64,000 nt of DNA from Dyella sp. BiH032 (GTDB lineage Bacteria > Pseudomonadota > Gammaproteobacteria > Xanthomonadales > Rhodanobacteraceae): assembly GCF_031954525.1 (NCBI RefSeq), contig NZ_CP134867.1, positions 1,798,001 through 1,862,000 on the forward strand. The letters run 5' to 3'. Made by a program: the position numbers and the translations under genes. The notes under the pieces were generated by a model. The model was given only the letters and a program-made list of their open reading frames with translations. It was not told the DNA's origin and did not search any database. Each line of letters starts with the position of its first letter. The first letter of the stretch is position 1. Of the stretch, positions 1 through 64,000 are shown one piece after another.

Positions 1-297
1 TTCGCGGCGGTGAGGGCTGGACGATCAGGCCCGCGAAGCGGGGCGGGGACAGGGATGTCCCCGCCTTTTCGATCAGGGCAGGATGCCCTGTCGAAAAGCC
101 CGGCCAGCCCTCAACGTACCCGGAGGTGGCGAAGGCCACCGGAGGGCGCCGCGCAGGGTGCCTTTCTTCTTGGTTACTTCTTCTTTGGCATCAAAGAAGA
201 AGTAACTCGCTCTCCGGCAGGAGAGCGAAACCCTCGCCCCGCCAGGGGCGAGACAAGGCTGGCGACGCACCCGCGACAACCGACCCAAATACACCCA
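1..297 (+). repeat. multi-hairpin intergenic repeat, copy A (cut by window edge)
   Basis: This stretch has no credible gene. It is a chain of stem-loops: GGCGGGGACA/TGTCCCCGCC near 40-65, AGGGCA/TGCCCT near 82-95, GGTGGC/GCCACC near 125-140, a long GTTACTTCTTCTTTG stem near 173-207, and CGCTCTCC/GGAGAGCG near 209-228. The same series recurs at 26515-28010 and, inverted, at 54180-55677, where an IS30 element splits it. Small reading frames across it are by-products of the repeat. Confidence 0.8.
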
Positions 298-303
298 CCA
301 ACC

Positions 304-1110
304 TCAAACCAACACCACATCCACCCCAGCCGCGCGCAGCGCCTCCACCACCTTCGCCTCCGCGCTGTTATCCGTAATCACCCGATGCAACTGCTGCACC
401 GGCGTAATCACCGAAAGACTGCGCTGCCCCAGCTTGCTCGCATCGAACACCGCGATGGTCTCGCGCGAAACGCGGATCATCAGCGCATTGAGCGACGCCT
501 CCAATGGATCGGGCGTGGTCACGCCCACCACCGGATCCAGTCCGTCCACGCCGAGGAACAGCTTGTCCGCGGAAAGCTTGGACAAGGCCTGCTCCGCGTC
601 CGGGCCCACCAGCGAATACGAGGTCTCGCGCAGCAGGCCGCCGAGCATCATCACGCGGATGTGCGAAAGGCCCGAAAGCTCCAGCGCGATATTGAGCGCA
701 TTGGTGATCACGGTAAGCGACTCGAACTTCATCTGGCGGATCTGCCGCGCGATCTCCACCGTGGTGGAGCCGGAGTCGAGGATGATCGTCTCGCCGTTCT
801 GGATCAGCCGCGCCGCGGCCTGGCCGATGCGCAGCTTCTGCGCATGGTGGCGCGTCTCCTTGATGTTCAGCGGCGTGTCGTGCGCGTTCGGCGCCGTGGC
901 GGGCAGGGCACCGCCGTGGGAGCGGGCGATGGCCGAGCTGCGCGCCAGGGCTTCGAGGTCGTTGCGGATGGTGACGGCCGAGGTGTGGAAACGCTTGGCC
1001 AGTTCCTCCACCGTGGCCCGGCCCTGCTTGTCCACGTACTCGACGATCAGGCGGCGGCGCTCCTCCACCAGCAGGCGGCGAGTCGGGGCGGAGGCTCGGT
1101 CACGGGTCAT
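304..1110 (-). CDS. DeoR-family transcriptional regulator (AgaR-like)
   Basis: A 268-residue regulator of the DeoR/GlpR class. Residues about 15-65 form the winged helix-turn-helix, with the family pattern VEELAKRF followed by VTIRNDLEAL. The C-terminal effector domain carries the sugar-phosphate-binding signature DSGSTTVEIA and later FLGVDGLD. The start codon overlaps the stop of the upstream amidohydrolase by 4 nt, so the two are co-transcribed. Such repressors normally release DNA when they bind a phosphorylated sugar intermediate. Here the likely targets are the divergent promoters between the aldolase (2540-3457) and SIS gene (3515-4717). The family is certain. The AgaR-like role comes from the neighbours. 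Confidence 0.9.
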   Translation of the reverse strand: MTRDRASAPTRRLLVEERRRLIVEYVDKQGRATVEELAKRFHTSAVTIRNDLEALARSSAIARSHGGALPATAPNAHDTPLNIKETRHHAQKLRIGQAAARLIQNGETIILDSGSTTVEIARQIRQMKFESLTVITNALNIALELSGLSHIRVMMLGGLLRETSYSLVGPDAEQALSKLSADKLFLGVDGLDPVVGVTTPDPLEASLNALMIRVSRETIAVFDASKLGQRSLSVITPVQQLHRVITDNSAEAKVVEALRAAGVDVVLV

Positions 1111-2309
1111 GGAAGGCCTAGCAGTCGGGCGGCGTTGTCATGGTAAACCTTTCGCAGGATAGCGTCCGGCAGGTCCAGGCCATAGATGGACCAGCGTCCC
1201 TGCGGCGGGGTTTCCGCGGGAGCGTAGTCGAAATACTCGTCGTCGGTTTCCAGGAAGCGGTAATAGATCTCGTACAGCGCGTCGCCGAACAGCTGCTGCG
1301 GCACGTCGTCGCCGTAGGGGGAGGGCACCGCGTCGGTGCCGAACAGGATGCGGTCCTGGTAGCGCTCGAAGAAGCGCCGCGCGGTGCGCGGCTGGCGGCC
1401 CAGCTCGCCGATGCGCGCGCTGATGTCCACCACGGTGTTGGGAAAGCGGTCCAGGCAGGCGGACACCGCTTCGAGATTTTCCGCGCCATTGCCCACGTGC
1501 ATGAGCGCGAAGGTCGTCTTCGGATGGCGCGCGATCAGCCGGTCGCGCGCGGCGAGCAGTTCCGCGTTGCTGGGGAATTCCGGTCCATAGAACGACCAGT
1601 CCGGATGGCGTGCCAACTCTTCGTAGCGCTCGTTGCCCGCGTCGGTGGGCAGGAAGAACGCCTCCGGGTCGGAGACGTGCATGAACACCGGCATGTTCAA
1701 GGCGGCGCAGGTCTCCCACATCGGATCGAAACGCCGGTCGTCCACGGCGACCAGCGGGCCGTCGTCGATGCGTTCGCGCAAATAGAGGCCCAGCGTCTTC
1801 AGTAGCTTCAGGCCGCGCGCCCCGATGCTGCGCGCGTGGGCGATGGCATCGGCCTGGCGGTTGGGGTAGTCCGGTTCGGCGAACAGGCCGAACGACGGCT
1901 CGGTGAGGGTGACGAAGCGCCCCGGCGCGGCGTGGTCGAAGCTGCGGATCGCCTGTTCCAGCCCCGCGCCGGTACCGCCGGTGAGGTTGACCAGCGTGCG
2001 GATGCCCTTGCGGTCCATCACCGGCAGCAGGTCCTGCGGCTGCGCGAACACCGTGATCTCCTCGCCCACCGACACGCCGTTGCGCACGTTGGCGGTCCAG
2101 GTGAGGTGGGTGTGCATGTCGATCACCGGGAAGCGCGGGCGCTCCACGCGGGTCTGCTTCACGTGCAGCATGCTGCGCGGCTTGAAGTCGAACAGGCGCA
2201 GGCCGCTCTTGCTCTCGTCCGGCGCGGTCGCGAGCTGGTTCTTGCCGCTGTCGATGCGGACGGTGCCGGCGCCGGTGGGCGGGGAGCAGCAGAGGCAGGG
2301 TTTGGGCAT
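1107..2309 (-). CDS. amidohydrolase family (Amidohydro_2) TIM-barrel hydrolase
   Basis: A 400-residue metal-dependent hydrolase of the amidohydrolase superfamily. The metal-binding HxH lies in FPVIDMHTHL (about residues 61-70), further His candidates are in VFMHVSD and FALMHVGN, and a late Asp is in ILFGTDAVPSP. There is no signal peptide, so it is cytoplasmic. It sits between the aldolase and the DeoR gene and overlaps the latter by 4 nt. No NagA-type deacetylase is visible in the cluster, so this protein could supply the deacetylase or another hydrolytic step of amino-sugar catabolism; that is inference. The start is uncertain. An internal Met (MLHVKQ, about residue 47) is an alternative, and neither has a strong ribosome site. 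The N-terminus holds an odd CLCC motif. Confidence 0.85.
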   Translation of the reverse strand: MPKPCLCCSPPTGAGTVRIDSGKNQLATAPDESKSGLRLFDFKPRSMLHVKQTRVERPRFPVIDMHTHLTWTANVRNGVSVGEEITVFAQPQDLLPVMDRKGIRTLVNLTGGTGAGLEQAIRSFDHAAPGRFVTLTEPSFGLFAEPDYPNRQADAIAHARSIGARGLKLLKTLGLYLRERIDDGPLVAVDDRRFDPMWETCAALNMPVFMHVSDPEAFFLPTDAGNERYEELARHPDWSFYGPEFPSNAELLAARDRLIARHPKTTFALMHVGNGAENLEAVSACLDRFPNTVVDISARIGELGRQPRTARRFFERYQDRILFGTDAVPSPYGDDVPQQLFGDALYEIYYRFLETDDEYFDYAPAETPPQGRWSIYGLDLPDAILRKVYHDNAARLLGLP

Positions 2310-2375
2310 GGGCGTGCTGTATTTCTTCGTCGCGTACCGAGGCAGCGGGTTCGCCTCGACCTTCGATGTGGAAAC

Positions 2376-2526
2376 CCTTCGCCCCTCCGGGGAGAAGGTG
2401 CCGGCAGGCGGATGAGGGGCGGGTGCTCGCGGGAATGGCTCTATGGAGCGAGGCCTGCTTTAGCGTTCCAGCTTCTGCGCTCCGTAGGTCCCCCTCACCC
2501 CAACCCTCTCCCCGGAGGGGAGAGGG
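2376..2526. repeat. pair of REP-like palindromes
   Basis: Two inverted GC-rich palindromes lie between the aldolase and amidohydrolase genes. One is CCTTCGCCCC/GGGGAGAAGG at 2376-2398 followed by GATGAGGGGCGGG. The other is CCCTCTCCCC/GGGGAGAGGG at 2504-2526, preceded by CCCCTCACCCC. Related units occur near 26421-26495 and 55705-55770. The layout resembles the REP doublets common in Xanthomonadales. They may act as transcript stabilisers or partial terminators inside this operon. Confidence 0.65.
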
Positions 2527-2539
2527 AGCAGGTGTGCGC

Positions 2540-3457
2540 TTACCTCGGGTACTTCGCCATGATCTTGTGCACTTCGTTGACCAGCGCCACGGCCTGGTCC
2601 AGCGGGCGCAGCCACATGTTGCGGCCGAACATCACGCCCTGCGCGCCGGAGGCCATGTAGAACTCGACCTTGCGCAGCACCGCCGCGTCGTCGTCGTTCT
2701 TTTCGCCGCCGGAGAACAGCACCATGGTGCGGCCGGCCGAGCGCACCACGCGTTGCGAACGCGTGGCGGCGTCTTCCTGCAGCTGGTCGTACGGCGCCGG
2801 CGCGTTGGCGCGGCTGTCGTTGGGTTCGTGCAGCTTGACGATGTCGGCGCCCATCTCCAGCGCGACGCGCGCGGCATAGTCCTGCGCGAACAGGCTGTTC
2901 TTGCCACCCTTGGCTTCGATCGCCTCGCCGCGCGGGTAGGACCACATCACCAGCGGCATGCCGAAGCGCTCGCAGTCCTGGCGCACCTTCTCGAACTGGC
3001 GGATTTCTTCTGCCTGGCGCGGCGAACCGACATACATGGTGTAGCCCACCGCATCGGCACCCAGGCGCACGGCGTCTTCGACGGAAGCGAACAGCGGCGA
3101 AGTGGCTTCCGCGTCGCTGGGGATGTTGGTCTTGCCGTTGAGCTTGAGGATCAGCGGAATGCGCCCGCAGTACTCGCCCATGTACTTCTCGGCCAGGCCC
3201 ACGCCGAGCGCGATGGCGGAGAAGTTGCCTTCCACGGCGAGGCGGAACTGGTAATCCGGATCGATCGCGGGCGGGTTGGGGAAGAAGTCGGTCGGGCCAT
3301 GTTCCAGGCCCTGGTCCAGCGGCAGTACCAGCAGGCTGCCGTTACGCGGGCCGTGCCCGTACAGCAGGCGCCAGAGGCGGGTGCGCTTGCCGTGCGAAAG
3401 CGCCAGTTTCGAAAACCCTTCGGAAGTTTTCGAAAGGGCTTGTGTGCTCTGAATCAT
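2540..3457 (-). CDS. class I fructose/tagatose-bisphosphate aldolase (DhnA/FbaB type)
   Basis: A 305-residue Schiff-base aldolase of the DeoC/LacD/FbaB fold. It shows LVLPLDQGLEHG (about 42-53), the candidate Schiff-base Lys in GADIVKLHEP (about 216), and phosphate-binding FSGGEKNDDD and GVMFGRNMW near the C-terminus. It would cleave a ketohexose 1,6-bisphosphate to dihydroxyacetone phosphate and glyceraldehyde 3-phosphate in the cytoplasm. It is divergent from the SIS-kinase-kinase operon and shares its short control region. With an AgaS-like isomerase and a tagatose-6-phosphate-kinase-like PfkB next door, tagatose 1,6-bisphosphate is a plausible physiological substrate. A housekeeping fructose-bisphosphate aldolase role cannot be excluded. 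Confidence 0.9.
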   Translation of the reverse strand: MIQSTQALSKTSEGFSKLALSHGKRTRLWRLLYGHGPRNGSLLVLPLDQGLEHGPTDFFPNPPAIDPDYQFRLAVEGNFSAIALGVGLAEKYMGEYCGRIPLILKLNGKTNIPSDAEATSPLFASVEDAVRLGADAVGYTMYVGSPRQAEEIRQFEKVRQDCERFGMPLVMWSYPRGEAIEAKGGKNSLFAQDYAARVALEMGADIVKLHEPNDSRANAPAPYDQLQEDAATRSQRVVRSAGRTMVLFSGGEKNDDDAAVLRKVEFYMASGAQGVMFGRNMWLRPLDQAVALVNEVHKIMAKYPR

Positions 3458-3540
3458 TTCGAATACCCTGCGTTTCGTGATCGAACGGTTTCACATTCGA
3501 GCGAAACGGCCGAAATGTCAATAGTTGATAAGAAAACGAA
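3458..3540. promoter_or_regulatory. candidate DeoR operator region between divergent genes
   Basis: The 57-bp gap between the aldolase start (3457) and SIS start (3515), plus the first codons of the latter, is unusually AT-rich. It holds repeated TTTCG/CGAAA words: TTTCG at 3460, GTTTCG near 3473, GTTTC near 3489, CGAAAC at 3502 and ACGAAAGAAAG near 3537. GTTTCG and CGAAAC form widely spaced inverted arms. DeoR-family repressors of amino-sugar genes typically bind arrays of short direct repeats of this kind. Binding by the 304-1110 product is inferred. Confidence 0.4.
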
Positions 3541-4717
3541 AGAAAGTGATCGACTCGCCGCCTTGCGCGCCGCGCCGGCGGCGGAGCAGCACGCGGCCGG
3601 TTACGCCGACACCCTCCGCGAAGTGCTGCAGCAGCCGGCCACCTGGCGCGGCACCGCGGCCTTGCTGCGCGAGCCTTCCGCGCGCGAACGGCTGGCGCGT
3701 GCGCTGTCGCCGCGGCCGGCGCATATCGTGCTGACCGGTTCGGGCAGCTCGATGTACATCGGCGAATGCCTTGCGCCCACGCTGCAGGAGGGCTTGGGCA
3801 TTCCCGCGCAGGCGATCGCCGCCGGCACGCTGCTGACGCACTGGCGCGGCATGCTTCCGCCGGGCGAAGGCCTGCTGATTTCGCTGGCCCGCTCGGGCGA
3901 CAGCCCAGAGAGCTGCGGCGTGGTGGATCGCGTGCTCGCCGATGCGCCGGCCTGGCGCCACCTGGTGATCACCTGCAACGCCAACGGCAAGCTCGCCACG
4001 CGCTACAACCACGACCCGCGCGTCACCGTGCTGGTGCTGGACGAACGCACCAACGACCGCAGCCTGGTGATGACCAGCAGCTTCACCAACCTGCTGCTCG
4101 CCGGCTCGGGCCTGCTGCTGGATACCGCGAGCGTGCTCACGGAGAACGCCATTGCCGCGCTCGCTGCGGTGGTCGACCACCTGTTCGACGCGCAGGCCGA
4201 CGCGCTGGCCGAGCTGGCCTCGCGCCAGGTCGAGGCGGCGGTCTACCTCGGCAGCGGCGGCGGCATCGGCGCCGCGCACGAGGCCGCGCTGAAGATGGTC
4301 GAGATGACCGCCGGCAAGGTCGTCACTATGGCCGAGACTTTCCTCGGCCTGCGCCATGGACCGATGTCGAGCATCCGGCCCACGACCTTGATCGTCGGCC
4401 TGCTGTCCGCCGACCCGGCGGTGCGCGGCTACGAGCTGGACCTGCTGCGCGAGCTGGACCGCAAGCAGCTGGGTTTGGCCAAGCTGGTGGTGGGCGAGGG
4501 CATTCCCGCCGACGTGTTGCGCCCCGGCGACGTGGCGATCGAACTGGCGGGCCTGGGCCATCACGGCGAGCTGCCTTCATGGCTGGCCGGCGTCGTCGTG
4601 GGACAGCTGCTGGCGTTCTTCCGCTGCCTGCACCTGGGTGATCGGCCGGACGCGCCGTCGCAGGGCGTGCTCACCCGCGTGGTGCAGGCATTCACCCTGC
4701 ATGGGGCCAACGCGTGA
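3515..4717 (+). CDS. SIS-domain ketose/aldose isomerase, AgaS-like
   Basis: A 400-residue sugar-phosphate isomerase with two SIS domains. The first carries VLTGSGSSMYIGE (about 70-82) and ISLARSGDSPES. The second carries VYLGSGGGIGAAHEAALK followed by the AgaS/GlmS-type signature ETFLGLRHGP. Length and architecture match AgaS (galactosamine-6-phosphate deaminase/isomerase) rather than the longer GlmS, because no glutaminase domain is present. The expected reaction is galactosamine 6-phosphate to tagatose 6-phosphate plus ammonia; glucosamine 6-phosphate deamination is the alternative. The ATG at 3515 is chosen because the reading frame upstream runs through the control region and the antisense of the aldolase. 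Its stop overlaps the GTG of the next kinase by 4 nt. Confidence 0.85.
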   Translation: MSIVDKKTKESDRLAALRAAPAAEQHAAGYADTLREVLQQPATWRGTAALLREPSARERLARALSPRPAHIVLTGSGSSMYIGECLAPTLQEGLGIPAQAIAAGTLLTHWRGMLPPGEGLLISLARSGDSPESCGVVDRVLADAPAWRHLVITCNANGKLATRYNHDPRVTVLVLDERTNDRSLVMTSSFTNLLLAGSGLLLDTASVLTENAIAALAAVVDHLFDAQADALAELASRQVEAAVYLGSGGGIGAAHEAALKMVEMTAGKVVTMAETFLGLRHGPMSSIRPTTLIVGLLSADPAVRGYELDLLRELDRKQLGLAKLVVGEGIPADVLRPGDVAIELAGLGHHGELPSWLAGVVVGQLLAFFRCLHLGDRPDAPSQGVLTRVVQAFTLHGANA

Positions 4718-5652
4718 CGACGCCCGCGGCCACGCGCGTGCTGGTGGTGGGCGAGATCAACGTCGATCTCGTGCTCAAGGGCCTGCACGCCGACCCCGCA
4801 CCGGGCCACGAAGTGCTGGCCGACGATTTCCTGATGACGCCGGGCAGCTCCTCGATGATCTGCGCGATGGGCTTGGCGCGGCTGGGCAATGCGGTGGCTT
4901 TCCACGGCAAGCTCGGTGCGGATGCGTGGGGCGACTATTGCTTCGCCGCCCTGCGCGACGCGGGTATCGATGTCGCATCGCTCGGCGCCGATCCGGCGCT
5001 GCGCACGGGCGTCACCGTGTCGCTGTCCACGCCGCGCGACCGCGCACTGGTGACCTTTCCCGGCGCGATCGTGGCACTACGCGCGGATGAAGTGAGCGAT
5101 GCGCTGCTCGCGAGCGTGGGGCATCTGCACGTTTCTTCGTTCTATCTGCAGAAGGCCTTGCGCCCCGGCTGCCGCGCTCTGTTCGCGCGCGCCCGCGCCG
5201 CGGGCCTCAGCACCTCGCTCGATCCGGGCTTCGACCCCGAGCAGCGTTGGGGCGAGGACCTGCGCGAAGTGCTGGCCGAGGTGGACCTGTTCTTGCCCAA
5301 TCAGGAAGAACTGCGCGCCCTGGCCGGTACCGACGAGGTACGCGCCGGACTGGCCGCGCTGGACAACGGGCGTACGCGCATCGTGGTGAAGCGCGGCCGC
5401 CAAGGCTGCGCCAGCCTGCATGAAGGCGAGCTGCTGGAAGTACCGGCGTTCACGGTCGATGCGGTGGACAGCACAGGCGCGGGCGATTCCTTCGACGCCG
5501 GTTTCCTGCACGCCTGGCTGCGCAAGCTGCCGCTGCGCGAGTGCATGCGCTGGGGCAGTGCCTGCGGCAGCCTGTCGACGCGCGGCATCGGCGGCACCAC
5601 GCGCCAGGCCACGGCGGACGAAGCCATGGCCCTGCTGGCGGGGGCGCCATGA
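4714..5652 (+). CDS. PfkB/ribokinase-family sugar kinase
   Basis: A 312-residue cytoplasmic carbohydrate kinase with the ribokinase fold. The N-terminus reads GEINVDLVLKG, a substrate loop GSSSMICAMGLARLG follows, and the C-terminal ATP/anion-hole motif DSTGAGDSFDAGF (about 250-262) contains the catalytic Asp of GAGD. It starts with GTG inside the stop codon of the SIS gene (GTGA overlap) and its own stop overlaps the next gene's ATG, so all three are translationally coupled. In an amino-sugar pathway it could phosphorylate the incoming free sugar (for example GalNAc), which would differ from the kinases usual in such pathways. The substrate is inferred only from context. Confidence 0.88.
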   Translation: MTTPAATRVLVVGEINVDLVLKGLHADPAPGHEVLADDFLMTPGSSSMICAMGLARLGNAVAFHGKLGADAWGDYCFAALRDAGIDVASLGADPALRTGVTVSLSTPRDRALVTFPGAIVALRADEVSDALLASVGHLHVSSFYLQKALRPGCRALFARARAAGLSTSLDPGFDPEQRWGEDLREVLAEVDLFLPNQEELRALAGTDEVRAGLAALDNGRTRIVVKRGRQGCASLHEGELLEVPAFTVDAVDSTGAGDSFDAGFLHAWLRKLPLRECMRWGSACGSLSTRGIGGTTRQATADEAMALLAGAP

Positions 5653-6581
5653 TCACGGTCGCCGGTTTCAATACCGCGATCGACCGGCTGTACACGCTGG
5701 ACGCGCTGGAGCCCGGCGTCGTGCAGCGCGCGAGCGCCGTGCAGGCCTACCCCGGCGGCAAGGGCGTGCACGTGGCGCAGACCATTGCCGCGCTGGGCGA
5801 GCCGGTGCAGCTGGTCGGCCTGACCGACGCGTTCCACCGCAACCTGATCGCCCGCCGCATGAGCGAGCGCGGCGTGCTGTTCCATGGCGTGGAAATCGCC
5901 GAGGAACTGCGCCACTGCCTGGCGTTGCGCGAGCGCGGCGGGCGCATGACCGAGGTGCTCGATCCCGGTCCGCTGTTGCGGCCGCGTACTTGCGAGCGCC
6001 TGCTGGATACCTTGTGGCGCTGCGTCGAGGACACCGCAGCCATGGTGCTGTCCGGCAGCCTGCCGCGCGGTTTCGAGGCCGACACTTACGCCGCGCTGGG
6101 GCGCCAGGTCGCGCCGCGCGGTCTGCCATGCCTGGTGGATGCCAGCGGCGACGCGCTGCGGCTGGCCGCCGATGCCGGCGCCTTCCTGCTCAAGCCCAAT
6201 CGCGACGAAGCCGGCCAGCTGGCCGGCCGGCCGGTCGACACGCTGGAGGACGCCGCCATCGTGGCGCGTGCGCTGCACGCGCGCGGCACGGCGTTCCCGG
6301 TCGTCACCCTCGGCACGCTGGGCGCGCTGGGTTTCGACGGCAGCGATTGCTGGCATGCCTCGCTGGCGATCGCGCACAGCGCGAACGCTGTGGGTTCGGG
6401 TGACTGCTTTCTGGCCGGCCTTGCGGTGGAACTGACGCGCAGCGGCGAGCTGGGCCGCGCGCTGCGGCTCGGCGTCGCCTGCGGCGCGGCCAATGCCTTG
6501 CACGAGGAGACCGGCTATGTGGAGCGCGCGCAGGTGGAAGCTTTGCTGCCGCAGGTGAAGCTGGTCCGCTTCGACCGTTGA
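5649..6581 (+). CDS. PfkB-family kinase, 1-phosphofructokinase/tagatose-6-phosphate kinase type
   Basis: A 310-residue kinase of the LacC/FruK subgroup. It shows NTAIDRLYTL near the N-terminus (the subgroup has NPAxD), a GGKGVHVAQTIAALG substrate-binding loop (about 36-50), LKPNRDE in the middle and VGSGDCFLAG (about 247-256) with the catalytic Asp. Members phosphorylate tagatose 6-phosphate or fructose 1-phosphate to the 1,6-bisphosphate. The start at 5649 overlaps the preceding stop (ATGA). A longer frame exists upstream but would lie inside the previous gene. With AgaS-like isomerase and class I aldolase neighbours, tagatose-6-phosphate kinase is the best reading. Confidence 0.88.
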   Translation: MITVAGFNTAIDRLYTLDALEPGVVQRASAVQAYPGGKGVHVAQTIAALGEPVQLVGLTDAFHRNLIARRMSERGVLFHGVEIAEELRHCLALRERGGRMTEVLDPGPLLRPRTCERLLDTLWRCVEDTAAMVLSGSLPRGFEADTYAALGRQVAPRGLPCLVDASGDALRLAADAGAFLLKPNRDEAGQLAGRPVDTLEDAAIVARALHARGTAFPVVTLGTLGALGFDGSDCWHASLAIAHSANAVGSGDCFLAGLAVELTRSGELGRALRLGVACGAANALHEETGYVERAQVEALLPQVKLVRFDR

Positions 6582-6690
6582 AAAAAACGTCGGTGCGTCG
6601 TGGGAGCGGCGCGCCGGCGATGAAGTACTTCGAGGCCACGGGGAGGAACGCGTCCGTGGTGTTTTCAAGAGAACGGGAGAAAACCGCGGC

Positions 6691-8703
6691 ATGTCACCGA
6701 TTTCCGTATCCGATCTTCCCCGCGCGGTCCGGCGCCCCTCGCGCGGACTGCGCCGCCGGCTCGCCGCGGCGCTGATCGCTGTCCTCGGCGCCGGCTCGTC
6801 GCAGGCGGCCGACGACGCCTCGTTCGGCAACGGCGCCATCGCCGCCCGTTGGGCGTTCGCGGACGGCCGGCTGGACCATGTCGTGATCGACGACAAGATC
6901 AACCAGCGTCAGCTCGACGTCACTGCGCCCTTTGTGCTCACGCTCGCCGATGGCAGCAAACTGGCCACGTCCGACCTGCGCGCCACGGCGGCGCCCAAGA
7001 CGCTGGCGCTGAAAGCCAACCCGAAGGCCTCGCGCTTTGCCGAGCGGCTGAAAGGGCAGGCGCTGCAGGCGAGCTTCACCGATGCCGGCGGCCGTTTCCG
7101 CGTCGACTGGCAGCTGGTGCAGCGCGAAGGTTCGGATTATCTGCGCGAGATCGTCACCGTCACCGCGCTCAAGCAGGACGAGGCGATCAAGCGCGTCGAC
7201 CTGCTGCAGTCGAAAGTCGCCGATGCCGAGGTCGTGGGTACGGTCAGCGGGTCGCCGGTGGTGGCCGGACCCGACTACCTGGGCTTCGAGCATCCGCTTT
7301 CCAGCAGCCAGGTGCACGGTAGCAAGGTGAGCCTGTGGATCGATCGCGACCTCCCGTTGCGCAAGGGACAGTCGGTGACGTACTCGGCCGTCGCGGGCAC
7401 CACGCATGGCGACCAGCTGCGCCGCGACTTCGCCAGCTACCTCGAACGCGAACGCGCACGACCTTACGCGCCGTTCCTGCATTACAACTCCTGGTACGAC
7501 ATCGGCTACTTCACGCCGTACACCGAGACGCAGGCGCTGGATCGCATCCATGCTTTCGGCGAAGCGCTGAGCGTGAAGCGCCACGTGAAGCTCGACTCGT
7601 TCCTGTTCGACGACGGCTGGGACGACCGCAGCGGCAGCTGGCATTTCAGCAAGGACTTCCCGCGCGGCTTCCAGCCGTTGCGCGACGCGGCAGCGAAGTA
7701 CGGCGCCGCGCCCGGCATGTGGCTGTCGCCCTGGGGCGGCTACGGTCCGCCGAAGAAGGAACGCGCCGAGCGCGGTGCGCAGGCCGGCTACGAGATCATC
7801 GACGGCGGGCTGGCGCTCTCCGGACCGAAGTACTACCAGCGCTTCCATGACGCCGTGATGGAGCTGGTGACCAAGGACGGCGTCAACCAGTTCAAGTTCG
7901 ACGGCACCGGCAATGCCGACAAGGTGTTCCCCGGCAGCGTGTTCGACAGCGATTTCGGCGCGGCGATCCAGCTGATCGAAGACATCCGCGCGGCCAAGCC
8001 CTCGACCTTCATCAACCTCACCACCGGCACTACGGCCTCGCCGTTCTGGCTGCGCTACGCCGACTCGATCTGGCGCGACGGCGAAGACGACGACCTCACC
8101 GGCGTGGGCAGCAAGCGCGAGCGCTGGATCACCTATCGCGACCGCGAGACCTACCGCAACATCGTGGTGAAGGGGCCGCTGTTCCCGCTCAACTCGCTGA
8201 TGCTCCACGGCATCATCTACGCGAAGGAAAACCGCAACCTCAATGCCGATCCAGGCCACGACTTCGCCAACGAAGTGCGCTCGTACTTCGCCACCGGTAC
8301 GCAGCTGCAGGAGCTGTACGTCACGCCGGCGCTGCTGACCGAGGCCGATTGGGATCTGCTCGCCGAGGCGGCGCGCTGGGCGCGCGACAACGCGGAGGTG
8401 CTGCGCGATTCGCATTGGGTTGGCGGCGATCCCGGGCGGCTGGACGTCTACGGCTGGGCGGCCTGGTCGCCGAAGAAATCCATCGTCACCCTGCGCAACC
8501 CCGACGCGAAACCGCAATCCGCGGTGCTCGATCTGGCCCGCCAGCTCGAACTGCCGGCCGATGCCGCGCGCCGCTTCCAGGTGCGCGACGTCTGGAAGAC
8601 CGGCGGCGACAAGGTGCCAGCCTCGCTGGAGGCCGACCGCGCGACGACGGTGCAGCTCGCGCCCTTCGAGGTACTGACGCTGGAGCTCACGCCCACGCAT
8701 TGA
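6691..8703 (+). CDS. exported clan GH-D-like alpha-galactosidase/alpha-GalNAcase
   Basis: A 670-residue protein with a basic N-terminus and a signal sequence ending near SSQAAD (about 40), so exported. An N-terminal beta-sandwich (about 45-250) precedes a TIM barrel that begins HYNSWYDIGYF (about 268). Barrel features are DSFLFDDGWDD, MWLSPWGGYG, a candidate nucleophile Asp in QFKFDGTGN and a candidate acid/base Asp in IWRDGEDDD. This order is like the melibiase (GH36/GH27/GH31-related) group, where homologues remove terminal alpha-Gal or alpha-GalNAc. A beta-sandwich of about 100 residues closes the protein. It begins a plus-strand run of glycan-degrading genes after the kinase operon. Exact GH family and linkage are not certain. 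Confidence 0.75.
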   Translation: MSPISVSDLPRAVRRPSRGLRRRLAAALIAVLGAGSSQAADDASFGNGAIAARWAFADGRLDHVVIDDKINQRQLDVTAPFVLTLADGSKLATSDLRATAAPKTLALKANPKASRFAERLKGQALQASFTDAGGRFRVDWQLVQREGSDYLREIVTVTALKQDEAIKRVDLLQSKVADAEVVGTVSGSPVVAGPDYLGFEHPLSSSQVHGSKVSLWIDRDLPLRKGQSVTYSAVAGTTHGDQLRRDFASYLERERARPYAPFLHYNSWYDIGYFTPYTETQALDRIHAFGEALSVKRHVKLDSFLFDDGWDDRSGSWHFSKDFPRGFQPLRDAAAKYGAAPGMWLSPWGGYGPPKKERAERGAQAGYEIIDGGLALSGPKYYQRFHDAVMELVTKDGVNQFKFDGTGNADKVFPGSVFDSDFGAAIQLIEDIRAAKPSTFINLTTGTTASPFWLRYADSIWRDGEDDDLTGVGSKRERWITYRDRETYRNIVVKGPLFPLNSLMLHGIIYAKENRNLNADPGHDFANEVRSYFATGTQLQELYVTPALLTEADWDLLAEAARWARDNAEVLRDSHWVGGDPGRLDVYGWAAWSPKKSIVTLRNPDAKPQSAVLDLARQLELPADAARRFQVRDVWKTGGDKVPASLEADRATTVQLAPFEVLTLELTPTH

Positions 8704-8763
8704 GCGATCCGCCGGCCGCCGCGGGAGGCGCGCGGCCGGCATGCCAATCCCGGGGAGGGAAGC

Positions 8764-10242
8764 ATGACCACGTTCGAGCGCACGAGGCGCGGTCTGTTGA
8801 AAGCGGCGGCCCTGCTGCCGCTGGCCGGTTCGCTGGGCGGACTGGCGCGCGCGGCGGCGCAACCGTCGTCCAAGGCTGCGGCCGCGAGCTTCGCCATCAA
8901 GGCGGAGAGCGAAGGCCGGCTCGTCAGCGCATCGCTGGCGAGCCTCAGCTACGAGACCGGGCAGCTCGCCGATCCGGCGTTCTTCTCGGCCGGCAATCGT
9001 TCGCTGGTGGAGCTGTTGCGGCGGATGAACCCGCACGGCGTCCTTCGCATCGGCGGGAACACCAGCGACTTCACGGTGTGGAGCGAGTATCGCGGCGCGC
9101 TGCCCGAGCAGAAGCCGCGCAAGGGCGGGCCGCAGCAGCCGGTGGTGCTGCGACCGGAGGCTTTGCGCGAGCTGGCCGGATTCCTGCAAGCGACGGGTTG
9201 GCAACTGATCTTCGGGGTCAATCTGAAGATCGGTGTGCCGGCGATGGCGGTGGAACTCGCGAAGGCCGTGCGCGAAGCGGTCGGCGACGACTTGCTCGCG
9301 ATCCAGATCGGCAACGAGGCGAACAACTACGCGAAGGACTACGTGGCCTTCGACGCCATGTGGACGCCCTATGCCGACGCGCTGCGCGCCGCGGGTTTGC
9401 CGATCGGCGGGCCGGATACCGGCGCCAACTCCGACTGGGTCGCGGAGTACGCACGCAGACACGGCGAGGACAGCGTCTTCCTCAGCCGGCATTACTACCG
9501 CGATGCCGCACCGCGCGGCTCGATCGGCGACCTGCTCGGCGGCGATCCGGGCTGCATCGAAGACACCGAACGACTGATGGGCGTGGCTGACGCGGCCCAT
9601 CGGCCGTTGCGGCTGACGGAAGCGAACTCCTATTACTTCGGCGGCCGCGATGGCGTCAGCAACGTGTTCGCTGCGGCACTGTGGGGCGCGGATTTCATGC
9701 TGGCGCTCGCGCAGCTGGGCGTGGCCGGCATCCATTTCCATGGCGGCACGCTGGCGTCGGTCGAAGCGTCGCTGGGGCGCGAGGCCGCGGTGGCCGACAG
9801 CGCCACGGACATGGTCTCCCGCCGCGACGCCGTCAGCTCGCGCTACTCCGCCATCGCCGGCAACGTGGCGCTCGGTTTCCAGCCACGGCCGCTGTTCCAC
9901 GGCATCGAACTGGCGCAGCGCTTCGCCGGCGCACGCATGCTGCCGGGCCGCCTCGATGGCGGCGGCGCCAACCTGGGCGCCTACGCCGCGCGCCACGGCG
10001 ACACGGTGCAGTTGGCGCTGATCAACAAGGACATCTTGCGCGACGCGGAGGTCACCCTGCGCGGACTCGCCGGCCTGGGCAAGGCCAAGGTCATGCGATT
10101 GAGCGCGCCCGCGCTGGACAGCCGCACCGGCGTGCGCTTCGCCGAAGTCGCGGACAGCGTGCGCCCCGATGCCGCGGGCGAGGCACGCGTCGCCGTGCCG
10201 CGCGGTAGCGCCGCTTATCTGAGTTTCGACCGAGCAGTTTGA
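8764..10242 (+). CDS. GH79-like beta-glucuronidase/heparanase-type glycosidase
   Basis: A 492-residue exported enzyme with a twin-arginine-like leader (TRRGLLKAAALLPLAG). The TIM barrel includes LRIGGNTSDFTVW, the acid/base Glu in QIGNEANNY (about 185) and the nucleophile Glu in LTEANSYYFGG (about 286). A C-terminal beta-domain resembles the GH79 C-terminal domain (LALINKD, RGSAAYLSFD). GH79 enzymes remove beta-linked glucuronate or 4-O-methyl-glucuronate from arabinogalactan proteins or glycosaminoglycans. The start is fixed by GGGGAGGGAAGC directly upstream. It lies 60 bp after the GH-D-like gene and 98 bp before the TonB receptor. Substrate is inferred. Confidence 0.82.
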   Translation: MTTFERTRRGLLKAAALLPLAGSLGGLARAAAQPSSKAAAASFAIKAESEGRLVSASLASLSYETGQLADPAFFSAGNRSLVELLRRMNPHGVLRIGGNTSDFTVWSEYRGALPEQKPRKGGPQQPVVLRPEALRELAGFLQATGWQLIFGVNLKIGVPAMAVELAKAVREAVGDDLLAIQIGNEANNYAKDYVAFDAMWTPYADALRAAGLPIGGPDTGANSDWVAEYARRHGEDSVFLSRHYYRDAAPRGSIGDLLGGDPGCIEDTERLMGVADAAHRPLRLTEANSYYFGGRDGVSNVFAAALWGADFMLALAQLGVAGIHFHGGTLASVEASLGREAAVADSATDMVSRRDAVSSRYSAIAGNVALGFQPRPLFHGIELAQRFAGARMLPGRLDGGGANLGAYAARHGDTVQLALINKDILRDAEVTLRGLAGLGKAKVMRLSAPALDSRTGVRFAEVADSVRPDAAGEARVAVPRGSAAYLSFDRAV

Positions 10243-10340
10243 AAGGACGGCATGGACGCCGATGGCCACCGGCTGCGCGCCGGCGGCGGGGAAGGAGGGT
10301 GGTGAGTTTCATGGCCAAAACACGATTGGGGAGTGCCTAG

Positions 10341-13300
10341 ATGAACAAGCATGAGTGGTTGCGCCGAAGCAGGTTGAGCCTGCTGATCGCGCTGGGATTG
10401 TCCGGAGGCGCCGCGTACGCGCAGTCGACCACCGGCAGCATCGTCGGCCAGGTGCCGGCGGGCATGGGCGACACGGTGACGGTGCAGAGCGCCAATGGGC
10501 TGCAGCGCGACGTGGCGGTGGACGAGCGCGGCCGCTATGCCGCGAACCAGCTGCCGCTGGGCAACTACACGGTGACGCTCAAGCGCGGAGGCCAGGCGGT
10601 GCAGACGCGCGACAACGTGGCATTGCGCGTGGGCGCGTCGACGGAGGTTTCGTTCGCCGACGCTTCGGCGAAGAACCTGGAAGGCATCAGCGTGTCGGCC
10701 AATGCGTTGCCGGCGATCGACGTCACCAGCGTCGACTCGCGCACGGTGATCACCTCCGAGCAGCTGGCCAAGCTGCCACTGGGCTATTCGGCCGAGGCGG
10801 TGGCGCGACTCGCCCCGGGCGCGGTGAACAACGGCGGCGGCTTCACCAGCGCCACCGGCGGTTCGCTGGTGAGCTTCGGCGGTTCCGGTGCCAACGAGAA
10901 CGCGTACTACATCAACGGCTTCAATACGACCGATCCGTTGAAGTCGGAAGGCGGCCTGACGCTGCCCTATGGTTCGATCGACCAGGAAGAAGCCTTCACC
11001 GGCGGCTACAGCGCGCAGTACGGCCGTTCGGACGGCGGCGTGCTCAACATGGTCGGCAAGCGCGGCACCAACGAATGGCACTTCGGCGGGCGCGCGAGCT
11101 GGGAGCCGGCCTCGCTGCGTTCCTCGGCGAAGAACTTCTACTACGAGAACGGCCAACCCAATCCGCCGCTGCCGACCGGCACGCTGTATTCGCCGCGCGA
11201 GAAGAACGAATACTGGGTGACGACGTACGACGCCTATGTGGGCGGCCCGCTGATCAAGGACAAGCTGTTCGTGTTCGCCTCGGCGGAGATGTCCAAGCAG
11301 CAGGGCAGCTCGGTGGGCACGGTGACCAGCAGCTCGCCGTACCAGACCTACACGTACAAGATGCCCAAGTGGTACGCCAAGATCGATTGGAACATCAACG
11401 ACAGCAATATCGTCGAGCTGACTGGCGCCTCCAATAAGCGCTCCTACCAGGGCGACCTGTATCGCTACGATTTCCAGCAGATGGTGCCGGGCCGCTTCGT
11501 CGGCCACGCCAACAGCACCAAGAGCGGCGGCGACCTGTGGACCGGCAAGTACACCGGCTACCTCACCGACAGCCTCACGCTGACCGCGCAGTACGGCAAG
11601 ATGAAGACGCGGGCGTTCCAGCAGCCGGTGGGCTACGACCCGAATCTTACCTATGTGTCCGGCATCACTTCGCAGAATCCGGCCATCGTGGGCGGCCAGC
11701 CGCGCTTCAACAACCAGACGACTGTGTCGCTGTACGACCCCGACCGCGGCAATACGGTGACCAACCTGCGCCTGAGCCTGGAATACAAGCTGGGCGATCA
11801 CACGCTGACCGCGGGCATCGACAACCTCACCGCCGAAGCGCTGAACCAGGGCAGGGTGACCTCCGGCCCCGGCTACAGCTGGACCTACGGGCATTCGGAT
11901 CACCCGACCGCGCCGCTGGACCCGGGGCTGGGCGTGGGGCCGACCGCCGACTACGCCAACGGCGCCACCGGCTACTACGTGATGAAGAACGTCAACAGCC
12001 AGCTGGCGAACGTCAAGACCATCCAGCATGCGCAATACATCGAAGACAACTGGCAGTTCAACGATCGCCTGCTGCTGTCGCTGGGCATCCGCAACGATCA
12101 GTTCACCAACTACAACGCCGACGCGCAGCCGTACATCAAGCAGACCGCGCAGTGGGCGCCGCGCCTGGGCTTCGCCTGGGACGTCAATGGCGATGCCAGC
12201 TTCAAGGTGTTCGGCAACGTGGGCCGCTACTACCTGGCCTCGCCGCTGGAGCCGGCACTGAGCGCGGCGGGCGCGCAGACCAGCACGACGCAGTACTTCA
12301 CCTATAGCGGCATCAATCCGGATGGCACGCCCACCGGGCTCACGCAGATGTCGCCGCCGGTCTCGGCCAACAACAACTTCGGCGTGCTGCCTGACCCGAA
12401 GACAGTGACAGCGAAGGACCTCAAGTCCATGTATCAGGACGAGTACATCCTGGGCTTCACCAAGACGCTGGGCCAGGACTGGGTCTATGGCGCCAAGGCC
12501 ACGCGGCGCGTGCTGCGCAGCGCGATCGACGACTTCTGCGATGTCGACCTGATCACCGAGAAGGCGCAGGCGCTGGGCTACAACGTCAGCTCGCTCAACA
12601 GCTGCTATCTGATCAATGCGGGGCGCGCCAACACCTTCGTGGTGGTGGACGATGCGGGTCAGCATCATGACGTGAAGCTCAGCCGCGAGGAGCTCGGCTT
12701 CCCGCCGATGAAGCGCAAGTACTACGAGCTGGACCTGTTCCTGGAGCACCCGTTCGACGGCAAGTGGTACGGCAAGCTGGACTACGTGTTCTCGCGCAGC
12801 TACGGCAACACCGAAGGCTGGACGCAGACCAATGTGCAGTCCGACGGCCCGAGCGAATCGGCGGACTGGGACAACGCGCCGATCATGGTGTACAGCAACG
12901 GCGACCAGGGCAACGATCACCGCCATCAGCTGAAGCTGTGGGGCTATTACCAGATCACGCCGGAGTGGCTGGTGTCCGGCAACCTCTCGCTGATCTCGGG
13001 CGCGCCGAACGTGTGCCTGGGCCTGTTCCCCGGCGACAACCCGGATCCGTCCGGCTACGGCTCGTCCTACCACTTCTGCCGTGGGGTGCCGGTGACGCCG
13101 GGCAGCATCGGCCGGCTCCCGTGGCAGCGCCAGGTGGACCTGGGCGTGAAGTACACGCCGGACTTCGCCGCGCGCCGCCTGGGCCTGCACCTGGACGTGT
13201 TCAACGTGTTCAACAGCCAGCCGGTGGTGAACATCACGCCGAACCTGTATGCCAAATCGGACGGCACCTTGAACCCGCTCTACGGCACGCCCCGTGTGAT

Positions 13301-13346
13301 GCAGGCGCCGCGGTACGTGCGTCTCTCGGTGACGTACGACTATTGA
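10341..13346 (+). CDS. Oar-like TonB-dependent receptor
   Basis: A 1001-residue outer-membrane receptor. A signal peptide ends at AYAQ (about 28). It is followed by a carboxypeptidase-regulatory-like beta-sandwich (TTGSIVGQV to GGQAVQTRDNV), a plug domain (IDVTSVDSRTVITSEQLAKLP, about 130-250) and a large 22-strand barrel ending in the aromatic C-terminus SVTYDY. Such OmpA-related/Oar receptors import large ligands with TonB energy; no cognate inner-membrane transporter is in the window. It sits between two glycosidase genes, so its ligand is probably an oligosaccharide released by them. The ATG follows GGGGAG with good spacing. Confidence 0.9.
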   Translation: MNKHEWLRRSRLSLLIALGLSGGAAYAQSTTGSIVGQVPAGMGDTVTVQSANGLQRDVAVDERGRYAANQLPLGNYTVTLKRGGQAVQTRDNVALRVGASTEVSFADASAKNLEGISVSANALPAIDVTSVDSRTVITSEQLAKLPLGYSAEAVARLAPGAVNNGGGFTSATGGSLVSFGGSGANENAYYINGFNTTDPLKSEGGLTLPYGSIDQEEAFTGGYSAQYGRSDGGVLNMVGKRGTNEWHFGGRASWEPASLRSSAKNFYYENGQPNPPLPTGTLYSPREKNEYWVTTYDAYVGGPLIKDKLFVFASAEMSKQQGSSVGTVTSSSPYQTYTYKMPKWYAKIDWNINDSNIVELTGASNKRSYQGDLYRYDFQQMVPGRFVGHANSTKSGGDLWTGKYTGYLTDSLTLTAQYGKMKTRAFQQPVGYDPNLTYVSGITSQNPAIVGGQPRFNNQTTVSLYDPDRGNTVTNLRLSLEYKLGDHTLTAGIDNLTAEALNQGRVTSGPGYSWTYGHSDHPTAPLDPGLGVGPTADYANGATGYYVMKNVNSQLANVKTIQHAQYIEDNWQFNDRLLLSLGIRNDQFTNYNADAQPYIKQTAQWAPRLGFAWDVNGDASFKVFGNVGRYYLASPLEPALSAAGAQTSTTQYFTYSGINPDGTPTGLTQMSPPVSANNNFGVLPDPKTVTAKDLKSMYQDEYILGFTKTLGQDWVYGAKATRRVLRSAIDDFCDVDLITEKAQALGYNVSSLNSCYLINAGRANTFVVVDDAGQHHDVKLSREELGFPPMKRKYYELDLFLEHPFDGKWYGKLDYVFSRSYGNTEGWTQTNVQSDGPSESADWDNAPIMVYSNGDQGNDHRHQLKLWGYYQITPEWLVSGNLSLISGAPNVCLGLFPGDNPDPSGYGSSYHFCRGVPVTPGSIGRLPWQRQVDLGVKYTPDFAARRLGLHLDVFNVFNSQPVVNITPNLYAKSDGTLNPLYGTPRVMQAPRYVRLSVTYDY

Positions 13347-13400
13347 TGGAGCGCCCGCCGCCGGCACGGTGCCGGCGGCGGGCATGCGGGGAGGGGACCG

Positions 13401-14606
13401 ATGCATTACCGCAAGCTTTGCGCCGCGTTCGTGCGGAGCATGGTGCTGCTCGCCGCGGTTGCCGTCGCGGATGCGAAAAACGTTTCGCCGGCGGTGGATG
13501 ACGACGGCGCCAATGCGCCGTACAAGGTTTACGACGCCATGCCCGCCATCACCATGGGGCCGCTGCTGCTGGACATGGCCGAAGACTCGGTGGCGATCGA
13601 ATGGATGACCGACGCGCCGAGCGACGCGAAAGTCAGCTATGGCGAAGGGACGCTGGATCATGAAGCCGTGCCGCAGGTCGATGGCCTGCGGCCGGTGGGC
13701 ACGATGCATCGGGTGGTGCTGCGCGGCCTGCAGCCGGGCCGCACCTATCAGTACCGCATCGCCTCGCGCCGGGTAGTGGCGCTGAAGCCCTACTGGCCGG
13801 ACCGCGGCGGGACGGTCGTGAGCCCGACGTATGCCTTCACTACGTTCGATGCCGCGAAAAGCTCGGTGCGCTTCGCGACGATGACCGACACGCACGAGAA
13901 CGTCGAACGCGTACGCGCCTTGACGGCGCTGGCGCTGCGTCGGCCGGTGGATTTCGTCGTACATACTGGCGACGCCGTGCACTACGCCACCGGCGAGGAT
14001 CAGCTGAAGGACAAGTTTCTCGAACCCATCGCGACCGGTCTTCAGGGATGCACGCCGCTGCTTTATGCGCGTGGCAATCACGAATACCGCGGCGGGTTCG
14101 CCCGCTCGCTGGGCGGCTATCTGCACGCGCAGGAAGGCCGCTACTACTACACGCGCGACGCTGGCCCGGTGCACCTCGTGGTGGTCGATACGGGCGAGGA
14201 CAAGCCCGATGCGACCAACGTCTACGCGGGCCTCAACGATCTGCGGTCTTACCGCGCCGAGGAATATGCGTGGCTCGCCCGGGTGCTTGCCGAGGAGTCC
14301 AGGACGCGTACCGCGCCGTTCACCGTGGTCCTCGGCCACGATCCGGGGTGGGGATGGCTCGATGGCGCCAACGGCGAGTGGACCCGGCGCGCGAACGAAG
14401 CGAAGGTGGACCTGTTCATCGCCGGCCATCTGCACCGGCTGGAACGGGTGAACCCGGGCGAGCGCGGTAACGACTTCACCATCCTGGCGCTGGGCCAGGA
14501 CCAGATCGCGCGGGTGGAGGCGGACGAGCGGGAATTGAAAGTCACCGTACTGGATCGGGAAGGCCGCACGGTCGATGCTTTCGCCCTGAGGCGCAAGAAC
14601 AAGTAG
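13401..14606 (+). CDS. exported purple-acid-phosphatase-like metallophosphoesterase
   Basis: A 401-residue protein with a hydrophobic leader (VRSMVLLAAVAVADA), an N-terminal fibronectin-III-like domain (about 50-145, ending RTYQYRIASRRV) and a calcineurin-like phosphoesterase domain. Metal motifs appear in order: MTDTHE (DxH), HTGDAVHY, ARGNHEYRGG, LGHDPGWGW and IAGHLHRLE. Domain order matches bacterial purple acid phosphatase-like proteins. It would release phosphate from a periplasmic or extracellular substrate. Its place inside the glycosidase run hints that the target glycan carries phosphate or phosphodiester groups. GGGGAGGGG just upstream supports the start at 13401. Confidence 0.85.
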   Translation: MHYRKLCAAFVRSMVLLAAVAVADAKNVSPAVDDDGANAPYKVYDAMPAITMGPLLLDMAEDSVAIEWMTDAPSDAKVSYGEGTLDHEAVPQVDGLRPVGTMHRVVLRGLQPGRTYQYRIASRRVVALKPYWPDRGGTVVSPTYAFTTFDAAKSSVRFATMTDTHENVERVRALTALALRRPVDFVVHTGDAVHYATGEDQLKDKFLEPIATGLQGCTPLLYARGNHEYRGGFARSLGGYLHAQEGRYYYTRDAGPVHLVVVDTGEDKPDATNVYAGLNDLRSYRAEEYAWLARVLAEESRTRTAPFTVVLGHDPGWGWLDGANGEWTRRANEAKVDLFIAGHLHRLERVNPGERGNDFTILALGQDQIARVEADERELKVTVLDREGRTVDAFALRRKNK

Positions 14607-14639
14607 CCTCGCGGAGATCGCGACGGCGGAGGACAGACG

Positions 14640-16910
14640 ATGCGTTTCCCCGGCATGAAGACCCACCCTCGTAGGCAACTGCGTCGATGGCTGCTCGGCG
14701 GTCTGCTGGCATGCGTTTCCTTCGGTGCCTTTGCCGCCGACGCCTTCGACGTCGCCCCCGCGCGCGCCGCCTTGCAGCGATGGCTGCCCAGGCATGAGCG
14801 CCAGATCGTGCTGGTGGCGCTGGATGCGAGGCAGGGAGATCGCTACGTCATCCGCGGCCAGGCCGGCCGCGTCGAAGTGGCGGGAACCACGCCCGCCGTG
14901 CTGCTGGCCGGCGTGGAGGCGTATCTCGAACAGGTACCGCAGGTCAGCATCGGCTGGCCGGGCGACAGCCTGGCTCGGCTGCCGGCTACGCTTCCCGCAC
15001 CCGCGGCGCCGATCGGGAGCCGCGCGATCGTGCCGGACCGCTTCGCGCTGAACGATGTCGACGATGGCTACTCCGACGCCTATCTCGACTGGCCCGGCTG
15101 GCAGCGCAAGATCGATCTGCTGGCGCTGCGCGGCATCAACGAGGTGTTCGTGCCGGTGGGTGCCGAGGAGGTTTATCGGCGCACCTTCCGCGAGTTCGGC
15201 TATAGCGACGACGCCTTGCGCGCATGGATTCCCGCGCCCGCACACCAGCCATGGTGGCTGCTGCAGAACATGTCGGGGTTCGGCGGGCCGGTGTCCGCGC
15301 AGTTGTTCGATCAGCGCGCCGAGCTTGGCCGCCGCATCGCGGCGCGCCTGCGCGAGCTTGGCATGCAGCCGGTCTTTCCCGGCTACTTCGGCACGGTGCC
15401 GCCCGGTTTCGCCGCAAAGCAGCCGGGCGCCGCGTTGGTGCCGCAAGGCGAATGGGTGGGGTTCCAGCGGCCGGACTGGCTGGACCCGCGCGATCCCCAT
15501 TTCGCCAGGGTCGCCGCGGCGTTCTATCGCCACCAGCGCGAGCTGTTCGGCGACGCCGCGCTCTACAAGATGGATCTGTTGCACGAAGGCGGCCGCGCGG
15601 GTGACGTGCCGGTGGGCGATGCCGCGAAGAGCGTCTTCGCGGCGCTGGACCGGGCCCATCCCAGTGCTCGCTGGGTGCTGCTCGGTTGGCAGCGCAACCC
15701 GTCGCATGCGGTCGTGGATGCGGTGCCGCACGAACGTTTGTTGATCGTCGACGGACTGTCCGATCGTTACGACGGCATGGACCGCGAGCGCGACTGGAGT
15801 GGCGCGCCGTACGCGTTCGGCACCATTCCCAACTTCGGTGGCCACACCACGCTCGGCGCGAATGCCGGCGTGTGGCTGGCGCGTTTCGCGCAGTGGCGCG
15901 GCAAGGATGGCAGCCGGCTGCGCGGCATCGCCTACATGCCGGAAGGCAGCGGCACGGATCCGGCGGCTTATGCGCTGTTCACGGCGCTGGCGTGGACGCC
16001 GGTGCCGACCGATGCGCCTGGCTGGTTCGCGCATTACGCCGACAGCCGCTACGGTGGCGTCGACGCGCATGCGCGCGCGGCATGGCGCATCCTCGCGGCG
16101 ACCGCGTATGCAATGCCTTCGGGGGAGTGGTCGGAGCCGCAGGACAGTCTGTTCGGCGCGCGTCCCAGCCTCGATGTGCGCAGCGCCGCGACCTGGTCGC
16201 CGACGTCGGCACGCTACGACATGGCGCGCTTCGATGGCGCCGTGTGCGAGCTTTTGCAGGTCGCTCCCGCGCTGCGCGCGACCTCCGCCTATCGGCACGA
16301 TCTGGTCGACGTGACGCGCCAGGCGATCAGCAACCGCGCGCGCCAGCTTCTGCCGCGCATCAAGGCTGCGTACGACGCGAAGGATGCGCAGGCGTTGCGT
16401 GCGTTGACCACCGAGTGGCTGGACGACATGGCCCAGCTCGACCGCCTGCTGGCAACCGATCCGGACTTCCTGCTCGGCCGCTGGCTGATGCGCGCCAAGG
16501 CCGCGGCGCGCGACGACGCGGAAGCGGCGCAGCTGGAATACGACCAGCGCTCGCTCCTGGCCAGCTGGGGCGATCGTTCCGGCGCGGATCGGGGCGGGCT
16601 GCACGACTATGCCAATCGTGAGTTGGCGGGGCTGGTCGGTGGCCTTTACGCCGAGCGTTGGCGGCGGTTCTTCGCAGCGCTGCAGGACGGCTTGGCCGGC
16701 AAGGCCATGCCGCCGATCGATTGGTTTGCGATCGAGCAGCAGTGGTCCCGCTCAAGGGATAGCTTCGCTACCGAGGCCGTCGGCGATACCTGGCAGATCG
16801 CCGGAGAGGTGGCGCGCCTTTCGCGTCTTTGTCCGGCGCGCGATCCGGATCGCCGGCAGGCCGACGTCGGTGGGCGCGTCACTGCCGCTTGGAACGGAAG
16901 TAGCTGGTGA
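14640..16910 (+). CDS. GH89 alpha-N-acetylglucosaminidase (NAGLU-like)
   Basis: A 756-residue exported protein with a signal sequence ending near AFAAD. The three-domain NAGLU layout is visible: a small N-terminal domain (GVEAYLEQVPQVSIGW), a TIM barrel with YLDWPGWQRKIDLLALRGINEVF, WWLLQNMSGFGGPVS, PGYFGTVP, KMDLLHEGG and APYAFGTIPNFGGHTT, and a helical C-terminal domain from about 460. GH89 enzymes remove terminal alpha-GlcNAc, for example from heparan-type chains or gastric mucin. GGAGG upstream supports ATG 14640; MKTHP five codons later is an alternative. The 3-prime end overlaps the end of the convergent 16879-18483 gene by 32 bp. Confidence 0.9.
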   Translation: MRFPGMKTHPRRQLRRWLLGGLLACVSFGAFAADAFDVAPARAALQRWLPRHERQIVLVALDARQGDRYVIRGQAGRVEVAGTTPAVLLAGVEAYLEQVPQVSIGWPGDSLARLPATLPAPAAPIGSRAIVPDRFALNDVDDGYSDAYLDWPGWQRKIDLLALRGINEVFVPVGAEEVYRRTFREFGYSDDALRAWIPAPAHQPWWLLQNMSGFGGPVSAQLFDQRAELGRRIAARLRELGMQPVFPGYFGTVPPGFAAKQPGAALVPQGEWVGFQRPDWLDPRDPHFARVAAAFYRHQRELFGDAALYKMDLLHEGGRAGDVPVGDAAKSVFAALDRAHPSARWVLLGWQRNPSHAVVDAVPHERLLIVDGLSDRYDGMDRERDWSGAPYAFGTIPNFGGHTTLGANAGVWLARFAQWRGKDGSRLRGIAYMPEGSGTDPAAYALFTALAWTPVPTDAPGWFAHYADSRYGGVDAHARAAWRILAATAYAMPSGEWSEPQDSLFGARPSLDVRSAATWSPTSARYDMARFDGAVCELLQVAPALRATSAYRHDLVDVTRQAISNRARQLLPRIKAAYDAKDAQALRALTTEWLDDMAQLDRLLATDPDFLLGRWLMRAKAAARDDAEAAQLEYDQRSLLASWGDRSGADRGGLHDYANRELAGLVGGLYAERWRRFFAALQDGLAGKAMPPIDWFAIEQQWSRSRDSFATEAVGDTWQIAGEVARLSRLCPARDPDRRQADVGGRVTAAWNGSSW

Positions 16911-18483
16911 TATCCATGGCTACATCGCGTGGCGCCAGGTTGGATGGCTGGGGCGTGGTGGTGGTTGTCGTCGTGGACGGTACCGTCGGGTTCGATGGCG
17001 TGACCGGGACGATCGGCTGGAAAGCATGGGTCGGTACCTGCGGCGTGGGCACCGAAGACGAACTCAGCGGCGGTAGCGAGTGAAAGACAGGAAGCGGCTG
17101 CGTACCCGGCGAAGCGGTGGCGGGCAACGTCGGGAAGGCTAAAGAAGGCGTTGTGGGTACCGACACGGGCGGCAGATAGCCACCACCGCTGATCGACGCG
17201 CCAGGCGAGCTTTGTTCTTCCCGCAGTGGCGAGTGAGGGCGACCGGGTATGAGCTTGCGCTTCTTGTCTTTGAGGTCGCTCATGCCTTGCTGGGTGAGCT
17301 TCAATACGGTGGCCTGTTCGTTAGGCGATAGTGCGTCGAAGTACTCGTCGAGCTTGCGCTTGCCGTTGTTCCTCCGTTGCTCGTACTGCGTGCTGACGCC
17401 GGAGTCCTTGAGCTTGTCGGCGTTCTGCGCCGTGTTCGCGATCTGGCCGGGCGCGATGCTCATGAGGGTGATGCTGCCGGCGAGCACGCCCGCGACGCCC
17501 GGCGTCACGCCGGGTTCCTGCAGCGTGCGCACCACCTGGTGGCGCAGGAAGTCGTGCGCTTGCGCCTGTCCGGTGGTCTTCACGCCCGATCCGGTATGGC
17601 CGGCGCTCTTGCCGCCCGGCACGCTGAGGATGGTCTGCGCGGTATCCGTGCGTGCGCCGTCGCTGGCTTCCGCTACCGGCTTGACGTTCGTCTCCAGAAT
17701 GCTGGCGCCGGAGTAGCCGGTCAGTGCGGTGTTGGTGTTCCAGGACGGCAGCTCCGCCTTGCCGCCTTTCTTGACCTTGCGCCGCGACAGCATCCGCATG
17801 GTGTCGGTCGTGCCGAACGATTCGTGGTAGCCGCTGCTATGCCCGGATTGGGTAGGGTTGGAGGGAAACCGGAATTCGCCCTCGTCGATCGGCTTGGCTT
17901 GCACCACCTTGTCCGTGCCCAGAGGCCGAAAGCCGCCCGAGCTGGACTGCGATGCGGTCAAGGTCTTGTCCGACGAGGCGCTGTATTTGGGCATCGGTGA
18001 CAGTGTGGGCGGCGGGGGAGGCGACGAGAGCATGGGCGACAGCAGGCTCGGGGATGTCGTTGTGGTGGTCGTCGTCGTGTGGGTTCCGCCCGTTCCGCCG
18101 CCCTGAAGTGGCGGCATGGGCGAGAGCGGAGGCACCGTGGGCGAGTTGAGCGGCATCGGCGACAGCAGGGGCTGCGGGGGGACAAGGGTCGCAGGGGATA
18201 CGCTGCTCGGCGGGAACGGGGTGTGCAACAGCGCAAGAGGGGGCAGCGCGAAGGATGTCGGCTGGGTCGTCGTGGACACGGGCGGCGTCAGCGTGGGCCG
18301 GGGCGGCGGGGTGACGCCAGGCGAGCCGCCGGTGTTGGACGCGGCGGATGCGCGCGACGACGAGCGCGTGACGCGCCGCGACGTTTGCTGCATCTGGGTC
18401 AGCTGTTTCGAGCTGCCCTTCTTCCGCCCTCCGCCTCCGGAGCCTCCCGGCTGGCCGGACGATCCGCCCCCCGTTCCGTTCAT
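16879..18483 (-). CDS. unrecognised Pro/Ser/Thr-rich protein with NLS-like and PIP-box-like motifs
   Basis: A 534-residue protein of no family I recognise. Residues 1-170 are low complexity, rich in G, S, P and T, with repeated LSPMP words and a run of Thr. Residues about 185-420 look folded, and 420-520 are again P/S/T-rich. Basic clusters resembling nuclear localisation signals occur at SRRKVKK (233-239), KRKLDEYF (375-382) and KKRKLIP (407-413). The last 12 residues, MDITSYFRSKRQ, resemble a PCNA-interacting (PIP) box: an aliphatic residue, two residues, then two aromatics, with a basic tail as in p21. There is no signal peptide or membrane segment. It is transcribed against the glycosidase genes. 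A host-directed secreted effector is a hypothesis only. GGGGAG precedes the ATG. Confidence 0.7.
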   Translation of the reverse strand: MNGTGGGSSGQPGGSGGGGRKKGSSKQLTQMQQTSRRVTRSSSRASAASNTGGSPGVTPPPRPTLTPPVSTTTQPTSFALPPLALLHTPFPPSSVSPATLVPPQPLLSPMPLNSPTVPPLSPMPPLQGGGTGGTHTTTTTTTTSPSLLSPMLSSPPPPPTLSPMPKYSASSDKTLTASQSSSGGFRPLGTDKVVQAKPIDEGEFRFPSNPTQSGHSSGYHESFGTTDTMRMLSRRKVKKGGKAELPSWNTNTALTGYSGASILETNVKPVAEASDGARTDTAQTILSVPGGKSAGHTGSGVKTTGQAQAHDFLRHQVVRTLQEPGVTPGVAGVLAGSITLMSIAPGQIANTAQNADKLKDSGVSTQYEQRRNNGKRKLDEYFDALSPNEQATVLKLTQQGMSDLKDKKRKLIPGRPHSPLREEQSSPGASISGGGYLPPVSVPTTPSLAFPTLPATASPGTQPLPVFHSLPPLSSSSVPTPQVPTHAFQPIVPVTPSNPTVPSTTTTTTTPQPSNLAPRDVAMDITSYFRSKRQ

Positions 18484-18704
18484 CGCCCTGACTCCCCGAT
18501 CAAGGAGGTCGCAGGTTACCCGCGCCTACACTGGCTTGCGAGTGCCCGCCACGGTGGCAGCCGACTGCGATGGGCAGGTAGGGGCTAACATCGGCGATGG
18601 CCGGCCAGGGAGCGGCGCGCGCCGGTCAACCCGCGGTATTCGCCGGGCCCGGTCGCCAGGGAAAGCGCAGGCGACCTTGCCACTTCAATCTGCTGAGGAG
18701 ACCC

Positions 18705-20576
18705 ATGCAGCGAAGAGAATTCCTGCGCCTGAGCGCGCTCGTACCGCTGGGCGCGCTGAGCTCGCGCCTGGAGGCCGTGACCCTGCCGGCGCCGGGTGCG
18801 GAGCCCGTGCCGGATGGGCGTCCGCACCGGTTCGCGTTCGGCAAGCGGGCCTTCCTGCTCGACGGACGCGAGTTCCAGATCCGCAGCGGCGAGATGCATC
18901 CCATCCGGATACCGGCCGAGTACTGGACGCAGCGTATTCGCATGGCGAAGGCAATGGGCCTGAACACGGTAGCCATCTACCTGATGTGGAACGCGCTGGA
19001 GAAGGAACCGGGCGAGTTCGATTTCCACGGCGGCAACCGCGACTTCGTGCGTTTCATCCAGCTGTGCCGGCAGGAGGGCATGTGGGTGTACCTGCGGCCC
19101 GGTCCGTACGTCTGTGCGGAATGGGATTTCGGCGGGCTGCCGCCGTACCTGTTGCGCGAACCGGATATCCGCGTGCGCGACAAGGACGATCCGCGCTACA
19201 TGAAGGCGGTCGCCCGCTACATGGATGCCATCGCGCCGCGCATCGCGCCGCTGATGGCCGCGAAGGGCGGACCGATCCTGATGGTGCAGGTGGAGAACGA
19301 GTACGCCTCGTTCGGCGGCGACCTGGCCTACCTGGAAAAAATCCAGGCGATGTGGCGCGAGCGCGGCATCGAGGGACCGTTCTCGATCTCCGATGGCCTG
19401 GGCACGATCCAGAAGCAGAAGACCTACCTGCCCGGCGCCGCGCTGGGCCTGGACGGCGATACCGATTTCGCCGCGGCGCAGGCCATCGCCGGCGAGATGC
19501 CGGTGTGGGTGGGCGAGGGCTATCCCGGCTGGCTCACGCACTGGGGCGACAAGACCTTCCAGCGTGGCGATTATGCGGCGACGCTGAAGAAGCTGATGCG
19601 CGAGCGGCGCTCGTTCAATCTGTACGTGGTGCACGGCGGCACCAACTTCGGCTTCGGTGCGGGTGCCAACGCCGATGCGGACTACGGCAATTTCGAGCCG
19701 GCCATCACCAGCTACGACTACGGTGCGCCGATTGACGAGCGCGGTGAGGCAACCGCGGACTACCGGCAGTTCCGCCAGATCATCGGCGATTACTTGTCGC
19801 GGGCATTGCCCGAGGTGCCGGCGGCGCCGCCGGCGATGCGCGTGGCGAAGTTCGAGCTCAAGCCGCATGCCTCGCTGTGGGACAACCTGACGCCGGACCC
19901 GAAGACACTCGAGGACGGGCCCAAGGCGAACGAGCTGCTGCTCGGGCAGGACCACGGGCTGGTGCTGTACCGCACGATGTCGAAGCGCGGCGGTGTCTTA
20001 TCCATCGAGGGTGTGCGCGACTATGCCACGGTGTTCGGCGCCGGCCGCTATCTGGGTTATCTGTCGCGCGTGCAGAAGCCGGGCGTGAGCGACGCGAAGC
20101 AGATCGCCGTGCCGGAACCGCAGGCGCAGGATGGCGACGCGATCGAGATCCTGGTCGACAGCTTCGGCCACGTGGGCTACGGCCAGGCGATGGCGGACCG
20201 CAAGGGCATCGTGGGCGAGATCCGCCTGGACGGCGAGCCGCAGCGCTACTGGTCGGTGCATGGCTTTCCGCTCGATGAAACCTTTCTTGCCAGCCTGCGT
20301 CCGCTGTCCCGTGCGCCGGAGCGGCCGGCGGTGTTCTTCAAGGGAAGCGTGACGCTGGACAAGACAGCCGACACGTATCTGGACATGAGCGGCTGGGACA
20401 AGGGCTATGTCTGGGTGAACGGCCATCTGCTCGGACGCTATTGGCGCATCGGCCCGCAGCAGCGGCTGTTCTGCCCGGCCTCGTGGCTGAGGGCGGGCGA
20501 GAACGAAGTGCTGGTGTTCGATCTGCATCGAACCGAAGGCGGTGCCATCGAAGGACACGAGCGCTTGCACGGGTGA
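18705..20576 (+). CDS. exported GH35 beta-galactosidase
   Basis: A 623-residue enzyme of family GH35. After a Tat-like leader (RREFLRLSALVPLG) come the family landmarks: SGEMHPIRIP, NTVAIYLMWNALEKEPGEFDF, LRPGPYVCAEWDFGGLP, the acid/base Glu in VQVENEYASFGG (about 197) and the nucleophile Glu in WVGEGYPGWLTHWG (about 270). Beta-sandwich domains with KGYVWVNGHLLGRYW complete the protein. It removes terminal beta-galactose from oligosaccharides in the periplasm. ATG 18705 is preceded by GAGGAG; the upstream extension of the frame is intergenic. It lies across the effector-like gene from the other glycosidases and probably serves the same substrate. Confidence 0.92.
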   Translation: MQRREFLRLSALVPLGALSSRLEAVTLPAPGAEPVPDGRPHRFAFGKRAFLLDGREFQIRSGEMHPIRIPAEYWTQRIRMAKAMGLNTVAIYLMWNALEKEPGEFDFHGGNRDFVRFIQLCRQEGMWVYLRPGPYVCAEWDFGGLPPYLLREPDIRVRDKDDPRYMKAVARYMDAIAPRIAPLMAAKGGPILMVQVENEYASFGGDLAYLEKIQAMWRERGIEGPFSISDGLGTIQKQKTYLPGAALGLDGDTDFAAAQAIAGEMPVWVGEGYPGWLTHWGDKTFQRGDYAATLKKLMRERRSFNLYVVHGGTNFGFGAGANADADYGNFEPAITSYDYGAPIDERGEATADYRQFRQIIGDYLSRALPEVPAAPPAMRVAKFELKPHASLWDNLTPDPKTLEDGPKANELLLGQDHGLVLYRTMSKRGGVLSIEGVRDYATVFGAGRYLGYLSRVQKPGVSDAKQIAVPEPQAQDGDAIEILVDSFGHVGYGQAMADRKGIVGEIRLDGEPQRYWSVHGFPLDETFLASLRPLSRAPERPAVFFKGSVTLDKTADTYLDMSGWDKGYVWVNGHLLGRYWRIGPQQRLFCPASWLRAGENEVLVFDLHRTEGGAIEGHERLHG

Positions 20577-20603
20577 CCTGCGGACCCGTGCCCGTGTCGC
20601 GCT

Positions 20604-22283
20604 TCAAGGGAACAGTTGGTAGGAGAATGTCAGGTCGTAGCGGGTGTGCCGCGCCAGGTTGTCCTGCGTGCGGTCGCCCACCGGCTGTGCCGCCGATATG
20701 TCCACTGTGTAGTGCTTGCCGTCGGTCAAGCGCAGTCCGAGCGCCGCGGTCTGCAAGGTGTCGGTGAGCGGCCGCGCGCCGTTGAGGTATACGCGGGCCA
20801 TCTGGCCCATCGCATACGGTGTGAGCAGCTTGAGCCATTTGGCATCCACCTTGAACGGCCGGTTGAGTTCGAGCGACGCGCCCCATCCGCTGTCGCCCGA
20901 GACCGCGCCCGGGTCGTAGCCGAGGCCGAAGCGCGGGCCGCCGAAACTGATCTGCTCATTGGACGGCAAGTGATAGTGGCTGTACTGGCCGAGCACGTTG
21001 GCGACGGTCACCAGGTGCGCCGGCCAGCTGTCGCTCTGCATGGCGTTGAGGCTGTAGCGGGTAAAGCGCAGGTCGATGGGATTGACCGCGAGCGCGCCGG
21101 GGACATTGGTGGTGGCGCGGTTGCTGGCGCCCATGGCATCCAGGCCCTGCGCCACGCCGAAGCCGAGCTTGCGCGTGCGTTTCTCGGTCACCTGGGTGAA
21201 GTCCAGTTCCGCATGCAGCACGCGCGTATCGGTCTTCAGCGCGAGTTGCGCGCCATTGGTCCGGACGAGGTAATGGTCGCTCTGGTGCGAACCGTAGACG
21301 CCCCCGCCGAGCACCAGGCTGCGGCGGCTGCTCAGCAGCAGCGGATAGCTCAGGCTCAGGTCGAGCCGGTCCTGGGTGAGGCGCTGGCGCAGGTAGGACG
21401 GCAGCTGGCGGCTGATATCCGGGTCGCCATAGAAATGCGACGCGCCGATGCGTCCCATCAGGCCGCCCGAGCCGAGCATCTGCGCATAACCGGCGCTGTA
21501 GAAGTGCTGCTCCGTGCGGCCGGCCGGATACAGCGCGGAGGCGGTGAGCTGCTCGGCCAGCGGCGTCATGCCGTTGAGCGTGCCGGTGAGCAGGCCCTGC
21601 ACGCCCGGGTGGTTCACGTCGATGCCCGCGCTCGCGTCGTAGCGCTGGCGCGTGACGTCCAGCTTCAGGCGCGTGGCGCCGTCGGTGGTGGTGGGCGCGG
21701 GAATGTCCGCCTTGATCTTGGCGCCGGGCAGCATGCCGAGCGTCTGGATGTAGCGCTCGAAGGTACTGCGGCGCAGCGGTCGGTCCGCGGTGATGTGGCT
21801 GGCGATCGCGCGGATCTTCCGCTCCATGTTGCCGGGTGAGCCGGCGACGTTTACTTCGGCGACGTAGCCTTCGACGACGCTCACCTGGACGACACCGTCC
21901 TTGAAATCTTGCGCGGGTACGAAGCAGAACGACAGCGCGTAATCATGATCCTGGTAAAGCTTGGTGCAGGCATCTGCGGCGGCGACGAGGTCGGCGATGC
22001 GCACGGTCTTGCCGGTGAGCGGCTTGAACAGCGCGGCTACCTGGTCGAACGGCACGGAGTGGACGCCGCCGATGTCGATGCGAGTCGGCGTGAGCGTGAG
22101 AGCCATCAGCGCCGCCAACTGATCGTTGCGCTGTTTCTCCACGTTGAAAGTGACGCTGGGCGGCGCCGCGGGCGTCTCCACGCGGGGCAGGGTCTGCAAG
22201 GGATTGGCGACCGGGGCGCGGCTTTGTGCCCAACCCGTGGTCGATGTCACGGCGGCGGTGGCGAACACCAACCATTTCCTCAT
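20604..22283 (-). CDS. TpsB-type outer-membrane transporter (ShlB/FhaC/HecB family)
   Basis: A 559-residue protein with a signal peptide (ends GWAQ). One clear POTRA-like domain lies at about 62-150 (IDIGGVHSVPFDQVAALF to VVEGYVAEVNV), and a second segment runs to about 220. A 16-strand barrel follows, ending SYQLFP. The loop-6 region reads GGPRFGLGYDPG, where related proteins normally carry an Arg before the Gly-Tyr; Leu stands there instead. TpsB proteins export a partner across the outer membrane. The only candidate partner is the glycine-rich lipoprotein encoded 144 bp upstream on the same strand, which has no canonical TPS domain. Confidence 0.87.
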   Translation of the reverse strand: MRKWLVFATAAVTSTTGWAQSRAPVANPLQTLPRVETPAAPPSVTFNVEKQRNDQLAALMALTLTPTRIDIGGVHSVPFDQVAALFKPLTGKTVRIADLVAAADACTKLYQDHDYALSFCFVPAQDFKDGVVQVSVVEGYVAEVNVAGSPGNMERKIRAIASHITADRPLRRSTFERYIQTLGMLPGAKIKADIPAPTTTDGATRLKLDVTRQRYDASAGIDVNHPGVQGLLTGTLNGMTPLAEQLTASALYPAGRTEQHFYSAGYAQMLGSGGLMGRIGASHFYGDPDISRQLPSYLRQRLTQDRLDLSLSYPLLLSSRRSLVLGGGVYGSHQSDHYLVRTNGAQLALKTDTRVLHAELDFTQVTEKRTRKLGFGVAQGLDAMGASNRATTNVPGALAVNPIDLRFTRYSLNAMQSDSWPAHLVTVANVLGQYSHYHLPSNEQISFGGPRFGLGYDPGAVSGDSGWGASLELNRPFKVDAKWLKLLTPYAMGQMARVYLNGARPLTDTLQTAALGLRLTDGKHYTVDISAAQPVGDRTQDNLARHTRYDLTFSYQLFP

Positions 22284-22388
22284 GGATGACGCTCCTTTCT
22301 TTGTCGCTTGTCGCGTGCTGGCACACCCGGGCGGCGGACGCGCTCAGCCGTCCCGTCGTCTCGGGGGACATGCCATGCAGGGCTCATG

Positions 22389-22418
22389 CGAAGAGGCGGC
22401 CCTGCGGCCGCCTCTTCG
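22389..22418 (-). terminator. 13-bp hairpin between lipoprotein and tpsB genes
   Basis: The arms CGAAGAGGCGGCC (22389-22401) and GGCCGCCTCTTCG (22406-22418) pair perfectly around a CTGC loop, 10 bp after the lipoprotein gene ends. No U-run follows on the minus strand. It is more likely a partial terminator or mRNA-stabilising stem that lowers tpsB expression relative to its partner than a full terminator. Confidence 0.6.
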
Positions 22419-22427
22419 TCACACGGC

Positions 22428-23990
22428 TTACTTCTTGGTCAGCAATCCGCCCAGCAGGCCTCCGCTGCCGGTCGAGCTGCCACCGGACGTGGTGCCCGTG
22501 CCGGAGGTGGCGCCGCCCACGGTGGTGGTCAGTGACCCGACCACGCCGCCGACCAGGCCGCCGAGGCCGCCGGTGGTCGTGCTGCTGGTGCCGATTGGCG
22601 TGGTGGTGACCGTCGCCACCGTGTTCACCACGTTGCTCAGCGCCTGCGTGACCGGCTGCAGCGGGCCGTTGACCGTGTTGGTCACCGCGCCGCCGACGCC
22701 GGTGACCGCGCCGCCTACATTGCCCACCGCCGAGGCCAGGGTGCCCGTCACGGGGCTGAGACCGGAGAGCTGTCCGGTGCCGAGGCTGGCGACCACGCCG
22801 CTTACGCCGCCGGTCGTCGCGCCGACACCCGAGAGCACGCCGCCGGTACTGGCCAGTGTCACGCCCACGGGATTGCTGATGCTGCCCGCCTTGCCGAGGC
22901 CGCCGGTGATGCCGGCGCCGAGCGTGCTGACCGTGCCGCCGACGCTGCTGACGGTATTGCCCAGCGCCACCGTGGTGGGACTGCTCAGGCCGCCGGGCAG
23001 CGACGAACTGCTCAGTTGGGCGCCGATGCCGCTGATGCCGCCGCCGAGACCGGAGGTGGCGCCGCCGGTTGCCTGCGACACGGCCGCGACCAGGTTGGTC
23101 GGATTGCCGCTCGCGCTGCCGTTCTGGCCGAGCAGGGCGAGTGGGGTGACCGTGTTGCTGAGCGTCTGCGTCAGCTGCTTGGGCAGGCCGGTGCCGAGCT
23201 GGGTGTAGAGGTTGCCGCCCAGGTCGCTCACGCCGTCGCCCACTTTCGAGACGGTGGTGCCGACCAGCGAGGTGATGGGCGTGATCGGCGATCCCTGAAA
23301 AGCGCCGACGGCGACCACGGTGTCGCCCAGGCTGGAAACCGCCTGGCCCAGGTCGCCCGTCGCGGTGCCGACACTCTTGACGGTGGTGTTGAGCGGATCG
23401 CTCGTGTTGCCGATCTGGCCCAGGCCGCTGCTCAGACCGGTACCGAGGTCGGCTACGGCCTCGCCGGTGTTGGTGACCACTCCGGACAGGCCCTGGGTCA
23501 CGGGCGTGTTGCCGAGGATGGTGGTGTTCGGGATCTGGTTGCCGATGTCGGTAACCGTGTTGCCGATGCTGGTGACGATGCCACCGGTGCCAGTCGCGAC
23601 AGCCCCGACGACACCGGTAGGCGCGGGCGTGCCGCCACCACCGCTACCGCCACCGCCGTTGTCCCCGCCACCGCCGCCACCGTTGTCTCCGCCACCGCCA
23701 CCGCCGGTGCCACCACCGCCAGTGCCACCGCCGCCAGTGCCGCCACCATCGCCGCCAGTGCCGCCGCCGTTATTGCCGCCGCCGGAACCACCGCCGCCGT
23801 TATCGCCGCCACCGCTACCGCCACCGCCGTTGTCGCCGCCGCCGGCGCCGCCGGGATTCACGATGCCGCCGCCGCCGCCGGATTTATAGGAACTGTGCCC
23901 CGAGCAGGCTGAGAGCGAAATGCCCGCGGCGAGCATGCAGGTGGCCAGAAGGGTCTGTTTCAGGACGGTGCTCACATGTCTGATACTCAT
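22428..23990 (-). CDS. glycine-rich repeat lipoprotein, putative TpsB partner
   Basis: A 520-residue protein starting MSIRHVS. The signal sequence ends with the lipobox LSAC (Cys about 28), so it is probably lipidated. A GGGGS/GGGDN-type linker (about 35-120) precedes about 380 residues of Gly/Thr/Val/Ser-rich imperfect repeats with G-N-T-V and V-x-x-L-G words; the C-terminus is GLLGGLLTKK. Such composition suits an extended beta-rich surface fibre or adhesin. The start is decided by GGAGG eight bases upstream of 23990; a Met eight codons earlier would overlap that ribosome site. It is followed by tpsB on the same strand, so the pair may act as an export system. Confidence 0.75.
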   Translation of the reverse strand: MSIRHVSTVLKQTLLATCMLAAGISLSACSGHSSYKSGGGGGIVNPGGAGGGDNGGGGSGGGDNGGGGSGGGNNGGGTGGDGGGTGGGGTGGGGTGGGGGGDNGGGGGGDNGGGGSGGGGTPAPTGVVGAVATGTGGIVTSIGNTVTDIGNQIPNTTILGNTPVTQGLSGVVTNTGEAVADLGTGLSSGLGQIGNTSDPLNTTVKSVGTATGDLGQAVSSLGDTVVAVGAFQGSPITPITSLVGTTVSKVGDGVSDLGGNLYTQLGTGLPKQLTQTLSNTVTPLALLGQNGSASGNPTNLVAAVSQATGGATSGLGGGISGIGAQLSSSSLPGGLSSPTTVALGNTVSSVGGTVSTLGAGITGGLGKAGSISNPVGVTLASTGGVLSGVGATTGGVSGVVASLGTGQLSGLSPVTGTLASAVGNVGGAVTGVGGAVTNTVNGPLQPVTQALSNVVNTVATVTTTPIGTSSTTTGGLGGLVGGVVGSLTTTVGGATSGTGTTSGGSSTGSGGLLGGLLTKK

Positions 23991-24483
23991 CGCTATTTCC
24001 TCCAAGAAACGCATCCGAGCGACTGGTAATGGGCCGCCGGCGAGACACGCGCGTTGCCCGGCTCCTTCCTGGAGTCAGGCAGGTTTTAGGTGACACGTGT
24101 GTCGTTACCGATCAGCCACTCCCCTGTCCCAGTGGCATGTGCGCGTCGTTCCCCATGCCCACCCTGAGCACCTAAACGCGCATTGCTGGGCGAGGCCGAT
24201 ACTCAGTGATGAAATGTGAAGAATGCGTGTTAATTCGGGATTATTTTTGATATTCACATGATTTATTTCTCGGCTTTGAAAAGGCATTGGTGAAGAGGGT
24301 GAAATTGGCATTTTCTCTGCTTGGAGTTTCTTCACGCATCAAGGCCTGCATCGTTTCATCTGTAATCATTTCGCCGTTTATGCCGTTCGGTATAAATCGA
24401 TAAGCCGGCTCGGTCCGGTACGACCAAGGTCTAGTGCAATCCGGCGCCGCCCATGGGCGAGTCTTTCCACCCATGAGGTGGCG
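23991..24483. other. AT-rich divergent intergenic region
   Basis: This 490-bp gap separates the lipoprotein gene (minus) from prpE (plus). From about 24180 to 24405 it is clearly richer in A+T than anything nearby, with runs such as TTATTTTTGATATT and a TATAAAT at 24391 that could be a -10 element for prpE. A GACACGTGTGTC word lies near 24092. The minus frame through the AT-rich part is mostly prpE antisense, and I see no convincing gene. It probably holds the promoters of both neighbours. Confidence 0.5.
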
Positions 24484-26388
24484 ATGGGTGCGGACATGGA
24501 CTACGAAACGTTCTACCGGCGTTCGATCGACGAGCCGGAAGCGTTCTGGGCCGAGCAGGCGCGGCTGATCGATTGGGAAACCCCGCCGGCGCGCATCCTC
24601 GACTGCGACCGTCCGCCGTTCCGCCGCTGGTTCGTCGGCGGCACCACCAATCTCTGCCACAACGCGGTGGACCGGCATCTGGCCGCGCGCGGCGATCAGC
24701 TCGCACTGGTGGCGGTTTCCACCGAGACGGGCATCACGCGCGAGCTGAGCTATCGGCAGCTTTACCGCGAAGTGAACGTGTTCGCCGCTGTGCTTGTGTC
24801 CCTCGGCGTGGAACGCGGCGACCGCGTGGTGATCTACCTGCCCAACATCGCCGAAGCAGTGTTCGCGATGTTGGCCTGCGCGCGGCTGGGCGCGATCCAC
24901 TCGGTGGTATTCGGCGGATTCGCCGCGCACAACCTCGCATTGCGCATCGACGATGCCAAACCGAAGTTGCTCATTGCTGCGGATGCGGGCATGCGTGGCG
25001 GCAAGGTGATTCCGTACAAGCCGTTGGTCGACGCGGCGCTGGAGCAGTCGACGGCGCCGCCGCCGCACGTGCTGATCGTCGACCGGGGCCTGGACCCGCA
25101 GATGACGCGCGTGGCGGGCCGGGACGTCGACTATGCGCAATTGCGCAATAACCACGAGGGCGCCGAGGTGCCCGTGGCGTGGATGGAGTCGAATGAGCCC
25201 AGTTATCTGCTCTATACCTCCGGCACTACCGGCAAGCCGAAAGGTATCCAGCGCGACGTCGGAGGCTATGCGGTGGCAATGGCGATGTCCATCCGCTGCA
25301 TCTTCGATATCGCGCCGGGACAGGTGATGTTCTCCACCTCCGACGTGGGCTGGGCGGTGGGGCATTCGTACAACGTGTACGGGCCGCTGATCGGCGGCGC
25401 CACCTCGCTGTTGTACGAAGGCTTGCCGACGCGGCCGGATCCCGGCATCTGGTGGTATCTGTGCGAGCGCTACCAGGTGCACACGATGTTCTCCTCGCCC
25501 ACGGGCATCCGCGTGTTGAAGAAGCAGGATCCGGAGTGGCTGAAGAAATACGACCTGTCTTCGCTGAAGTGGCTGTTCCTTGCGGGCGAACCGTTGGACG
25601 AACCCACGGCGCACTGGATCACCGAAGGCCTCGGCGTGCCGGTGATCGACAACTATTGGCAGACCGAGACCGGTTGGCCGGCGATCACGCTGATGCCCGG
25701 CCTGGATCTGAAGAAGGTGAAGTTCGGCTCGCCGGGCCTGCCGGCACCCGGTTACAAGATGAAGGTCATCAACGAGGCCACCGGCCGCGAAGCCGCGGCC
25801 GGTGAGAAGGGCGTGCTGGTGTTCGAGCCGCCGCTGCCGCCCGGCTGCCTCAGTACGGTATGGGGCAACGACGAGCGTTACATCAACAGCTACTTCGCGC
25901 ACTTCAAGGAGCTGCTGTACAGCTCGCTGGACTGGGCCATCCGTGATGAGGACGGCTACACCACGATCCTCGGCCGCACCGACGATGTGATCAACGTGGC
26001 CGGGCATCGGCTGGGCACACGCGAGATCGAGGAATCCGTCGCGACGCATCCGGCCGTGGCGGAAGCAGCGGTGATCGGCGTGCACGATGAGTTGAAAGGG
26101 CAGGTGCCGGTGGTGTTCGCCACGCTCAAGCAGGACGCTGGTACGCAGGCGGGCCAGGTGGCGAAGGCGATGCAGGATCGGGTCGTCGATCAGCTCGGCG
26201 GCATCGCCAAGCCGTCGCGCGTATACGTGGTGAACGCCTTGCCCAAGACGCGCTCGGGCAAGCTACTGCGACGCTCGTTGCAAGCGCTGGCCGAACAGCG
26301 GGACCCGGGGGATCTGTCGACGCTGGACGATCCGGGGGCGCTGGAGGAGATACGGCGGGCGTTGGAGAGGGGGCCGGATCAGGGGTGA
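24484..26388 (+). CDS. prpE: propionyl-CoA synthetase
   Basis: A 634-residue acyl-CoA synthetase of the acetyl/propionyl-CoA ligase group. The N-terminus (FYRRSIDEPEAFWAEQARLIDW, then TTNLCHNAVDRHL) is the PrpE pattern. AMP-binding motifs are YTSGTTGKPKG, DNYWQTETGWP and GRTDDVINVAGHRLGTREIE. The late PKTRSGKLLRR supplies the catalytic, acetylation-regulated Lys. It activates propionate for the methylcitrate cycle whose other genes lie at 32-34 kb and 42-47 kb on the same strand. GAGG precedes ATG 24484. Alignment with E. coli PrpE would equally allow ATG 24496, and a GTG at 24478 is also possible. Confidence 0.92.
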   Translation: MGADMDYETFYRRSIDEPEAFWAEQARLIDWETPPARILDCDRPPFRRWFVGGTTNLCHNAVDRHLAARGDQLALVAVSTETGITRELSYRQLYREVNVFAAVLVSLGVERGDRVVIYLPNIAEAVFAMLACARLGAIHSVVFGGFAAHNLALRIDDAKPKLLIAADAGMRGGKVIPYKPLVDAALEQSTAPPPHVLIVDRGLDPQMTRVAGRDVDYAQLRNNHEGAEVPVAWMESNEPSYLLYTSGTTGKPKGIQRDVGGYAVAMAMSIRCIFDIAPGQVMFSTSDVGWAVGHSYNVYGPLIGGATSLLYEGLPTRPDPGIWWYLCERYQVHTMFSSPTGIRVLKKQDPEWLKKYDLSSLKWLFLAGEPLDEPTAHWITEGLGVPVIDNYWQTETGWPAITLMPGLDLKKVKFGSPGLPAPGYKMKVINEATGREAAAGEKGVLVFEPPLPPGCLSTVWGNDERYINSYFAHFKELLYSSLDWAIRDEDGYTTILGRTDDVINVAGHRLGTREIEESVATHPAVAEAAVIGVHDELKGQVPVVFATLKQDAGTQAGQVAKAMQDRVVDQLGGIAKPSRVYVVNALPKTRSGKLLRRSLQALAEQRDPGDLSTLDDPGALEEIRRALERGPDQG

Positions 26389-26420
26389 GGTTGGGGCGTC
26401 GGTGGGCTTGTGAGGTTTCG

Positions 26421-26495
26421 CTCCGTAGGGCCCCTCATCCCGCCTTCTCTCCCACGGGGACTACCTTCGGGCCGCCCGGAGGGGAGAAGGAGAAG
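26421..26495 (+). repeat. REP-like palindrome
   Basis: CTCCGTAGGGCCCCTCATC at 26421 leads into an imperfect hairpin (CCTTCTCTCCC against GGGGAGAAGG). This is the same unit found at 2376-2526 and 55705-55770. It sits just downstream of prpE and abuts the multi-hairpin repeat. Confidence 0.6.
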
Positions 26496-26514
26496 TGAAT
26501 ACCGAGGCGAAAAT

Positions 26515-26745
26515 CAAACAAGAGCGAGCGAAGCGACGCTCCGTCACGCTCTTGATCTGCCGGGTTCCCTTCGCGGCGGTGAGGGCTGGACGATCAGGCC
26601 GCCGCAGGCGGGCGGGGACAGGACGTCCCCGCCTTTTCGATTCGGGCATGGATGCCCGATCGAAAAGCCCGGCCAGCCCTCAACGCACCCGGAGGTGGCG
26701 TAGGCCACCGGAGGGCGCCGCGCAGGGGGCCCTTCTTCTTGGTTA
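26515..26745 (+). repeat. multi-hairpin intergenic repeat, copy B, left part
   Basis: This is the same stem-loop chain as at the left window edge, here extended upstream by a CAAGAGCG/CGCTCTTG stem. Compared with copy A the third stem reads CGGGCA/TGCCCG instead of AGGGCA/TGCCCT, a paired substitution that keeps the helix. The IS30 element interrupts it after GGTTA at 26745, and the remainder continues at 27864. Confidence 0.8.
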
Positions 26746-27863
26746 GGCGGTGTCAATCTAGAAGTGCATCATCGATGGCCTGAGCGAGGTCATCGTGCCC
26801 CATGGCACGCATGAACATCTCCGCCGGACAGTGGTAGCCCAAGGTGGCTCGGGGCCGAAGGTTCATCTCCTGAGCGATGGCATCCAGCGCTCGCTGGCTA
26901 TGCACGGACAGATCGGTGCCTTTAGGGAGGTACTGCCGCAGCAGGCCGTTGGTGTTTTCGCAGATGCCCCGCTGCCAGGGGCTGCGCGGATCGGCGAAAT
27001 AAATGCTCAAGCCGGTACGTTCGGACAAGGTCTTGTACAGCGCCATTTCCTTGCCCTGGTCATAGGTCAGTGTCTGGCGAAGCTCCGGCGGCACGCCCTG
27101 GAAGGCGCGACTGAAGCCCTCCAGCGCCTCCTGGGCCGAACACCCCTTCATCTTGACCAGCTTCAGGAACAAAGTGCGTCGATCCACCAGCACCCCCACC
27201 GACGATCGGTTACGCGCCCCCTTGAGGAAGTCGCCTTCCCAATGGTCTGGTAACAGGCGCTCGTTGGCCTCCGGCGGGCGGTCATGAATACTCGGCAGAT
27301 CCTGCATGCGGCCGCGCCGGTTCGCCCCTTGGCCACGCGGACGGCGTGCGCACTTGTGTTGGCGCAGCAAGGCCACCAGCTCACGCCGCAGTTCGCCACG
27401 CGGCATGGCATAAATCGCGGTGTAGATCGTCTCATGGGACACGTGTTTGGCCGGCTCGTCAGGATGCTGCCGGCGCAGTGTGCGGCTCACTTCTTGCGGT
27501 GACCAGCGGCGCGCTAACAGCTGGCGCACCAGGGGCCACAAGGCCCCATCACGATGTAGCTTGCGCCGTCGGCGTGCCTTGCGCGCGAGCCGTCGAGCCC
27601 GCGCACCGGCACGGCGGGCGTCATAGCCAAGTGTCGGACGACCCATGCGCGGACGCTCCGCCGGTTCGCGGTGCCCATTACGCGCCAATTCCCGGGAAAT
27701 CGTGCTAGCCGAACGGCCTAGCAGCCGTGCCAGCTGCCGAGCGCTCTCGCCGCGTGCCTTGCCCACCATGATCGCGCCCCGTTCTTCGGCGCTCAGATGG
27801 CTGTAATGCTGTCCCATGCATCACCGTGTCGTGGGGGTGGTGCACTTGATGTTAGAGACCGCC
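26746..27863 (-). mobile_element. IS30-family insertion sequence, copy 1 (1118 bp)
   Basis: The complete element is bounded by imperfect inverted ends: GGCGGTGTC...AAGTGCA at the left and the complement GGCGGTCTC...AAGTGCA at the right. A 3-bp target duplication TTA lies at 26743-26745 and 27864-27866. It carries one transposase gene on the minus strand. By line-by-line comparison it appears identical to the element at 54326-55443. It has inserted into the arm of a long hairpin of the multi-hairpin repeat. Confidence 0.95.
26753..27817 (-). CDS. IS30-family transposase
   Basis: A 354-residue DDE transposase. The N-terminal helix-turn-helix reads HLSAEERGAIMVGKARGES and then GRSASTISRELARNGH, typical of IS30. 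The catalytic core includes WEGDFLKG (first Asp), LTYDQGKEMA (second Asp) and a late Glu near ICENTNGLLRQYLPKG. The frame is intact and fills the element, so the copy is probably active. Its first codon lies 46 bp inside the right end and its stop lies at the left end. Confidence 0.95.
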   Translation of the reverse strand: MGQHYSHLSAEERGAIMVGKARGESARQLARLLGRSASTISRELARNGHREPAERPRMGRPTLGYDARRAGARARRLARKARRRRKLHRDGALWPLVRQLLARRWSPQEVSRTLRRQHPDEPAKHVSHETIYTAIYAMPRGELRRELVALLRQHKCARRPRGQGANRRGRMQDLPSIHDRPPEANERLLPDHWEGDFLKGARNRSSVGVLVDRRTLFLKLVKMKGCSAQEALEGFSRAFQGVPPELRQTLTYDQGKEMALYKTLSERTGLSIYFADPRSPWQRGICENTNGLLRQYLPKGTDLSVHSQRALDAIAQEMNLRPRATLGYHCPAEMFMRAMGHDDLAQAIDDALLD

Positions 27864-28035
27864 TTACTTCTTCTTGGGCAAGCAAGAAGAAGTAACTCGC
27901 TCTCCGGCAGGAGAGCGAAACCCTCGCACCGGAGGGACGAGACACGACTGGCGATCACGTCGCGACAACCGAGCCGTGTCGCTACTAGGTTCCGGCCCGC
28001 GCCGGAACGGCGAGGATGGCAGGGCGAGGCCAGAA
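27864..28035 (+). repeat. multi-hairpin intergenic repeat, copy B, right part; gap to 28196
   Basis: This continues the interrupted repeat: the stem CTTCTTCTT/AAGAAGAAG (27867-27893), CGCTCTCC/GGAGAGCG (27898-27918), a CTCGCACC... stem and a GTTCCGGC/GCCGGAAC stem near 27990-28010. From 28036 to 28196 I see only an A-rich stretch and no gene. Confidence 0.7.
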
Positions 28036-28196
28036 GCAAGCGTCCCATCCAGCGGGAAACGGAAACGCTTTCCTCCATAAGGCGAGACAACTACTCCCGC
28101 CACTCAACTCCCAAAAAAACAAAAAAAACGCCCACCCGACGAGCCCCCGCCTGTTGGCAAAAAACGGGAACCCACCGAGCAGGCGAGAGTGAGCGA

Positions 28197-29780
28197 TCAG
28201 GCCGCAGCGGCTTCCGCTTCCACCACCGGCATGCGGATCAAATGATCGAACGCGCTGAGCGAAGCCTTTGCGCCTTCGCCCATGGCGATCACGATCTGCT
28301 TGTACGGCACCGTCGTTGCATCGCCCGCCGCGAACACGCCGGGGATCGATGTCTCGCCACGCGCATCCACTTCGATCTCGCCACGCGGAGAAAGCTTCAG
28401 CGTGCCCTTCAGCCAGTCGGTATTGGGCAGCAGGCCGATCTGCACGAACACGCCTTCCAGCTCCACCTGGCGGCTCTGGCCGCTGCTGCGGTCGGTGTAG
28501 GACAGGCCGGTGACCTTCTTGCCGTCGCCCTGCACTTCGGTGGTCTGTGCGTTCACGATGATGGTGACGTTGTGCAGGCTGCGCAGCTTGCGCTGCAGGA
28601 CTTCGTCGGCACGCAGCTTGCCGTCGAACTCCAGAAGGGTGACGTGGCCCACGATGCCGGCCAGGTCGATGGCCGCCTCCACGCCGGAGTTGCCACCGCC
28701 GATCACCGCCACGCGCTTGCCCTTGAACAGCGGGCCGTCGCAGTGCGGGCAGTAGGTCACGCCCTTGTTGCGGTACTCCTGCTCGCCGGGCACGTTCATG
28801 TTGCGCCAGCGCGCGCCGGTGGAGAGGATCACCGTCTTGGACTTGAGCGTGGCGCCATTGGCGAGTTGCACTTCGAACAGGCCGTTCGGATCGGCTGGAG
28901 CGACCAGCTTCTCGGCGCGCTGCATGTTCATCACGTCTACGTCGTACTCGCGCACGTGCTGTTCCAGCGAAGCGGCGAGCTTCGGGCCTTCGGTATACGC
29001 GATGGAGATGAAGTTCTCGATCGCCATGGTGTCCAGCACCTGGCCGCCGAAGCGCTCGGCCGCCACGCCGGTGCGGATGCCCTTGCGCGCGGCATAGATC
29101 GCCGCCGCGGCGCCGGCGGGGCCGCCGCCGACCACCAGGACGTCGAAGGGCTTCTTGGCCTTGATCTTCTCGGCGTCGCGCTTGGCAGCGCCGGTGTCGA
29201 GGCGTGCGACGATCTGCTCGATGTCCATGCGGCCCTGGTCGAAGGGCTCGCCGTTGAGGAACACGGTGGGCACGGCCATCACCTGGCGCTCGTTCACTTC
29301 GTCCTGGAACAGCGCGCCGTCGATGGCGACATGCTTGATGTTGGGGTTGACCACGCTCATCAGGTTCAGCGCCTGCACGGTGTCCGGGCAGCTGTGGCAG
29401 GAGAGCGACATGAAGGTCTCGAAGCGGAACTCGCCTTCGAGATTGCGCACCTGCTCCAGCAGTTCCGGCGCGGCCTTGGACGGGTGGCCGCCCACCTGCA
29501 GCAGGGCCAGCACCAGCGAGGTGAACTCGTGGCCCAGCGGAATGCCGGCGAAGCGCACGCCTACGTCAGTACCTGCGCGGTTGATCGCGAAGGAGGGCTT
29601 GCGCGGGTCGGTGCCGGTGCGGCTTACGCTGACCTGGTCGGACAGCGAAGCGATGTCTTCAAGCAGTTCCGACAGCTCCTGGGACTTGGCGCTGTCGTCG
29701 AGGGAGGCCACCAGCTCGATCGGGTGCGTGACCTTCTCGAGGTAGGCCTTCAATTGGGTCTTCAGATCGGCATCCAACAT
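28197..29780 (-). CDS. ahpF: alkyl hydroperoxide reductase subunit F
   Basis: A 527-residue flavoprotein disulfide reductase that passes electrons from NADH to AhpC. The tandem thioredoxin-like N-terminal domain holds CHSCPD (about 128-133). The FAD domain opens [12 protein letters not shown], the NADH domain has [12 protein letters not shown], and the redox centre is CPHCDGP (about 344-350). Length equals the E. coli enzyme within a few residues. ATG 29780 is preceded by GAAGGAGT; the frame continues upstream but into intergenic DNA. It follows ahpC on the same strand with a 164-bp gap, so co-expression is likely. Confidence 0.96.
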
Positions 29781-29944
29781 GGTGGGTACTCCTTCGTTAT
29801 GGCTTATTCGGGGTGAGCGCCGCGAGCACCTGGCGAAAAAGCCAGGCGTCGCGGGCAGCTTGGTCATCCGAGAAGGGGACCCGGCGGGCGCCGGGTCCCA
29901 GGCGGCCCGAAAGGGCGGGCCGCAGGTCACGGGAAAGCGGTGGC

Positions 29945-30508
29945 TTAGATCTTGCCAACCAGGTCGAGCGAGGGCTTCAGGGTCTTCTCGCCTTCCTTCC
30001 ACTTGGCCGGGCACACTTCGCCCGGGTGGGAGGCGACGTACTGCGCGGCCTTCACCTTGCGCAGCAGCTCGGAAGCGTCGCGGCCGATGCCGTTGTCATG
30101 GATCTCGCACAGCTTGATCTGGCCTTCCGGATTGATCACGAAGGTGCCGCGCAGCGCCAGGCCTTCTTCTTCGATCATCACGTCGAAGTTGCGGGTCAGG
30201 GTGCCGGTCGGATCGCCGATCAGGGTGTACTTGACCTTCTTGATCGCATCGGAGGTGTCGTGCCACGCCTTGTGCGCGAAATGGGTGTCGGTGGACACGC
30301 CGTAGATTTCCACGCCCAGCTTCTGGAACTCGGCGTAGTGGTCGGCCAGGTCTTCGAGCTCGGTCGGGCAGACGAAGGTGAAGTCGGCCGGGTAGAACAC
30401 CACCACGGACCACTTGCCCTTCAGGCTGGCGTCCGTCACCTCGACGAACTGGCCGTCCTTGTAAGCCTGGGCCTTGAACGGTTTGATTTGGGTATTGATC
30501 AACGACAT
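29945..30508 (-). CDS. ahpC: alkyl hydroperoxide reductase subunit C (typical 2-Cys peroxiredoxin)
   Basis: A 187-residue peroxiredoxin, exactly the E. coli AhpC length. The peroxidatic Cys47 is in FTFVCPTE and the resolving Cys about 166 is in GEVCPAKW. It reduces hydrogen peroxide and organic peroxides in the cytoplasm and is recycled by AhpF, encoded immediately downstream. The start at 30508 (MSLINTQ) matches the family; the frame upstream overlaps the promoter. An OxyR-like site lies 65-101 bp upstream. Confidence 0.97.
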
Positions 30509-30572
30509 CGTTGTTTTCCCGTGTTGTGGTTGTTGGAAACGGAAAGATAGCCCCGCGAGGGGCATATAGCTA

Positions 30573-30609
30573 ATTGATTGTTGGGATGGTATCGATTGGT
30601 CGTGGCTAT
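30573..30609 (-). promoter_or_regulatory. possible OxyR-binding site upstream of ahpC
   Basis: Two 15-bp units in 22-bp register resemble the OxyR pattern ATAG-N7-CTAT. They are ATTGATTGTTGGGAT (30573-30587) and ATTGGTCGTGGCTAT (30595-30609). The second keeps seven of the ten consensus positions; the first is weaker. Position upstream of a peroxide-defence gene fits. The match is by eye only. Confidence 0.35.
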
Positions 30610-30684
30610 CGAGTGCCATTCCGGCGCGAAGCGTCAAGCTTGCGCTCTCTATCGTGACAAAAACGCGAGCCATCGATCAGCCCG

Positions 30685-32001
30685 TCAGCCGCCCGTGCGG
30701 GCGGCCGCTTTCACCTGCGCGTCCACCACCGTGGCGGTCACGATGTCGCTGCCCACATTCACCGTGGTGCGCAGCATGTCCAGGATGCGGTCCACGCCCA
30801 GCACCAGGCCGATGCCGTCGGGTGGCACGCCGAAGGTGGCAAGCAAGCCGGCGATCAGCGGCATGGAGCCGCCGGGTATGCCCGCGACCGCCACCGCGCT
30901 CAGCACCGAGAGGAACATCAGCATGCACTGCTGGCCCAGGCTCAGGTCCACGCCGAAGGCCTGGGCCACGAACAGCACCACGCAGCCCTCGAACAGGGCG
31001 GTGCCGCTCATGTTCATGGTGGCGCCCAGCGGCAGCACGAAACCCGCGGTGCTGGGCGCCAGCGCCAGGTCGTCGCGCGCCGTGGCCAGCGAGGCGGGCA
31101 GAGAGGCGCTGCTGGAACTGGTGGAGAAGGCCGTGATCAGCAAGGGCCGGATCTGGCGGAAATACGCCAGCGGCGAACGCCGCGCGAGCAGGCGCAGCCA
31201 TAGCGACATCGTGCCGAACAGGTGCAAGGCGAGCGCCACGGCGCAGCCGACGACGAAGACCGCGAGGGTGAGCAACACGTCGGTGCCGATCTTCACGATG
31301 ACGCTGTAGATCATTGCCGGTACGGCGATGGGCGCGAGCCGGAGCGCGAAACCGACGATGCCGGTCATCAGCTCGCTGACCAGGTCCAGCCCGGCCTGCA
31401 CCTTCAGGCGCTTCTCCTCGTCCAGCAGGGTGGCCGCCGCGCCGACCAGGATCGCGAACAGGATCAGCGGCAGCACGTCGCCGAGCATGCCGCGGTCGTT
31501 GCCGACGAAGGCGGCGAACAGGTTGCGCGGCATGAACATGTCCACCAGGGTGGCGAAGCTCATGCCCGGCTGCTCGTGCTGGCGCTCTACCGCCTGGTGC
31601 GCGCGGCCGCCGTATTCCTGCATGAGCCGCTCGCGCGAGCCCGGCTCGAGGTGATGGCCCGGCTGCAGCAGGTTCATCATCAGCAGGCCGATGCCTACCG
31701 CGACCAGCATGTTGGCGGCGAAAAGCAGGAAGGTGCGCCCGGCCAGCGGGCCAAGGCGATCGAGCCGCCCGAGCTGCGCCACGCCCGAAGCGAGCGAGGC
31801 GAAGACGAGCGGGATCACCACGAAAAACAAGGTGCGCAGGAAGATCTGACCCAGCGGATCGAAGACCGCGGTCGACACGGCCTGCATGGCCCTGAGCGTG
31901 CCCGGATGGAACCGGCCGATGCCCAGCGTGACGATGGCGGCAATCACGCCGATCAGCAGGCCCCAGAGAATGCGCGTGGCGAGTCGGGTCGGTGTGCTCA
32001 T
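30685..32001 (-). CDS. dicarboxylate/amino acid:cation symporter (DAACS family)
   Basis: A 438-residue inner-membrane symporter of the GltP/DctA family with about eight membrane segments and two re-entrant loops. Diagnostic features are the Ser-rich hairpin [11 protein letters not shown] (about 287-297), [15 protein letters not shown] (about 320) and [14 protein letters not shown] plus [18 protein letters not shown], which line the substrate and cation sites. It imports C4-dicarboxylates or glutamate/aspartate with protons or sodium. It stands alone between ahpC (tail-to-head on the same strand) and the divergent prpB. Substrate cannot be told from sequence alone. Confidence 0.93.
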
Positions 32002-32119
32002 CCGCCGGACTGTACGCGAGCGAACTCGTCCGGGCTACGCAAGAATTTGCGTTTGCTGCTCCGCAGCACGGGCCGAAGCGCCTCCGCGCGCTAAAATCGC
32101 CGCTTTACGCGGAGGCTCC

Positions 32120-33007
32120 ATGACCCAGATCGCATCCCCCGGCGCGCGTTTCCGCGCCGCCCTCGCCGAAGAGCAGCCCCTGCAGGTCATCGGAGCCATC
32201 AACGCCAACCATGCCTTGCTGGCCAAGCGCGCCGGCTATCGCGCCATCTATCTTTCCGGCGGCGGCGTTGCGGCGGGTTCGCTGGGCCTGCCGGACCTGG
32301 GCATCAATACCCTCGACGACGTGCTCACCGACGTGCGCCGCATCACCGACGTGTGCGACCTGCCGCTGATGGTGGACATCGACACCGGCTTCGGCCCCAG
32401 CGCGTTCAACATCGCGCGCACCGTGAAGAGCCTGATCAAGTTCGGCGCGGCGGCATGCCACATCGAAGACCAGGTCGGCGCCAAGCGCTGCGGCCACCGT
32501 CCGGGCAAGGAAATCGTCTCGCAGGGCGAGATGGCCGACCGCGTGAAGGCAGCGGCGGATGCCAAGACCGACCCGGATTTCTTCCTGATCGCGCGCACCG
32601 ACGCCATCCAGGCCGAAGGCGTGGACGCAGCGATCGAGCGCGCCATCGCCTGTGTGGAGGCCGGTGCCGACGGCATCTTCGCGGAAGCCGCCTATGACCT
32701 GCCGACTTACCGCCGCTTCGTCGACGCGGTGAAGGTGCCGGTGCTGGCCAACATCACCGAGTTCGGCAAGACCCCGCTGTTCAGCGTGGAGGAGCTGCGT
32801 ACCGCCGGTGTGGGCATCGTGCTGTATCCGCTGTCCGCATTCCGCGCCATGAACAAGGCCGCCGAGAACGTCTACCAGGCGATCCGCCGCGACGGCCACC
32901 AGCGCAACGTGGTCGACACGATGCAGACGCGCGAGGAGCTGTACGACCGTATCGGCTACCACGACTTCGAGCGCCGCCTGGACGAGCTCTTCGCCAAGAA
33001 GGGCTGA
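32120..33007 (+). CDS. prpB: 2-methylisocitrate lyase
   Basis: A 295-residue isocitrate-lyase-superfamily enzyme that splits 2-methylisocitrate into pyruvate and succinate. It contains [20 protein letters not shown], the Mg-binding DIDTGFG, the active-site loop [10 protein letters not shown] with the catalytic Cys, and [11 protein letters not shown]. Length matches E. coli PrpB (296). ATG 32120 is preceded by GGAGG. It is the first gene of a prpB-prpC pair and is divergent from the symporter gene with a 118-bp gap. Confidence 0.96.
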
Positions 33008-33025
33008 GCGGCCGTTATCCCCACG

Positions 33026-33081
33026 GAGCGGCATGCCGCTCCAACCCAGTGACGAGCGGCGTGCCGCTCCGACCCAGTGAC
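33026..33081 (+). repeat. two tandem 28-bp palindromic repeats between prpB and prpC
   Basis: Two consecutive units each consist of GAGCGGCRTGCCGCTC, a palindrome, followed by CRACCCAGTGAC (33026-33053 and 33054-33081). They differ at two positions. They fill most of the prpB-prpC gap, ending 19 bp before the prpC start, and would form two stems in the operon mRNA. Confidence 0.85.
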
Positions 33082-33100
33082 ACGTGCAGGAGAACCATCG

Positions 33101-34246
33101 ATGAGCGAGCAAGTCCTCCCCAAGGCCAAGAAATCCGTCGCCTTGTCCGGCGTGGCCGCGGGCAACACCGCGCTGTGCACCGTCGGCCGCAGCGGCAACG
33201 ATCTGCACTACCGCGGCTACGACATCCACGACCTGGCGGCCAAGGGCTGCTTCGAGGAAGTCGCCTACCTGCTCGTGCACGGCGTGCTGCCCAACTGGGC
33301 CGAACTCAATGCCTACCGTGCCAAGCTCAAGCGCCTGCGCGGCCTGCCCGCGCCGGTGAAGGGCGCACTGGAGCTGCTGCCGGCCGCCACCCACCCGATG
33401 GACGTGCTGCGTACCGGCTGCTCCGTGCTGGGCACCGTGCTGCCGGAGAAGGACGACCATAACGTCACCGGCGCGCGCGACATCGCCGACCGCCTGATGG
33501 CGAGCTTCGGCTCCATGCTGCTGTACTGGTACCACTTCAGCCATAACGGCAAGCGCATCGAGACCGAGACCGACGACGAGTCGATCGCCGCGCACTTCCT
33601 GCACCTGCTGCACGGCAAGAAGCCCAGCGAGCTGCATGCCCATGCGCTGGACAAGTCGCTGATCCTGTACGCCGAACATGAGTTCAACGCGTCGACGTTC
33701 ACCGCGCGCGTGGTCGCCGGCACCGGTTCGGACATGTATTCGGCCATCACCGGCGCGATCGGCGCGCTGCGCGGACCCAAGCACGGCGGCGCCAACGAAG
33801 TGGCGATGGAGATCATCGCGCGCTACCGCAGCGCGGCCGAGGCGGAGGCGGACATCCGCGCCCGCGTCGAGCGCAAGGAGATCATCATCGGTTTCGGCCA
33901 TCCGGTGTACACGGTGTCCGACCCGCGCAACGAGATCATCAAGGAAGTCTCGCGCAAGCTGTGCACCGAGGGCGGCAACCCGACGCTGTTCGACGTGTCC
34001 GAGCGCATCGAGAAGCTGATGTGGGAGCTCAAGAAGATGTTCCCGAACCTCGACTGGTTCTCCGCAAGCGCCTATCACATGATGGGCGTGCCCACCGCGA
34101 TGTTTACGCCGCTGTTCGTGATCGCCCGCACCTCCGGCTGGAGCGCGCACGTGATCGAGCAGCGTCAGGACGGCAAGATCATCCGCCCCAGCGCGAATTA
34201 CACCGGCCCGGAAGACCAGGCCTATGTGCCGATCGAAAAGCGCTGA
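33101..34246 (+). CDS. prpC: 2-methylcitrate synthase
   Basis: A 381-residue citrate-synthase-family enzyme that condenses propionyl-CoA with oxaloacetate. The catalytic segments are GGANEVAM with its preceding LRGPKHGG His, IGFGHPVYT and the late Asp region. The short form (about 380 residues, no N-terminal extension) and the partner prpB identify it as PrpC rather than GltA. AGGAGAACC precedes ATG 33101. Transcription ends at a clear terminator 27 bp downstream. Confidence 0.95.
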
Positions 34247-34272
34247 GCGCTTTCGTGGAACGTGTAAAGGAA

Positions 34273-34297
34273 GGGAGCCTGCGGGCTCCCTTTTTTT
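34273..34297 (+). terminator. intrinsic terminator after prpC
   Basis: The stem GGGAGCC/GGCTCCC has a 4-nt loop and is followed by seven T residues (34291-34297). It closes the prpBC unit. Confidence 0.9.
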
Positions 34298-34641
34298 GGC
34301 TGATTTCGCCCGCCTTTTCTTTGCTCGATTTCGTGACCGATGTCCGGCCGGCCGGGTGGCCTGTCCCTCCTGACAAATAGCGCCTGGCTGCTCAAGCGAT
34401 CGCATGTTTTTGCGATGAATTTTTCGTTGTCTTCGGCGAGTGAATGCGCCCCGCCGTTCCGTTCACGTCCGTTGTACGCGCGAGTCGCAGCAGGCGATCG
34501 GCGTTCGGTGTCAACTTGGCGGGCCAGTTTGGACGGCCAAACGCGAGGCATGCCTTCGGGTTGCGCACGCCGCGCTTGCGGAGGCAGCGCTCGGTCCGTC
34601 AGGGATGGCGATAACTCACCGTGATCAGGAGTGTGCGACCC
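34298..34641 (+). other. intergenic region upstream of the secreted Cys-rich protein
   Basis: I see no gene in this 344-bp stretch. An imperfect ATCGCA/TGCGAT hairpin followed by GAATTTTT (about 34401-34427) could be a second terminator or a promoter-proximal stem. AGGAG at about 34628 serves the next gene. Confidence 0.4.
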
Positions 34642-35658
34642 ATGAATCGATTCATCGGAAGAACGCGCCGGAGCTGGTTCGGCGCATCGTTGTTCGCCGC
34701 CGTGTTTCTATTGGGCTCCCTCGGAGCCGCGCAGGCGGCCGAGGAAGCTGCGCTCAAGCCCGACGCTGCACTGACGCCGGTCGGCTCGCTGGAAAAGGCA
34801 CTGCGGCCGCAAGGCGTGCCGGACAACTTCGTGGTGACACCCAATGGCTACTTCGATCCTTCGTGCGTGCAGGTCGTGCGCGAGGACGAACAGCTCCACC
34901 AGGACGGCAGCATCCGCCGCGCCGACGGCTCCCTGCGCAAGCCCGCGCTTTGCAGCCAGTCGCATTTCGCCCTCGACGGCACGCGGATCGAGCCGAACGG
35001 ACGGGTGACGTTCCCGGCGGCGCCCAAGCCGACCATCAACGGCTGGGTCATCGACACCAATTACGTCAGCGGCACGCCGATCGGGCGCATCGTCGCGAGC
35101 TGGAAGGTGCCGAGCAATCCGTCCAGTTCCGGCAGCCAGGTGATCTACTTCTTCCCGGGCCTAGAGCAGCTGCCGAACGTGCAGTCCATCCTGCAACCCG
35201 TGCTTGGCTGGAACGGCTACAACGACCATGCCTGGACCATGGCCAGCTGGAATTGCTGCGTGAGCGGCACGACGTATCACAGCTCGCCGATCAATGTGTC
35301 GGTGGGCGACAGCATCACCGGCGACACGTATTCCAATTGCTCGCCGGGTGTCAGCTGTTCGACCTGGAAGATCGTTTCCAAGGACGTTACCAAGGGCACC
35401 AGCACCACGTTGACCACCAATCCTTACGCGTCGTTGACCTGGGTGTTCGGTGGCGTGCTGGAAGCCTACGGGGTCAGCAGCTGCAGTCAGTATCCGAGCA
35501 ACGGGTCGATCGCCTTCTCCAACATCAAGGTGTATGACCTGAACCAGGTGCAGGTGGCTTCGCCGCCCTGGACCAAGGACTACCCGGTCGGCTCGACCAG
35601 CCCGCAGTGCAACTACGGCATCACCGCCACGGCGAGCACCACCAATCTGGTCTACTGA
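34642..35658 (+). CDS. secreted Cys-rich protein of unknown function
   Basis: A 338-residue protein with a typical signal peptide ending GAAQA (about 32). The mature part contains about ten Cys residues, including WNCCVSG, SNCSPGVSC and SSCSQYP, which suggests disulfide bonds. Aromatic-rich segments are IYFFPGLEQLP, LGWNGYNDHAWTMASW and LTWVFGGVLEAYG. The composition (many Ser, Thr, Asn, Gly) suits a secreted beta-sandwich enzyme or binding protein, but I recognise no family and find no catalytic motif. ATG 34642 has AGGAG at good distance; a GTG at 34621 is possible but lacks a site. It lies alone on its transcript, between prpC and the amyloid-like cluster. Confidence 0.75.
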   Translation: MNRFIGRTRRSWFGASLFAAVFLLGSLGAAQAAEEAALKPDAALTPVGSLEKALRPQGVPDNFVVTPNGYFDPSCVQVVREDEQLHQDGSIRRADGSLRKPALCSQSHFALDGTRIEPNGRVTFPAAPKPTINGWVIDTNYVSGTPIGRIVASWKVPSNPSSSGSQVIYFFPGLEQLPNVQSILQPVLGWNGYNDHAWTMASWNCCVSGTTYHSSPINVSVGDSITGDTYSNCSPGVSCSTWKIVSKDVTKGTSTTLTTNPYASLTWVFGGVLEAYGVSSCSQYPSNGSIAFSNIKVYDLNQVQVASPPWTKDYPVGSTSPQCNYGITATASTTNLVY

Positions 35659-36077
35659 TCGTTCGATCGAGCACCCCGGCCTGTGGCAGGGGTGCTCCCA
35701 CAGCCCCGGCATTCCTTCTTCGTGGCGCATGGGCCGTCCGCTTCCGATGCGTGAAGGCGTCGTTGGCGTTGGCAGGACACACGGTGTATCGGCGCTGTTA
35801 CTGATGGGTTTGCCGCGCCCGGTCTTGCCCCATCTGGCTTGCGGGCGTCTTGCCGCGGGCGAAGGTGCGCGACGGGCGTAACGCGGCTGATGCAGTGGGT
35901 GGCGATCCAGCGCCGCGCGCGCTTGCGCGCATTCCGCGCTCGTGCTCCCAAGTGACTGACTTCTCGCACAAGTTTCGCGCGAGGCGTACGCGCGCCACGA
36001 CGTGGCATGCGTGTTGCCAATGCTTTGGGGCCGCTTAGTCCGGCGAACCAGGGGGCCACGTTCCGCAGGAGAGAGAC
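35659..36077 (+). other. intergenic region with terminator-like hairpin
   Basis: GAGCACCCC (35669-35677) and GGGGTGCTC (35689-35697) form a 9-bp stem without a T-run just after the Cys-rich gene. The remaining 380 bp contain no gene I would support on either strand. They must hold the promoter of the Fap-like cluster, for which I see no clear -35/-10 pair. AGGAG precedes ATG 36078. Confidence 0.45.
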
Positions 36078-37004
36078 ATGCGCAAGACATTCATCGCCAC
36101 GGCTGTGCTGCTTGGCATCGGCTTGACGCTACCCGCCATGGCAGACGACGACAATTCCATCAATTCGCATAACAACAGCTCGACGCATACGCGGACCAAT
36201 GCCAGCCAGGGCAACGACCGCAACAACGTGGGTGACGCCAATGCGTCCGCGGTGGGTGCCGCGTCCGCCAACAACAGCGGTACGGCCACTTCCGCGGTCA
36301 CCAACTCCTTCAATGCGAGCAAGGCGGTCGCAGTCAGCCGGCTCGATGGCACGGTCAGCAATATCCAGGTCAGCGGCATCGGCAACGTCGCCCAGAACTG
36401 GGGCAACGCCAACGGCAGTCGCGGCGGCGCCGGCGGCGAAGCGTACGGCGGTTACGGCTATGGCGGCCGCGGTGGCGGCGCAGGTGACGGCGGCGGCGCG
36501 GGCGCGCGCAGCGGACGTGTCGGCGACAGCTCCGCTTCCAGCGGCAACGCCCTCGCGGGTGCCGGCGCCTGGGGTGGCGGCAGCGACGGCGACAACTATG
36601 CGGATGCCACGGCGCGTGCGCGCCGCAACAGCACCAGTACCGCCACCGGCGGCAATGGCTCCTGGGCGGGCGGCACGGCGACGGGCGGCAGCTCGACTTC
36701 GACCAGCGGCAGCGCGTCGGCAGCCGGCGGCGCGAGCGGTGCCGCGGACGCGACCGGCGGTGCCGGCGGCATGGGCGGCGCCGGCGCGGCAGGCACCGGC
36801 GGTGCGGCAGTGGGTGGCGCCGGTGGCGCGGGTGCGGCCGGCGGAGCGGCCTGGGCCGATGCGGGCGCGTTCGATATGTCCAATCACATGGACGGCGCCG
36901 CGGCCGCGGCAGCGGGCGTGACGGTGATGGCGCAGAACAGCGGTGTCGCCGCGCTCACGCAGCAGAGCGTGAACGTGCAGGCCAATCTCAACGTCGGCCA
37001 TTGA
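36078..37004 (+). CDS. Gly/Ala-rich secreted fibre subunit, FapB/FapC-like
   Basis: A 308-residue protein with a signal peptide (ends LPAMA, about 22). A Ser/Asn-rich N-terminal part (to about 115, with NNSSTHTRTNASQGNDRNN) is followed by about 160 residues of GGAGGAG-type low complexity. The last 35 residues are polar and beta-prone: VMAQNSGVAALTQQSVNVQ. It heads a five-gene set that ends with a C39-peptidase gene, a small subunit and a coiled-coil barrel, the order of Pseudomonas fapB/C-D-E-F. I infer it is the main exported amyloid-type subunit. It lacks the Cys-x-x-Cys expected near the C-terminus of Pseudomonas FapB/C, and homology is by context and composition, not alignment. Confidence 0.75.
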   Translation: MRKTFIATAVLLGIGLTLPAMADDDNSINSHNNSSTHTRTNASQGNDRNNVGDANASAVGAASANNSGTATSAVTNSFNASKAVAVSRLDGTVSNIQVSGIGNVAQNWGNANGSRGGAGGEAYGGYGYGGRGGGAGDGGGAGARSGRVGDSSASSGNALAGAGAWGGGSDGDNYADATARARRNSTSTATGGNGSWAGGTATGGSSTSTSGSASAAGGASGAADATGGAGGMGGAGAAGTGGAAVGGAGGAGAAGGAAWADAGAFDMSNHMDGAAAAAAGVTVMAQNSGVAALTQQSVNVQANLNVGH

Positions 37005-37014
37005 CGCGTGACGG

Positions 37015-37043
37015 GCATGGCGGGGCGCAGCGCCTCGCCATGC
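37015..37043 (+). terminator. strong hairpin after the fibre-subunit gene
   Basis: GCATGGCGGGGCG (37015-37027) pairs with CGCCTCGCCATGC (37031-37043), 13 bp with one G-U, around a 3-nt loop. It lies 10 bp after the subunit stop and 25 bp before the next ATG, with no U-run. Such stems between a major structural subunit and its assembly genes usually protect the upstream mRNA or dampen read-through. Confidence 0.65.
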
Positions 37044-37068
37044 TCCGCTCGCGCTCGGGAGAAGTGCC

Positions 37069-37488
37069 ATGCGGAATGTCAGGGTCGCGTGTGGCGTGGC
37101 CGCGACGTGCCTGTCCTTGGGCGGTTGGGGGCTTGCCACAGCCGGCTCGGCGCCGGCGATGCCTGCGTATCTGTCCACCGCGTCGAGCTCGCCGATCGCT
37201 GCCTACCAGGCGGCGGTGTCGGCCCGGCCGGACGAGGTCGAAGGTTTCGGCACGCGCGCCGATGCCGGCGTGCTGGCGAAGCTCAGCGGCGGCGCCGATG
37301 TGAGCTCCAAGATCACGCTCAACGGCACGGTCAGCGACAACCATGCCGACCATGTCGTCACCGGCAGCAATGCGATCAGCGCGGGCTCCCTCCAGGGAGC
37401 GGCCGGCGTGCCGATGGTGATCCAGAACACCGGCAACAATGTGCTGATCCAGAACGCCACCATCATCAACGTGCAGTTCCGGCCATGA
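37069..37488 (+). CDS. small secreted protein of the Fap-like cluster
   Basis: A 139-residue protein with a signal sequence (hydrophobic to about 25, with one Cys inside it). The mature part is small and polar: ADVSSKITLNGTVSDNHADHV, then a C-terminus VIQNTGNNVLIQNATIINVQ. That C-terminal pattern recurs near the ends of the neighbours at 36078 and 38168, suggesting a common export or assembly signal. It probably is a minor or nucleating subunit. GGGAG precedes the ATG. Its stop overlaps the ATG of the C39-peptidase gene (ATGA). Confidence 0.7.
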   Translation: MRNVRVACGVAATCLSLGGWGLATAGSAPAMPAYLSTASSSPIAAYQAAVSARPDEVEGFGTRADAGVLAKLSGGADVSSKITLNGTVSDNHADHVVTGSNAISAGSLQGAAGVPMVIQNTGNNVLIQNATIINVQFRP

Positions 37489-38171
37489 GGGCGTGGCTTC
37501 CGCTGGCCTGGCTGTCCGCGCTGTGCTGGCACGGCGCGGCGCCGGCCGCGGCGGTATCCGTGCCGGGCGCGCAAGGGCAGGGCATCAGCCTGCGGCTGAC
37601 CAGCCTCAAGGAAGCGCGCTTCCGCAACACCATCCGGCAAAAGTACGACTTCAGCTGCGGCTCGGCCGCGGTGGCGACCTTGCTGACGTACCAGTACGGC
37701 TATCCCGTCGACGAGCAGGCTGCGTTCGAGCAGATGTATGCGCACGGAGACCGCGCGAAGATCGGCAAGGAAGGATTCTCGCTGCTGGACATCAAACGCT
37801 ATCTGGCCGGCAACGGCTTCGACGCGGACGGCTTCGACGTGCCCTTGGACAAGCTGGAGCAAGAGCGCCTGCCGGCGATCGTGCTGATCGACGAGCGCGG
37901 CTATCACCATTTCGTGGTGGTGAAGGGGCTGTACGAAGGGCGCGTGCTCATCGGCGATCCCGCGCTCGGCACGCGGTCGCTGCCGCGCGCGCGCTTCGAG
38001 GCGATGTGGAAGAACCGGCTGGTGTTCGTCATCCATAACCGCCGTTCACTGGCGGTGTTCAACAGCCCGTCCGACTGGCGCGCGGCGCCGATGGCGCCAC
38101 TGGGGACCGCGGTCGATCGACGTGGCCTGGACAGCATCACCATGCCCAAGCGAGGGCCGGGGGATATATGA
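37485..38171 (+). CDS. C39-family cysteine peptidase, FapD-like
   Basis: A 228-residue protein with a signal sequence (hydrophobic to about 22). The papain-like C39 triad is in place: Cys in YDFSCGSAAVATLL (about 55), His in YHHFVVVKG (about 140) and Asp in IGDPALG (about 155). FapD in Pseudomonas is a periplasmic C39 protease required for amyloid export. Here the gene is coupled by ATGA overlaps to the small subunit before it and the FapE-like gene after it, so it should process or licence those subunits. A longer upstream frame exists but lacks a start in context. Confidence 0.85.
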   Translation: MRAWLPLAWLSALCWHGAAPAAAVSVPGAQGQGISLRLTSLKEARFRNTIRQKYDFSCGSAAVATLLTYQYGYPVDEQAAFEQMYAHGDRAKIGKEGFSLLDIKRYLAGNGFDADGFDVPLDKLEQERLPAIVLIDERGYHHFVVVKGLYEGRVLIGDPALGTRSLPRARFEAMWKNRLVFVIHNRRSLAVFNSPSDWRAAPMAPLGTAVDRRGLDSITMPKRGPGDI

Positions 38172-38668
38172 GCAAGCTTGCGCGCCGCATGGCGCTCTGC
38201 CTTATCGCGCTGTTCTCCGCCTCGTGGGGTGCGGCTCGCGCCGGCGAAACCGAACACATCGCCTGGACACCCGTCAGCGATGCACGCCTCGATGCGACGC
38301 GTGGCGGCTTCGACTGGGGCGGCGGCCTGGTCGCTTCGCTGGGCATCGACCGCGTGGTGTACGTCAACGGGACGCTGGTGACGTCGCTGCACCTCCAGGT
38401 GCCGGACATCGCCCGCGTGAACGCGGCGCAGGCGAGCGCGCTTTCATCTGCCATGAACAGCGCGGCGGTCGTGCAGAACGGTCCGGGCAACAGCGCCGAT
38501 CCTGCCGCGCTTGGCCGGTCGATGGCCGCCACGGTGCTGCAGAACACGCTCGACAACCAGCGCATTGCCGCGCAGACCACGCTCAACGTGTCGGTGAACA
38601 CGTTGAGCGCGTTCCGCGGCCTGAACCTGCAGCAGAGCCTGCAAGCCGCCAATCCGCTCGGTCGCTGA
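38168..38668 (+). CDS. small secreted protein, FapE-like
   Basis: A 166-residue protein with a signal peptide ending AARAG (about 26). The mature sequence includes SDARLDATRGGFDWGGGLVASLGIDRVVYVNG. The region VLQNTLDNQRIAAQTTLNVSVNTLSAFRGLN matches the end motif of the two subunits upstream. It has no Cys in the mature part. It overlaps the peptidase stop (ATGA) and precedes the barrel gene by 37 bp, the position of fapE in Pseudomonas. A role as minor fibre component or adaptor is inferred. Confidence 0.7.
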   Translation: MSKLARRMALCLIALFSASWGAARAGETEHIAWTPVSDARLDATRGGFDWGGGLVASLGIDRVVYVNGTLVTSLHLQVPDIARVNAAQASALSSAMNSAAVVQNGPGNSADPAALGRSMAATVLQNTLDNQRIAAQTTLNVSVNTLSAFRGLNLQQSLQAANPLGR

Positions 38669-38705
38669 GCTGAGTGGGCGCGGAATACCAAGAAGGGGGA
38701 GTGCC

Positions 38706-40133
38706 ATGACCAGGGTTCGTCCGGCGCACGAGGATCGACAACGCGGCCGCCCGAGGGGTGGCCTGAGATGCTGGCGCCACGTCGGAGCGGCAGCGAGCCT
38801 GATCCTGCTCGCCGGCACCGGCTTCGCACAGCAAGCGCCGCCCGCACCGGGCCAATCCGCAGCGGCTGGGGATGCGGACGAGCTGCATCGCGAGGTGAAA
38901 GCGCAGGGCGAGCGCCTGGAAGCGATGCGCAGCCAGATCGCCGCGCAGATGGCCGAGCTGGAGGCGATGAAGCGCACGCTCGCCGCGCAGGAGGCGCAAT
39001 ACCAGTCGCTGCGGCACGCCGTGGGCATGGACGTGCTGGACCGGCAACGCGCGGGCAATATCCGCGCGGGCGGCGCCTTCGCTGCCGCGCAGCCGATGCC
39101 GGCGGCCGATGCCGTGGCCGCCATGCCGGCGGCGGAGGACACCCAGCCCGTCGGGCAGGCACCGCAACGCGATACGCGCCCGCCTGAAGTCGCGCCGATC
39201 TTCGACCAGCCCGGCGTGCTGACGCCGCGCGGCAAACTGATCGTGGAGCCTTCGTATCAGTTCGGCTATTCGTCGGCGGAACGCGTGGCGCTGGTGGGTT
39301 ACACGATCATCCCCGCGATCCTGATCGGCCTGATCGACGTACGCCAGGTCAAGACCACCACGCAGACCGGCGCCATCGCGTTGCGCTACGGCATCACCAA
39401 CCGGCTGGAAGCGGAGGTGCGCGTTCCTTATGTGTACGGCCATACGGACACGATCAGCCGCGAGATCTTCACCGGCACGGCGACCGACCGCGTGTTCGGT
39501 GCCAGCGGCCACGGCCTGGGCGACGTGGAGGCGACCGCGCGCTACCAGATCAACGATGGCGGCGCCGACAAGGCCTATTACGTGGCCTGGCTGCGTTTCA
39601 AATCGCGCACCGGCCGGGACCCGTTCGAAGTGACCACGGACTGTGTCCAGCGCTGCGTGCAGAATGCGACCGGCACGGGCCTGCCGCTACAGCTGCCGAC
39701 GGGCAGCGGTTTCTATTCCGTGCAACCGGGCGTGACCTGGCTGTATCCGTCCGATCCGGTGGTGTTCTTCGGCAACGTCAGCTATCTGCACAACTTCACG
39801 CGCCACCATGTCAGCCGCACGCTGCTGCTGGCCGGCAAGGAGGAGCTGGGCGACGTGAAGGTGGGCGACGTGGCGGACGTGAGCGTCGGCATGGGACTGG
39901 CGCTCAACGAGAAAGCGTCCTTCAGCATCGGCTACGACCAGAGCTGGGTCGGCGTGACCAAGCAGAACAACCGCACGGTGGCCGGCTCGGCCAAGACCGT
40001 GTTGGGTACGTTGCTCATCGGCGGATCGTATCGCTTCAACGACAAGCGCACGCTCAACTTCACTTTGGGCGTCGGCGTGACGCGCGATACCCCGGACGCC
40101 ACCGTGACGGTACGCATGCCGATGACGTATTAA
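38706..40133 (+). CDS. outer-membrane beta-barrel transporter with coiled coil, FapF-like
   Basis: A 475-residue protein. A signal sequence (to about 42) is followed by an alpha-helical coiled coil (about 55-102, ELHREVKAQGERLEAMRSQI onwards), a Pro/Ala-rich linker and, from about 165, a barrel with alternating aromatic strands ending VRMPMTY. FapF of Pseudomonas has this architecture: an N-terminal trimeric coiled coil that gates a C-terminal barrel for amyloid secretion. It is the last gene of the cluster. A generic outer-membrane transporter annotation is possible, but the neighbours argue for FapF. GGGGGAG precedes the ATG. Confidence 0.8.
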   Translation: MTRVRPAHEDRQRGRPRGGLRCWRHVGAAASLILLAGTGFAQQAPPAPGQSAAAGDADELHREVKAQGERLEAMRSQIAAQMAELEAMKRTLAAQEAQYQSLRHAVGMDVLDRQRAGNIRAGGAFAAAQPMPAADAVAAMPAAEDTQPVGQAPQRDTRPPEVAPIFDQPGVLTPRGKLIVEPSYQFGYSSAERVALVGYTIIPAILIGLIDVRQVKTTTQTGAIALRYGITNRLEAEVRVPYVYGHTDTISREIFTGTATDRVFGASGHGLGDVEATARYQINDGGADKAYYVAWLRFKSRTGRDPFEVTTDCVQRCVQNATGTGLPLQLPTGSGFYSVQPGVTWLYPSDPVVFFGNVSYLHNFTRHHVSRTLLLAGKEELGDVKVGDVADVSVGMGLALNEKASFSIGYDQSWVGVTKQNNRTVAGSAKTVLGTLLIGGSYRFNDKRTLNFTLGVGVTRDTPDATVTVRMPMTY

Positions 40134-40135
40134 AG

Positions 40136-40162
40136 CCAAGGGCCGGCAATGCCGGCCCTTGG
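40136..40162. terminator. bidirectional hairpin between FapF-like and gst genes
   Basis: CCAAGGGCCGGCA and its exact complement pair around a single A (13-bp arms), three bases after the barrel gene stops. A related GCCGGCC word follows near 40185. No T-run is present on the plus strand. It probably serves both convergent genes. Confidence 0.6.
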
Positions 40163-40198
40163 AGCTCTGGAAAGGGGCGGCGTTGCCGGCCTTGGGAC

Positions 40199-40807
40199 TT
40201 ACAAACCTTCTGCCTTCATGGCGGCACGTACGCCCACGTCGTCGCGCATGCGCTGCGCAAAGCGGTCGAGGTGAGCGAGGCCGGACAGGTCCACGCCTTT
40301 ACCCTTGGCCCAGCGTTGCACCACGAAGAGATAAGGGTCGGCGATCGAGCGCGTGCCGGCCAGCCAGTCGCGATCGGCCAGTCGCGCGTCCAGGCGTTCG
40401 AACATGCCGCGCAGGCGCGTGCGCGAATTCGCCTGCAGTTCCGCGTGGGCGGACTCGTCAGCCACGAAGCGGGCCGGATTGAACAGCGGCTTGAACGCCT
40501 GGTGCACGTCGGAGTTGAGGTAAGCCAGCCAGCGCAGCACCTCGGCGCGTCCGCGCGCGCCGTCGCCACCAAGCTTCGCTTCCGGGAAACGGTCGGCCAG
40601 GTAGGAGAGGATCGCGACGTTTTCGGTGAGCAGCCAACCGTCGTCGTCCTGCAGCGTGGGAACCTGGCCGGAGGGGTTGACGGCCAGGTACTCGGGCGAG
40701 CGCAACAGGTCGCGCGCGACGGCGTGGGCTTCGTACGGCGCACCGATCCACTCGAGCACGATGTGGTCGGCCAGCGAACAGGCGCCGGGGATGTAGTACA
40801 GCTTCAT
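40199..40807 (-). CDS. glutathione S-transferase, bacterial beta class
   Basis: A 202-residue GST. The thioredoxin-like N-terminal domain begins KLYYIPGACSLADH, with Cys10 where beta-class GSTs have their catalytic Cys. NPSGQVPTL supplies the cis-Pro and ENVAILSYLADRFPEA the glutathione-binding Glu. A helical C-terminal domain follows. It conjugates or reduces electrophiles with glutathione in the cytoplasm. It lies 57 bp downstream of the TerC gene on the same strand and may be co-transcribed with it. Confidence 0.93.
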   Translation of the reverse strand: MKLYYIPGACSLADHIVLEWIGAPYEAHAVARDLLRSPEYLAVNPSGQVPTLQDDDGWLLTENVAILSYLADRFPEAKLGGDGARGRAEVLRWLAYLNSDVHQAFKPLFNPARFVADESAHAELQANSRTRLRGMFERLDARLADRDWLAGTRSIADPYLFVVQRWAKGKGVDLSGLAHLDRFAQRMRDDVGVRAAMKAEGL

Positions 40808-40864
40808 GGCATTCCTTCGGTGGGGCTGGGGCGGCGCGCAGTGTGACCGGCCGCCCTCGTGTGC

Positions 40865-41548
40865 TCAAGCGGCCCGCGACAAGCGCCGCTGACGCTGCGC
40901 ATACCAGCCGCCGCCGCAGATGGCGGCCACCAGCACCACGTCCAGCACGTACTTCGCCCAGCCGTGCGTGTCGAACCAGGGCTTGAGCAGATGATCGTGC
41001 GCGATCATGCGCGCCGCCGTCCAGGCGATGGCGCCGGCGCCGATGTAGACGATGACGGGGAAGCGCTCGATCAGCTTGAGGATCAGCGTCGAGCCCCACA
41101 CCACCAGCGGCACGCTGATTGCCAGGCCGATGATGACCAGGGCCATGTGCCCACCGGACGCGCCGGCGATCGCGAGTACGTTGTCCAGGCCCATCAGCGC
41201 GTCGGCCACGATGATGGTGCGCAACGCGGCCCAGAAGTTGTTGGCGGGGTTGATGTCATGGCCGTCGCCGTCGTCCGAGCGCAACAGCTTCCAGGCGATC
41301 GGGAGCAGCAGCAGGCCGCCGGCCAGCATCAGCCCGGGCAGCTTGAGCAGATAGACCACCACGGCGGTAAGCGCTACACGCACGGCGACGGCGCCGAAGG
41401 TGCCCCAGAACACGGCCTTCTTCTGCAAGTGCTTGGGCAGGTTGCGCGCGGCGAGTGCGATGACGATGGCGTTGTCGCCGGCCAGGACCAGGTCCAGCAG
41501 AACGATGGCGAACAGGCCGGAGAAGAACTGCGGGGTGAGGAAATCCAT
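40865..41548 (-). CDS. TerC-family integral membrane protein, likely Mn2+ exporter
   Basis: A 227-residue inner-membrane protein with about seven segments. It carries the TerC acidic motifs LDLVLAGDNAIVIAL (about 18-32) and VADALMGLDNVLAIAG. Proteins of this family (for example Alx in E. coli) are linked to manganese efflux. The start MDFLTPQ at 41548 is chosen because the frame upstream runs straight through a riboswitch. That yybP-ykoY leader (41608-41735) is strong evidence that manganese controls it. Confidence 0.92.
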   Translation of the reverse strand: MDFLTPQFFSGLFAIVLLDLVLAGDNAIVIALAARNLPKHLQKKAVFWGTFGAVAVRVALTAVVVYLLKLPGLMLAGGLLLLPIAWKLLRSDDGDGHDINPANNFWAALRTIIVADALMGLDNVLAIAGASGGHMALVIIGLAISVPLVVWGSTLILKLIERFPVIVYIGAGAIAWTAARMIAHDHLLKPWFDTHGWAKYVLDVVLVAAICGGGWYAQRQRRLSRAA

Positions 41549-41607
41549 GCGGTGTCGGTTCCTGCGCGCGGGACGAATGCAGCAACCACGGGCGCACGCA
41601 GCCCCGT

Positions 41608-41735
41608 GATTACCGCAAAAGTCTCGTTCGCGGCGTAGCCGCTGCGGTGACCGGAGCGGTGCCCCGCTCGTGATGACGACCACTGCAAGGACGCCAAAGG
41701 AACGGCGTCCTGAACTACTCCCCTTTGGGGTCGAT
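41608..41735 (-). ncRNA. yybP-ykoY manganese riboswitch
   Basis: On the minus strand the leader begins with CAAAGGGGAGUAG (41714-41726), the invariant 5-prime motif of this class. It has a GC-rich helix and closes with CGAGACUUUUGCGGUAA near 41612-41630, the matching 3-prime part with its conserved ACUUUUGC. Both motifs stand in the right order and about 90 nt apart. A CACGGG/CCCGUG stem (41588-41609) sits between the aptamer and the TerC start and may be the expression platform. Family knowledge: these RNAs bind Mn2+ and turn on exporters. Confidence 0.85.
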
Positions 41736-41744
41736 AGATGCGGC

Positions 41745-41774
41745 ATTGTCGGTGCCGCCCTGCATACCAGTCAA
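41745..41774 (-). promoter_or_regulatory. promoter of the riboswitch-TerC transcript
   Basis: On the minus strand TTGACT (41769-41774) and GACAAT (41745-41750) are separated by 18 bp, a good sigma-70 promoter. It would start the RNA about 41738, right at the 5-prime edge of the riboswitch. Confidence 0.75.
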
Positions 41775-41807
41775 GCTGAAGCTCTTAAGGAAAAGGCTTG
41801 CTGCCGC

Positions 41808-41813
41808 TACAAT
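41808..41813 (+). promoter_or_regulatory. possible -10 element for acnD
   Basis: TACAAT lies 140 bp upstream of the acnD start in the divergent gap shared with the TerC promoter. The -35 position (TTAAGG, 17-bp spacing) is poor, so an activator may be needed. Nothing else is visible between here and 41952. Confidence 0.3.
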
Positions 41814-41952
41814 GCGCGAATCATATGCACCCCTGTCGATCGCCCCAACTGCCGGTTTTGCAAAGAAATGGGCGGTTGCCGGGTGGCGAGCGCGGGCCAG
41901 GCGCCAGCCTGCGGCCAGCGGGGCGTTTCTATCTCCAAGGTTTTCGACAGCC

Positions 41953-44547
41953 ATGAATACCAATTACCGCCGATCCCTTCCCGGTACGTCGCTGGATTAT
42001 TTCGACGCGCGCGCCGCCGTGGAGGCGATCCAGCCCGGCGCCTACGACGGCTTGCCTTATACGTCGCGCGTGCTCGCCGAGAACCTGGTGCGCCGCTGCG
42101 ATCCGGCCGTGCTCGACGAGTGCCTCAGGCAGATCATCGAACGCAAGCGCGAACGCGATTTCCCGTGGTTCCCGGCGCGCGTGGTGTGCCATGACATCCT
42201 CGGCCAGACGGCCCTGGTCGATCTGGCCGGTCTGCGCGACGCGATCGCCGAACGCGGTGGCGATCCGGCCAAGGTCAATCCGGTGGTACCGGTGCAGCTG
42301 ATCGTCGACCACTCGCTGGCGGTGGAGTGCGGCGGCTTCGATCCGGATGCGTTCGCGAAGAATCGCGCCATCGAGGATCGCCGCAACGAGGACCGCTTCC
42401 ATTTCATCGAATGGACCAAGAAGGCGTTCGAAAACGTCGACGTCATCCCGCCGGGCAACGGCATCATGCACCAGATCAACCTGGAGAAGATGTCGCCGGT
42501 GATCCAGGTGCAGGACGGAGTGGCCTATCCCGACACCTGCGTGGGCACCGACAGCCATACGCCGCACGTAGACGCGCTCGGCGTCATCGCCATCGGCGTG
42601 GGTGGCCTGGAAGCGGAGAACGTGATGCTCGGTCGCGCCTCGTGGATGCGCCTGCCAGACATCGTGGGCGTGGAACTGACCGGCAAGCGGCAGCCGGGCA
42701 TCACCGCCACCGACATCGTGCTGGCGCTCACCGAGTTCCTGCGCAAGGAGAAAGTGGTCGGCGCCTACCTGGAATTCCGCGGCGAAGGCGCGGCCAGCCT
42801 CACGCTCGGCGATCGCGCCACCATTTCCAACATGGCGCCCGAGTATGGCGCGACCGCCGCGATGTTCTTCATCGACGGCCAGACCACCGATTACCTGCGC
42901 CTCACCGGCCGCAGCGACGAGCAGGTGAGGCTGGTGGAAACCTACGCCAAGGCCGCGGGCCTGTGGGCCGATACGCTTGCCGATGCGCAGTACGAGCGCA
43001 CGCTGACGTTCGACCTGTCCTCGGTGGTGCGGAACATGGCGGGTCCGTCGAATCCGCACAAGCGTCTGCCTACGTCCGATCTCGCTGCGCGCGGCATCGC
43101 CGGCCAGTGGGAAGAGAAGCCGGGGCAGATGCCCGATGGTGCGGTGATCATCGCCGCCATCACGAGCTGCACCAACACGAGCAATCCGCGTAACGTGATC
43201 GCGGCAGCGCTGCTGGCGCGCAATGCGAACGCGCGGGGTCTCACGCGCAAGCCATGGGTGAAGAGCTCGCTCGCGCCCGGTTCCAAGGCAGTGGAGCTGT
43301 ACCTGAAGGAGGCAAACCTGCTGCCGGAACTGGAGCAGCTCGGCTTCGGCATCGTCGCGTTCGCCTGCACCACCTGCAACGGCATGTCCGGCGCGCTCGA
43401 CCCGAAGATCCAGCAGGAGATCATCGACCGCGACCTGTATGCCACCGCCGTGTTGTCGGGCAACCGCAACTTCGATGGGCGCATCCATCCGTATGCCAAG
43501 CAGGCCTTCCTGGCCTCGCCGCCGCTGGTGGTGGCCTATGCCATCGCCGGCACCATCCGTTTCGATATCGAGAAGGACGTGCTGGGTGTCGATGCCAATG
43601 GCCAGCCGGTGACGCTGAAGGACATCTGGCCCACGGACGAGGAGATCGACGCGATCGTGTCATCCAGCGTGAAGCCGGAGCAGTTCCGCCGGGTCTACGA
43701 GCCGATGTTCGCGCGCACCGGTCATGCCGGCACGCGCGCCGCGCCGCTGTATGCGTGGCGTGCGCAGAGCACGTACATCCGCCGTCCGCCGTACTGGGAA
43801 GGTGCGCTCGCCGGCGAGCGCACGCTCAAGGGCATGCGTCCGCTCGCGGTGCTGGGCGACAACATCACGACGGACCACCTGTCGCCATCCAACGCGATCC
43901 TGCTCGATAGCGCGGCCGGCGAATACCTGGCCAAGATGGGCTTGCCCGAAGAGGACTTCAATTCGTACGCGACCCATCGCGGCGATCACTTGACGGCTCA
44001 GCGCGCGACGTTCGCCAATCCCACCCTGGTCAACGAGATGGCGGTGATCGACGGCGAGGTGAAGAAGGGTTCGCTGGCGCGCGTGGAGCCGGAAGGCAAG
44101 GTCATGCGCATGTGGGAAGCGATCGAGACCTACATGGAGCGCAAGCAGCCGCTGATCGTGGTTGCCGGCGCCGACTACGGCCAGGGCTCCTCGCGCGACT
44201 GGGCCGCGAAGGGCGTGCGGCTGGCGGGCGTCGAGGCGATCGTGGCGGAAGGCTTCGAGCGCATCCATCGCACCAACCTGATCGGCATGGGCGTGCTGCC
44301 GCTGGAGTTCAAGCCGGGCACCAACCGCAAAACGCTGGGTATCGACGGCACCGAAACCTTCGACGTGGCGGGCGCGCGCACGCCGCGCGCGGACCTCACG
44401 CTGGTCATCCATCGCAAGAACGGCGAGCGCGTCGACGTGCCGGTGACCTGCCGTCTGGATACCGCCGAGGAAGTGTCGATCTATGAAGCCGGCGGCGTGC
44501 TGCAGCGCTTCGCGCAGGATTTCCTCGAGGCTTCGCAGGCGGCCTGA
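41953..44547 (+). CDS. acnD: Fe/S-dependent 2-methylcitrate dehydratase
   Basis: An 864-residue aconitase-family enzyme. 4Fe-4S ligands are in ITSCTNTSNPRN and CTTCNG. Substrate motifs include GTDSHTPHVDALGV, GQGSSRDWAAKG and TTDHLSPSN. The opening NTNYRRSLPGTSLDYFDARAAV is the AcnD pattern, distinct from AcnA or AcnB. It dehydrates 2-methylcitrate, and the product needs PrpF to be isomerised to 2-methyl-cis-aconitate. prpF follows directly. The start at 41953 fits the family; the frame upstream overlaps the control region. Confidence 0.95.
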   Translation: MNTNYRRSLPGTSLDYFDARAAVEAIQPGAYDGLPYTSRVLAENLVRRCDPAVLDECLRQIIERKRERDFPWFPARVVCHDILGQTALVDLAGLRDAIAERGGDPAKVNPVVPVQLIVDHSLAVECGGFDPDAFAKNRAIEDRRNEDRFHFIEWTKKAFENVDVIPPGNGIMHQINLEKMSPVIQVQDGVAYPDTCVGTDSHTPHVDALGVIAIGVGGLEAENVMLGRASWMRLPDIVGVELTGKRQPGITATDIVLALTEFLRKEKVVGAYLEFRGEGAASLTLGDRATISNMAPEYGATAAMFFIDGQTTDYLRLTGRSDEQVRLVETYAKAAGLWADTLADAQYERTLTFDLSSVVRNMAGPSNPHKRLPTSDLAARGIAGQWEEKPGQMPDGAVIIAAITSCTNTSNPRNVIAAALLARNANARGLTRKPWVKSSLAPGSKAVELYLKEANLLPELEQLGFGIVAFACTTCNGMSGALDPKIQQEIIDRDLYATAVLSGNRNFDGRIHPYAKQAFLASPPLVVAYAIAGTIRFDIEKDVLGVDANGQPVTLKDIWPTDEEIDAIVSSSVKPEQFRRVYEPMFARTGHAGTRAAPLYAWRAQSTYIRRPPYWEGALAGERTLKGMRPLAVLGDNITTDHLSPSNAILLDSAAGEYLAKMGLPEEDFNSYATHRGDHLTAQRATFANPTLVNEMAVIDGEVKKGSLARVEPEGKVMRMWEAIETYMERKQPLIVVAGADYGQGSSRDWAAKGVRLAGVEAIVAEGFERIHRTNLIGMGVLPLEFKPGTNRKTLGIDGTETFDVAGARTPRADLTLVIHRKNGERVDVPVTCRLDTAEEVSIYEAGGVLQRFAQDFLEASQAA

Positions 44548-44652
44548 TCAGGCTTCGATCCGCGTGGCGATGCTTGGCGGCGTCGCCCGCGGCGGATGGC
44601 TTCGCCTGCCCGCGATGCGGGCGAAGTCCAGTCATCACAGGACAACCACACC

Positions 44653-45837
44653 ATGGCCCATCTTCCCCAGCTCCGGATTCCCGCCACTTACATGCGCGGC
44701 GGCACCAGCAAGGGCGTGTTCTTCCGTCTGCAGGACCTGCCCGAGGCCGCGCAGGCGCCGGGCGTCGCCCGCGATGCGCTGCTGCTTCGCGTGATTGGCA
44801 GCCCCGATCCCTACGGCAAGCAGATCGACGGCATGGGCGGCGCCACCTCCAGCACCAGCAAGACGGTGATCGTGTCCAAAAGCAGCCGCCCTGACCATGA
44901 TGTGGACTATCTGTTCGGCCAGGTGGCTATCGACAAGGCGTTCGTGGACTGGAGCGGCAACTGCGGCAATCTCTCCGCGGCGGTCGGGCCGTTCGCCATT
45001 GCGGGCGGGCTGGTCGATCCCGCGCGTGTGCCGCGGGATGGCGTGGCGGTGGTGCGCATCTGGCAGGCCAATATCGGCAAGACGATCATCGCCCATGTGC
45101 CGATGACCGGCGGTGCGGTGCAGGAGACCGGCGATTTCGAGTTGGACGGCGTCACCTTTCTTGCCGCGGAAGTGCAGCTCGAGTTCATGGACCCCGCCGC
45201 GGAAGAAGAGGGGGCGGGCGGAGCCATGTTCCCCACCGGAAACCTCGTCGATGATCTCGTGGTGCCGGGCGTCGGCACGCTCAAGGCGACGATGATCAAT
45301 GCCGGCATTCCCACGATCTTCGTCGAGGCCTCGGCGATCGGCTACACCGGCACGGAGCTGCAGGACGCGATCAACGGCGACGCCAAGGCGCTGGCGATGT
45401 TCGAGACCATCCGCGCGCACGGTGCGCTGCGCATGGGCCTGATCGGTTCGCTCGACCAGATCGCCACGCGCCAGCACACGCCCAAGGTGGCCTTCGTCGC
45501 CCGCCCCGCCGACTACGTCGCGTCGAGCGGCAAGCCGGTGCATGCCGGTGACGTCGACCTGCTGGTGCGTGCGATGTCGATGGGCAAGCTGCATCACGCC
45601 ATGATGGGCACGGCGGCCGTCGCCATCGGCACTGCGGCGGCGATTCCGGGCACGCTGGTGAACATCGCGGCGGGTGGCGGTGAGCGTCATGCGGTGCGCT
45701 TCGGCCATCCGTCCGGGACGTTGCGGGTGGGCGCCGAGGCGGTGCAGATCGATGGCACGTGGAGCGTCACCAAGGCGGTCATGAGCCGGAGCGCGCGCGT
45801 GCTGATGGAGGGCTGGGTGCGCGTACCCGCGGGCTGA
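44653..45837 (+). CDS. prpF: 2-methylaconitate cis-trans isomerase
   Basis: A 394-residue protein of the PrpF family (diaminopimelate-epimerase-like fold). It begins with the signature IPATYMRGGTSKGVFFR, followed by DGMGGATSSTSKTVIV and DWSGNCGNLSAAVGPFA. It converts the AcnD product so that aconitase can complete the methylcitrate cycle. It lies 105 bp after acnD and 124 bp before prpD on the same strand, evidently one operon. Confidence 0.95.
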   Translation: MAHLPQLRIPATYMRGGTSKGVFFRLQDLPEAAQAPGVARDALLLRVIGSPDPYGKQIDGMGGATSSTSKTVIVSKSSRPDHDVDYLFGQVAIDKAFVDWSGNCGNLSAAVGPFAIAGGLVDPARVPRDGVAVVRIWQANIGKTIIAHVPMTGGAVQETGDFELDGVTFLAAEVQLEFMDPAAEEEGAGGAMFPTGNLVDDLVVPGVGTLKATMINAGIPTIFVEASAIGYTGTELQDAINGDAKALAMFETIRAHGALRMGLIGSLDQIATRQHTPKVAFVARPADYVASSGKPVHAGDVDLLVRAMSMGKLHHAMMGTAAVAIGTAAAIPGTLVNIAAGGGERHAVRFGHPSGTLRVGAEAVQIDGTWSVTKAVMSRSARVLMEGWVRVPAG

Positions 45838-45961
45838 ACTCGCCGGAGCGGACGCGGGCGCCCTTCTGTAGCGGCGGCATGCTCGGCTAATCTCGGCAAG
45901 GGCGGCGTCGAACGATCGGGCTCAGGCGCCCGGCGCGCCGCTTCGGTGCCAGGAGATGAGC

Positions 45962-47413
45962 ATGAGTGCGCATGACATCCGCTCGGCCGAGCGTCCGGAC
46001 CCCGACCAGCCGCTGGTCGACGTGTCGGACTACGTGACCGGGTATCGGATCGACTCGGCCGAGGCTTACGACACCGCGCGCTACGTGCTGCTCGACTCGC
46101 TGGCGACGGCAATGCTGGCGATGAAGTTCCCCGAATGCGTCAAGCATCTCGGCCCGCTCGTCCCGGGCGCCACGTTGCCGGGCGGGGCGCGGGTGCCGGG
46201 CACCAGCCACGAGCTGGACCCCGCGCAGGCCGCGTTTGCCATTGGCACGCAGATCCGCTGGCTGGATTTCAACGACACCTGGCTGGCGGCGGAGTGGGGT
46301 CATCCTTCCGACAACCTCGGTGCCATTCTTGCCGTGGCCGACTACCTCAGCCGCAAGGCCCAGCGCGAAGGCGGCGAGCCGATGACCGTGCGCGACGTGC
46401 TGGCGTGGGCAATCAAGGCTCACGAGATCCAGGGCTGCTATGCGCTGCGCAACAGCTTCAACCGGGTCGGCCAGGACCATGTGATCCTGGTGCGGCTGGC
46501 CTCGACCGCCGTAGCCACCGCGATGCTCGGCGGCGGCAAGGACCAGGTCGTCACCGCCGTTTCGCACAGCTGGATCGACAACGGCGCGTTGCGCACCTAT
46601 CGCCACGCGCCCAATACCGGCCCGCGCAAGAGCTGGGCCGCGGGCGATGCCTGCCGCCGCGCGGTCATCCATGCAATCAATGCGGTCTACCGTGGCGTCG
46701 CGGGTTATCCCTCCGCGCTGAGCGCCCGGACCTGGGGCTATTACGACGTGGCGTTCAAGGGCAGGGCGTTCGAGTTCGAGCGTCCGTTCGGCAGTTACGT
46801 GATGGAGAACGTGCTGTTCAAGATCAGTTTCCCGGCAGAGTTCCATGCCCAGACGGCCGTGGAGTGCGCCATGAAGCTGCATCCCCAGATGGCCGGCAGG
46901 GTCGACCAGATCGAAAAGGTGGCGATCGAGACACAGGAAGCGGGCATGCGCATCATCGACAAGACCGGCCCGCTGGCCAGTTACGCCGACCGCGATCACT
47001 GCATCCAGTACATGGTGGCGGTGCCGCTGATCTTCGGCCGCCTGACCGCGGAGGACTACGGTGATGAGGTCTCCGCCGACCCGCGCATCGACGCGCTGCG
47101 CGAAAAAATGGTGGTCAGCGAGAATCCTCGTTTCACCCAGGATTATTTCGACCCGGACAAGCGCTATATCGGCAACGCCGTGCAGGTGTTCTTCAAGGAC
47201 GGCAGCTGCACGGAGAAGGTGTCGGTCGATTACCCGATCGGTCACCGCCGGCGCCGTGCCGAGGGTATCCCGGTGCTGCTAAGCAAATTCGAGGCCGCCA
47301 TGCGCGGGCACTTGCCTGCCCACCGGGTCGCGGCGATTCTCCACGCGGTGGATGACCCCGGCAGGATGGATGCCATGCCTGTGCAGGAATTCATGGCACT
47401 CTTCACGTTGTAA
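45962..47413 (+). CDS. prpD: Fe/S-independent 2-methylcitrate dehydratase
   Basis: A 483-residue MmgE/PrpD-family enzyme. The diagnostic segment is RWLDFNDTWLAAEWGHPSDNLG; others are NTGPRKSWAAGDACRR, SALSARTWGYYDV and ISFPAEFHAQTAVECA. It performs the same step as AcnD plus PrpF, so this strain carries both routes side by side. ATG 45962 is chosen over ATG 45956 because AGGAG ends exactly at 45955, leaving six bases to the second ATG but none to the first. It closes the acnD-prpF-prpD run. Confidence 0.95.
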   Translation: MSAHDIRSAERPDPDQPLVDVSDYVTGYRIDSAEAYDTARYVLLDSLATAMLAMKFPECVKHLGPLVPGATLPGGARVPGTSHELDPAQAAFAIGTQIRWLDFNDTWLAAEWGHPSDNLGAILAVADYLSRKAQREGGEPMTVRDVLAWAIKAHEIQGCYALRNSFNRVGQDHVILVRLASTAVATAMLGGGKDQVVTAVSHSWIDNGALRTYRHAPNTGPRKSWAAGDACRRAVIHAINAVYRGVAGYPSALSARTWGYYDVAFKGRAFEFERPFGSYVMENVLFKISFPAEFHAQTAVECAMKLHPQMAGRVDQIEKVAIETQEAGMRIIDKTGPLASYADRDHCIQYMVAVPLIFGRLTAEDYGDEVSADPRIDALREKMVVSENPRFTQDYFDPDKRYIGNAVQVFFKDGSCTEKVSVDYPIGHRRRRAEGIPVLLSKFEAAMRGHLPAHRVAAILHAVDDPGRMDAMPVQEFMALFTL

Positions 47414-47472
47414 AGACGGTGTGAGCTGAAAACTGAACGAGCGTTCGGAGTGGCTAGCAATTGTTTGTTTTT

Positions 47473-47481
47473 TGCTAAACT
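47473..47481 (+). promoter_or_regulatory. extended -10 promoter of the first ompA copy
   Basis: TGCTAAACT, an extended -10 (TGn plus TAAACT), sits in a T-rich stretch. The second OmpA gene has TGCTACACT at the same place, and both are followed by CTCTnCGC. No good -35 is present. The leader RNA would be about 120 nt. Confidence 0.5.
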
Positions 47482-47609
47482 CTCCGCGCCCGTTTCGGGT
47501 GGTTTAGCTTCAAGGCCGGCATCGGCCCGGACTCATGGCGGCATGGCCCGCGGGGTCGTTCGCCTGGGGGTGGAACGGACGCGAAAACCAATAAACGAGG
47601 AGACACCTG

Positions 47610-48725
47610 ATGAAACGTAAGGGCTTGTACTTTCTGATCGCGCTTGCCCTGGGTGGCGTAGGTGCCGCTCATGCGCAGGACAGCAGCTCCAGCGCAACCA
47701 CTTCCACCTACGACGACCGTTGGTACATCGCCCCCACCGTGGGCGGCTACTACAACGATACCGACCGCAATACGAACAGCCGCCAGGTCTATTACGGCCT
47801 GGGCGTAGGCAAGTTCATCGCGCCGAACGCGTCGATCGACCTGTTCATCGACCGCACCAAGCGCGACATCGACAGCAAGATCGGTGGCGGTAACTGGTCG
47901 AACAACAATTACGGCGTGGCCGGACGCTTCTATTTCGGCGCGTGGGACGCATGGCGTCCGTACCTGCTGGCTGGCGTGATGGGCAGCTACCATCACAGCC
48001 GCTTCGACAATGGCTGGTCGCCGGCCGCCGAGTTGGGCGTCGGTATCTCCAAGACCATCACCGACAGCAGCGACATCCGTGCGGAAGCCGGCTACCGCTA
48101 CGACTGGGACGACAAGACCCAGCCGGAGAAGAACGGCTACGGCGACTGGTTCCTGGGCTTCAGCGTGGTGTCGCGCTTCGGCGCTCCGCCGGCCGCCCCG
48201 GCCGTCGCGCCGCCCCCGCCGGCTGCGCCTGACTGCTCCAAGCTGGACAGCGACGGCGATGGCGTAAACGACTGCGACGACAAGTGCCCGGGTACGCCTG
48301 CCGGTACCATCGTCGGTCCGGATGGTTGCCCGCAGAAGGTCGTGATCGACCTGCGCGGCGTGAACTTCAAGTTCGATTATCCGAAGAAGGGGCACGTCAA
48401 GGCCGGCGAAATCGGCAAGGCGCTCGCCGCGCCGACAGCCGATTCGATCGCCATCCTCGACCAGGCTGTCGACACCCTGCAGCGCTACCCGCAGGTCAAG
48501 GTCACGGTGGCCGGCTATACCGACTCGGTCGGTACGGACGCCTACAACCAGAGCCTGTCCGAGCGTCGTGCGCAGATCGTGTACGACTACCTGACCTCGC
48601 ACGGCATCGATGCCAGCCGCCTGCAGGGCCCGATCGGCCATGGCGAAGCCGACCCGATCGACAGCAACGACACGGAGAGCGGCCGCGCCCGCAACCGTCG
48701 CACCGAGCTGCAGGTTCAGCAGTAA
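47610..48725 (+). CDS. OmpA-family outer-membrane protein, copy 1
   Basis: A 371-residue protein with a signal peptide ending AAHAQ (about 23) and an eight-strand OmpA-like barrel (about 35-195). A Pro/Ala hinge holds a Ca-binding thrombospondin-3-like segment, SDGDGVNDCDDKCPGTPAG, and the C-terminal OmpA domain binds peptidoglycan (YTDSVGTDAYNQSLSERRA). It anchors the outer membrane to the wall. It is the upstream member of a tandem pair. Relative to copy 2 it has a longer linker (GHVKAGEIGKALAA) before the C-terminal domain. GAGGAG precedes the ATG. Confidence 0.95.
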   Translation: MKRKGLYFLIALALGGVGAAHAQDSSSSATTSTYDDRWYIAPTVGGYYNDTDRNTNSRQVYYGLGVGKFIAPNASIDLFIDRTKRDIDSKIGGGNWSNNNYGVAGRFYFGAWDAWRPYLLAGVMGSYHHSRFDNGWSPAAELGVGISKTITDSSDIRAEAGYRYDWDDKTQPEKNGYGDWFLGFSVVSRFGAPPAAPAVAPPPPAAPDCSKLDSDGDGVNDCDDKCPGTPAGTIVGPDGCPQKVVIDLRGVNFKFDYPKKGHVKAGEIGKALAAPTADSIAILDQAVDTLQRYPQVKVTVAGYTDSVGTDAYNQSLSERRAQIVYDYLTSHGIDASRLQGPIGHGEADPIDSNDTESGRARNRRTELQVQQ

Positions 48726-48745
48726 CCGACCGCAAGGTCGTCTGG

Positions 48746-48776
48746 AAAAGCCCGGCGCAAGCCGGGCTTTTCTTTT
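48746..48776 (+). terminator. intrinsic terminator of the first ompA copy
   Basis: AAAAGCCCGGC pairs with GCCGGGCTTTT around a GCAA tetraloop, followed by CTTTT. Just upstream a smaller CGACC-GCAA-GGTCG stem (48727-48740) has the same GNRA loop. The intergenic stretch from here to the next promoter at 48905 shows nothing else. Confidence 0.9.
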
Positions 48777-48904
48777 GTCGGCGAAGCAGGCGGACGTGCG
48801 TTGGTGAGGCAGGGTTTCACGCGGATTTGCCTGAACGAGAACCCACCAAAAGCTTAAGCTGTCATGTTTGCCTGTTAAGGGACGTGTGTATCTCTTAACG
48901 GTTT

Positions 48905-48913
48905 TGCTACACT
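48905..48913 (+). promoter_or_regulatory. extended -10 promoter of the second ompA copy
   Basis: TGCTACACT corresponds to TGCTAAACT before the first copy, within TTTTGCTAnACTCTnCGC shared by both. It gives copy 2 its own transcript behind the terminator at 48746-48776. Confidence 0.5.
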
Positions 48914-49046
48914 CTGCGCCGCTTGCTGTTAGGAACGTCAAGCAAGGGACCATGAAAGTCCCTGTATGTCGAACCCTGAAGTTCTGACGCGCGATTTCCG
49001 TCTGGGGTGGAACGGACGCGAAAACCAATAAACGAGGAGACACCTG

Positions 49047-50153
49047 ATGAATCGTAAGGGCTTGTATTTTCTGATTGCCCTGGCCCTGGGCGGCGTGGGT
49101 GCCGTTCACGCGCAGGACAACAGCTCCAGCGCACCCGCCGGTTTCGATGACCGTTGGTACATCGCCCCGACCGTCGGCGGCTACTACAACGACACCGACC
49201 GCAACACCAACAGCCGTCAGGTCTACTACGGCCTGGGCGTTGGTAAGTTCATTGCGCCGAACACCTCGATCGACCTGTTCATCGACCGCACCAAGCGCGA
49301 CATCGACAGCAAGATCGGCGGCGGCAACTGGTCGAACAACAACTACGGCGTGACCGCCCGTTACTACTTCGGCGCTGCCGACGCTTGGCGTCCGTACCTG
49401 CTCGCCGGCGTGATGGGCAGCTACCACCACAGCCGCTTCGACAACGGCTGGTCGCCGGCCGCCCAGCTGGGCGTCGGTATCTCCAAGTCGATCACCGACA
49501 GCAGCGACATCCGTGCAGAAGCCGGCTACCGCTACGACTGGGACGACAAGACCCAGCCGGAGAAGAACGGCTACGGCGACTGGTTCCTGGGCTTCAGCGT
49601 GGTGTCGCGCTTCGGCGCTCCGCCGGCTGCCCCGGTGGCCGCCACCCCGCCCCCGCCGGCTGCGCCTGACTGCTCCAAGCTGGACAGCGACGGCGACGGC
49701 GTGAACGACTGCGACGACAAGTGCCCGGGCACCGCCGCCGGCACCATCGTCGGTCCGGATGGCTGCCCGAAGCAGGTCGTGATCGATCTGCGCGGCGTGA
49801 ACTTCAAGTTCGACCGTCCGAAGAAGGGCGAGAAGGACATCAAGAAGGCCCTGGCTGAGCCCAGCGCCGACTCGATCGCCATCCTCGACCAGGCTGTCGA
49901 CACCCTGCAGCGCTACCCGCAGGTCAAGGTCACGGTTGCCGGCTACACCGACTCGGTCGGTAAGGACGCCTACAACCAGAGCCTGTCCGAGCGTCGCGCT
50001 CAGATCGTGTACGACTACCTGACCTCGCACGGCATCGACGCCAGCCGTCTGCAGGGCCCGATCGGTCACGGCAAGAACGACCCGATCGACAGCAACGACA
50101 CGGATGCCGGCCGCGCCCGCAACCGTCGCACCGAGCTGCAGGTTCAGCAGTAA
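49047..50153 (+). CDS. OmpA-family outer-membrane protein, copy 2
   Basis: A 368-residue protein almost identical to copy 1 across the signal peptide, barrel, Ca-binding hinge and OmpA-C domain. Differences are mostly conservative: a shorter N-terminal linker (NSSSAPAGFDDRW), Thr-Ala-Arg-Tyr for Ala-Gly-Arg-Phe in one strand, and a compact EKDIKKALAE linker before the C-terminal domain. It has its own promoter and terminator, so the pair may be regulated separately or simply raise dosage. Confidence 0.95.
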   Translation: MNRKGLYFLIALALGGVGAVHAQDNSSSAPAGFDDRWYIAPTVGGYYNDTDRNTNSRQVYYGLGVGKFIAPNTSIDLFIDRTKRDIDSKIGGGNWSNNNYGVTARYYFGAADAWRPYLLAGVMGSYHHSRFDNGWSPAAQLGVGISKSITDSSDIRAEAGYRYDWDDKTQPEKNGYGDWFLGFSVVSRFGAPPAAPVAATPPPPAAPDCSKLDSDGDGVNDCDDKCPGTAAGTIVGPDGCPKQVVIDLRGVNFKFDRPKKGEKDIKKALAEPSADSIAILDQAVDTLQRYPQVKVTVAGYTDSVGKDAYNQSLSERRAQIVYDYLTSHGIDASRLQGPIGHGKNDPIDSNDTDAGRARNRRTELQVQQ

Positions 50154-50173
50154 TCGACCGCAAGGTCGTCTGG

Positions 50174-50204
50174 AAAAGCCCGGCGCAAGCCGGGCTTTTC
50201 TTTT
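50174..50204 (+). terminator. intrinsic terminator of the second ompA copy
   Basis: The same 11-bp stem with GCAA loop and U-run as after the first copy, again preceded by the small CGACC-GCAA-GGTCG stem. It ends 24 bp before the next gene. Confidence 0.9.
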
Positions 50205-50227
50205 GGGCGAACGCAGGATCGGGCACG

Positions 50228-51016
50228 ATGGGCGGCATGAGCCGGAACACAGGGCAGGGCAGGAAGACGATAGCGGGGCGCGTGTCTGCCGCGGCTGCGT
50301 CCGTGCCGCGGCACGGACTGGCTCGCGTGCTCAGCAAGCTGGGCGTGTGTTCGCGCAGCCAGGCCGAGAAGGCGGTGCGTGCGGGGCGCGTGAGCGTCGA
50401 CGGTCGCGTGGTGCTGGATCCCGAGCTCCCGGCGGACCCGACGCGCCAGCGCATCCTGCTCGATGGCGAGCCGGTCGGCGAGGCGAAGCGCGTCTACATC
50501 GCCCTCAACAAACCTCGCGGCACAGTCGTGAGCGCCGCCGACGAGCGCGGGCGCGACACGGTCTACGACCTGCTGAAGGAGGCCGGCCTGCCTTGGCTAG
50601 GCCCGGTTGGCCGTCTCGATAAGGCGAGCGAAGGCTTGCTGCTGCTGAGCAACGACAGTACCTGGGCGGCCCGGCTCACCGAGCCCCGCCACCACGTCGA
50701 CAAGACCTATCACGTGCAGATCGACGCCATCCCAGATGACGCTCTGCTGAAGCGCCTCGTGCAGGGCGTGATGGACGACGGCGAGCGCCTGGCCGCCAAG
50801 CGCGCCGGTTTGCTGCGCGTCGGCGAAAAAAATGCCTGGCTGGAGATCGTGCTCGACGAAGGCCGGAACCGGCACATCCGCCGTCTGCTCGCCGCGCATG
50901 GCATCGGCGTCCTTCGCTTGATACGCGTGGCAATTGGCTCATTGGCGCTGGGCGAATTGCCCAAAGGGCATTGGCGGCACCTGCGAGCCGAGGAAGTGGC
51001 CGCGCTCTCGCGCTGA
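50228..51016 (+). CDS. RsuA/RluB/RluE-family pseudouridine synthase
   Basis: A 262-residue rRNA-modifying enzyme. An S4 RNA-binding domain (about 30-75, LARVLSKLGVCSRSQAEKAV) is followed by the catalytic domain. Its active Asp is in VGRLDKASEGLLLLSND (about 130), with the family motif EGRNRHIRRLL near the C-terminus. Family members convert a single uridine of 16S or 23S rRNA; which one cannot be told here. A start three codons later (MSRN) is possible. It converges on the LysR gene. Confidence 0.9.
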   Translation: MGGMSRNTGQGRKTIAGRVSAAAASVPRHGLARVLSKLGVCSRSQAEKAVRAGRVSVDGRVVLDPELPADPTRQRILLDGEPVGEAKRVYIALNKPRGTVVSAADERGRDTVYDLLKEAGLPWLGPVGRLDKASEGLLLLSNDSTWAARLTEPRHHVDKTYHVQIDAIPDDALLKRLVQGVMDDGERLAAKRAGLLRVGEKNAWLEIVLDEGRNRHIRRLLAAHGIGVLRLIRVAIGSLALGELPKGHWRHLRAEEVAALSR

Positions 51017-51044
51017 GCCAGCGCGGCATAAGCGGCAAACCGCG

Positions 51045-51932
51045 TCAGGAACCGGCAGACGCTCCCAGTCGTTCCTTCACCACGCGCAAGGTGCGCTCCA
51101 GCGCGGGGTGCGTGCGTGCCGGGTCCACCACGGCATAGATCGTATTGAGGCAGGGTTTTCCCTCGAAAGCTGCCGCGATGACCTCGCCACGCGCCTCGGC
51201 TTCGCGCGCGCTCGCACGCGGCACGATGGATAACCCGCGGCCGGCGGCCACCCAGTCCAGCACTTCTTCCAGTTCTTCGAAGTGCGCGACGCTGCGCAGG
51301 TGCGCGGGCTTCTCGCCTAGCACCTGCGTGAACCAGGTGGCGAAGACGTAGTCGCTTTCGTCGTAGGTCACGTAGTCGGCCTGGGCGAGGGCTGCGGCTT
51401 GCAGCAGTGGCGCCGGCTGTCGCGCCGAGGCGATCAGCGCGGCTTCCTCCATGCCGACGGCGACCAGCCGCAGCGAACCATGCGGCAGCATCAGGTGGAC
51501 AAAGCCCAAGTCACTCGCGCCCGACTCCACCTGCCGCACGACTTCTTCGGCCGTGGGAAAGCTCATCCGAATGGGCACGTCGGCCAGCGGTCCTTCGCGA
51601 AAGAGCGGCAGCAGGTCGTAACGGCCGAACCCGCTTACCGCCGCGATGCGCAGCGGGGTTTCGGGGGCGTCGGCGTCCCGCAGAGCCTCGTGCACGCGCG
51701 CCCAATCGCGGCCCATGTCGCGGCAGAACACCAGCAACCGCTCGCCGGCGGCATTGGGCACCAGCGGACCGCCGCCCCGGTCGAACAGCGGCATGCCTAG
51801 GGCTTCTTCCAGCTTGCGCAGCTGATAGCTCACCGCCTGCTCGGTCCGGTGCAGCGATGCCGCGGCTGCGCGCAGGCTGCCGCCCTCGCAGACAGCCCGG
51901 AACGCATGCAGGTAACGCAGTTCCACATTCAC
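51045..51932 (-). CDS. LysR-family transcriptional regulator
   Basis: A 295-residue regulator. The winged helix-turn-helix (about 1-60: LRYLHAFRAVCEGGSLRAAAASLHRTEQAVSYQ in two parts) is followed by a substrate-binding-protein-like sensor domain. The start is taken as GTG 51932 (VNVELRYLHAF), since the frame further upstream has no family-like sequence. It is divergent from the small secreted protein gene at 52045 with a 112-bp gap, the usual layout for LysR regulators and a target. Effector unknown. Confidence 0.9.
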   Translation of the reverse strand: MNVELRYLHAFRAVCEGGSLRAAAASLHRTEQAVSYQLRKLEEALGMPLFDRGGGPLVPNAAGERLLVFCRDMGRDWARVHEALRDADAPETPLRIAAVSGFGRYDLLPLFREGPLADVPIRMSFPTAEEVVRQVESGASDLGFVHLMLPHGSLRLVAVGMEEAALIASARQPAPLLQAAALAQADYVTYDESDYVFATWFTQVLGEKPAHLRSVAHFEELEEVLDWVAAGRGLSIVPRASAREAEARGEVIAAAFEGKPCLNTIYAVVDPARTHPALERTLRVVKERLGASAGS

Positions 51933-52044
51933 GCGCGGGAGCCTCGGGGCAGGAAAAAAACTTCGGGCGGGGGCAAAAAGATTCGCATAGCCGGGAATGG
52001 AGCGGCAAGCCGAGAATCCCCTGACCCGCCTTTCCGGAGCCCCC

Positions 52045-52770
52045 ATGAACTACCGCCCGTTCGCCTTGCTGCTGGCCCTGTGCCTGGCCTCGCGCGTGCA
52101 CGCCCAATCCGGCGGCGCCGCGCATTTCTACCTCTACCGCATGCAGCCTGGGGCGGCCCAGCCGTTCGAGGAAGCCTACCGCCGCCATCTGGATTGGCAT
52201 CGCGCTCACCACGATCCGCTGTCCTGGTATGGCTGGACGATCGAGGACGGCGAGCGCAGCGGCTATTTCGTGGATGCGAGCGTGGGCCAACCCTTCGCAG
52301 CCTTCGATCACCGCGTGGACGCCGCCGCGGACGGCGCGGACTTCCGCACCAATGTCGCACCCTATGCCGCGCCGATGGGACAGCCCGCCTATGTCCTACT
52401 GCGGGACGCCAGCACCGGCACGCCGCTGGAAGATCTCAAGCCGAGCGCCACCATGCAGGTGACCCATGTCCGCGTCCGCTACGGCATGGAAGCTCGCTTC
52501 GAACGCGCGCTTGCCGCGGCGCGGCAGGCGCTACGGGACATCCCGGGGGCGCCGCCCCACACCTGGTATCGCCTGGTCACCGGCGGCGACGCGGCTCAAT
52601 ACATGCTGCTGGTGGCCCGCGATGGCTGGGCCGGCTATGACCGCTTCGATCGCAGCCTGGGCTCGTTGCTTGACGCTGACGACGCCGCGGCCAGGGACGT
52701 TGCCGATGCGGTGCAATCGGCGACCACGGAAACCTGGCGCTACCGTCCCGAACTCAGCGCACTGAAATGA
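52045..52770 (+). CDS. exported protein of unknown function
   Basis: A 241-residue protein with a signal peptide ending RVHAQ (about 21). The mature part looks like two similar alpha/beta halves, each with a WYxW/WYRL segment (DPLSWYGWTIEDGERSGYF and PPHTWYRLVTGGDAAQYML), suggesting a duplicated dimeric alpha-beta barrel fold. I do not recognise the family. Divergent from the LysR gene and likely controlled by it. It ends at a bidirectional terminator shared with kbl. Confidence 0.75.
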   Translation: MNYRPFALLLALCLASRVHAQSGGAAHFYLYRMQPGAAQPFEEAYRRHLDWHRAHHDPLSWYGWTIEDGERSGYFVDASVGQPFAAFDHRVDAAADGADFRTNVAPYAAPMGQPAYVLLRDASTGTPLEDLKPSATMQVTHVRVRYGMEARFERALAAARQALRDIPGAPPHTWYRLVTGGDAAQYMLLVARDGWAGYDRFDRSLGSLLDADDAAARDVADAVQSATTETWRYRPELSALK

Positions 52771-52776
52771 GGGACT

Positions 52777-52806
52777 GGGGAGCCGCACATGGCCGCGCGG
52801 CTCCCC
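52777..52806. terminator. bidirectional terminator
   Basis: GGGGAGCCGC (52777-52786) pairs with GCGGCTCCCC (52797-52806) between the convergent genes at 52045-52770 and kbl. Confidence 0.7.
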
Positions 52807-52815
52807 TTGGGCGCG

Positions 52816-54018
<1,203 letters not shown>

Positions 54019-54179
54019 GGGGGAGGCGCCCTCTGGGGGAAAGGAGGGATTTTGAGCTTTTGTGGCTCGAGGGGGAACTGTTGGGGTTTTGCGGGTGTGC
54101 GGTGGGGGATTGGGATGGGGTGGGGCGGGGACCTGGCGGCCCATAGAAGGCGCTTATTTCTGGCGCTACCTTTCACTTT

Positions 54180-54325
54180 CGTCATTCCGGCGCAGGCCGG
54201 GACCCGGTGGCGACAGAGCTCGGTGTCGCCTTATGGCCAGTCTTGTCTCGCCCCTCGCGGGGCGAGGGTTTCGCTCTCCTGCCGGAGAGCGAGTTACTTC
54301 TTCTTGCTTGCCCAAGAAGAAGTAA
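54180..54325 (-). repeat. multi-hairpin intergenic repeat, copy C (inverted), part 1
   Basis: This is the reverse complement of the part following the IS in copy B: CGCTCTCC/GGAGAGCG and the CTTCTTCTTG...CAAGAAGAAG stem up to TAA at 54325. Between kbl (54018) and 54180 the DNA is G-rich with no gene. Confidence 0.75.
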
Positions 54326-55443
54326 GGCGGTGTCAATCTAGAAGTGCATCATCGATGGCCTGAGCGAGGTCATCGTGCCCCATGGCACGCATGAACATCT
54401 CCGCCGGACAGTGGTAGCCCAAGGTGGCTCGGGGCCGAAGGTTCATCTCCTGAGCGATGGCATCCAGCGCTCGCTGGCTATGCACGGACAGATCGGTGCC
54501 TTTAGGGAGGTACTGCCGCAGCAGGCCGTTGGTGTTTTCGCAGATGCCCCGCTGCCAGGGGCTGCGCGGATCGGCGAAATAAATGCTCAAGCCGGTACGT
54601 TCGGACAAGGTCTTGTACAGCGCCATTTCCTTGCCCTGGTCATAGGTCAGTGTCTGGCGAAGCTCCGGCGGCACGCCCTGGAAGGCGCGACTGAAGCCCT
54701 CCAGCGCCTCCTGGGCCGAACACCCCTTCATCTTGACCAGCTTCAGGAACAAAGTGCGTCGATCCACCAGCACCCCCACCGACGATCGGTTACGCGCCCC
54801 CTTGAGGAAGTCGCCTTCCCAATGGTCTGGTAACAGGCGCTCGTTGGCCTCCGGCGGGCGGTCATGAATACTCGGCAGATCCTGCATGCGGCCGCGCCGG
54901 TTCGCCCCTTGGCCACGCGGACGGCGTGCGCACTTGTGTTGGCGCAGCAAGGCCACCAGCTCACGCCGCAGTTCGCCACGCGGCATGGCATAAATCGCGG
55001 TGTAGATCGTCTCATGGGACACGTGTTTGGCCGGCTCGTCAGGATGCTGCCGGCGCAGTGTGCGGCTCACTTCTTGCGGTGACCAGCGGCGCGCTAACAG
55101 CTGGCGCACCAGGGGCCACAAGGCCCCATCACGATGTAGCTTGCGCCGTCGGCGTGCCTTGCGCGCGAGCCGTCGAGCCCGCGCACCGGCACGGCGGGCG
55201 TCATAGCCAAGTGTCGGACGACCCATGCGCGGACGCTCCGCCGGTTCGCGGTGCCCATTACGCGCCAATTCCCGGGAAATCGTGCTAGCCGAACGGCCTA
55301 GCAGCCGTGCCAGCTGCCGAGCGCTCTCGCCGCGTGCCTTGCCCACCATGATCGCGCCCCGTTCTTCGGCGCTCAGATGGCTGTAATGCTGTCCCATGCA
55401 TCACCGTGTCGTGGGGGTGGTGCACTTGATGTTAGAGACCGCC
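54326..55443 (-). mobile_element. IS30-family insertion sequence, copy 2 (1118 bp)
   Basis: Same length and, by line comparison, same sequence and orientation as 26746-27863. The target duplication is TAA (54323-54325 and 55444-55446), the complement of TTA at copy 1. It lies in the same nucleotide of the same repeat, but the repeat here is inverted. Relative to the repeat, the two insertions therefore face opposite ways. Confidence 0.95.
54333..55397 (-). CDS. IS30-family transposase
   Basis: 354 residues, identical to the transposase encoded at 26753-27817, with intact helix-turn-helix (GRSASTISRELARNGH) and DDE core (WEGDFLKG, LTYDQGKEMA, ICENTNG). Identity of both copies suggests recent transposition. 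Confidence 0.95.
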   Translation of the reverse strand: MGQHYSHLSAEERGAIMVGKARGESARQLARLLGRSASTISRELARNGHREPAERPRMGRPTLGYDARRAGARARRLARKARRRRKLHRDGALWPLVRQLLARRWSPQEVSRTLRRQHPDEPAKHVSHETIYTAIYAMPRGELRRELVALLRQHKCARRPRGQGANRRGRMQDLPSIHDRPPEANERLLPDHWEGDFLKGARNRSSVGVLVDRRTLFLKLVKMKGCSAQEALEGFSRAFQGVPPELRQTLTYDQGKEMALYKTLSERTGLSIYFADPRSPWQRGICENTNGLLRQYLPKGTDLSVHSQRALDAIAQEMNLRPRATLGYHCPAEMFMRAMGHDDLAQAIDDALLD

Positions 55444-55677
55444 TAACCAAGAAGAAGGGCCCCCTGCGCGGCGCCCTCCGCAGCCTTCGCTGCTGCGGGT
55501 GCGTTGAGGGCTGGCCGGGCTTTTCGATCGGGCATCCCTGCCCGAATCGAAAAGGCGGGGACGTCCTGTCCCCGCCCGCCTGCGGCGGCCTGATCGTCCA
55601 GCCCTCATCGCCGCGAAGGGAACCCGGGAGATCAAGAGCGGCACGGAGCGTCGCTTCGCTCGCTCTTGCTTGGTCAT
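55444..55677 (-). repeat. multi-hairpin intergenic repeat, copy C (inverted), part 2
   Basis: This continues the interrupted repeat. The stem that reads GGTGGC/GCCACC in copies A and B is CCGCAGC/GCTGCGG here, a multi-position change in both arms that keeps pairing. The CGGGCA/TGCCCG and GGCGGGGAC/GTCCCCGCC stems and the CAAGAGCG/CGCTCTTG outer stem are also present. Confidence 0.8.
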
Positions 55678-55704
55678 TGGCTGCTTGCCGCGGTACGCAC
55701 TTCT

Positions 55705-55770
55705 CCTTCTCCCCTCCGGGGAGAAGGCGGGATGAGGGGCGGGTGCTCGCCCAACCCTCTCCAATCCCCT
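55705..55770 (+). repeat. REP-like palindrome
   Basis: CCTTCTCCCC/GGGGAGAAGG (55705-55727) followed by CGGGATGAGGGGCGGGTGC, the same unit as near 2376. It lies between the multi-hairpin repeat and the end of the DUF748 gene. Nothing else is seen up to 55815. Confidence 0.65.
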
Positions 55771-55815
55771 TGCTCAAAAACGCAAGCACCCCTCACCCAA
55801 GCGAGGTCTGGCCGC

Positions 55816-58800
55816 TCAACGCAACCCGAAATCCACCCGCGTCGTCTTGCCTTTGTCATCGATGCCTTCGGCGGTGAGCTTCGGATCCTTCATGGCGTAC
55901 CGGTTGTCCGCCAGCTTGCCTTTCAGCCAGTCGCGCACGGCCGTCGCGCGGCGTTCGGCCAGGTCGCGCATGGCTGCGTCGTCGGTCTTGACGTTGGTTT
56001 CCAGCAGGGCGCGCATGTCGTCCGGTTCGAGGGATTTGTTCAAGCCCAGCACGTTGTGCGGCTTTTCGACATCGGCGTGTTTGTAGGCGCGGCGCAGGTA
56101 GCGTTCGTACTGGTCTGGTGTGATGGACACGGCGGCGAGGGCGGCGGGAGAGACGTCGGCGTCCTTGCCGGAATCGTCCAGTACCTTCTCCTTGCGCACC
56201 ATGTCCTCGACGGTGACCTTGCGCAGTCCGTTCTGGTCCTGCGCCGGATCCACGCGGCCGACGATGTCCAGCGTCAGCGAGGTCTTCTGGTTGAGCATGG
56301 CCACCACTTTGCCCAGGCGTTCCTGCGCGGCGGCGTTCAGCACGGCGGAGCCCGGGTCGAACTCCACATAGCCCAGGTCTTCGTGATTGCCGCCGCCGAA
56401 GGCCGCGCCCAGCAGACGGAACGGTGCGGTGGCGGCACGGGCGATCAGGTTGCCGATGGCGCGCCAGATCAGTCCGCCCATGCTGAATTTCGGATCGTCC
56501 AGCGAACCGGAGACCGGCACGTTCACGTCGATATTGCCCTGCGTGTCCTTCAGCAGCGCCACCGCCAGCTTCACCGGCAGGTGCGAGATGCCGGGGCTCT
56601 CGATGCGGTCACCGAAAGTCAGCTGAGTGATGAAGATATGGTTGTCGGCCTGCAGCTTGCGCTGGTCCAGCATGTAGTGCACGTCGACGGTCAGCTTGCC
56701 CTGCGTGATCGGATAACCCGTGTATTTGCTGGAGTAGGCGCTCAGGCGCGTCAGCTCGACCTCGTTGGCCTTGCCCTTGATGTCCAGGAACGCCACCGGC
56801 GTCAGCGGATTCATCACGCCGTTGATGTCCACCGGCGAGTTGTCGTCCAACTGCGCCTGCACGGCCACTTCGGCGGGTGGTCCGCCTGCGGTGCCGAACG
56901 CGCCGATCTTGCCGGTCACCTTAGTCAGGTTGGCGGTGTAGTTCGGCTTGATGAAGTTATCGGTGTAGTTGAGTTGACCGTTGACCAGGGTGACCTGGCC
57001 GATCCGGATGTCCGCCGCCGGCGCCACGGGCTCGACGGGTTTGGCTGCCTCGGCCGCCTTGGCCGTGGCGGCCTGGGCCGGCGTTTCGGCGCGCGTCACC
57101 GACACCGGAGCTTCCTGCTCGGGCTGGGCCACGACATCCGAGAGGTTCAGGCGGCCGTTGGCGTTCACGATCATGCGCGCGTAGAACGCGCTCAGCACCA
57201 GGCTGCCCACGTGCATGCGCGGCGTGCCGCTGCCGTAGGCGACGTCCAGGTTGCCGGCATTGAGCGCGCTCCAGCGCATGAAGTCATCGCCGGTCACCTT
57301 GTCCTGCACGCGCACGCGCTCCAGCGCGGCGTTGCCCTTGAAGGTGAACTTCGGCTCCTTGCCGCGTCCGTCGTAGTGCACGCGGCCCTTGCCGCTCATG
57401 CGCGCGCTGGAGATCGTCACATTCAGCGGCACGCTGATGTACGGCGCGAAGGTGGCGATATCGAGTCCGCGCGTAGTGACATCCAGATCCGCGATGGCGG
57501 GGGAGGGCTGGACCTTGCCGGCCGCCGAGAACGAACCCTTGCCGATGTTGCCTTCCAGCTTGAGTGCGCGCGGCTGGTTGAACTTGTCGCTCAGATCATC
57601 GATGCCGCCCTTGAGCGAGGTCACCTGCACCAGCGCAGGCTTGCCGTCGCCGGTGGCGCGGTCGGTGAAGCGCAGGCCGCCGTCTTCCACGCCCAGGTGC
57701 GCGATGCTCCATTGCCACGACGGGCCGGCGTCGGCCGGACTGGCTGGTGCCCGCGGCGCTCCCTTGGACGGTGCGAAGAGCTGGGCGAGGCTGATCGTGC
57801 CGTTCGCGGCGCGCTGCACATCCAGGCGCATGCCGGTCGCCACCAGGCTGGCCAGGCGCGCCTGGCGGCTGGCCAGGTCGATCTCGGTGATATCGGCCTC
57901 GAGCTTGCTCCAGCCCACCGGCGTGGCTTGGCCCTTGCCCGTCGCCTCCAGCGCGAAATCCGTAACGCTGGCATGCGCGGACGCGAGGTGCACGTTCACC
58001 GTCTTGCCCCAGTCCAGTTGCAGCTGGCCGTTGGCATCCAGCTTGCCCTTGGCGGCGCGGGCCGTCATCGCGGAGCTGGCCATCGCCTGCAGCGGCACCA
58101 TGTCCACCTGCTTGAGCGCCAGTGCCGCGTTGAGCTTGGATGCCGCCAGGTCGAGCGTACCCTTGGCGCTGATGTCGCCACCGAACAGCTGGCCGGCGAG
58201 ATCCAGTTTCGCGGCCGGGGCGGCCAGCATGCTCAGGCCGAGCAGGCTGCCGTGGAGATTGAGAAGGTCGAGCTTGTTCTGCGTGGCGTCGGTGTAGTGC
58301 ACCGCGCTGCCGGTGAGAGCGATCGACGCGATGCGCAGGTCGGTCGGCGCGGCCTTCTTGCCGGGTTCGGCGGGCGCGGAGGGCGCGGTCAGTGTGTCGA
58401 AGTTGCTGTGGCCGCCCCCGCCGGCCGTGTAGTAGACCTGCGCCTGATCCAGCTTCATAGCGCCGAACTGGTAGCGCGAGACCAGCGGCTGTACGTCCGC
58501 CAGTTCCGCCGTGCCATGGCCCAGGCGCGCGATAGGTTCGCCCTTGCTGGTGTCCAGCGCGAAGTCGTCCAGCTGCAGGTGGCCGGTCAGCTGCACCTGC
58601 GGCGCGTCGGGCGTCTGCAGGAAATGCAGCTCCACCGTGCCGCTGAGCAGGCCCTTGGGAATGGCCACCGGCAGCGGTTTGGGTACGTAGCCCAGGTAAC
58701 GGGGCAGGTCGAAGCGGTCGAGCTGGAAACCGATGGTCGAATCGCGATTGGTGGCAAAAGGCTTGGTCTGCCCGTCGATGCGGATCGCGCTGCCATCGAC

Positions 58801-59454
58801 CTTCATCGCCAGCAGCGGCTTGATGAACACGTCCGTGCTGCTGGGCAGGTTGGCAAGGAAGGGCACGCCCACTTCCAGTTGTTCGACGTGGTGCGTGGCC
58901 TTCGCGGCCTGGTCGTCGAACACGATGTCGCCGCCGTGCACGCTGATATTGGACAGCGCAAAACGCGCCGGCTTGGCGTTGGGGTCGGCCGGCTGCGAAG
59001 CGTAGCGCTCGATGATGTCCGAGAAGTTGAAGCGCTGGTCGGCGGCGCGCGCGATGCGGATGCGCGGGCGCTGCAGCGAGAGTTCGTCCAGCACGGGGGC
59101 GAGCCGGAACAGCGTCGACCATGAAGTGTTGGCGACGATCTGATCGACGTCGACGAAACTCGTCTTGCCGTCGCGCTCGCCGATATGCAGCTGGTCCAGT
59201 TCCAGCCGCAAGGTATAGGGGTTCAGGTGCACCGCGCCCAGCGTCACCGGTCGGTCCAGCGCGGCACTGGCGCGCTTTTCGATCTGACTGCGGATGATCG
59301 ATGGGGCGGCCAGGAAACCGAAGATGCCGAACAGCACCAGGACGATGGCGACGATCAGCACCGTCTTGCGCGTTCGCCGCGAACGGTACACGGCGAGTGC
59401 GCGCGTACGCGCTGCCGCCAGCCGGGAACTGCCGGAAGAAACCTGATCTGCCAT
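55816..59454 (-). CDS. DUF748/AsmA-like giant envelope protein
   Basis: A 1212-residue protein with one N-terminal membrane segment (about 30-52, VLIVAIVLVLFGIFGFLAA) and a very long periplasmic part built of repeated beta-rich modules. AsmA-like features are the early RPVTLGAVHLNPYTLRLELD and many short D-I-x-x-x-G strands; a Pro/Ala linker lies near 790. The C-terminus has an OmpA-like tail (YVEFDPGSAVLNAAAQERLGK, then ERRATAVRDWL). AsmA-like proteins bridge the periplasm and are linked to lipid transport or envelope integrity; a role here is inferred. It lies between kbl and tdh on the same strand. Confidence 0.85.
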   Translation of the reverse strand: MADQVSSGSSRLAAARTRALAVYRSRRTRKTVLIVAIVLVLFGIFGFLAAPSIIRSQIEKRASAALDRPVTLGAVHLNPYTLRLELDQLHIGERDGKTSFVDVDQIVANTSWSTLFRLAPVLDELSLQRPRIRIARAADQRFNFSDIIERYASQPADPNAKPARFALSNISVHGGDIVFDDQAAKATHHVEQLEVGVPFLANLPSSTDVFIKPLLAMKVDGSAIRIDGQTKPFATNRDSTIGFQLDRFDLPRYLGYVPKPLPVAIPKGLLSGTVELHFLQTPDAPQVQLTGHLQLDDFALDTSKGEPIARLGHGTAELADVQPLVSRYQFGAMKLDQAQVYYTAGGGGHSNFDTLTAPSAPAEPGKKAAPTDLRIASIALTGSAVHYTDATQNKLDLLNLHGSLLGLSMLAAPAAKLDLAGQLFGGDISAKGTLDLAASKLNAALALKQVDMVPLQAMASSAMTARAAKGKLDANGQLQLDWGKTVNVHLASAHASVTDFALEATGKGQATPVGWSKLEADITEIDLASRQARLASLVATGMRLDVQRAANGTISLAQLFAPSKGAPRAPASPADAGPSWQWSIAHLGVEDGGLRFTDRATGDGKPALVQVTSLKGGIDDLSDKFNQPRALKLEGNIGKGSFSAAGKVQPSPAIADLDVTTRGLDIATFAPYISVPLNVTISSARMSGKGRVHYDGRGKEPKFTFKGNAALERVRVQDKVTGDDFMRWSALNAGNLDVAYGSGTPRMHVGSLVLSAFYARMIVNANGRLNLSDVVAQPEQEAPVSVTRAETPAQAATAKAAEAAKPVEPVAPAADIRIGQVTLVNGQLNYTDNFIKPNYTANLTKVTGKIGAFGTAGGPPAEVAVQAQLDDNSPVDINGVMNPLTPVAFLDIKGKANEVELTRLSAYSSKYTGYPITQGKLTVDVHYMLDQRKLQADNHIFITQLTFGDRIESPGISHLPVKLAVALLKDTQGNIDVNVPVSGSLDDPKFSMGGLIWRAIGNLIARAATAPFRLLGAAFGGGNHEDLGYVEFDPGSAVLNAAAQERLGKVVAMLNQKTSLTLDIVGRVDPAQDQNGLRKVTVEDMVRKEKVLDDSGKDADVSPAALAAVSITPDQYERYLRRAYKHADVEKPHNVLGLNKSLEPDDMRALLETNVKTDDAAMRDLAERRATAVRDWLKGKLADNRYAMKDPKLTAEGIDDKGKTTRVDFGLR

Positions 59455-59581
59455 GCGGCAATGCTCCGTCGAATCGCGACCCGACGGCGAGCGGCCCTAC
59501 CCCGGCCGCGCACTCCCTAACCGTGTCCTATAAGCGCCGGTCGCGGGGGGAGTGTACTCGTGCGTGAGACCTTTCTGCAGC

Positions 59582-59628
59582 GCTCCCGCGCACGTCCGGC
59601 GCGGGAGCTGCGAAGCCTTTCAGGCTTT
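59582..59628 (-). terminator. double hairpin downstream of tdh
   Basis: GCTCCCGCGC/GCGCGGGAGC (59582-59608) and AAGCCT/AGGCTT (59613-59627) follow the tdh stop on the minus strand. No U-run. They separate tdh from the DUF748 gene. Confidence 0.5.
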
Positions 59629-59645
59629 GCTCACGGGCGGCCCGC

Positions 59646-60680
59646 TCAGAGCCAGGAGCAGACGACCTTGCCGCACTGGCCGGCATCCATCAGCTCGAAG
59701 CCCTTCTGGAAGTCGTCGATGTGGATCTGGTGCGTGAGCACCTTCTGCAGCGGGAAGCCGGTGAGCACCATCTGGGTCATCTTGTACCAGGTCTCGTACA
59801 TGCGGCGGCCGTAGATGCCCTGCAGGGTGAGACCCTTGAAGATCACCTTGTCCCAGTCGATGCCCGCGCCCTTGGGCAGGATGCCGAGCAGGGCGATCTT
59901 GCCGCCGTGGTACATGCAGTCGAGCATGTCGTTGAAGGCGCGCGGGTTGCCGCTCATCTCCAGGCCCACATCGAAGCCTTCGATGTGCAGGTCCTTCACC
60001 ACCTCGCGCAACGGCTGGTTGGCGACGTTCACCACGCGCGTGGCGCCCATGTCGGCGGCGAGCTTGAGGCGGTAGTCGTTGACGTCGGTCACCACCACGT
60101 TGCGTGCGCCCACGTGCTTGGCGATGCCCGCGGCGATGATGCCGATCGGGCCGGCGCCGGTGATCAGCACGTCCTCGCCGATCAGGTCGAACTCCAGCGC
60201 GCAGTGCGCGGCGTTGCCGTAAGGGTCGAAGAACGCGGCCAGTTCGGACGGGATCTGGTCGGGAATCGGCCACAGGTTGGAGGCCGGCATGGTCATGTAT
60301 TCGGCGAACGCGCCGTTGCGGTTCACGCCGATGCCCACCGTATTCGGGCACAGGTGCTGGCGCCCGGCGCGGCAGTTGCGGCAATGGCCGCACACGATGT
60401 GCCCCTCGGCCGAGACGCGGTCGCCGATCTTGTAGCCGGTCACGCCCGGGCCTATCTCCACGATGCGGCCGACGAACTCGTGGCCGATGGTGAGCCCCGG
60501 CTTGATGACCCGCTGGCTCCACTCGTCCCACTTGTAGATGTGCAGGTCCGTGCCGCAGATGGCGGTCTTCTCCATCTTGATCAGCACCTCGTTGGGGCCG
60601 ACCTCCGGCACCGGCACTTCTTCCATCCAGATGCCCTGCTCGGGCTTGCGCTTGACCAGGGCTTTCATCGTCTGAGGCAT
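59646..60680 (-). CDS. tdh: L-threonine 3-dehydrogenase
   Basis: A 344-residue zinc-dependent medium-chain dehydrogenase closely resembling E. coli Tdh. Catalytic zinc ligands are in [17 protein letters not shown] and GHEFVG. The structural zinc site has four Cys in [15 protein letters not shown], and the NAD site is [20 protein letters not shown]. It oxidises threonine to 2-amino-3-oxobutyrate, the substrate of Kbl encoded 5.6 kb downstream. Start at 60680 (MPQTMKAL); MKALVKR at 60668 matches the E. coli start. The long upstream frame is antisense to the peptidase gene. Confidence 0.96.
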
Positions 60681-60836
60681 GGGGAATCCATCGGCTGGCC
60701 CGCAAGGCGGGCGGGGAAAGCGGCGATTATAAAGTGCGTGTGCCGGACCCCGTCTTCGTGCACTGCAACGTTGCCGGGGCCGGCGCTTCCGTCTATGTTC
60801 GCAAGTTTGTGCGACCGTCCATAAGGGGCAACCAGA

Positions 60837-62996
60837 ATGCGTAGGAAGACGATGGGCCTGGCCGCGGCCATGGCGATGGGGCTGGCGCCCGCGGCGCAGG
60901 CGGACGAAGGCATGTGGATGCCCTCTCAGCTGCCTTCCATCGCCAAATCGCTGCGTGCGGCCGGCTACCAGGGCAATCCGGCCGACCTGGCGGACCTCAC
61001 CAAGCCGCCGCTCAGCGCAGTGGTCAAGGTGGGCGGCGCCACCGGCGCCTTCGTCAGCGGCGACGGCCTGGTGCTGACCAATCACCACGTGGCCTTCGGC
61101 GTCATCCAGTACAACAGCAACCCGCAGCGCGACCTGATCCAGAACGGCTTCGTCGCCGACGACCGCGCGCAGGAGCTGCCGGCCAACCCCGATTTCCGCC
61201 TGCGCGTGACTACCGGTTTCGACAAGGTCACCGACAAGGTGCTGGCCCAGGCCAAGGGCAAGACCGGCCGGGCCTACTACGACGCGGTGGATGCCGCCGG
61301 CAAGGCGCTGGTGGCCGAATGCGAGCGCGAGGCGGGTTACCGCTGCAGCGTGGTCAACATGTTCTACGGACGCGACTTCTATCTGGTGAAGCAGCTGGAG
61401 ATCCGCGACGTGCGCCTGGTCTACGCACCGCCGCGCGCCATCGGCAACTATGGCGACGAAGTGGACAACTTCGTGTGGCCGCGCCACAGCGGCGACTTCA
61501 CCGTGCTGCGCGCCTACGTGGGGCCGGACGGCAAGCCGGCCGATTATGCGAAGGACAACCAGCCGTACCACCCGCCGGCGCATCTGCAGATCGCCACCGA
61601 AGGCGTGAACGAGGGCGATTTCGTCATGCTCGCCGGCTATCCCGGCATCACCTATCGCCATCGCACCGCGGCCGAGTTTGCCGACCAGGTGCAGTGGCGC
61701 CTGCCCAAGTCGGTGGAAGTGATGAAGCAGCTGCAGGGCGTGATCGAAGATGCCGGCAAGGCCGACAAGCAGTCGGCCATCCGCTATGCCTCGCAGCTGC
61801 AGTCGCTGAAGAACGGCATCAAGCGCTTCAGCGGCGAGCTGGACGGCTTGAAGCGCAGCGACGCCGTGACCGTGCGCCGTAAAGATGAAGACGCCATGTT
61901 GGCCTGGCTCGACCAGCAGGCCAACGCCAAGGCGCTGAAGCCGGAGATCGATGCCGCCGCCAGGCTCATTGCCGAAGGCAGCACCATCCGCGAGCGCGAC
62001 CTGCTGTTCGCGCTGATGCAATCGCAGACGCAGCTGATGCGCTCGGCCATCACGCTGCAGCGCCTGGCCCACGAACGTGTCAAGCCCGATGCCCAGCGCG
62101 AAAACGGCTATCAGCAGCGCGACGAGGACCTGACCGCGGGCATGCTCAAGCAGGTGCAGCGCCGTTTCGATCCCATAGTGGAAAAGCGCCTGCTGACGGC
62201 CTTGCTGGTTCGCTACCAGCAGCTACCCGATGCCCAGCGCGTTCCCGAGTTCGACACGGCCTTCGGCCGCAGTCCCGCCGAGCTGGCCGCCACGCTCGAC
62301 CGCGTCTACGACGCGACGCGGCTGGGCGACGAAGCCCGTCGCCTGTATTGGCTGAAGGCTCCGCCGGCTGAAGTGGCAGCCTCGGACGACGCGCTGCTGA
62401 AACTCGCCGGCCTGCTCCAGCCCGCGCTGCTGCGTATCGAAGACCAGCGCAAGGAGCGCGAGGGCGATCTACTGCGTCTGCGCCCCGCCTACATGCAGGC
62501 GCTGATTGCCTACCGCGAGCAACAGGGCAGGGCGGTCTATCCGGACGCCAACGCTACCTTGCGCGTGAGCTACGGCAAGGTCACGCCGCTGAAAGCGCGC
62601 GACGCGGTGACCTACTCGCCGCTGACCAGCACGGCCGGCATCGTCGAGAAGAACACCGGCGTGGAACCGTTCGACGCGCCCAAGCCGCTGCTGGACGCCA
62701 TCGCCAAGGGCGACTACGCCGGCTACCTGGACAAGCGTTCCGGCGTAATGCCGGTGGACTTCCTCAGTAATCTCGACACCACCGGCGGCAACTCCGGCTC
62801 GCCCGTGATGAACGCGCGCGGCCAGCTGGTGGGCCTGAACTTCGACAGCAACTGGGAGGCGGTGAGCGCGAGCTGGATGTTCGATCCGCGCTACAAGCGC
62901 GCCATCCACGTCGACATGCGCTATATGCGCTGGCTGATGGACAAGGTCTATCCGGCGCCGCACCTGCTGAAGGAACTGGGCGTACCGGCGAAGTAG
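60837..62996 (+). CDS. S46-family dipeptidyl-peptidase (DPP7/DPP11 type)
   Basis: A 719-residue periplasmic serine exopeptidase with a signal peptide ending AAQAD (about 23). The chymotrypsin-like triad is visible: His in [10 protein letters not shown] (about 83), Asp in [10 protein letters not shown] (about 223) and Ser in TGGNSGSP (about 655). A helical cap domain lies between. It cuts dipeptides from peptide N-termini. The S1-pocket position that is Gly in DPP7 and Arg in DPP11 appears to be Ser here (FDSNWE), arguing against acidic P1 specificity. It is divergent from tdh with 156 bp between. Confidence 0.93.
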
Positions 62997-63017
62997 GCAT
63001 CGCCGTCCTTCCTGCAC

Positions 63018-63047
63018 GAACGGGCCCGCATGGGCCCGTTCTTCTTC
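63018..63047 (+). terminator. intrinsic terminator after the S46 peptidase
   Basis: GAACGGGCCC (63018-63027) pairs with GGGCCCGTTC (63032-63041) around GCAT and is followed by TTCTTC. Confidence 0.75.
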
Positions 63048-63172
63048 GTGGCGCCCATCGCGTTTGCCGCGCAGAGCCACCGGACGGCCCGGCGCGTTCA
63101 CATCCGCTTGATGGCGCGCGCGCTGCACTCGCCCCGGCTTCGTGGGAGGCCAACCATCCAAGGGGGCTTTGC

Positions 63173-63928
63173 ATGAACAGGAAACAGAACGCGTGCTGCG
63201 GCCACGAGGCCGACGGGCGCCGCCGGAGCGTGCTCAAATCCGCCCTGGGCGCCGTGGCCCTCGGTGCGGCCGGGGGCTTTCCACTCGCCTGGGCGAACCT
63301 GGCCGAAGCGGCCGTGCTGACGCGCGAGCAGCGGGACAAGCTGTCGCCCGATGACGTCATCGCCATGCTCAAGCGCGGCAACGAGCGGTTCCGCACGGGC
63401 AAGATGGAGCGGCACGACTACCTGGCGCAGAAGCGCGCCAGCGCCAATGGCCAGTATCCGGCCGCGGTCGTTCTCGGCTGCATCGACTCGCGGGCGCCGG
63501 CGGAGATCATCCTCGACGCGGGCATCGGCGAGATGTTCATCGCCCGCGTGGCCGGAAACATCGCCAACGATGACCTGCTGGGCAGCCTCGAATTCGCCTG
63601 TGCCGTGTCCGGCGCCAAGCTCGTGCTGGTGATGGGGCATACCGCTTGCGGGGCCATCAAGGGGGCGATCGATCATGCCCAGCTCGGGCACCTCACCGGC
63701 GTGCTGGACAAGATCAAGCCCGCGGTCGACGCCACGGCCTTCGACGGCGCCCGTGACAGCGAAAACTATGCGTTCGTCGATGCGGTGGCCAAGACCAACG
63801 TGCTGCGCACGGTCGAGGGCATCCGCCGGGACAGCAGCGTGCTCGCCGGCCTGGAGAAGGACGGCAAGATCAAGATCGTGGGTTCGATGTACCACCTGGT
63901 CGGCGGACGGGTGGAGTTCTACGGCTGA
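63173..63928 (+). CDS. exported beta-class carbonic anhydrase
   Basis: A 251-residue protein with a Tat-type leader (DGRRRSVLKSALGAVALG, cleavage near WANLAEA). The beta-carbonic anhydrase core has zinc ligands and catalytic residues in VLGCIDSRAPAE (Cys, Asp/Arg pair) and VMGHTACGAIKG (His and Cys). It interconverts CO2 and bicarbonate, here most likely in the periplasm. Two early Cys (ACCGHE) precede the leader and are unusual. The 72 bp after it to the window end show no gene. Confidence 0.92.
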   Translation: MNRKQNACCGHEADGRRRSVLKSALGAVALGAAGGFPLAWANLAEAAVLTREQRDKLSPDDVIAMLKRGNERFRTGKMERHDYLAQKRASANGQYPAAVVLGCIDSRAPAEIILDAGIGEMFIARVAGNIANDDLLGSLEFACAVSGAKLVLVMGHTACGAIKGAIDHAQLGHLTGVLDKIKPAVDATAFDGARDSENYAFVDAVAKTNVLRTVEGIRRDSSVLAGLEKDGKIKIVGSMYHLVGGRVEFYG

Positions 63929-64000
63929 GTAGAGGGTCGGCGGGATCGAGGGACGGGCTCGTCCGGCGGATGAGCGGGAGCGGGGCGCCCGCGGGCGGGC

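Follow-up and report, generated by a model that had tools for sequence, protein, structure and literature searches.

The locus analyzed here raises the question of whether five consecutive genes of the soil bacterium Dyella sp. BiH032 encode a Fap amyloid secretion system of the Pseudomonas kind or a system of their own, and what the cysteine peptidase encoded among them would cleave. The window, i.e. the whole stretch of DNA that was analyzed, is 64,000 nucleotides long, and all positions are counted from its first letter. Judged from the sequence comparisons below, the five genes form a system related to the Fap amyloid system of Pseudomonas yet distinct from it. The features that bear on this question are as follows.

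36003..36018, plus strand: candidate sigma-54 (-24/-12) promoter, TGGCATG-N4-TTGC, with the full score
36078..40133, plus strand: five consecutive open reading frames
36078..37004, plus strand: gene 1 (open reading frame), candidate secreted Gly/Ala-rich fiber subunit, 308 residues
36861..37001, plus strand: gene 1 C-terminal block containing a single Q/N repeat, from profile matches
37069..37488, plus strand: gene 2 (open reading frame), putative secreted minor subunit with a leader and one repeat, 139 residues
37273..37293, plus strand: double-glycine leader of gene 2, LAKLSGG, residues 69-75, predicted C39 cut after the motif
37378..37485, plus strand: Q/N repeat at the C-terminus of gene 2, VIQNTGNNVLIQNA
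37485..38171, plus strand: gene 3, FapD-like C39 peptidase, probably periplasmic, 228 residues
38168..38668, plus strand: gene 4, FapE-like secreted protein by profile match to canonical FapE, 166 residues
38288..38308, plus strand: double-glycine leader of gene 4, LDATRGG, residues 41-47, predicted C39 cut after the motif
38706..40133, plus strand: gene 5, FapF-type outer-membrane barrel with an N-terminal coiled coil, 475 residues

The five reading frames were found at the places and with the lengths given in the preliminary description of this DNA, and the two ATGA overlaps that it reported, between genes 2 and 3 (37485-37488) and between genes 3 and 4 (38168-38171), are legible in the DNA. 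The five genes are real and together make up a conserved operon. As that description had proposed, we surveyed related genomes for the block: 44 of 80 named relatives keep genes 1-5 in the order of the window with a barrel-sized gene 5 (L111, whose gene 5 is a false 268-residue call, was left out and would be the 45th), and in 14 (Variovorax, Rhodoferax, Polaromonas, and one MAG) genes 1-4 keep their order and gene 5 lies next to gene 1 in divergent orientation. In the remaining 22, at least one gene label is missing, which may reflect missed gene calls (those in the fetched loci were made with a home-made caller), contig ends, or real absence. Because the block is kept in relatives, it is not a chance arrangement, nor is the order unique to this genome. 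The claim that FapA, a dispensable chaperone, is absent was borne out, since none lies between gene 1 and its upstream neighbor in the window; likewise, no gene in loci L167-L179 carries a FapA label.

Comparison with the FapD and FapF families, also suggested previously, gave matches to both, each below the family cut-off. The gene 3 product matches Pfam PF03412 (E 3.8e-20) and NCBIfam FapD (137.9 bits, E 2.9e-40; cut-off 330), and its best solved structure is 6mpz, a double-glycine-motif protease. Cys58, His142, and Asp158, which we take to be the catalytic residues, lie within their motifs, and the Cys and Asp motifs are present in 91/91 relatives and the His motif in 90/91; gene 3 thus encodes a C39 peptidase in which these three motifs are intact, as claimed. 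By sequence and by predicted fold, gene 5 is of the FapF type: it matches NCBIfam FapF (156.7 bits, E 7.6e-46; cut-off 700), and the FapF structure 5o67 is the best solved structure both by sequence (phmmer E 4.7e-27) and by fold (Foldseek E 1.1e-19, TM 0.82 by target). The AlphaFold2 monomer (pLDDT 79.6) has the N-terminal helix expected from the earlier claim of a coiled coil (residues 57-106; block-mean pLDDT 91-95 over 61-100), and a short helix before the second strand (201-207) may, by its position, be the plug. The COG4313 outer-membrane channel (4rl8) has a related barrel fold (Foldseek E 6.5e-12) but fits gene 5 worse than FapF does, so that the barrel does not fall to an unrelated family. 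The trimerization motif R-h-x-x-h-E occurs in 2/87 window-type barrels and 5/25 canonical FapF proteins. A PDB profile search built from the barrel alignment (68 sequences) was not counted as evidence, since two of the aligned rows were canonical FapF. The NCBIfam FilB/FilC models of a "putative pilus system" (NF050078, NF050079) also match the peptidase (123.4 bits) and the barrel (43.8 bits), a likeness in model scores that is weaker than that to FapD and FapF; genes 1, 2, and 4 gave no Fil model match at E 1.

The window system therefore resembles Pseudomonas fapABCDEF in its C39 peptidase and its FapF-fold barrel with a coiled coil, and also in that secreted proteins precede the peptidase gene and a FapE-like protein is encoded between peptidase and barrel. 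It differs in that fapA is missing, the major subunit lacks the three Fap repeats, two of the proteins have GG leaders, and the peptidase belongs to a separate clade. In a tree of 67 C39 rows, the window-type peptidases and canonical FapD separate into two clades (100/98 and 100/95, respectively), gene 3 falling outside that of FapD, in agreement with the separate branch suggested earlier; the 67 were taken from 127 rows (102 labeled gene 3 and 25 labeled FapD), omitting named loci that were close to one another. One could argue for a canonical Fap operon that merely lost fapA and diverged, given that the peptidase and barrel families are the same and that, according to PMC3792158, known Fap operons deviate most often by lacking fapA. 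We consider this improbable in view of the separate clade, the lack of Fap repeats in gene 1, and the presence of both systems in 3 of 61 related genomes (G007, G012, and G037). The scores far below the FapD and FapF cut-offs point the same way but are a weak argument, since loci whose gene content marks them as canonical fall below both as well. Canonical fapABCDEF operons do exist in sister genomes, and among 369 sampled genomes of the class (own genome included), 15 had the window-type system and 14 or 15 the canonical one.

We then considered which proteins the system would export. A relative of gene 1 was found by phmmer in 77 of 81 places (the 80 named loci and the window). Its product has no Pfam or NCBIfam match and consists of 23% Gly and 22% Ala, consistent with the Gly/Ala-rich putative fiber protein reported before. 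It contains no Cys, so the reported absence of a C-terminal Cys-x-x-Cys stands, but this does not discriminate, as only 2/23 canonical FapC proteins have one. The full-length match of gene 1 to FapC is confined to the signal peptide. None of 84 relatives, window included, exceeded the 99% shuffle mark of the Fap-repeat profile, and a direct match of the C-terminal block to canonical Fap repeats reached 5.6%, with 3/60 controls as high; Fap repeats in gene 1 are ruled out by these two results. The same block matched the repeat of gene 2 at 98.2% (anchored controls 0/60 as high, maximum 69.9) and the four Q/N repeats in the major subunits of L168 and L169 at 96.9% (0/60, maximum 66.6). Since a single regular expression had been used to cut all repeat windows, the anchor columns were held constant in these controls. 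Against a canonical Fap-repeat profile, the gene 2 repeat scored above the 99% shuffle mark in 63% of 82 relatives. By profile comparison, the ends of genes 1 and 2 are related Q/N repeats, and the four-repeat relatives L168 and L169 appear to be their only tie to Fap repeats. The claimed fapB/C-D-E-F order consequently holds for the homology of peptidase and barrel and not for genes 1 and 2 as plain FapB and FapC, because gene 1 fails the Fap-repeat profile and gene 2 is a leader plus one repeat.

The middle of gene 1 is of low complexity and varies in composition, being Gly/Ala-rich in the window and Asn/Ser/Asp-rich in L171, L174, and L177, and its glycines show a slight tendency to recur at every third residue (z at lag 3 averages 2.4, exceeds 3 in 35% of 72 relatives, and is 1.9 in the window itself). 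Together with the failed Fap-repeat test, these properties leave some room, roughly that of a serious minority view, for gene 1 reaching the surface by the same pathway as a non-amyloid protein, either a silk-like or polyglycine-helix fiber or a loose adhesive matrix protein. The retention of the C-terminal Q/N repeat, and the four such repeats in the major subunit of L168 and L169, argue against this. A polyglycine-II bundle was also considered for gene 1, for which the mild period-three signal is the sole indication.

Gene 2 is a profile relative of gene 4 (98%), and gene 4 matches canonical FapE (95%) only over a 36-column segment, which includes the leader. Bacteriocin-transporter C39 domains follow a double-glycine leader rule with hydrophobic residues at positions -7 and -4. 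At the aligned columns, GG is present in 93/93 gene 4 relatives and 72/82 gene 2 relatives, nine of the ten exceptions being distant; a pattern search that reached as far as 200 residues before the start call gave 92/93 and 74/82, and the recount by alignment columns was made because this extension can add false matches. The pattern L...RGG occurs in 92/93 gene 4 relatives against 1.5 expected by shuffling, and in 1/1117 neighboring genes within residues 16-95 (looser pattern, 26/1117). In newly found loci where gene 2 was detected by a GG-independent pattern, GG was present in 6/6 (L201, L202, L204, L205, L207, and L211; L202 sits in the already known genome G037); outside this count are L206 and L210, detected only by a pattern requiring GG, and L203, which is the already counted G131 and lacks GG. 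In the gene 4 alignment (51 sequences), Leu41 at -7 is at least 90% conserved and -4 is variable, being Thr in gene 4 of the window and Leu in gene 2. The AlphaFold2 model of gene 4, of moderate confidence (pLDDT 70), has a short helix (38-44) ahead of the leader motif and gave no structural match at E 0.001. Overall, the double-glycine motif of genes 2 and 4 is likely the cut site of the C39 peptidase. At the aligned leader place, canonical FapE has L..[LIVM]RG[RK] in 21/22 (pattern search, up to 200 residues upstream of the start), i.e. GR or GK and not GG, which makes one specificity for both branches uncertain. As a separate observation, a leader general to all C39 loci is unsupported: in 16 further loci (L180-L195; no C39 gene labeled in L188, L189, and L192), no convincing leader was found beside the peptidase, and the three matches (L181, L186, and L190) all lay in seemingly unrelated genes.

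C39 domains of bacteriocin ABC transporters such as PCAT1 and ComA are sequence relatives of the peptidase and recognize double-glycine leaders. One could accordingly read genes 2 and 4 as precursors of small secreted peptides, bacteriocin-like or signaling, with the C39 enzyme as their maturation protease and the fiber beside the point; C39 with double-glycine leaders is the bacteriocin arrangement (stated also in PMC5557850), and the nearest solved C39 comes from a PCAT transporter. This seems very improbable to us. The window enzyme is stand-alone and probably periplasmic, enzyme and predicted substrates also bear signal peptides (recognized by eye), no ABC transporter gene lies within the five-gene block, the predicted mature parts of genes 2 and 4 (64 and 119 residues) keep their Q/N motifs, and gene 1 and the FapF-type barrel adjoin in most fetched loci.

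We therefore favor, with fair confidence, a sister branch of Fap functional-amyloid secretion. Counting against it are the poor match of gene 1 to FapC and to Fap repeats, the ten gene 2 relatives that lack GG, the GR or GK of canonical FapE, the rarity of the trimerization motif (infrequent in canonical FapF as well), the lack of a convincing leader at C39 loci of neither branch, and the failure to find a GAFTG[AS] gene next to the operon. From signal peptides recognized by eye, all five products would cross the inner membrane by Sec to the periplasm or outer membrane, where the gene 3 peptidase would cleave the products of genes 2 and 4 behind the GG leader that follows the signal peptide. 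The gene 5 pore, presumably a trimer, would export the products of genes 1, 2, and 4. Gene 1 would be the bulk fiber subunit, in which a Gly/Ala-rich spacer is closed by a terminal Q/N repeat; gene 2, supplying one similar repeat, may nucleate or co-polymerize; and gene 4, as the putative counterpart of FapE, may initiate secretion or hold the fiber in place. The system probably builds a surface fiber, which may be amyloid. We lean slightly toward the broader proposal that FapD-class peptidases of both branches read one leader code, L..xRG[G/R/K], in FapE-like proteins, and that the window branch, about as widespread as the canonical one, is a second secretion system. In it, low-complexity spacers that can be exchanged for one another (Gly/Ala or Asn/Ser), each ending in a single Q/N repeat, would have taken the place of the repeat amyloid.

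FapD is required for Fap secretion according to an excerpt of PMC5557850, and in excerpts of that and two further papers (PMC6173800 and PMC12822426) its target is left undetermined or is only presumed to be FapE or FapF. With a leader that is invariant in gene 4 and has a counterpart in FapE, this becomes a simple mutation experiment. The relatives also offer four-repeat and one-repeat-plus-spacer fiber subunits, useful for the study and engineering of secreted fibers. A recent Fap census demanded Fap-repeat homologues, as an excerpt of it states (PMC12822426), so operons of the window type are likely missing from it. Our literature search, with supplements outside its scope, found no paper joining Dyella and a fap operon and, among the matches listed, no title describing the locus.

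Double-glycine leaders, the canonical fapABCDEF operons of sister genomes, a sigma-54-type promoter, and VpsR-type regulators next to the operons of some relatives were all absent from the preliminary description. Scored over 12 positions, one a wildcard, a sigma-54-type site (score at least 11) lies upstream of gene 1 in 68/81 loci compared with 0.7% of mononucleotide-shuffled upstream regions, and canonical fap operons of related genomes similarly have one before fapA (11/15). Neither in the window nor in loci L034-L094 was a gene with a GAFTG[AS] motif found next to the operon; a VpsR-like candidate is located at G000:C1:4719767-4721086. The regulator neighbors scanned, four of window-type loci and one of a canonical locus, were all sigma-54 activators with a VpsR domain, and transcription is probably driven by sigma-54 with a VpsR-type activator.

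The window operon is best read as a Fap system that is sister to the canonical, Pseudomonas-like fapABCDEF. ORF calls and a reading of the DNA reproduced the five open reading frames with the lengths and the pair of ATGA overlaps given in the preliminary description:

36078-37004, plus strand: gene 1, 308 residues, Gly/Ala-rich fibre candidate
37069-37488, plus strand: gene 2, 139 residues, leader and one Q/N repeat
37485-38171, plus strand: gene 3, FapD-like C39 peptidase
38168-38668, plus strand: gene 4, FapE-like
38706-40133, plus strand: gene 5, FapF-type barrel

The block is conserved in relatives, and its order is not unique to this genome. In 44 of 80 named loci, genes 1–5 follow this order and gene 5 has the size of a barrel gene; in another 14 (mostly Variovorax, plus Rhodoferax, Polaromonas and one MAG) genes 1–4 keep the order and gene 5 is divergent beside gene 1; at least one gene label is missing in 22 of the 80.

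The FapD-like peptidase proposed for gene 3 was borne out by a match to the NCBIfam FapD model (E 2.9e-40, well under the curated cut-off) and by conservation among its relatives of the Cys (91/91), His (90/91) and Asp (91/91) motifs; its closest solved structure is a double-glycine protease (6mpz, E 8.6e-7). Because none of 369 genomes sampled from the class (the window's own included) attained the FapD cut-off, even at canonical loci, we regard that cut-off as narrow. In a maximum-likelihood tree of 67 peptidases, one branch (support 100/98) sets apart the 33 rows of the window's type (window-type) and another (100/95) the 23 canonical rows; the other 11 do not form a single group. Dyella sp. 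SG609 supplies the row nearest to the window's peptidase. Across 61 genomes, of which 60 are relatives and one is the window's own, a peptidase of at least 62% identity occurs in 18, one of 38–46% identity in 12 and both kinds in three; the 12 lower-identity loci read as canonical fapABCDEF, with FapE uncalled in one (L122). The presence of both types together in three genomes argues for two systems and, with the split in the tree, upholds the proposal of a separate branch. In the window's own 5.25-Mb genome we saw no second Fap-type system, since it has one FapF-model match and two C39-family matches, the second inside a 725-residue open frame that is probably an ABC transporter.

Some FapD-model match occurs in 77 of the 369 class genomes, ABC transporters among them. 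With types assigned from 40 stretches examined and the loci already in hand, the window type is found in 15 of the 369 (13 sampled loci, the window's genome and genome G037) and the canonical type in 14, plus G420, placed by score range only. Five of the 13 sampled window-type loci carry all five labels (L170, L171, L172, L177 and L178); the others miss one to three: L167, for example, has no label for genes 1 and 2, and L175 lacks a peptidase call. Searched at the level of the phylum (398 genomes), the gene 4 profile matched in at least 16, one of them in another class, a lower bound because only part of each genome's candidates was scored. A third kind of locus (L181–L187 and L190) pairs a C39 peptidase with an adjoining or nearby barrel gene that matches weakly, and has neither a convincing leader nor a labelled gene 2 or 4. 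According to passages of PMC3792158, FapD and FapF are part of larger families and fapA can be absent from fap operons, and passages of PMC6173800 place fapD and fapF homologues together in five further phyla. The census outlined in PMC12822426 (1602 clusters) had Fap-repeat homologues as a requirement. A narrow literature search returned no published description of the present branch; one may exist elsewhere.

Predicted C39 cut sites lie at double-glycine leaders in gene 2 (LAKLSGG, residues 69–75) and gene 4 (LDATRGG, residues 41–47). All 93 gene 4 relatives have GG at the aligned N-terminal place, and R45, G46 and G47 are invariant in a 51-row alignment. L...RGG was observed in a fixed N-terminal stretch of 92/93, compared with 1.5 expected by shuffling, and in residues 16–95 of 1/1117 neighbouring genes (26/1117 for a looser form); in a gene 4 model of moderate confidence a short helix directly precedes R45–G47. 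Of the 82 gene 2 relatives, 72 have GG at the corresponding alignment position; the exceptions are nine distant loci, where QRGT and ERAK are among the forms seen, and L056, with GS. The plain gene 2 leader pattern (73/82 observed, 10.2 expected) is less telling than the gene 4 motif. In loci new from the phylum search, gene 2 found by a pattern not requiring GG has it in 6/6; two further cases were detected solely by a GG-requiring pattern, and that of L203, the already known G131, is without it. Canonical FapE carries L..[LIVM]RG[RK] in 21/22 (0.06 expected), the exception being L160 with LANQRGR. The profile match between gene 4 and canonical FapE is 95% and confined to the leader segment, and that between genes 2 and 4 is 98%. 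No convincing leader was found in further C39 loci outside both branches. The FapD substrate is described as undetermined in a passage of PMC6173800, FapE and FapF are thought to be processed by FapD in one of PMC12822426, and PMC5557850 reports that peptides from the first ∼70 residues of FapE went undetected, which fits a cut in the leader region.

For gene 5, a FapF-type barrel was supported by the NCBIfam FapF model (E 7.6e-46, well under the curated cut-off), by comparison of the protein alone with solved structures (FapF 5o67, E 4.7e-27) and by an AlphaFold2 model (pLDDT 79.6) with a long N-terminal helix (57–106), a short helix (201–207) and barrel strands. Foldseek with this model placed 18 FapF chains on top (5o67, E 1.1e-19, TM 0.82 by target), followed by a COG4313 channel (E 6.5e-12). 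A phenol-type transporter, the alternative raised beforehand, found no counterpart among the Pfam matches at E 1. Among the 120 matches listed, relatives of this barrel (P0006, P0008, P0010 and others) are called 'acetate kinase' in many public-database records from Dyella and Rhodanobacter; because the window's protein has no kinase family match (Pfam, E 1), the name looks like a spreading misannotation.

We scored repeats with a profile built from 118 canonical Fap repeats, taking 99% of shuffles as the mark. It was exceeded by 77% of FapE (n=22), 63% of gene 2 (n=82), 4% of gene 4 (n=93) and none of the gene 1 relatives (n=84). Two loci whose peptidase, gene 2, gene 4 and barrel are all of the window type, L168 and L169, have a major subunit with four clear repeats. 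In profile comparisons with 60 anchored controls each, these repeats matched canonical Fap repeats (67.5%; control maximum 8.9), the gene 1 end (96.9%; 66.6) and the gene 2 end (90.7%; 29.7), and the gene 2 end matched the gene 1 end (98.2%; 69.9) and canonical repeats (32.5%; 12.6), in each case with 0/60 controls as high. The direct match of canonical repeats to the gene 1 end was at control level (5.6%; 3/60 as high), so that gene 1 is linked to Fap repeats only indirectly. The gene 1 product has a middle part rich in Gly and Ala in the window but in Asn, Ser and Asp in the distant relatives L171, L174 and L177, which retain the C-terminal block despite this change. At L168:4758-9144, the gene 2–gene 4 block has a major-subunit gene on each side; their products, of 301 and 307 residues, each contain four similar repeats. 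As a sister Fap system, the operon would export its products via Sec, the C39 peptidase would trim the two leader-bearing subunits, and the FapF-type pore would export subunits to a surface fibre, presumably amyloid, with the gene 1 product as its bulk. The analysis establishes the homology, the gene order, the separate clade, the leaders and the promoter-like site, and infers cleavage, export, the fibre and its amyloid nature.

A candidate -24/-12-type site (score of at least 11 over 12 positions, one a wildcard) lies 75 bases upstream of gene 1. Such sites precede gene 1 in 68/81 loci, compared with 0.7% of shuffled sequences, and canonical fapA in 11/15; they precede gene 5 in 2/93, gene 2 in 1/82 and fapB in 2/24. 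Genes with a GAFTG[AS] motif adjoin many canonical operons, most operons of the Variovorax type and some distant ones of the window type; beside the operon of the window and those of L034–L094 the search found no such gene. The five such neighbours scanned by Pfam are all sigma-54 activators with a VpsR domain. Their best relative in the window's genome (43% identity) lies far from the operon, and the matched stretch holds one TGA; that a remote VpsR-type relative acts on the operon is our guess.

Just upstream, 34642-35658 encodes a 338-residue secreted protein that has no significant family match and whose relatives, among the loci examined, are confined to the window, L034 and L035. The operon is flanked by a citrate-synthase-like gene (33101-34246) and an aconitase-like gene (41953-44547), by eye a methylcitrate cluster, and flanking genes of equal size were seen again in many loci of Dyella, Rhodanobacter and Luteibacter.
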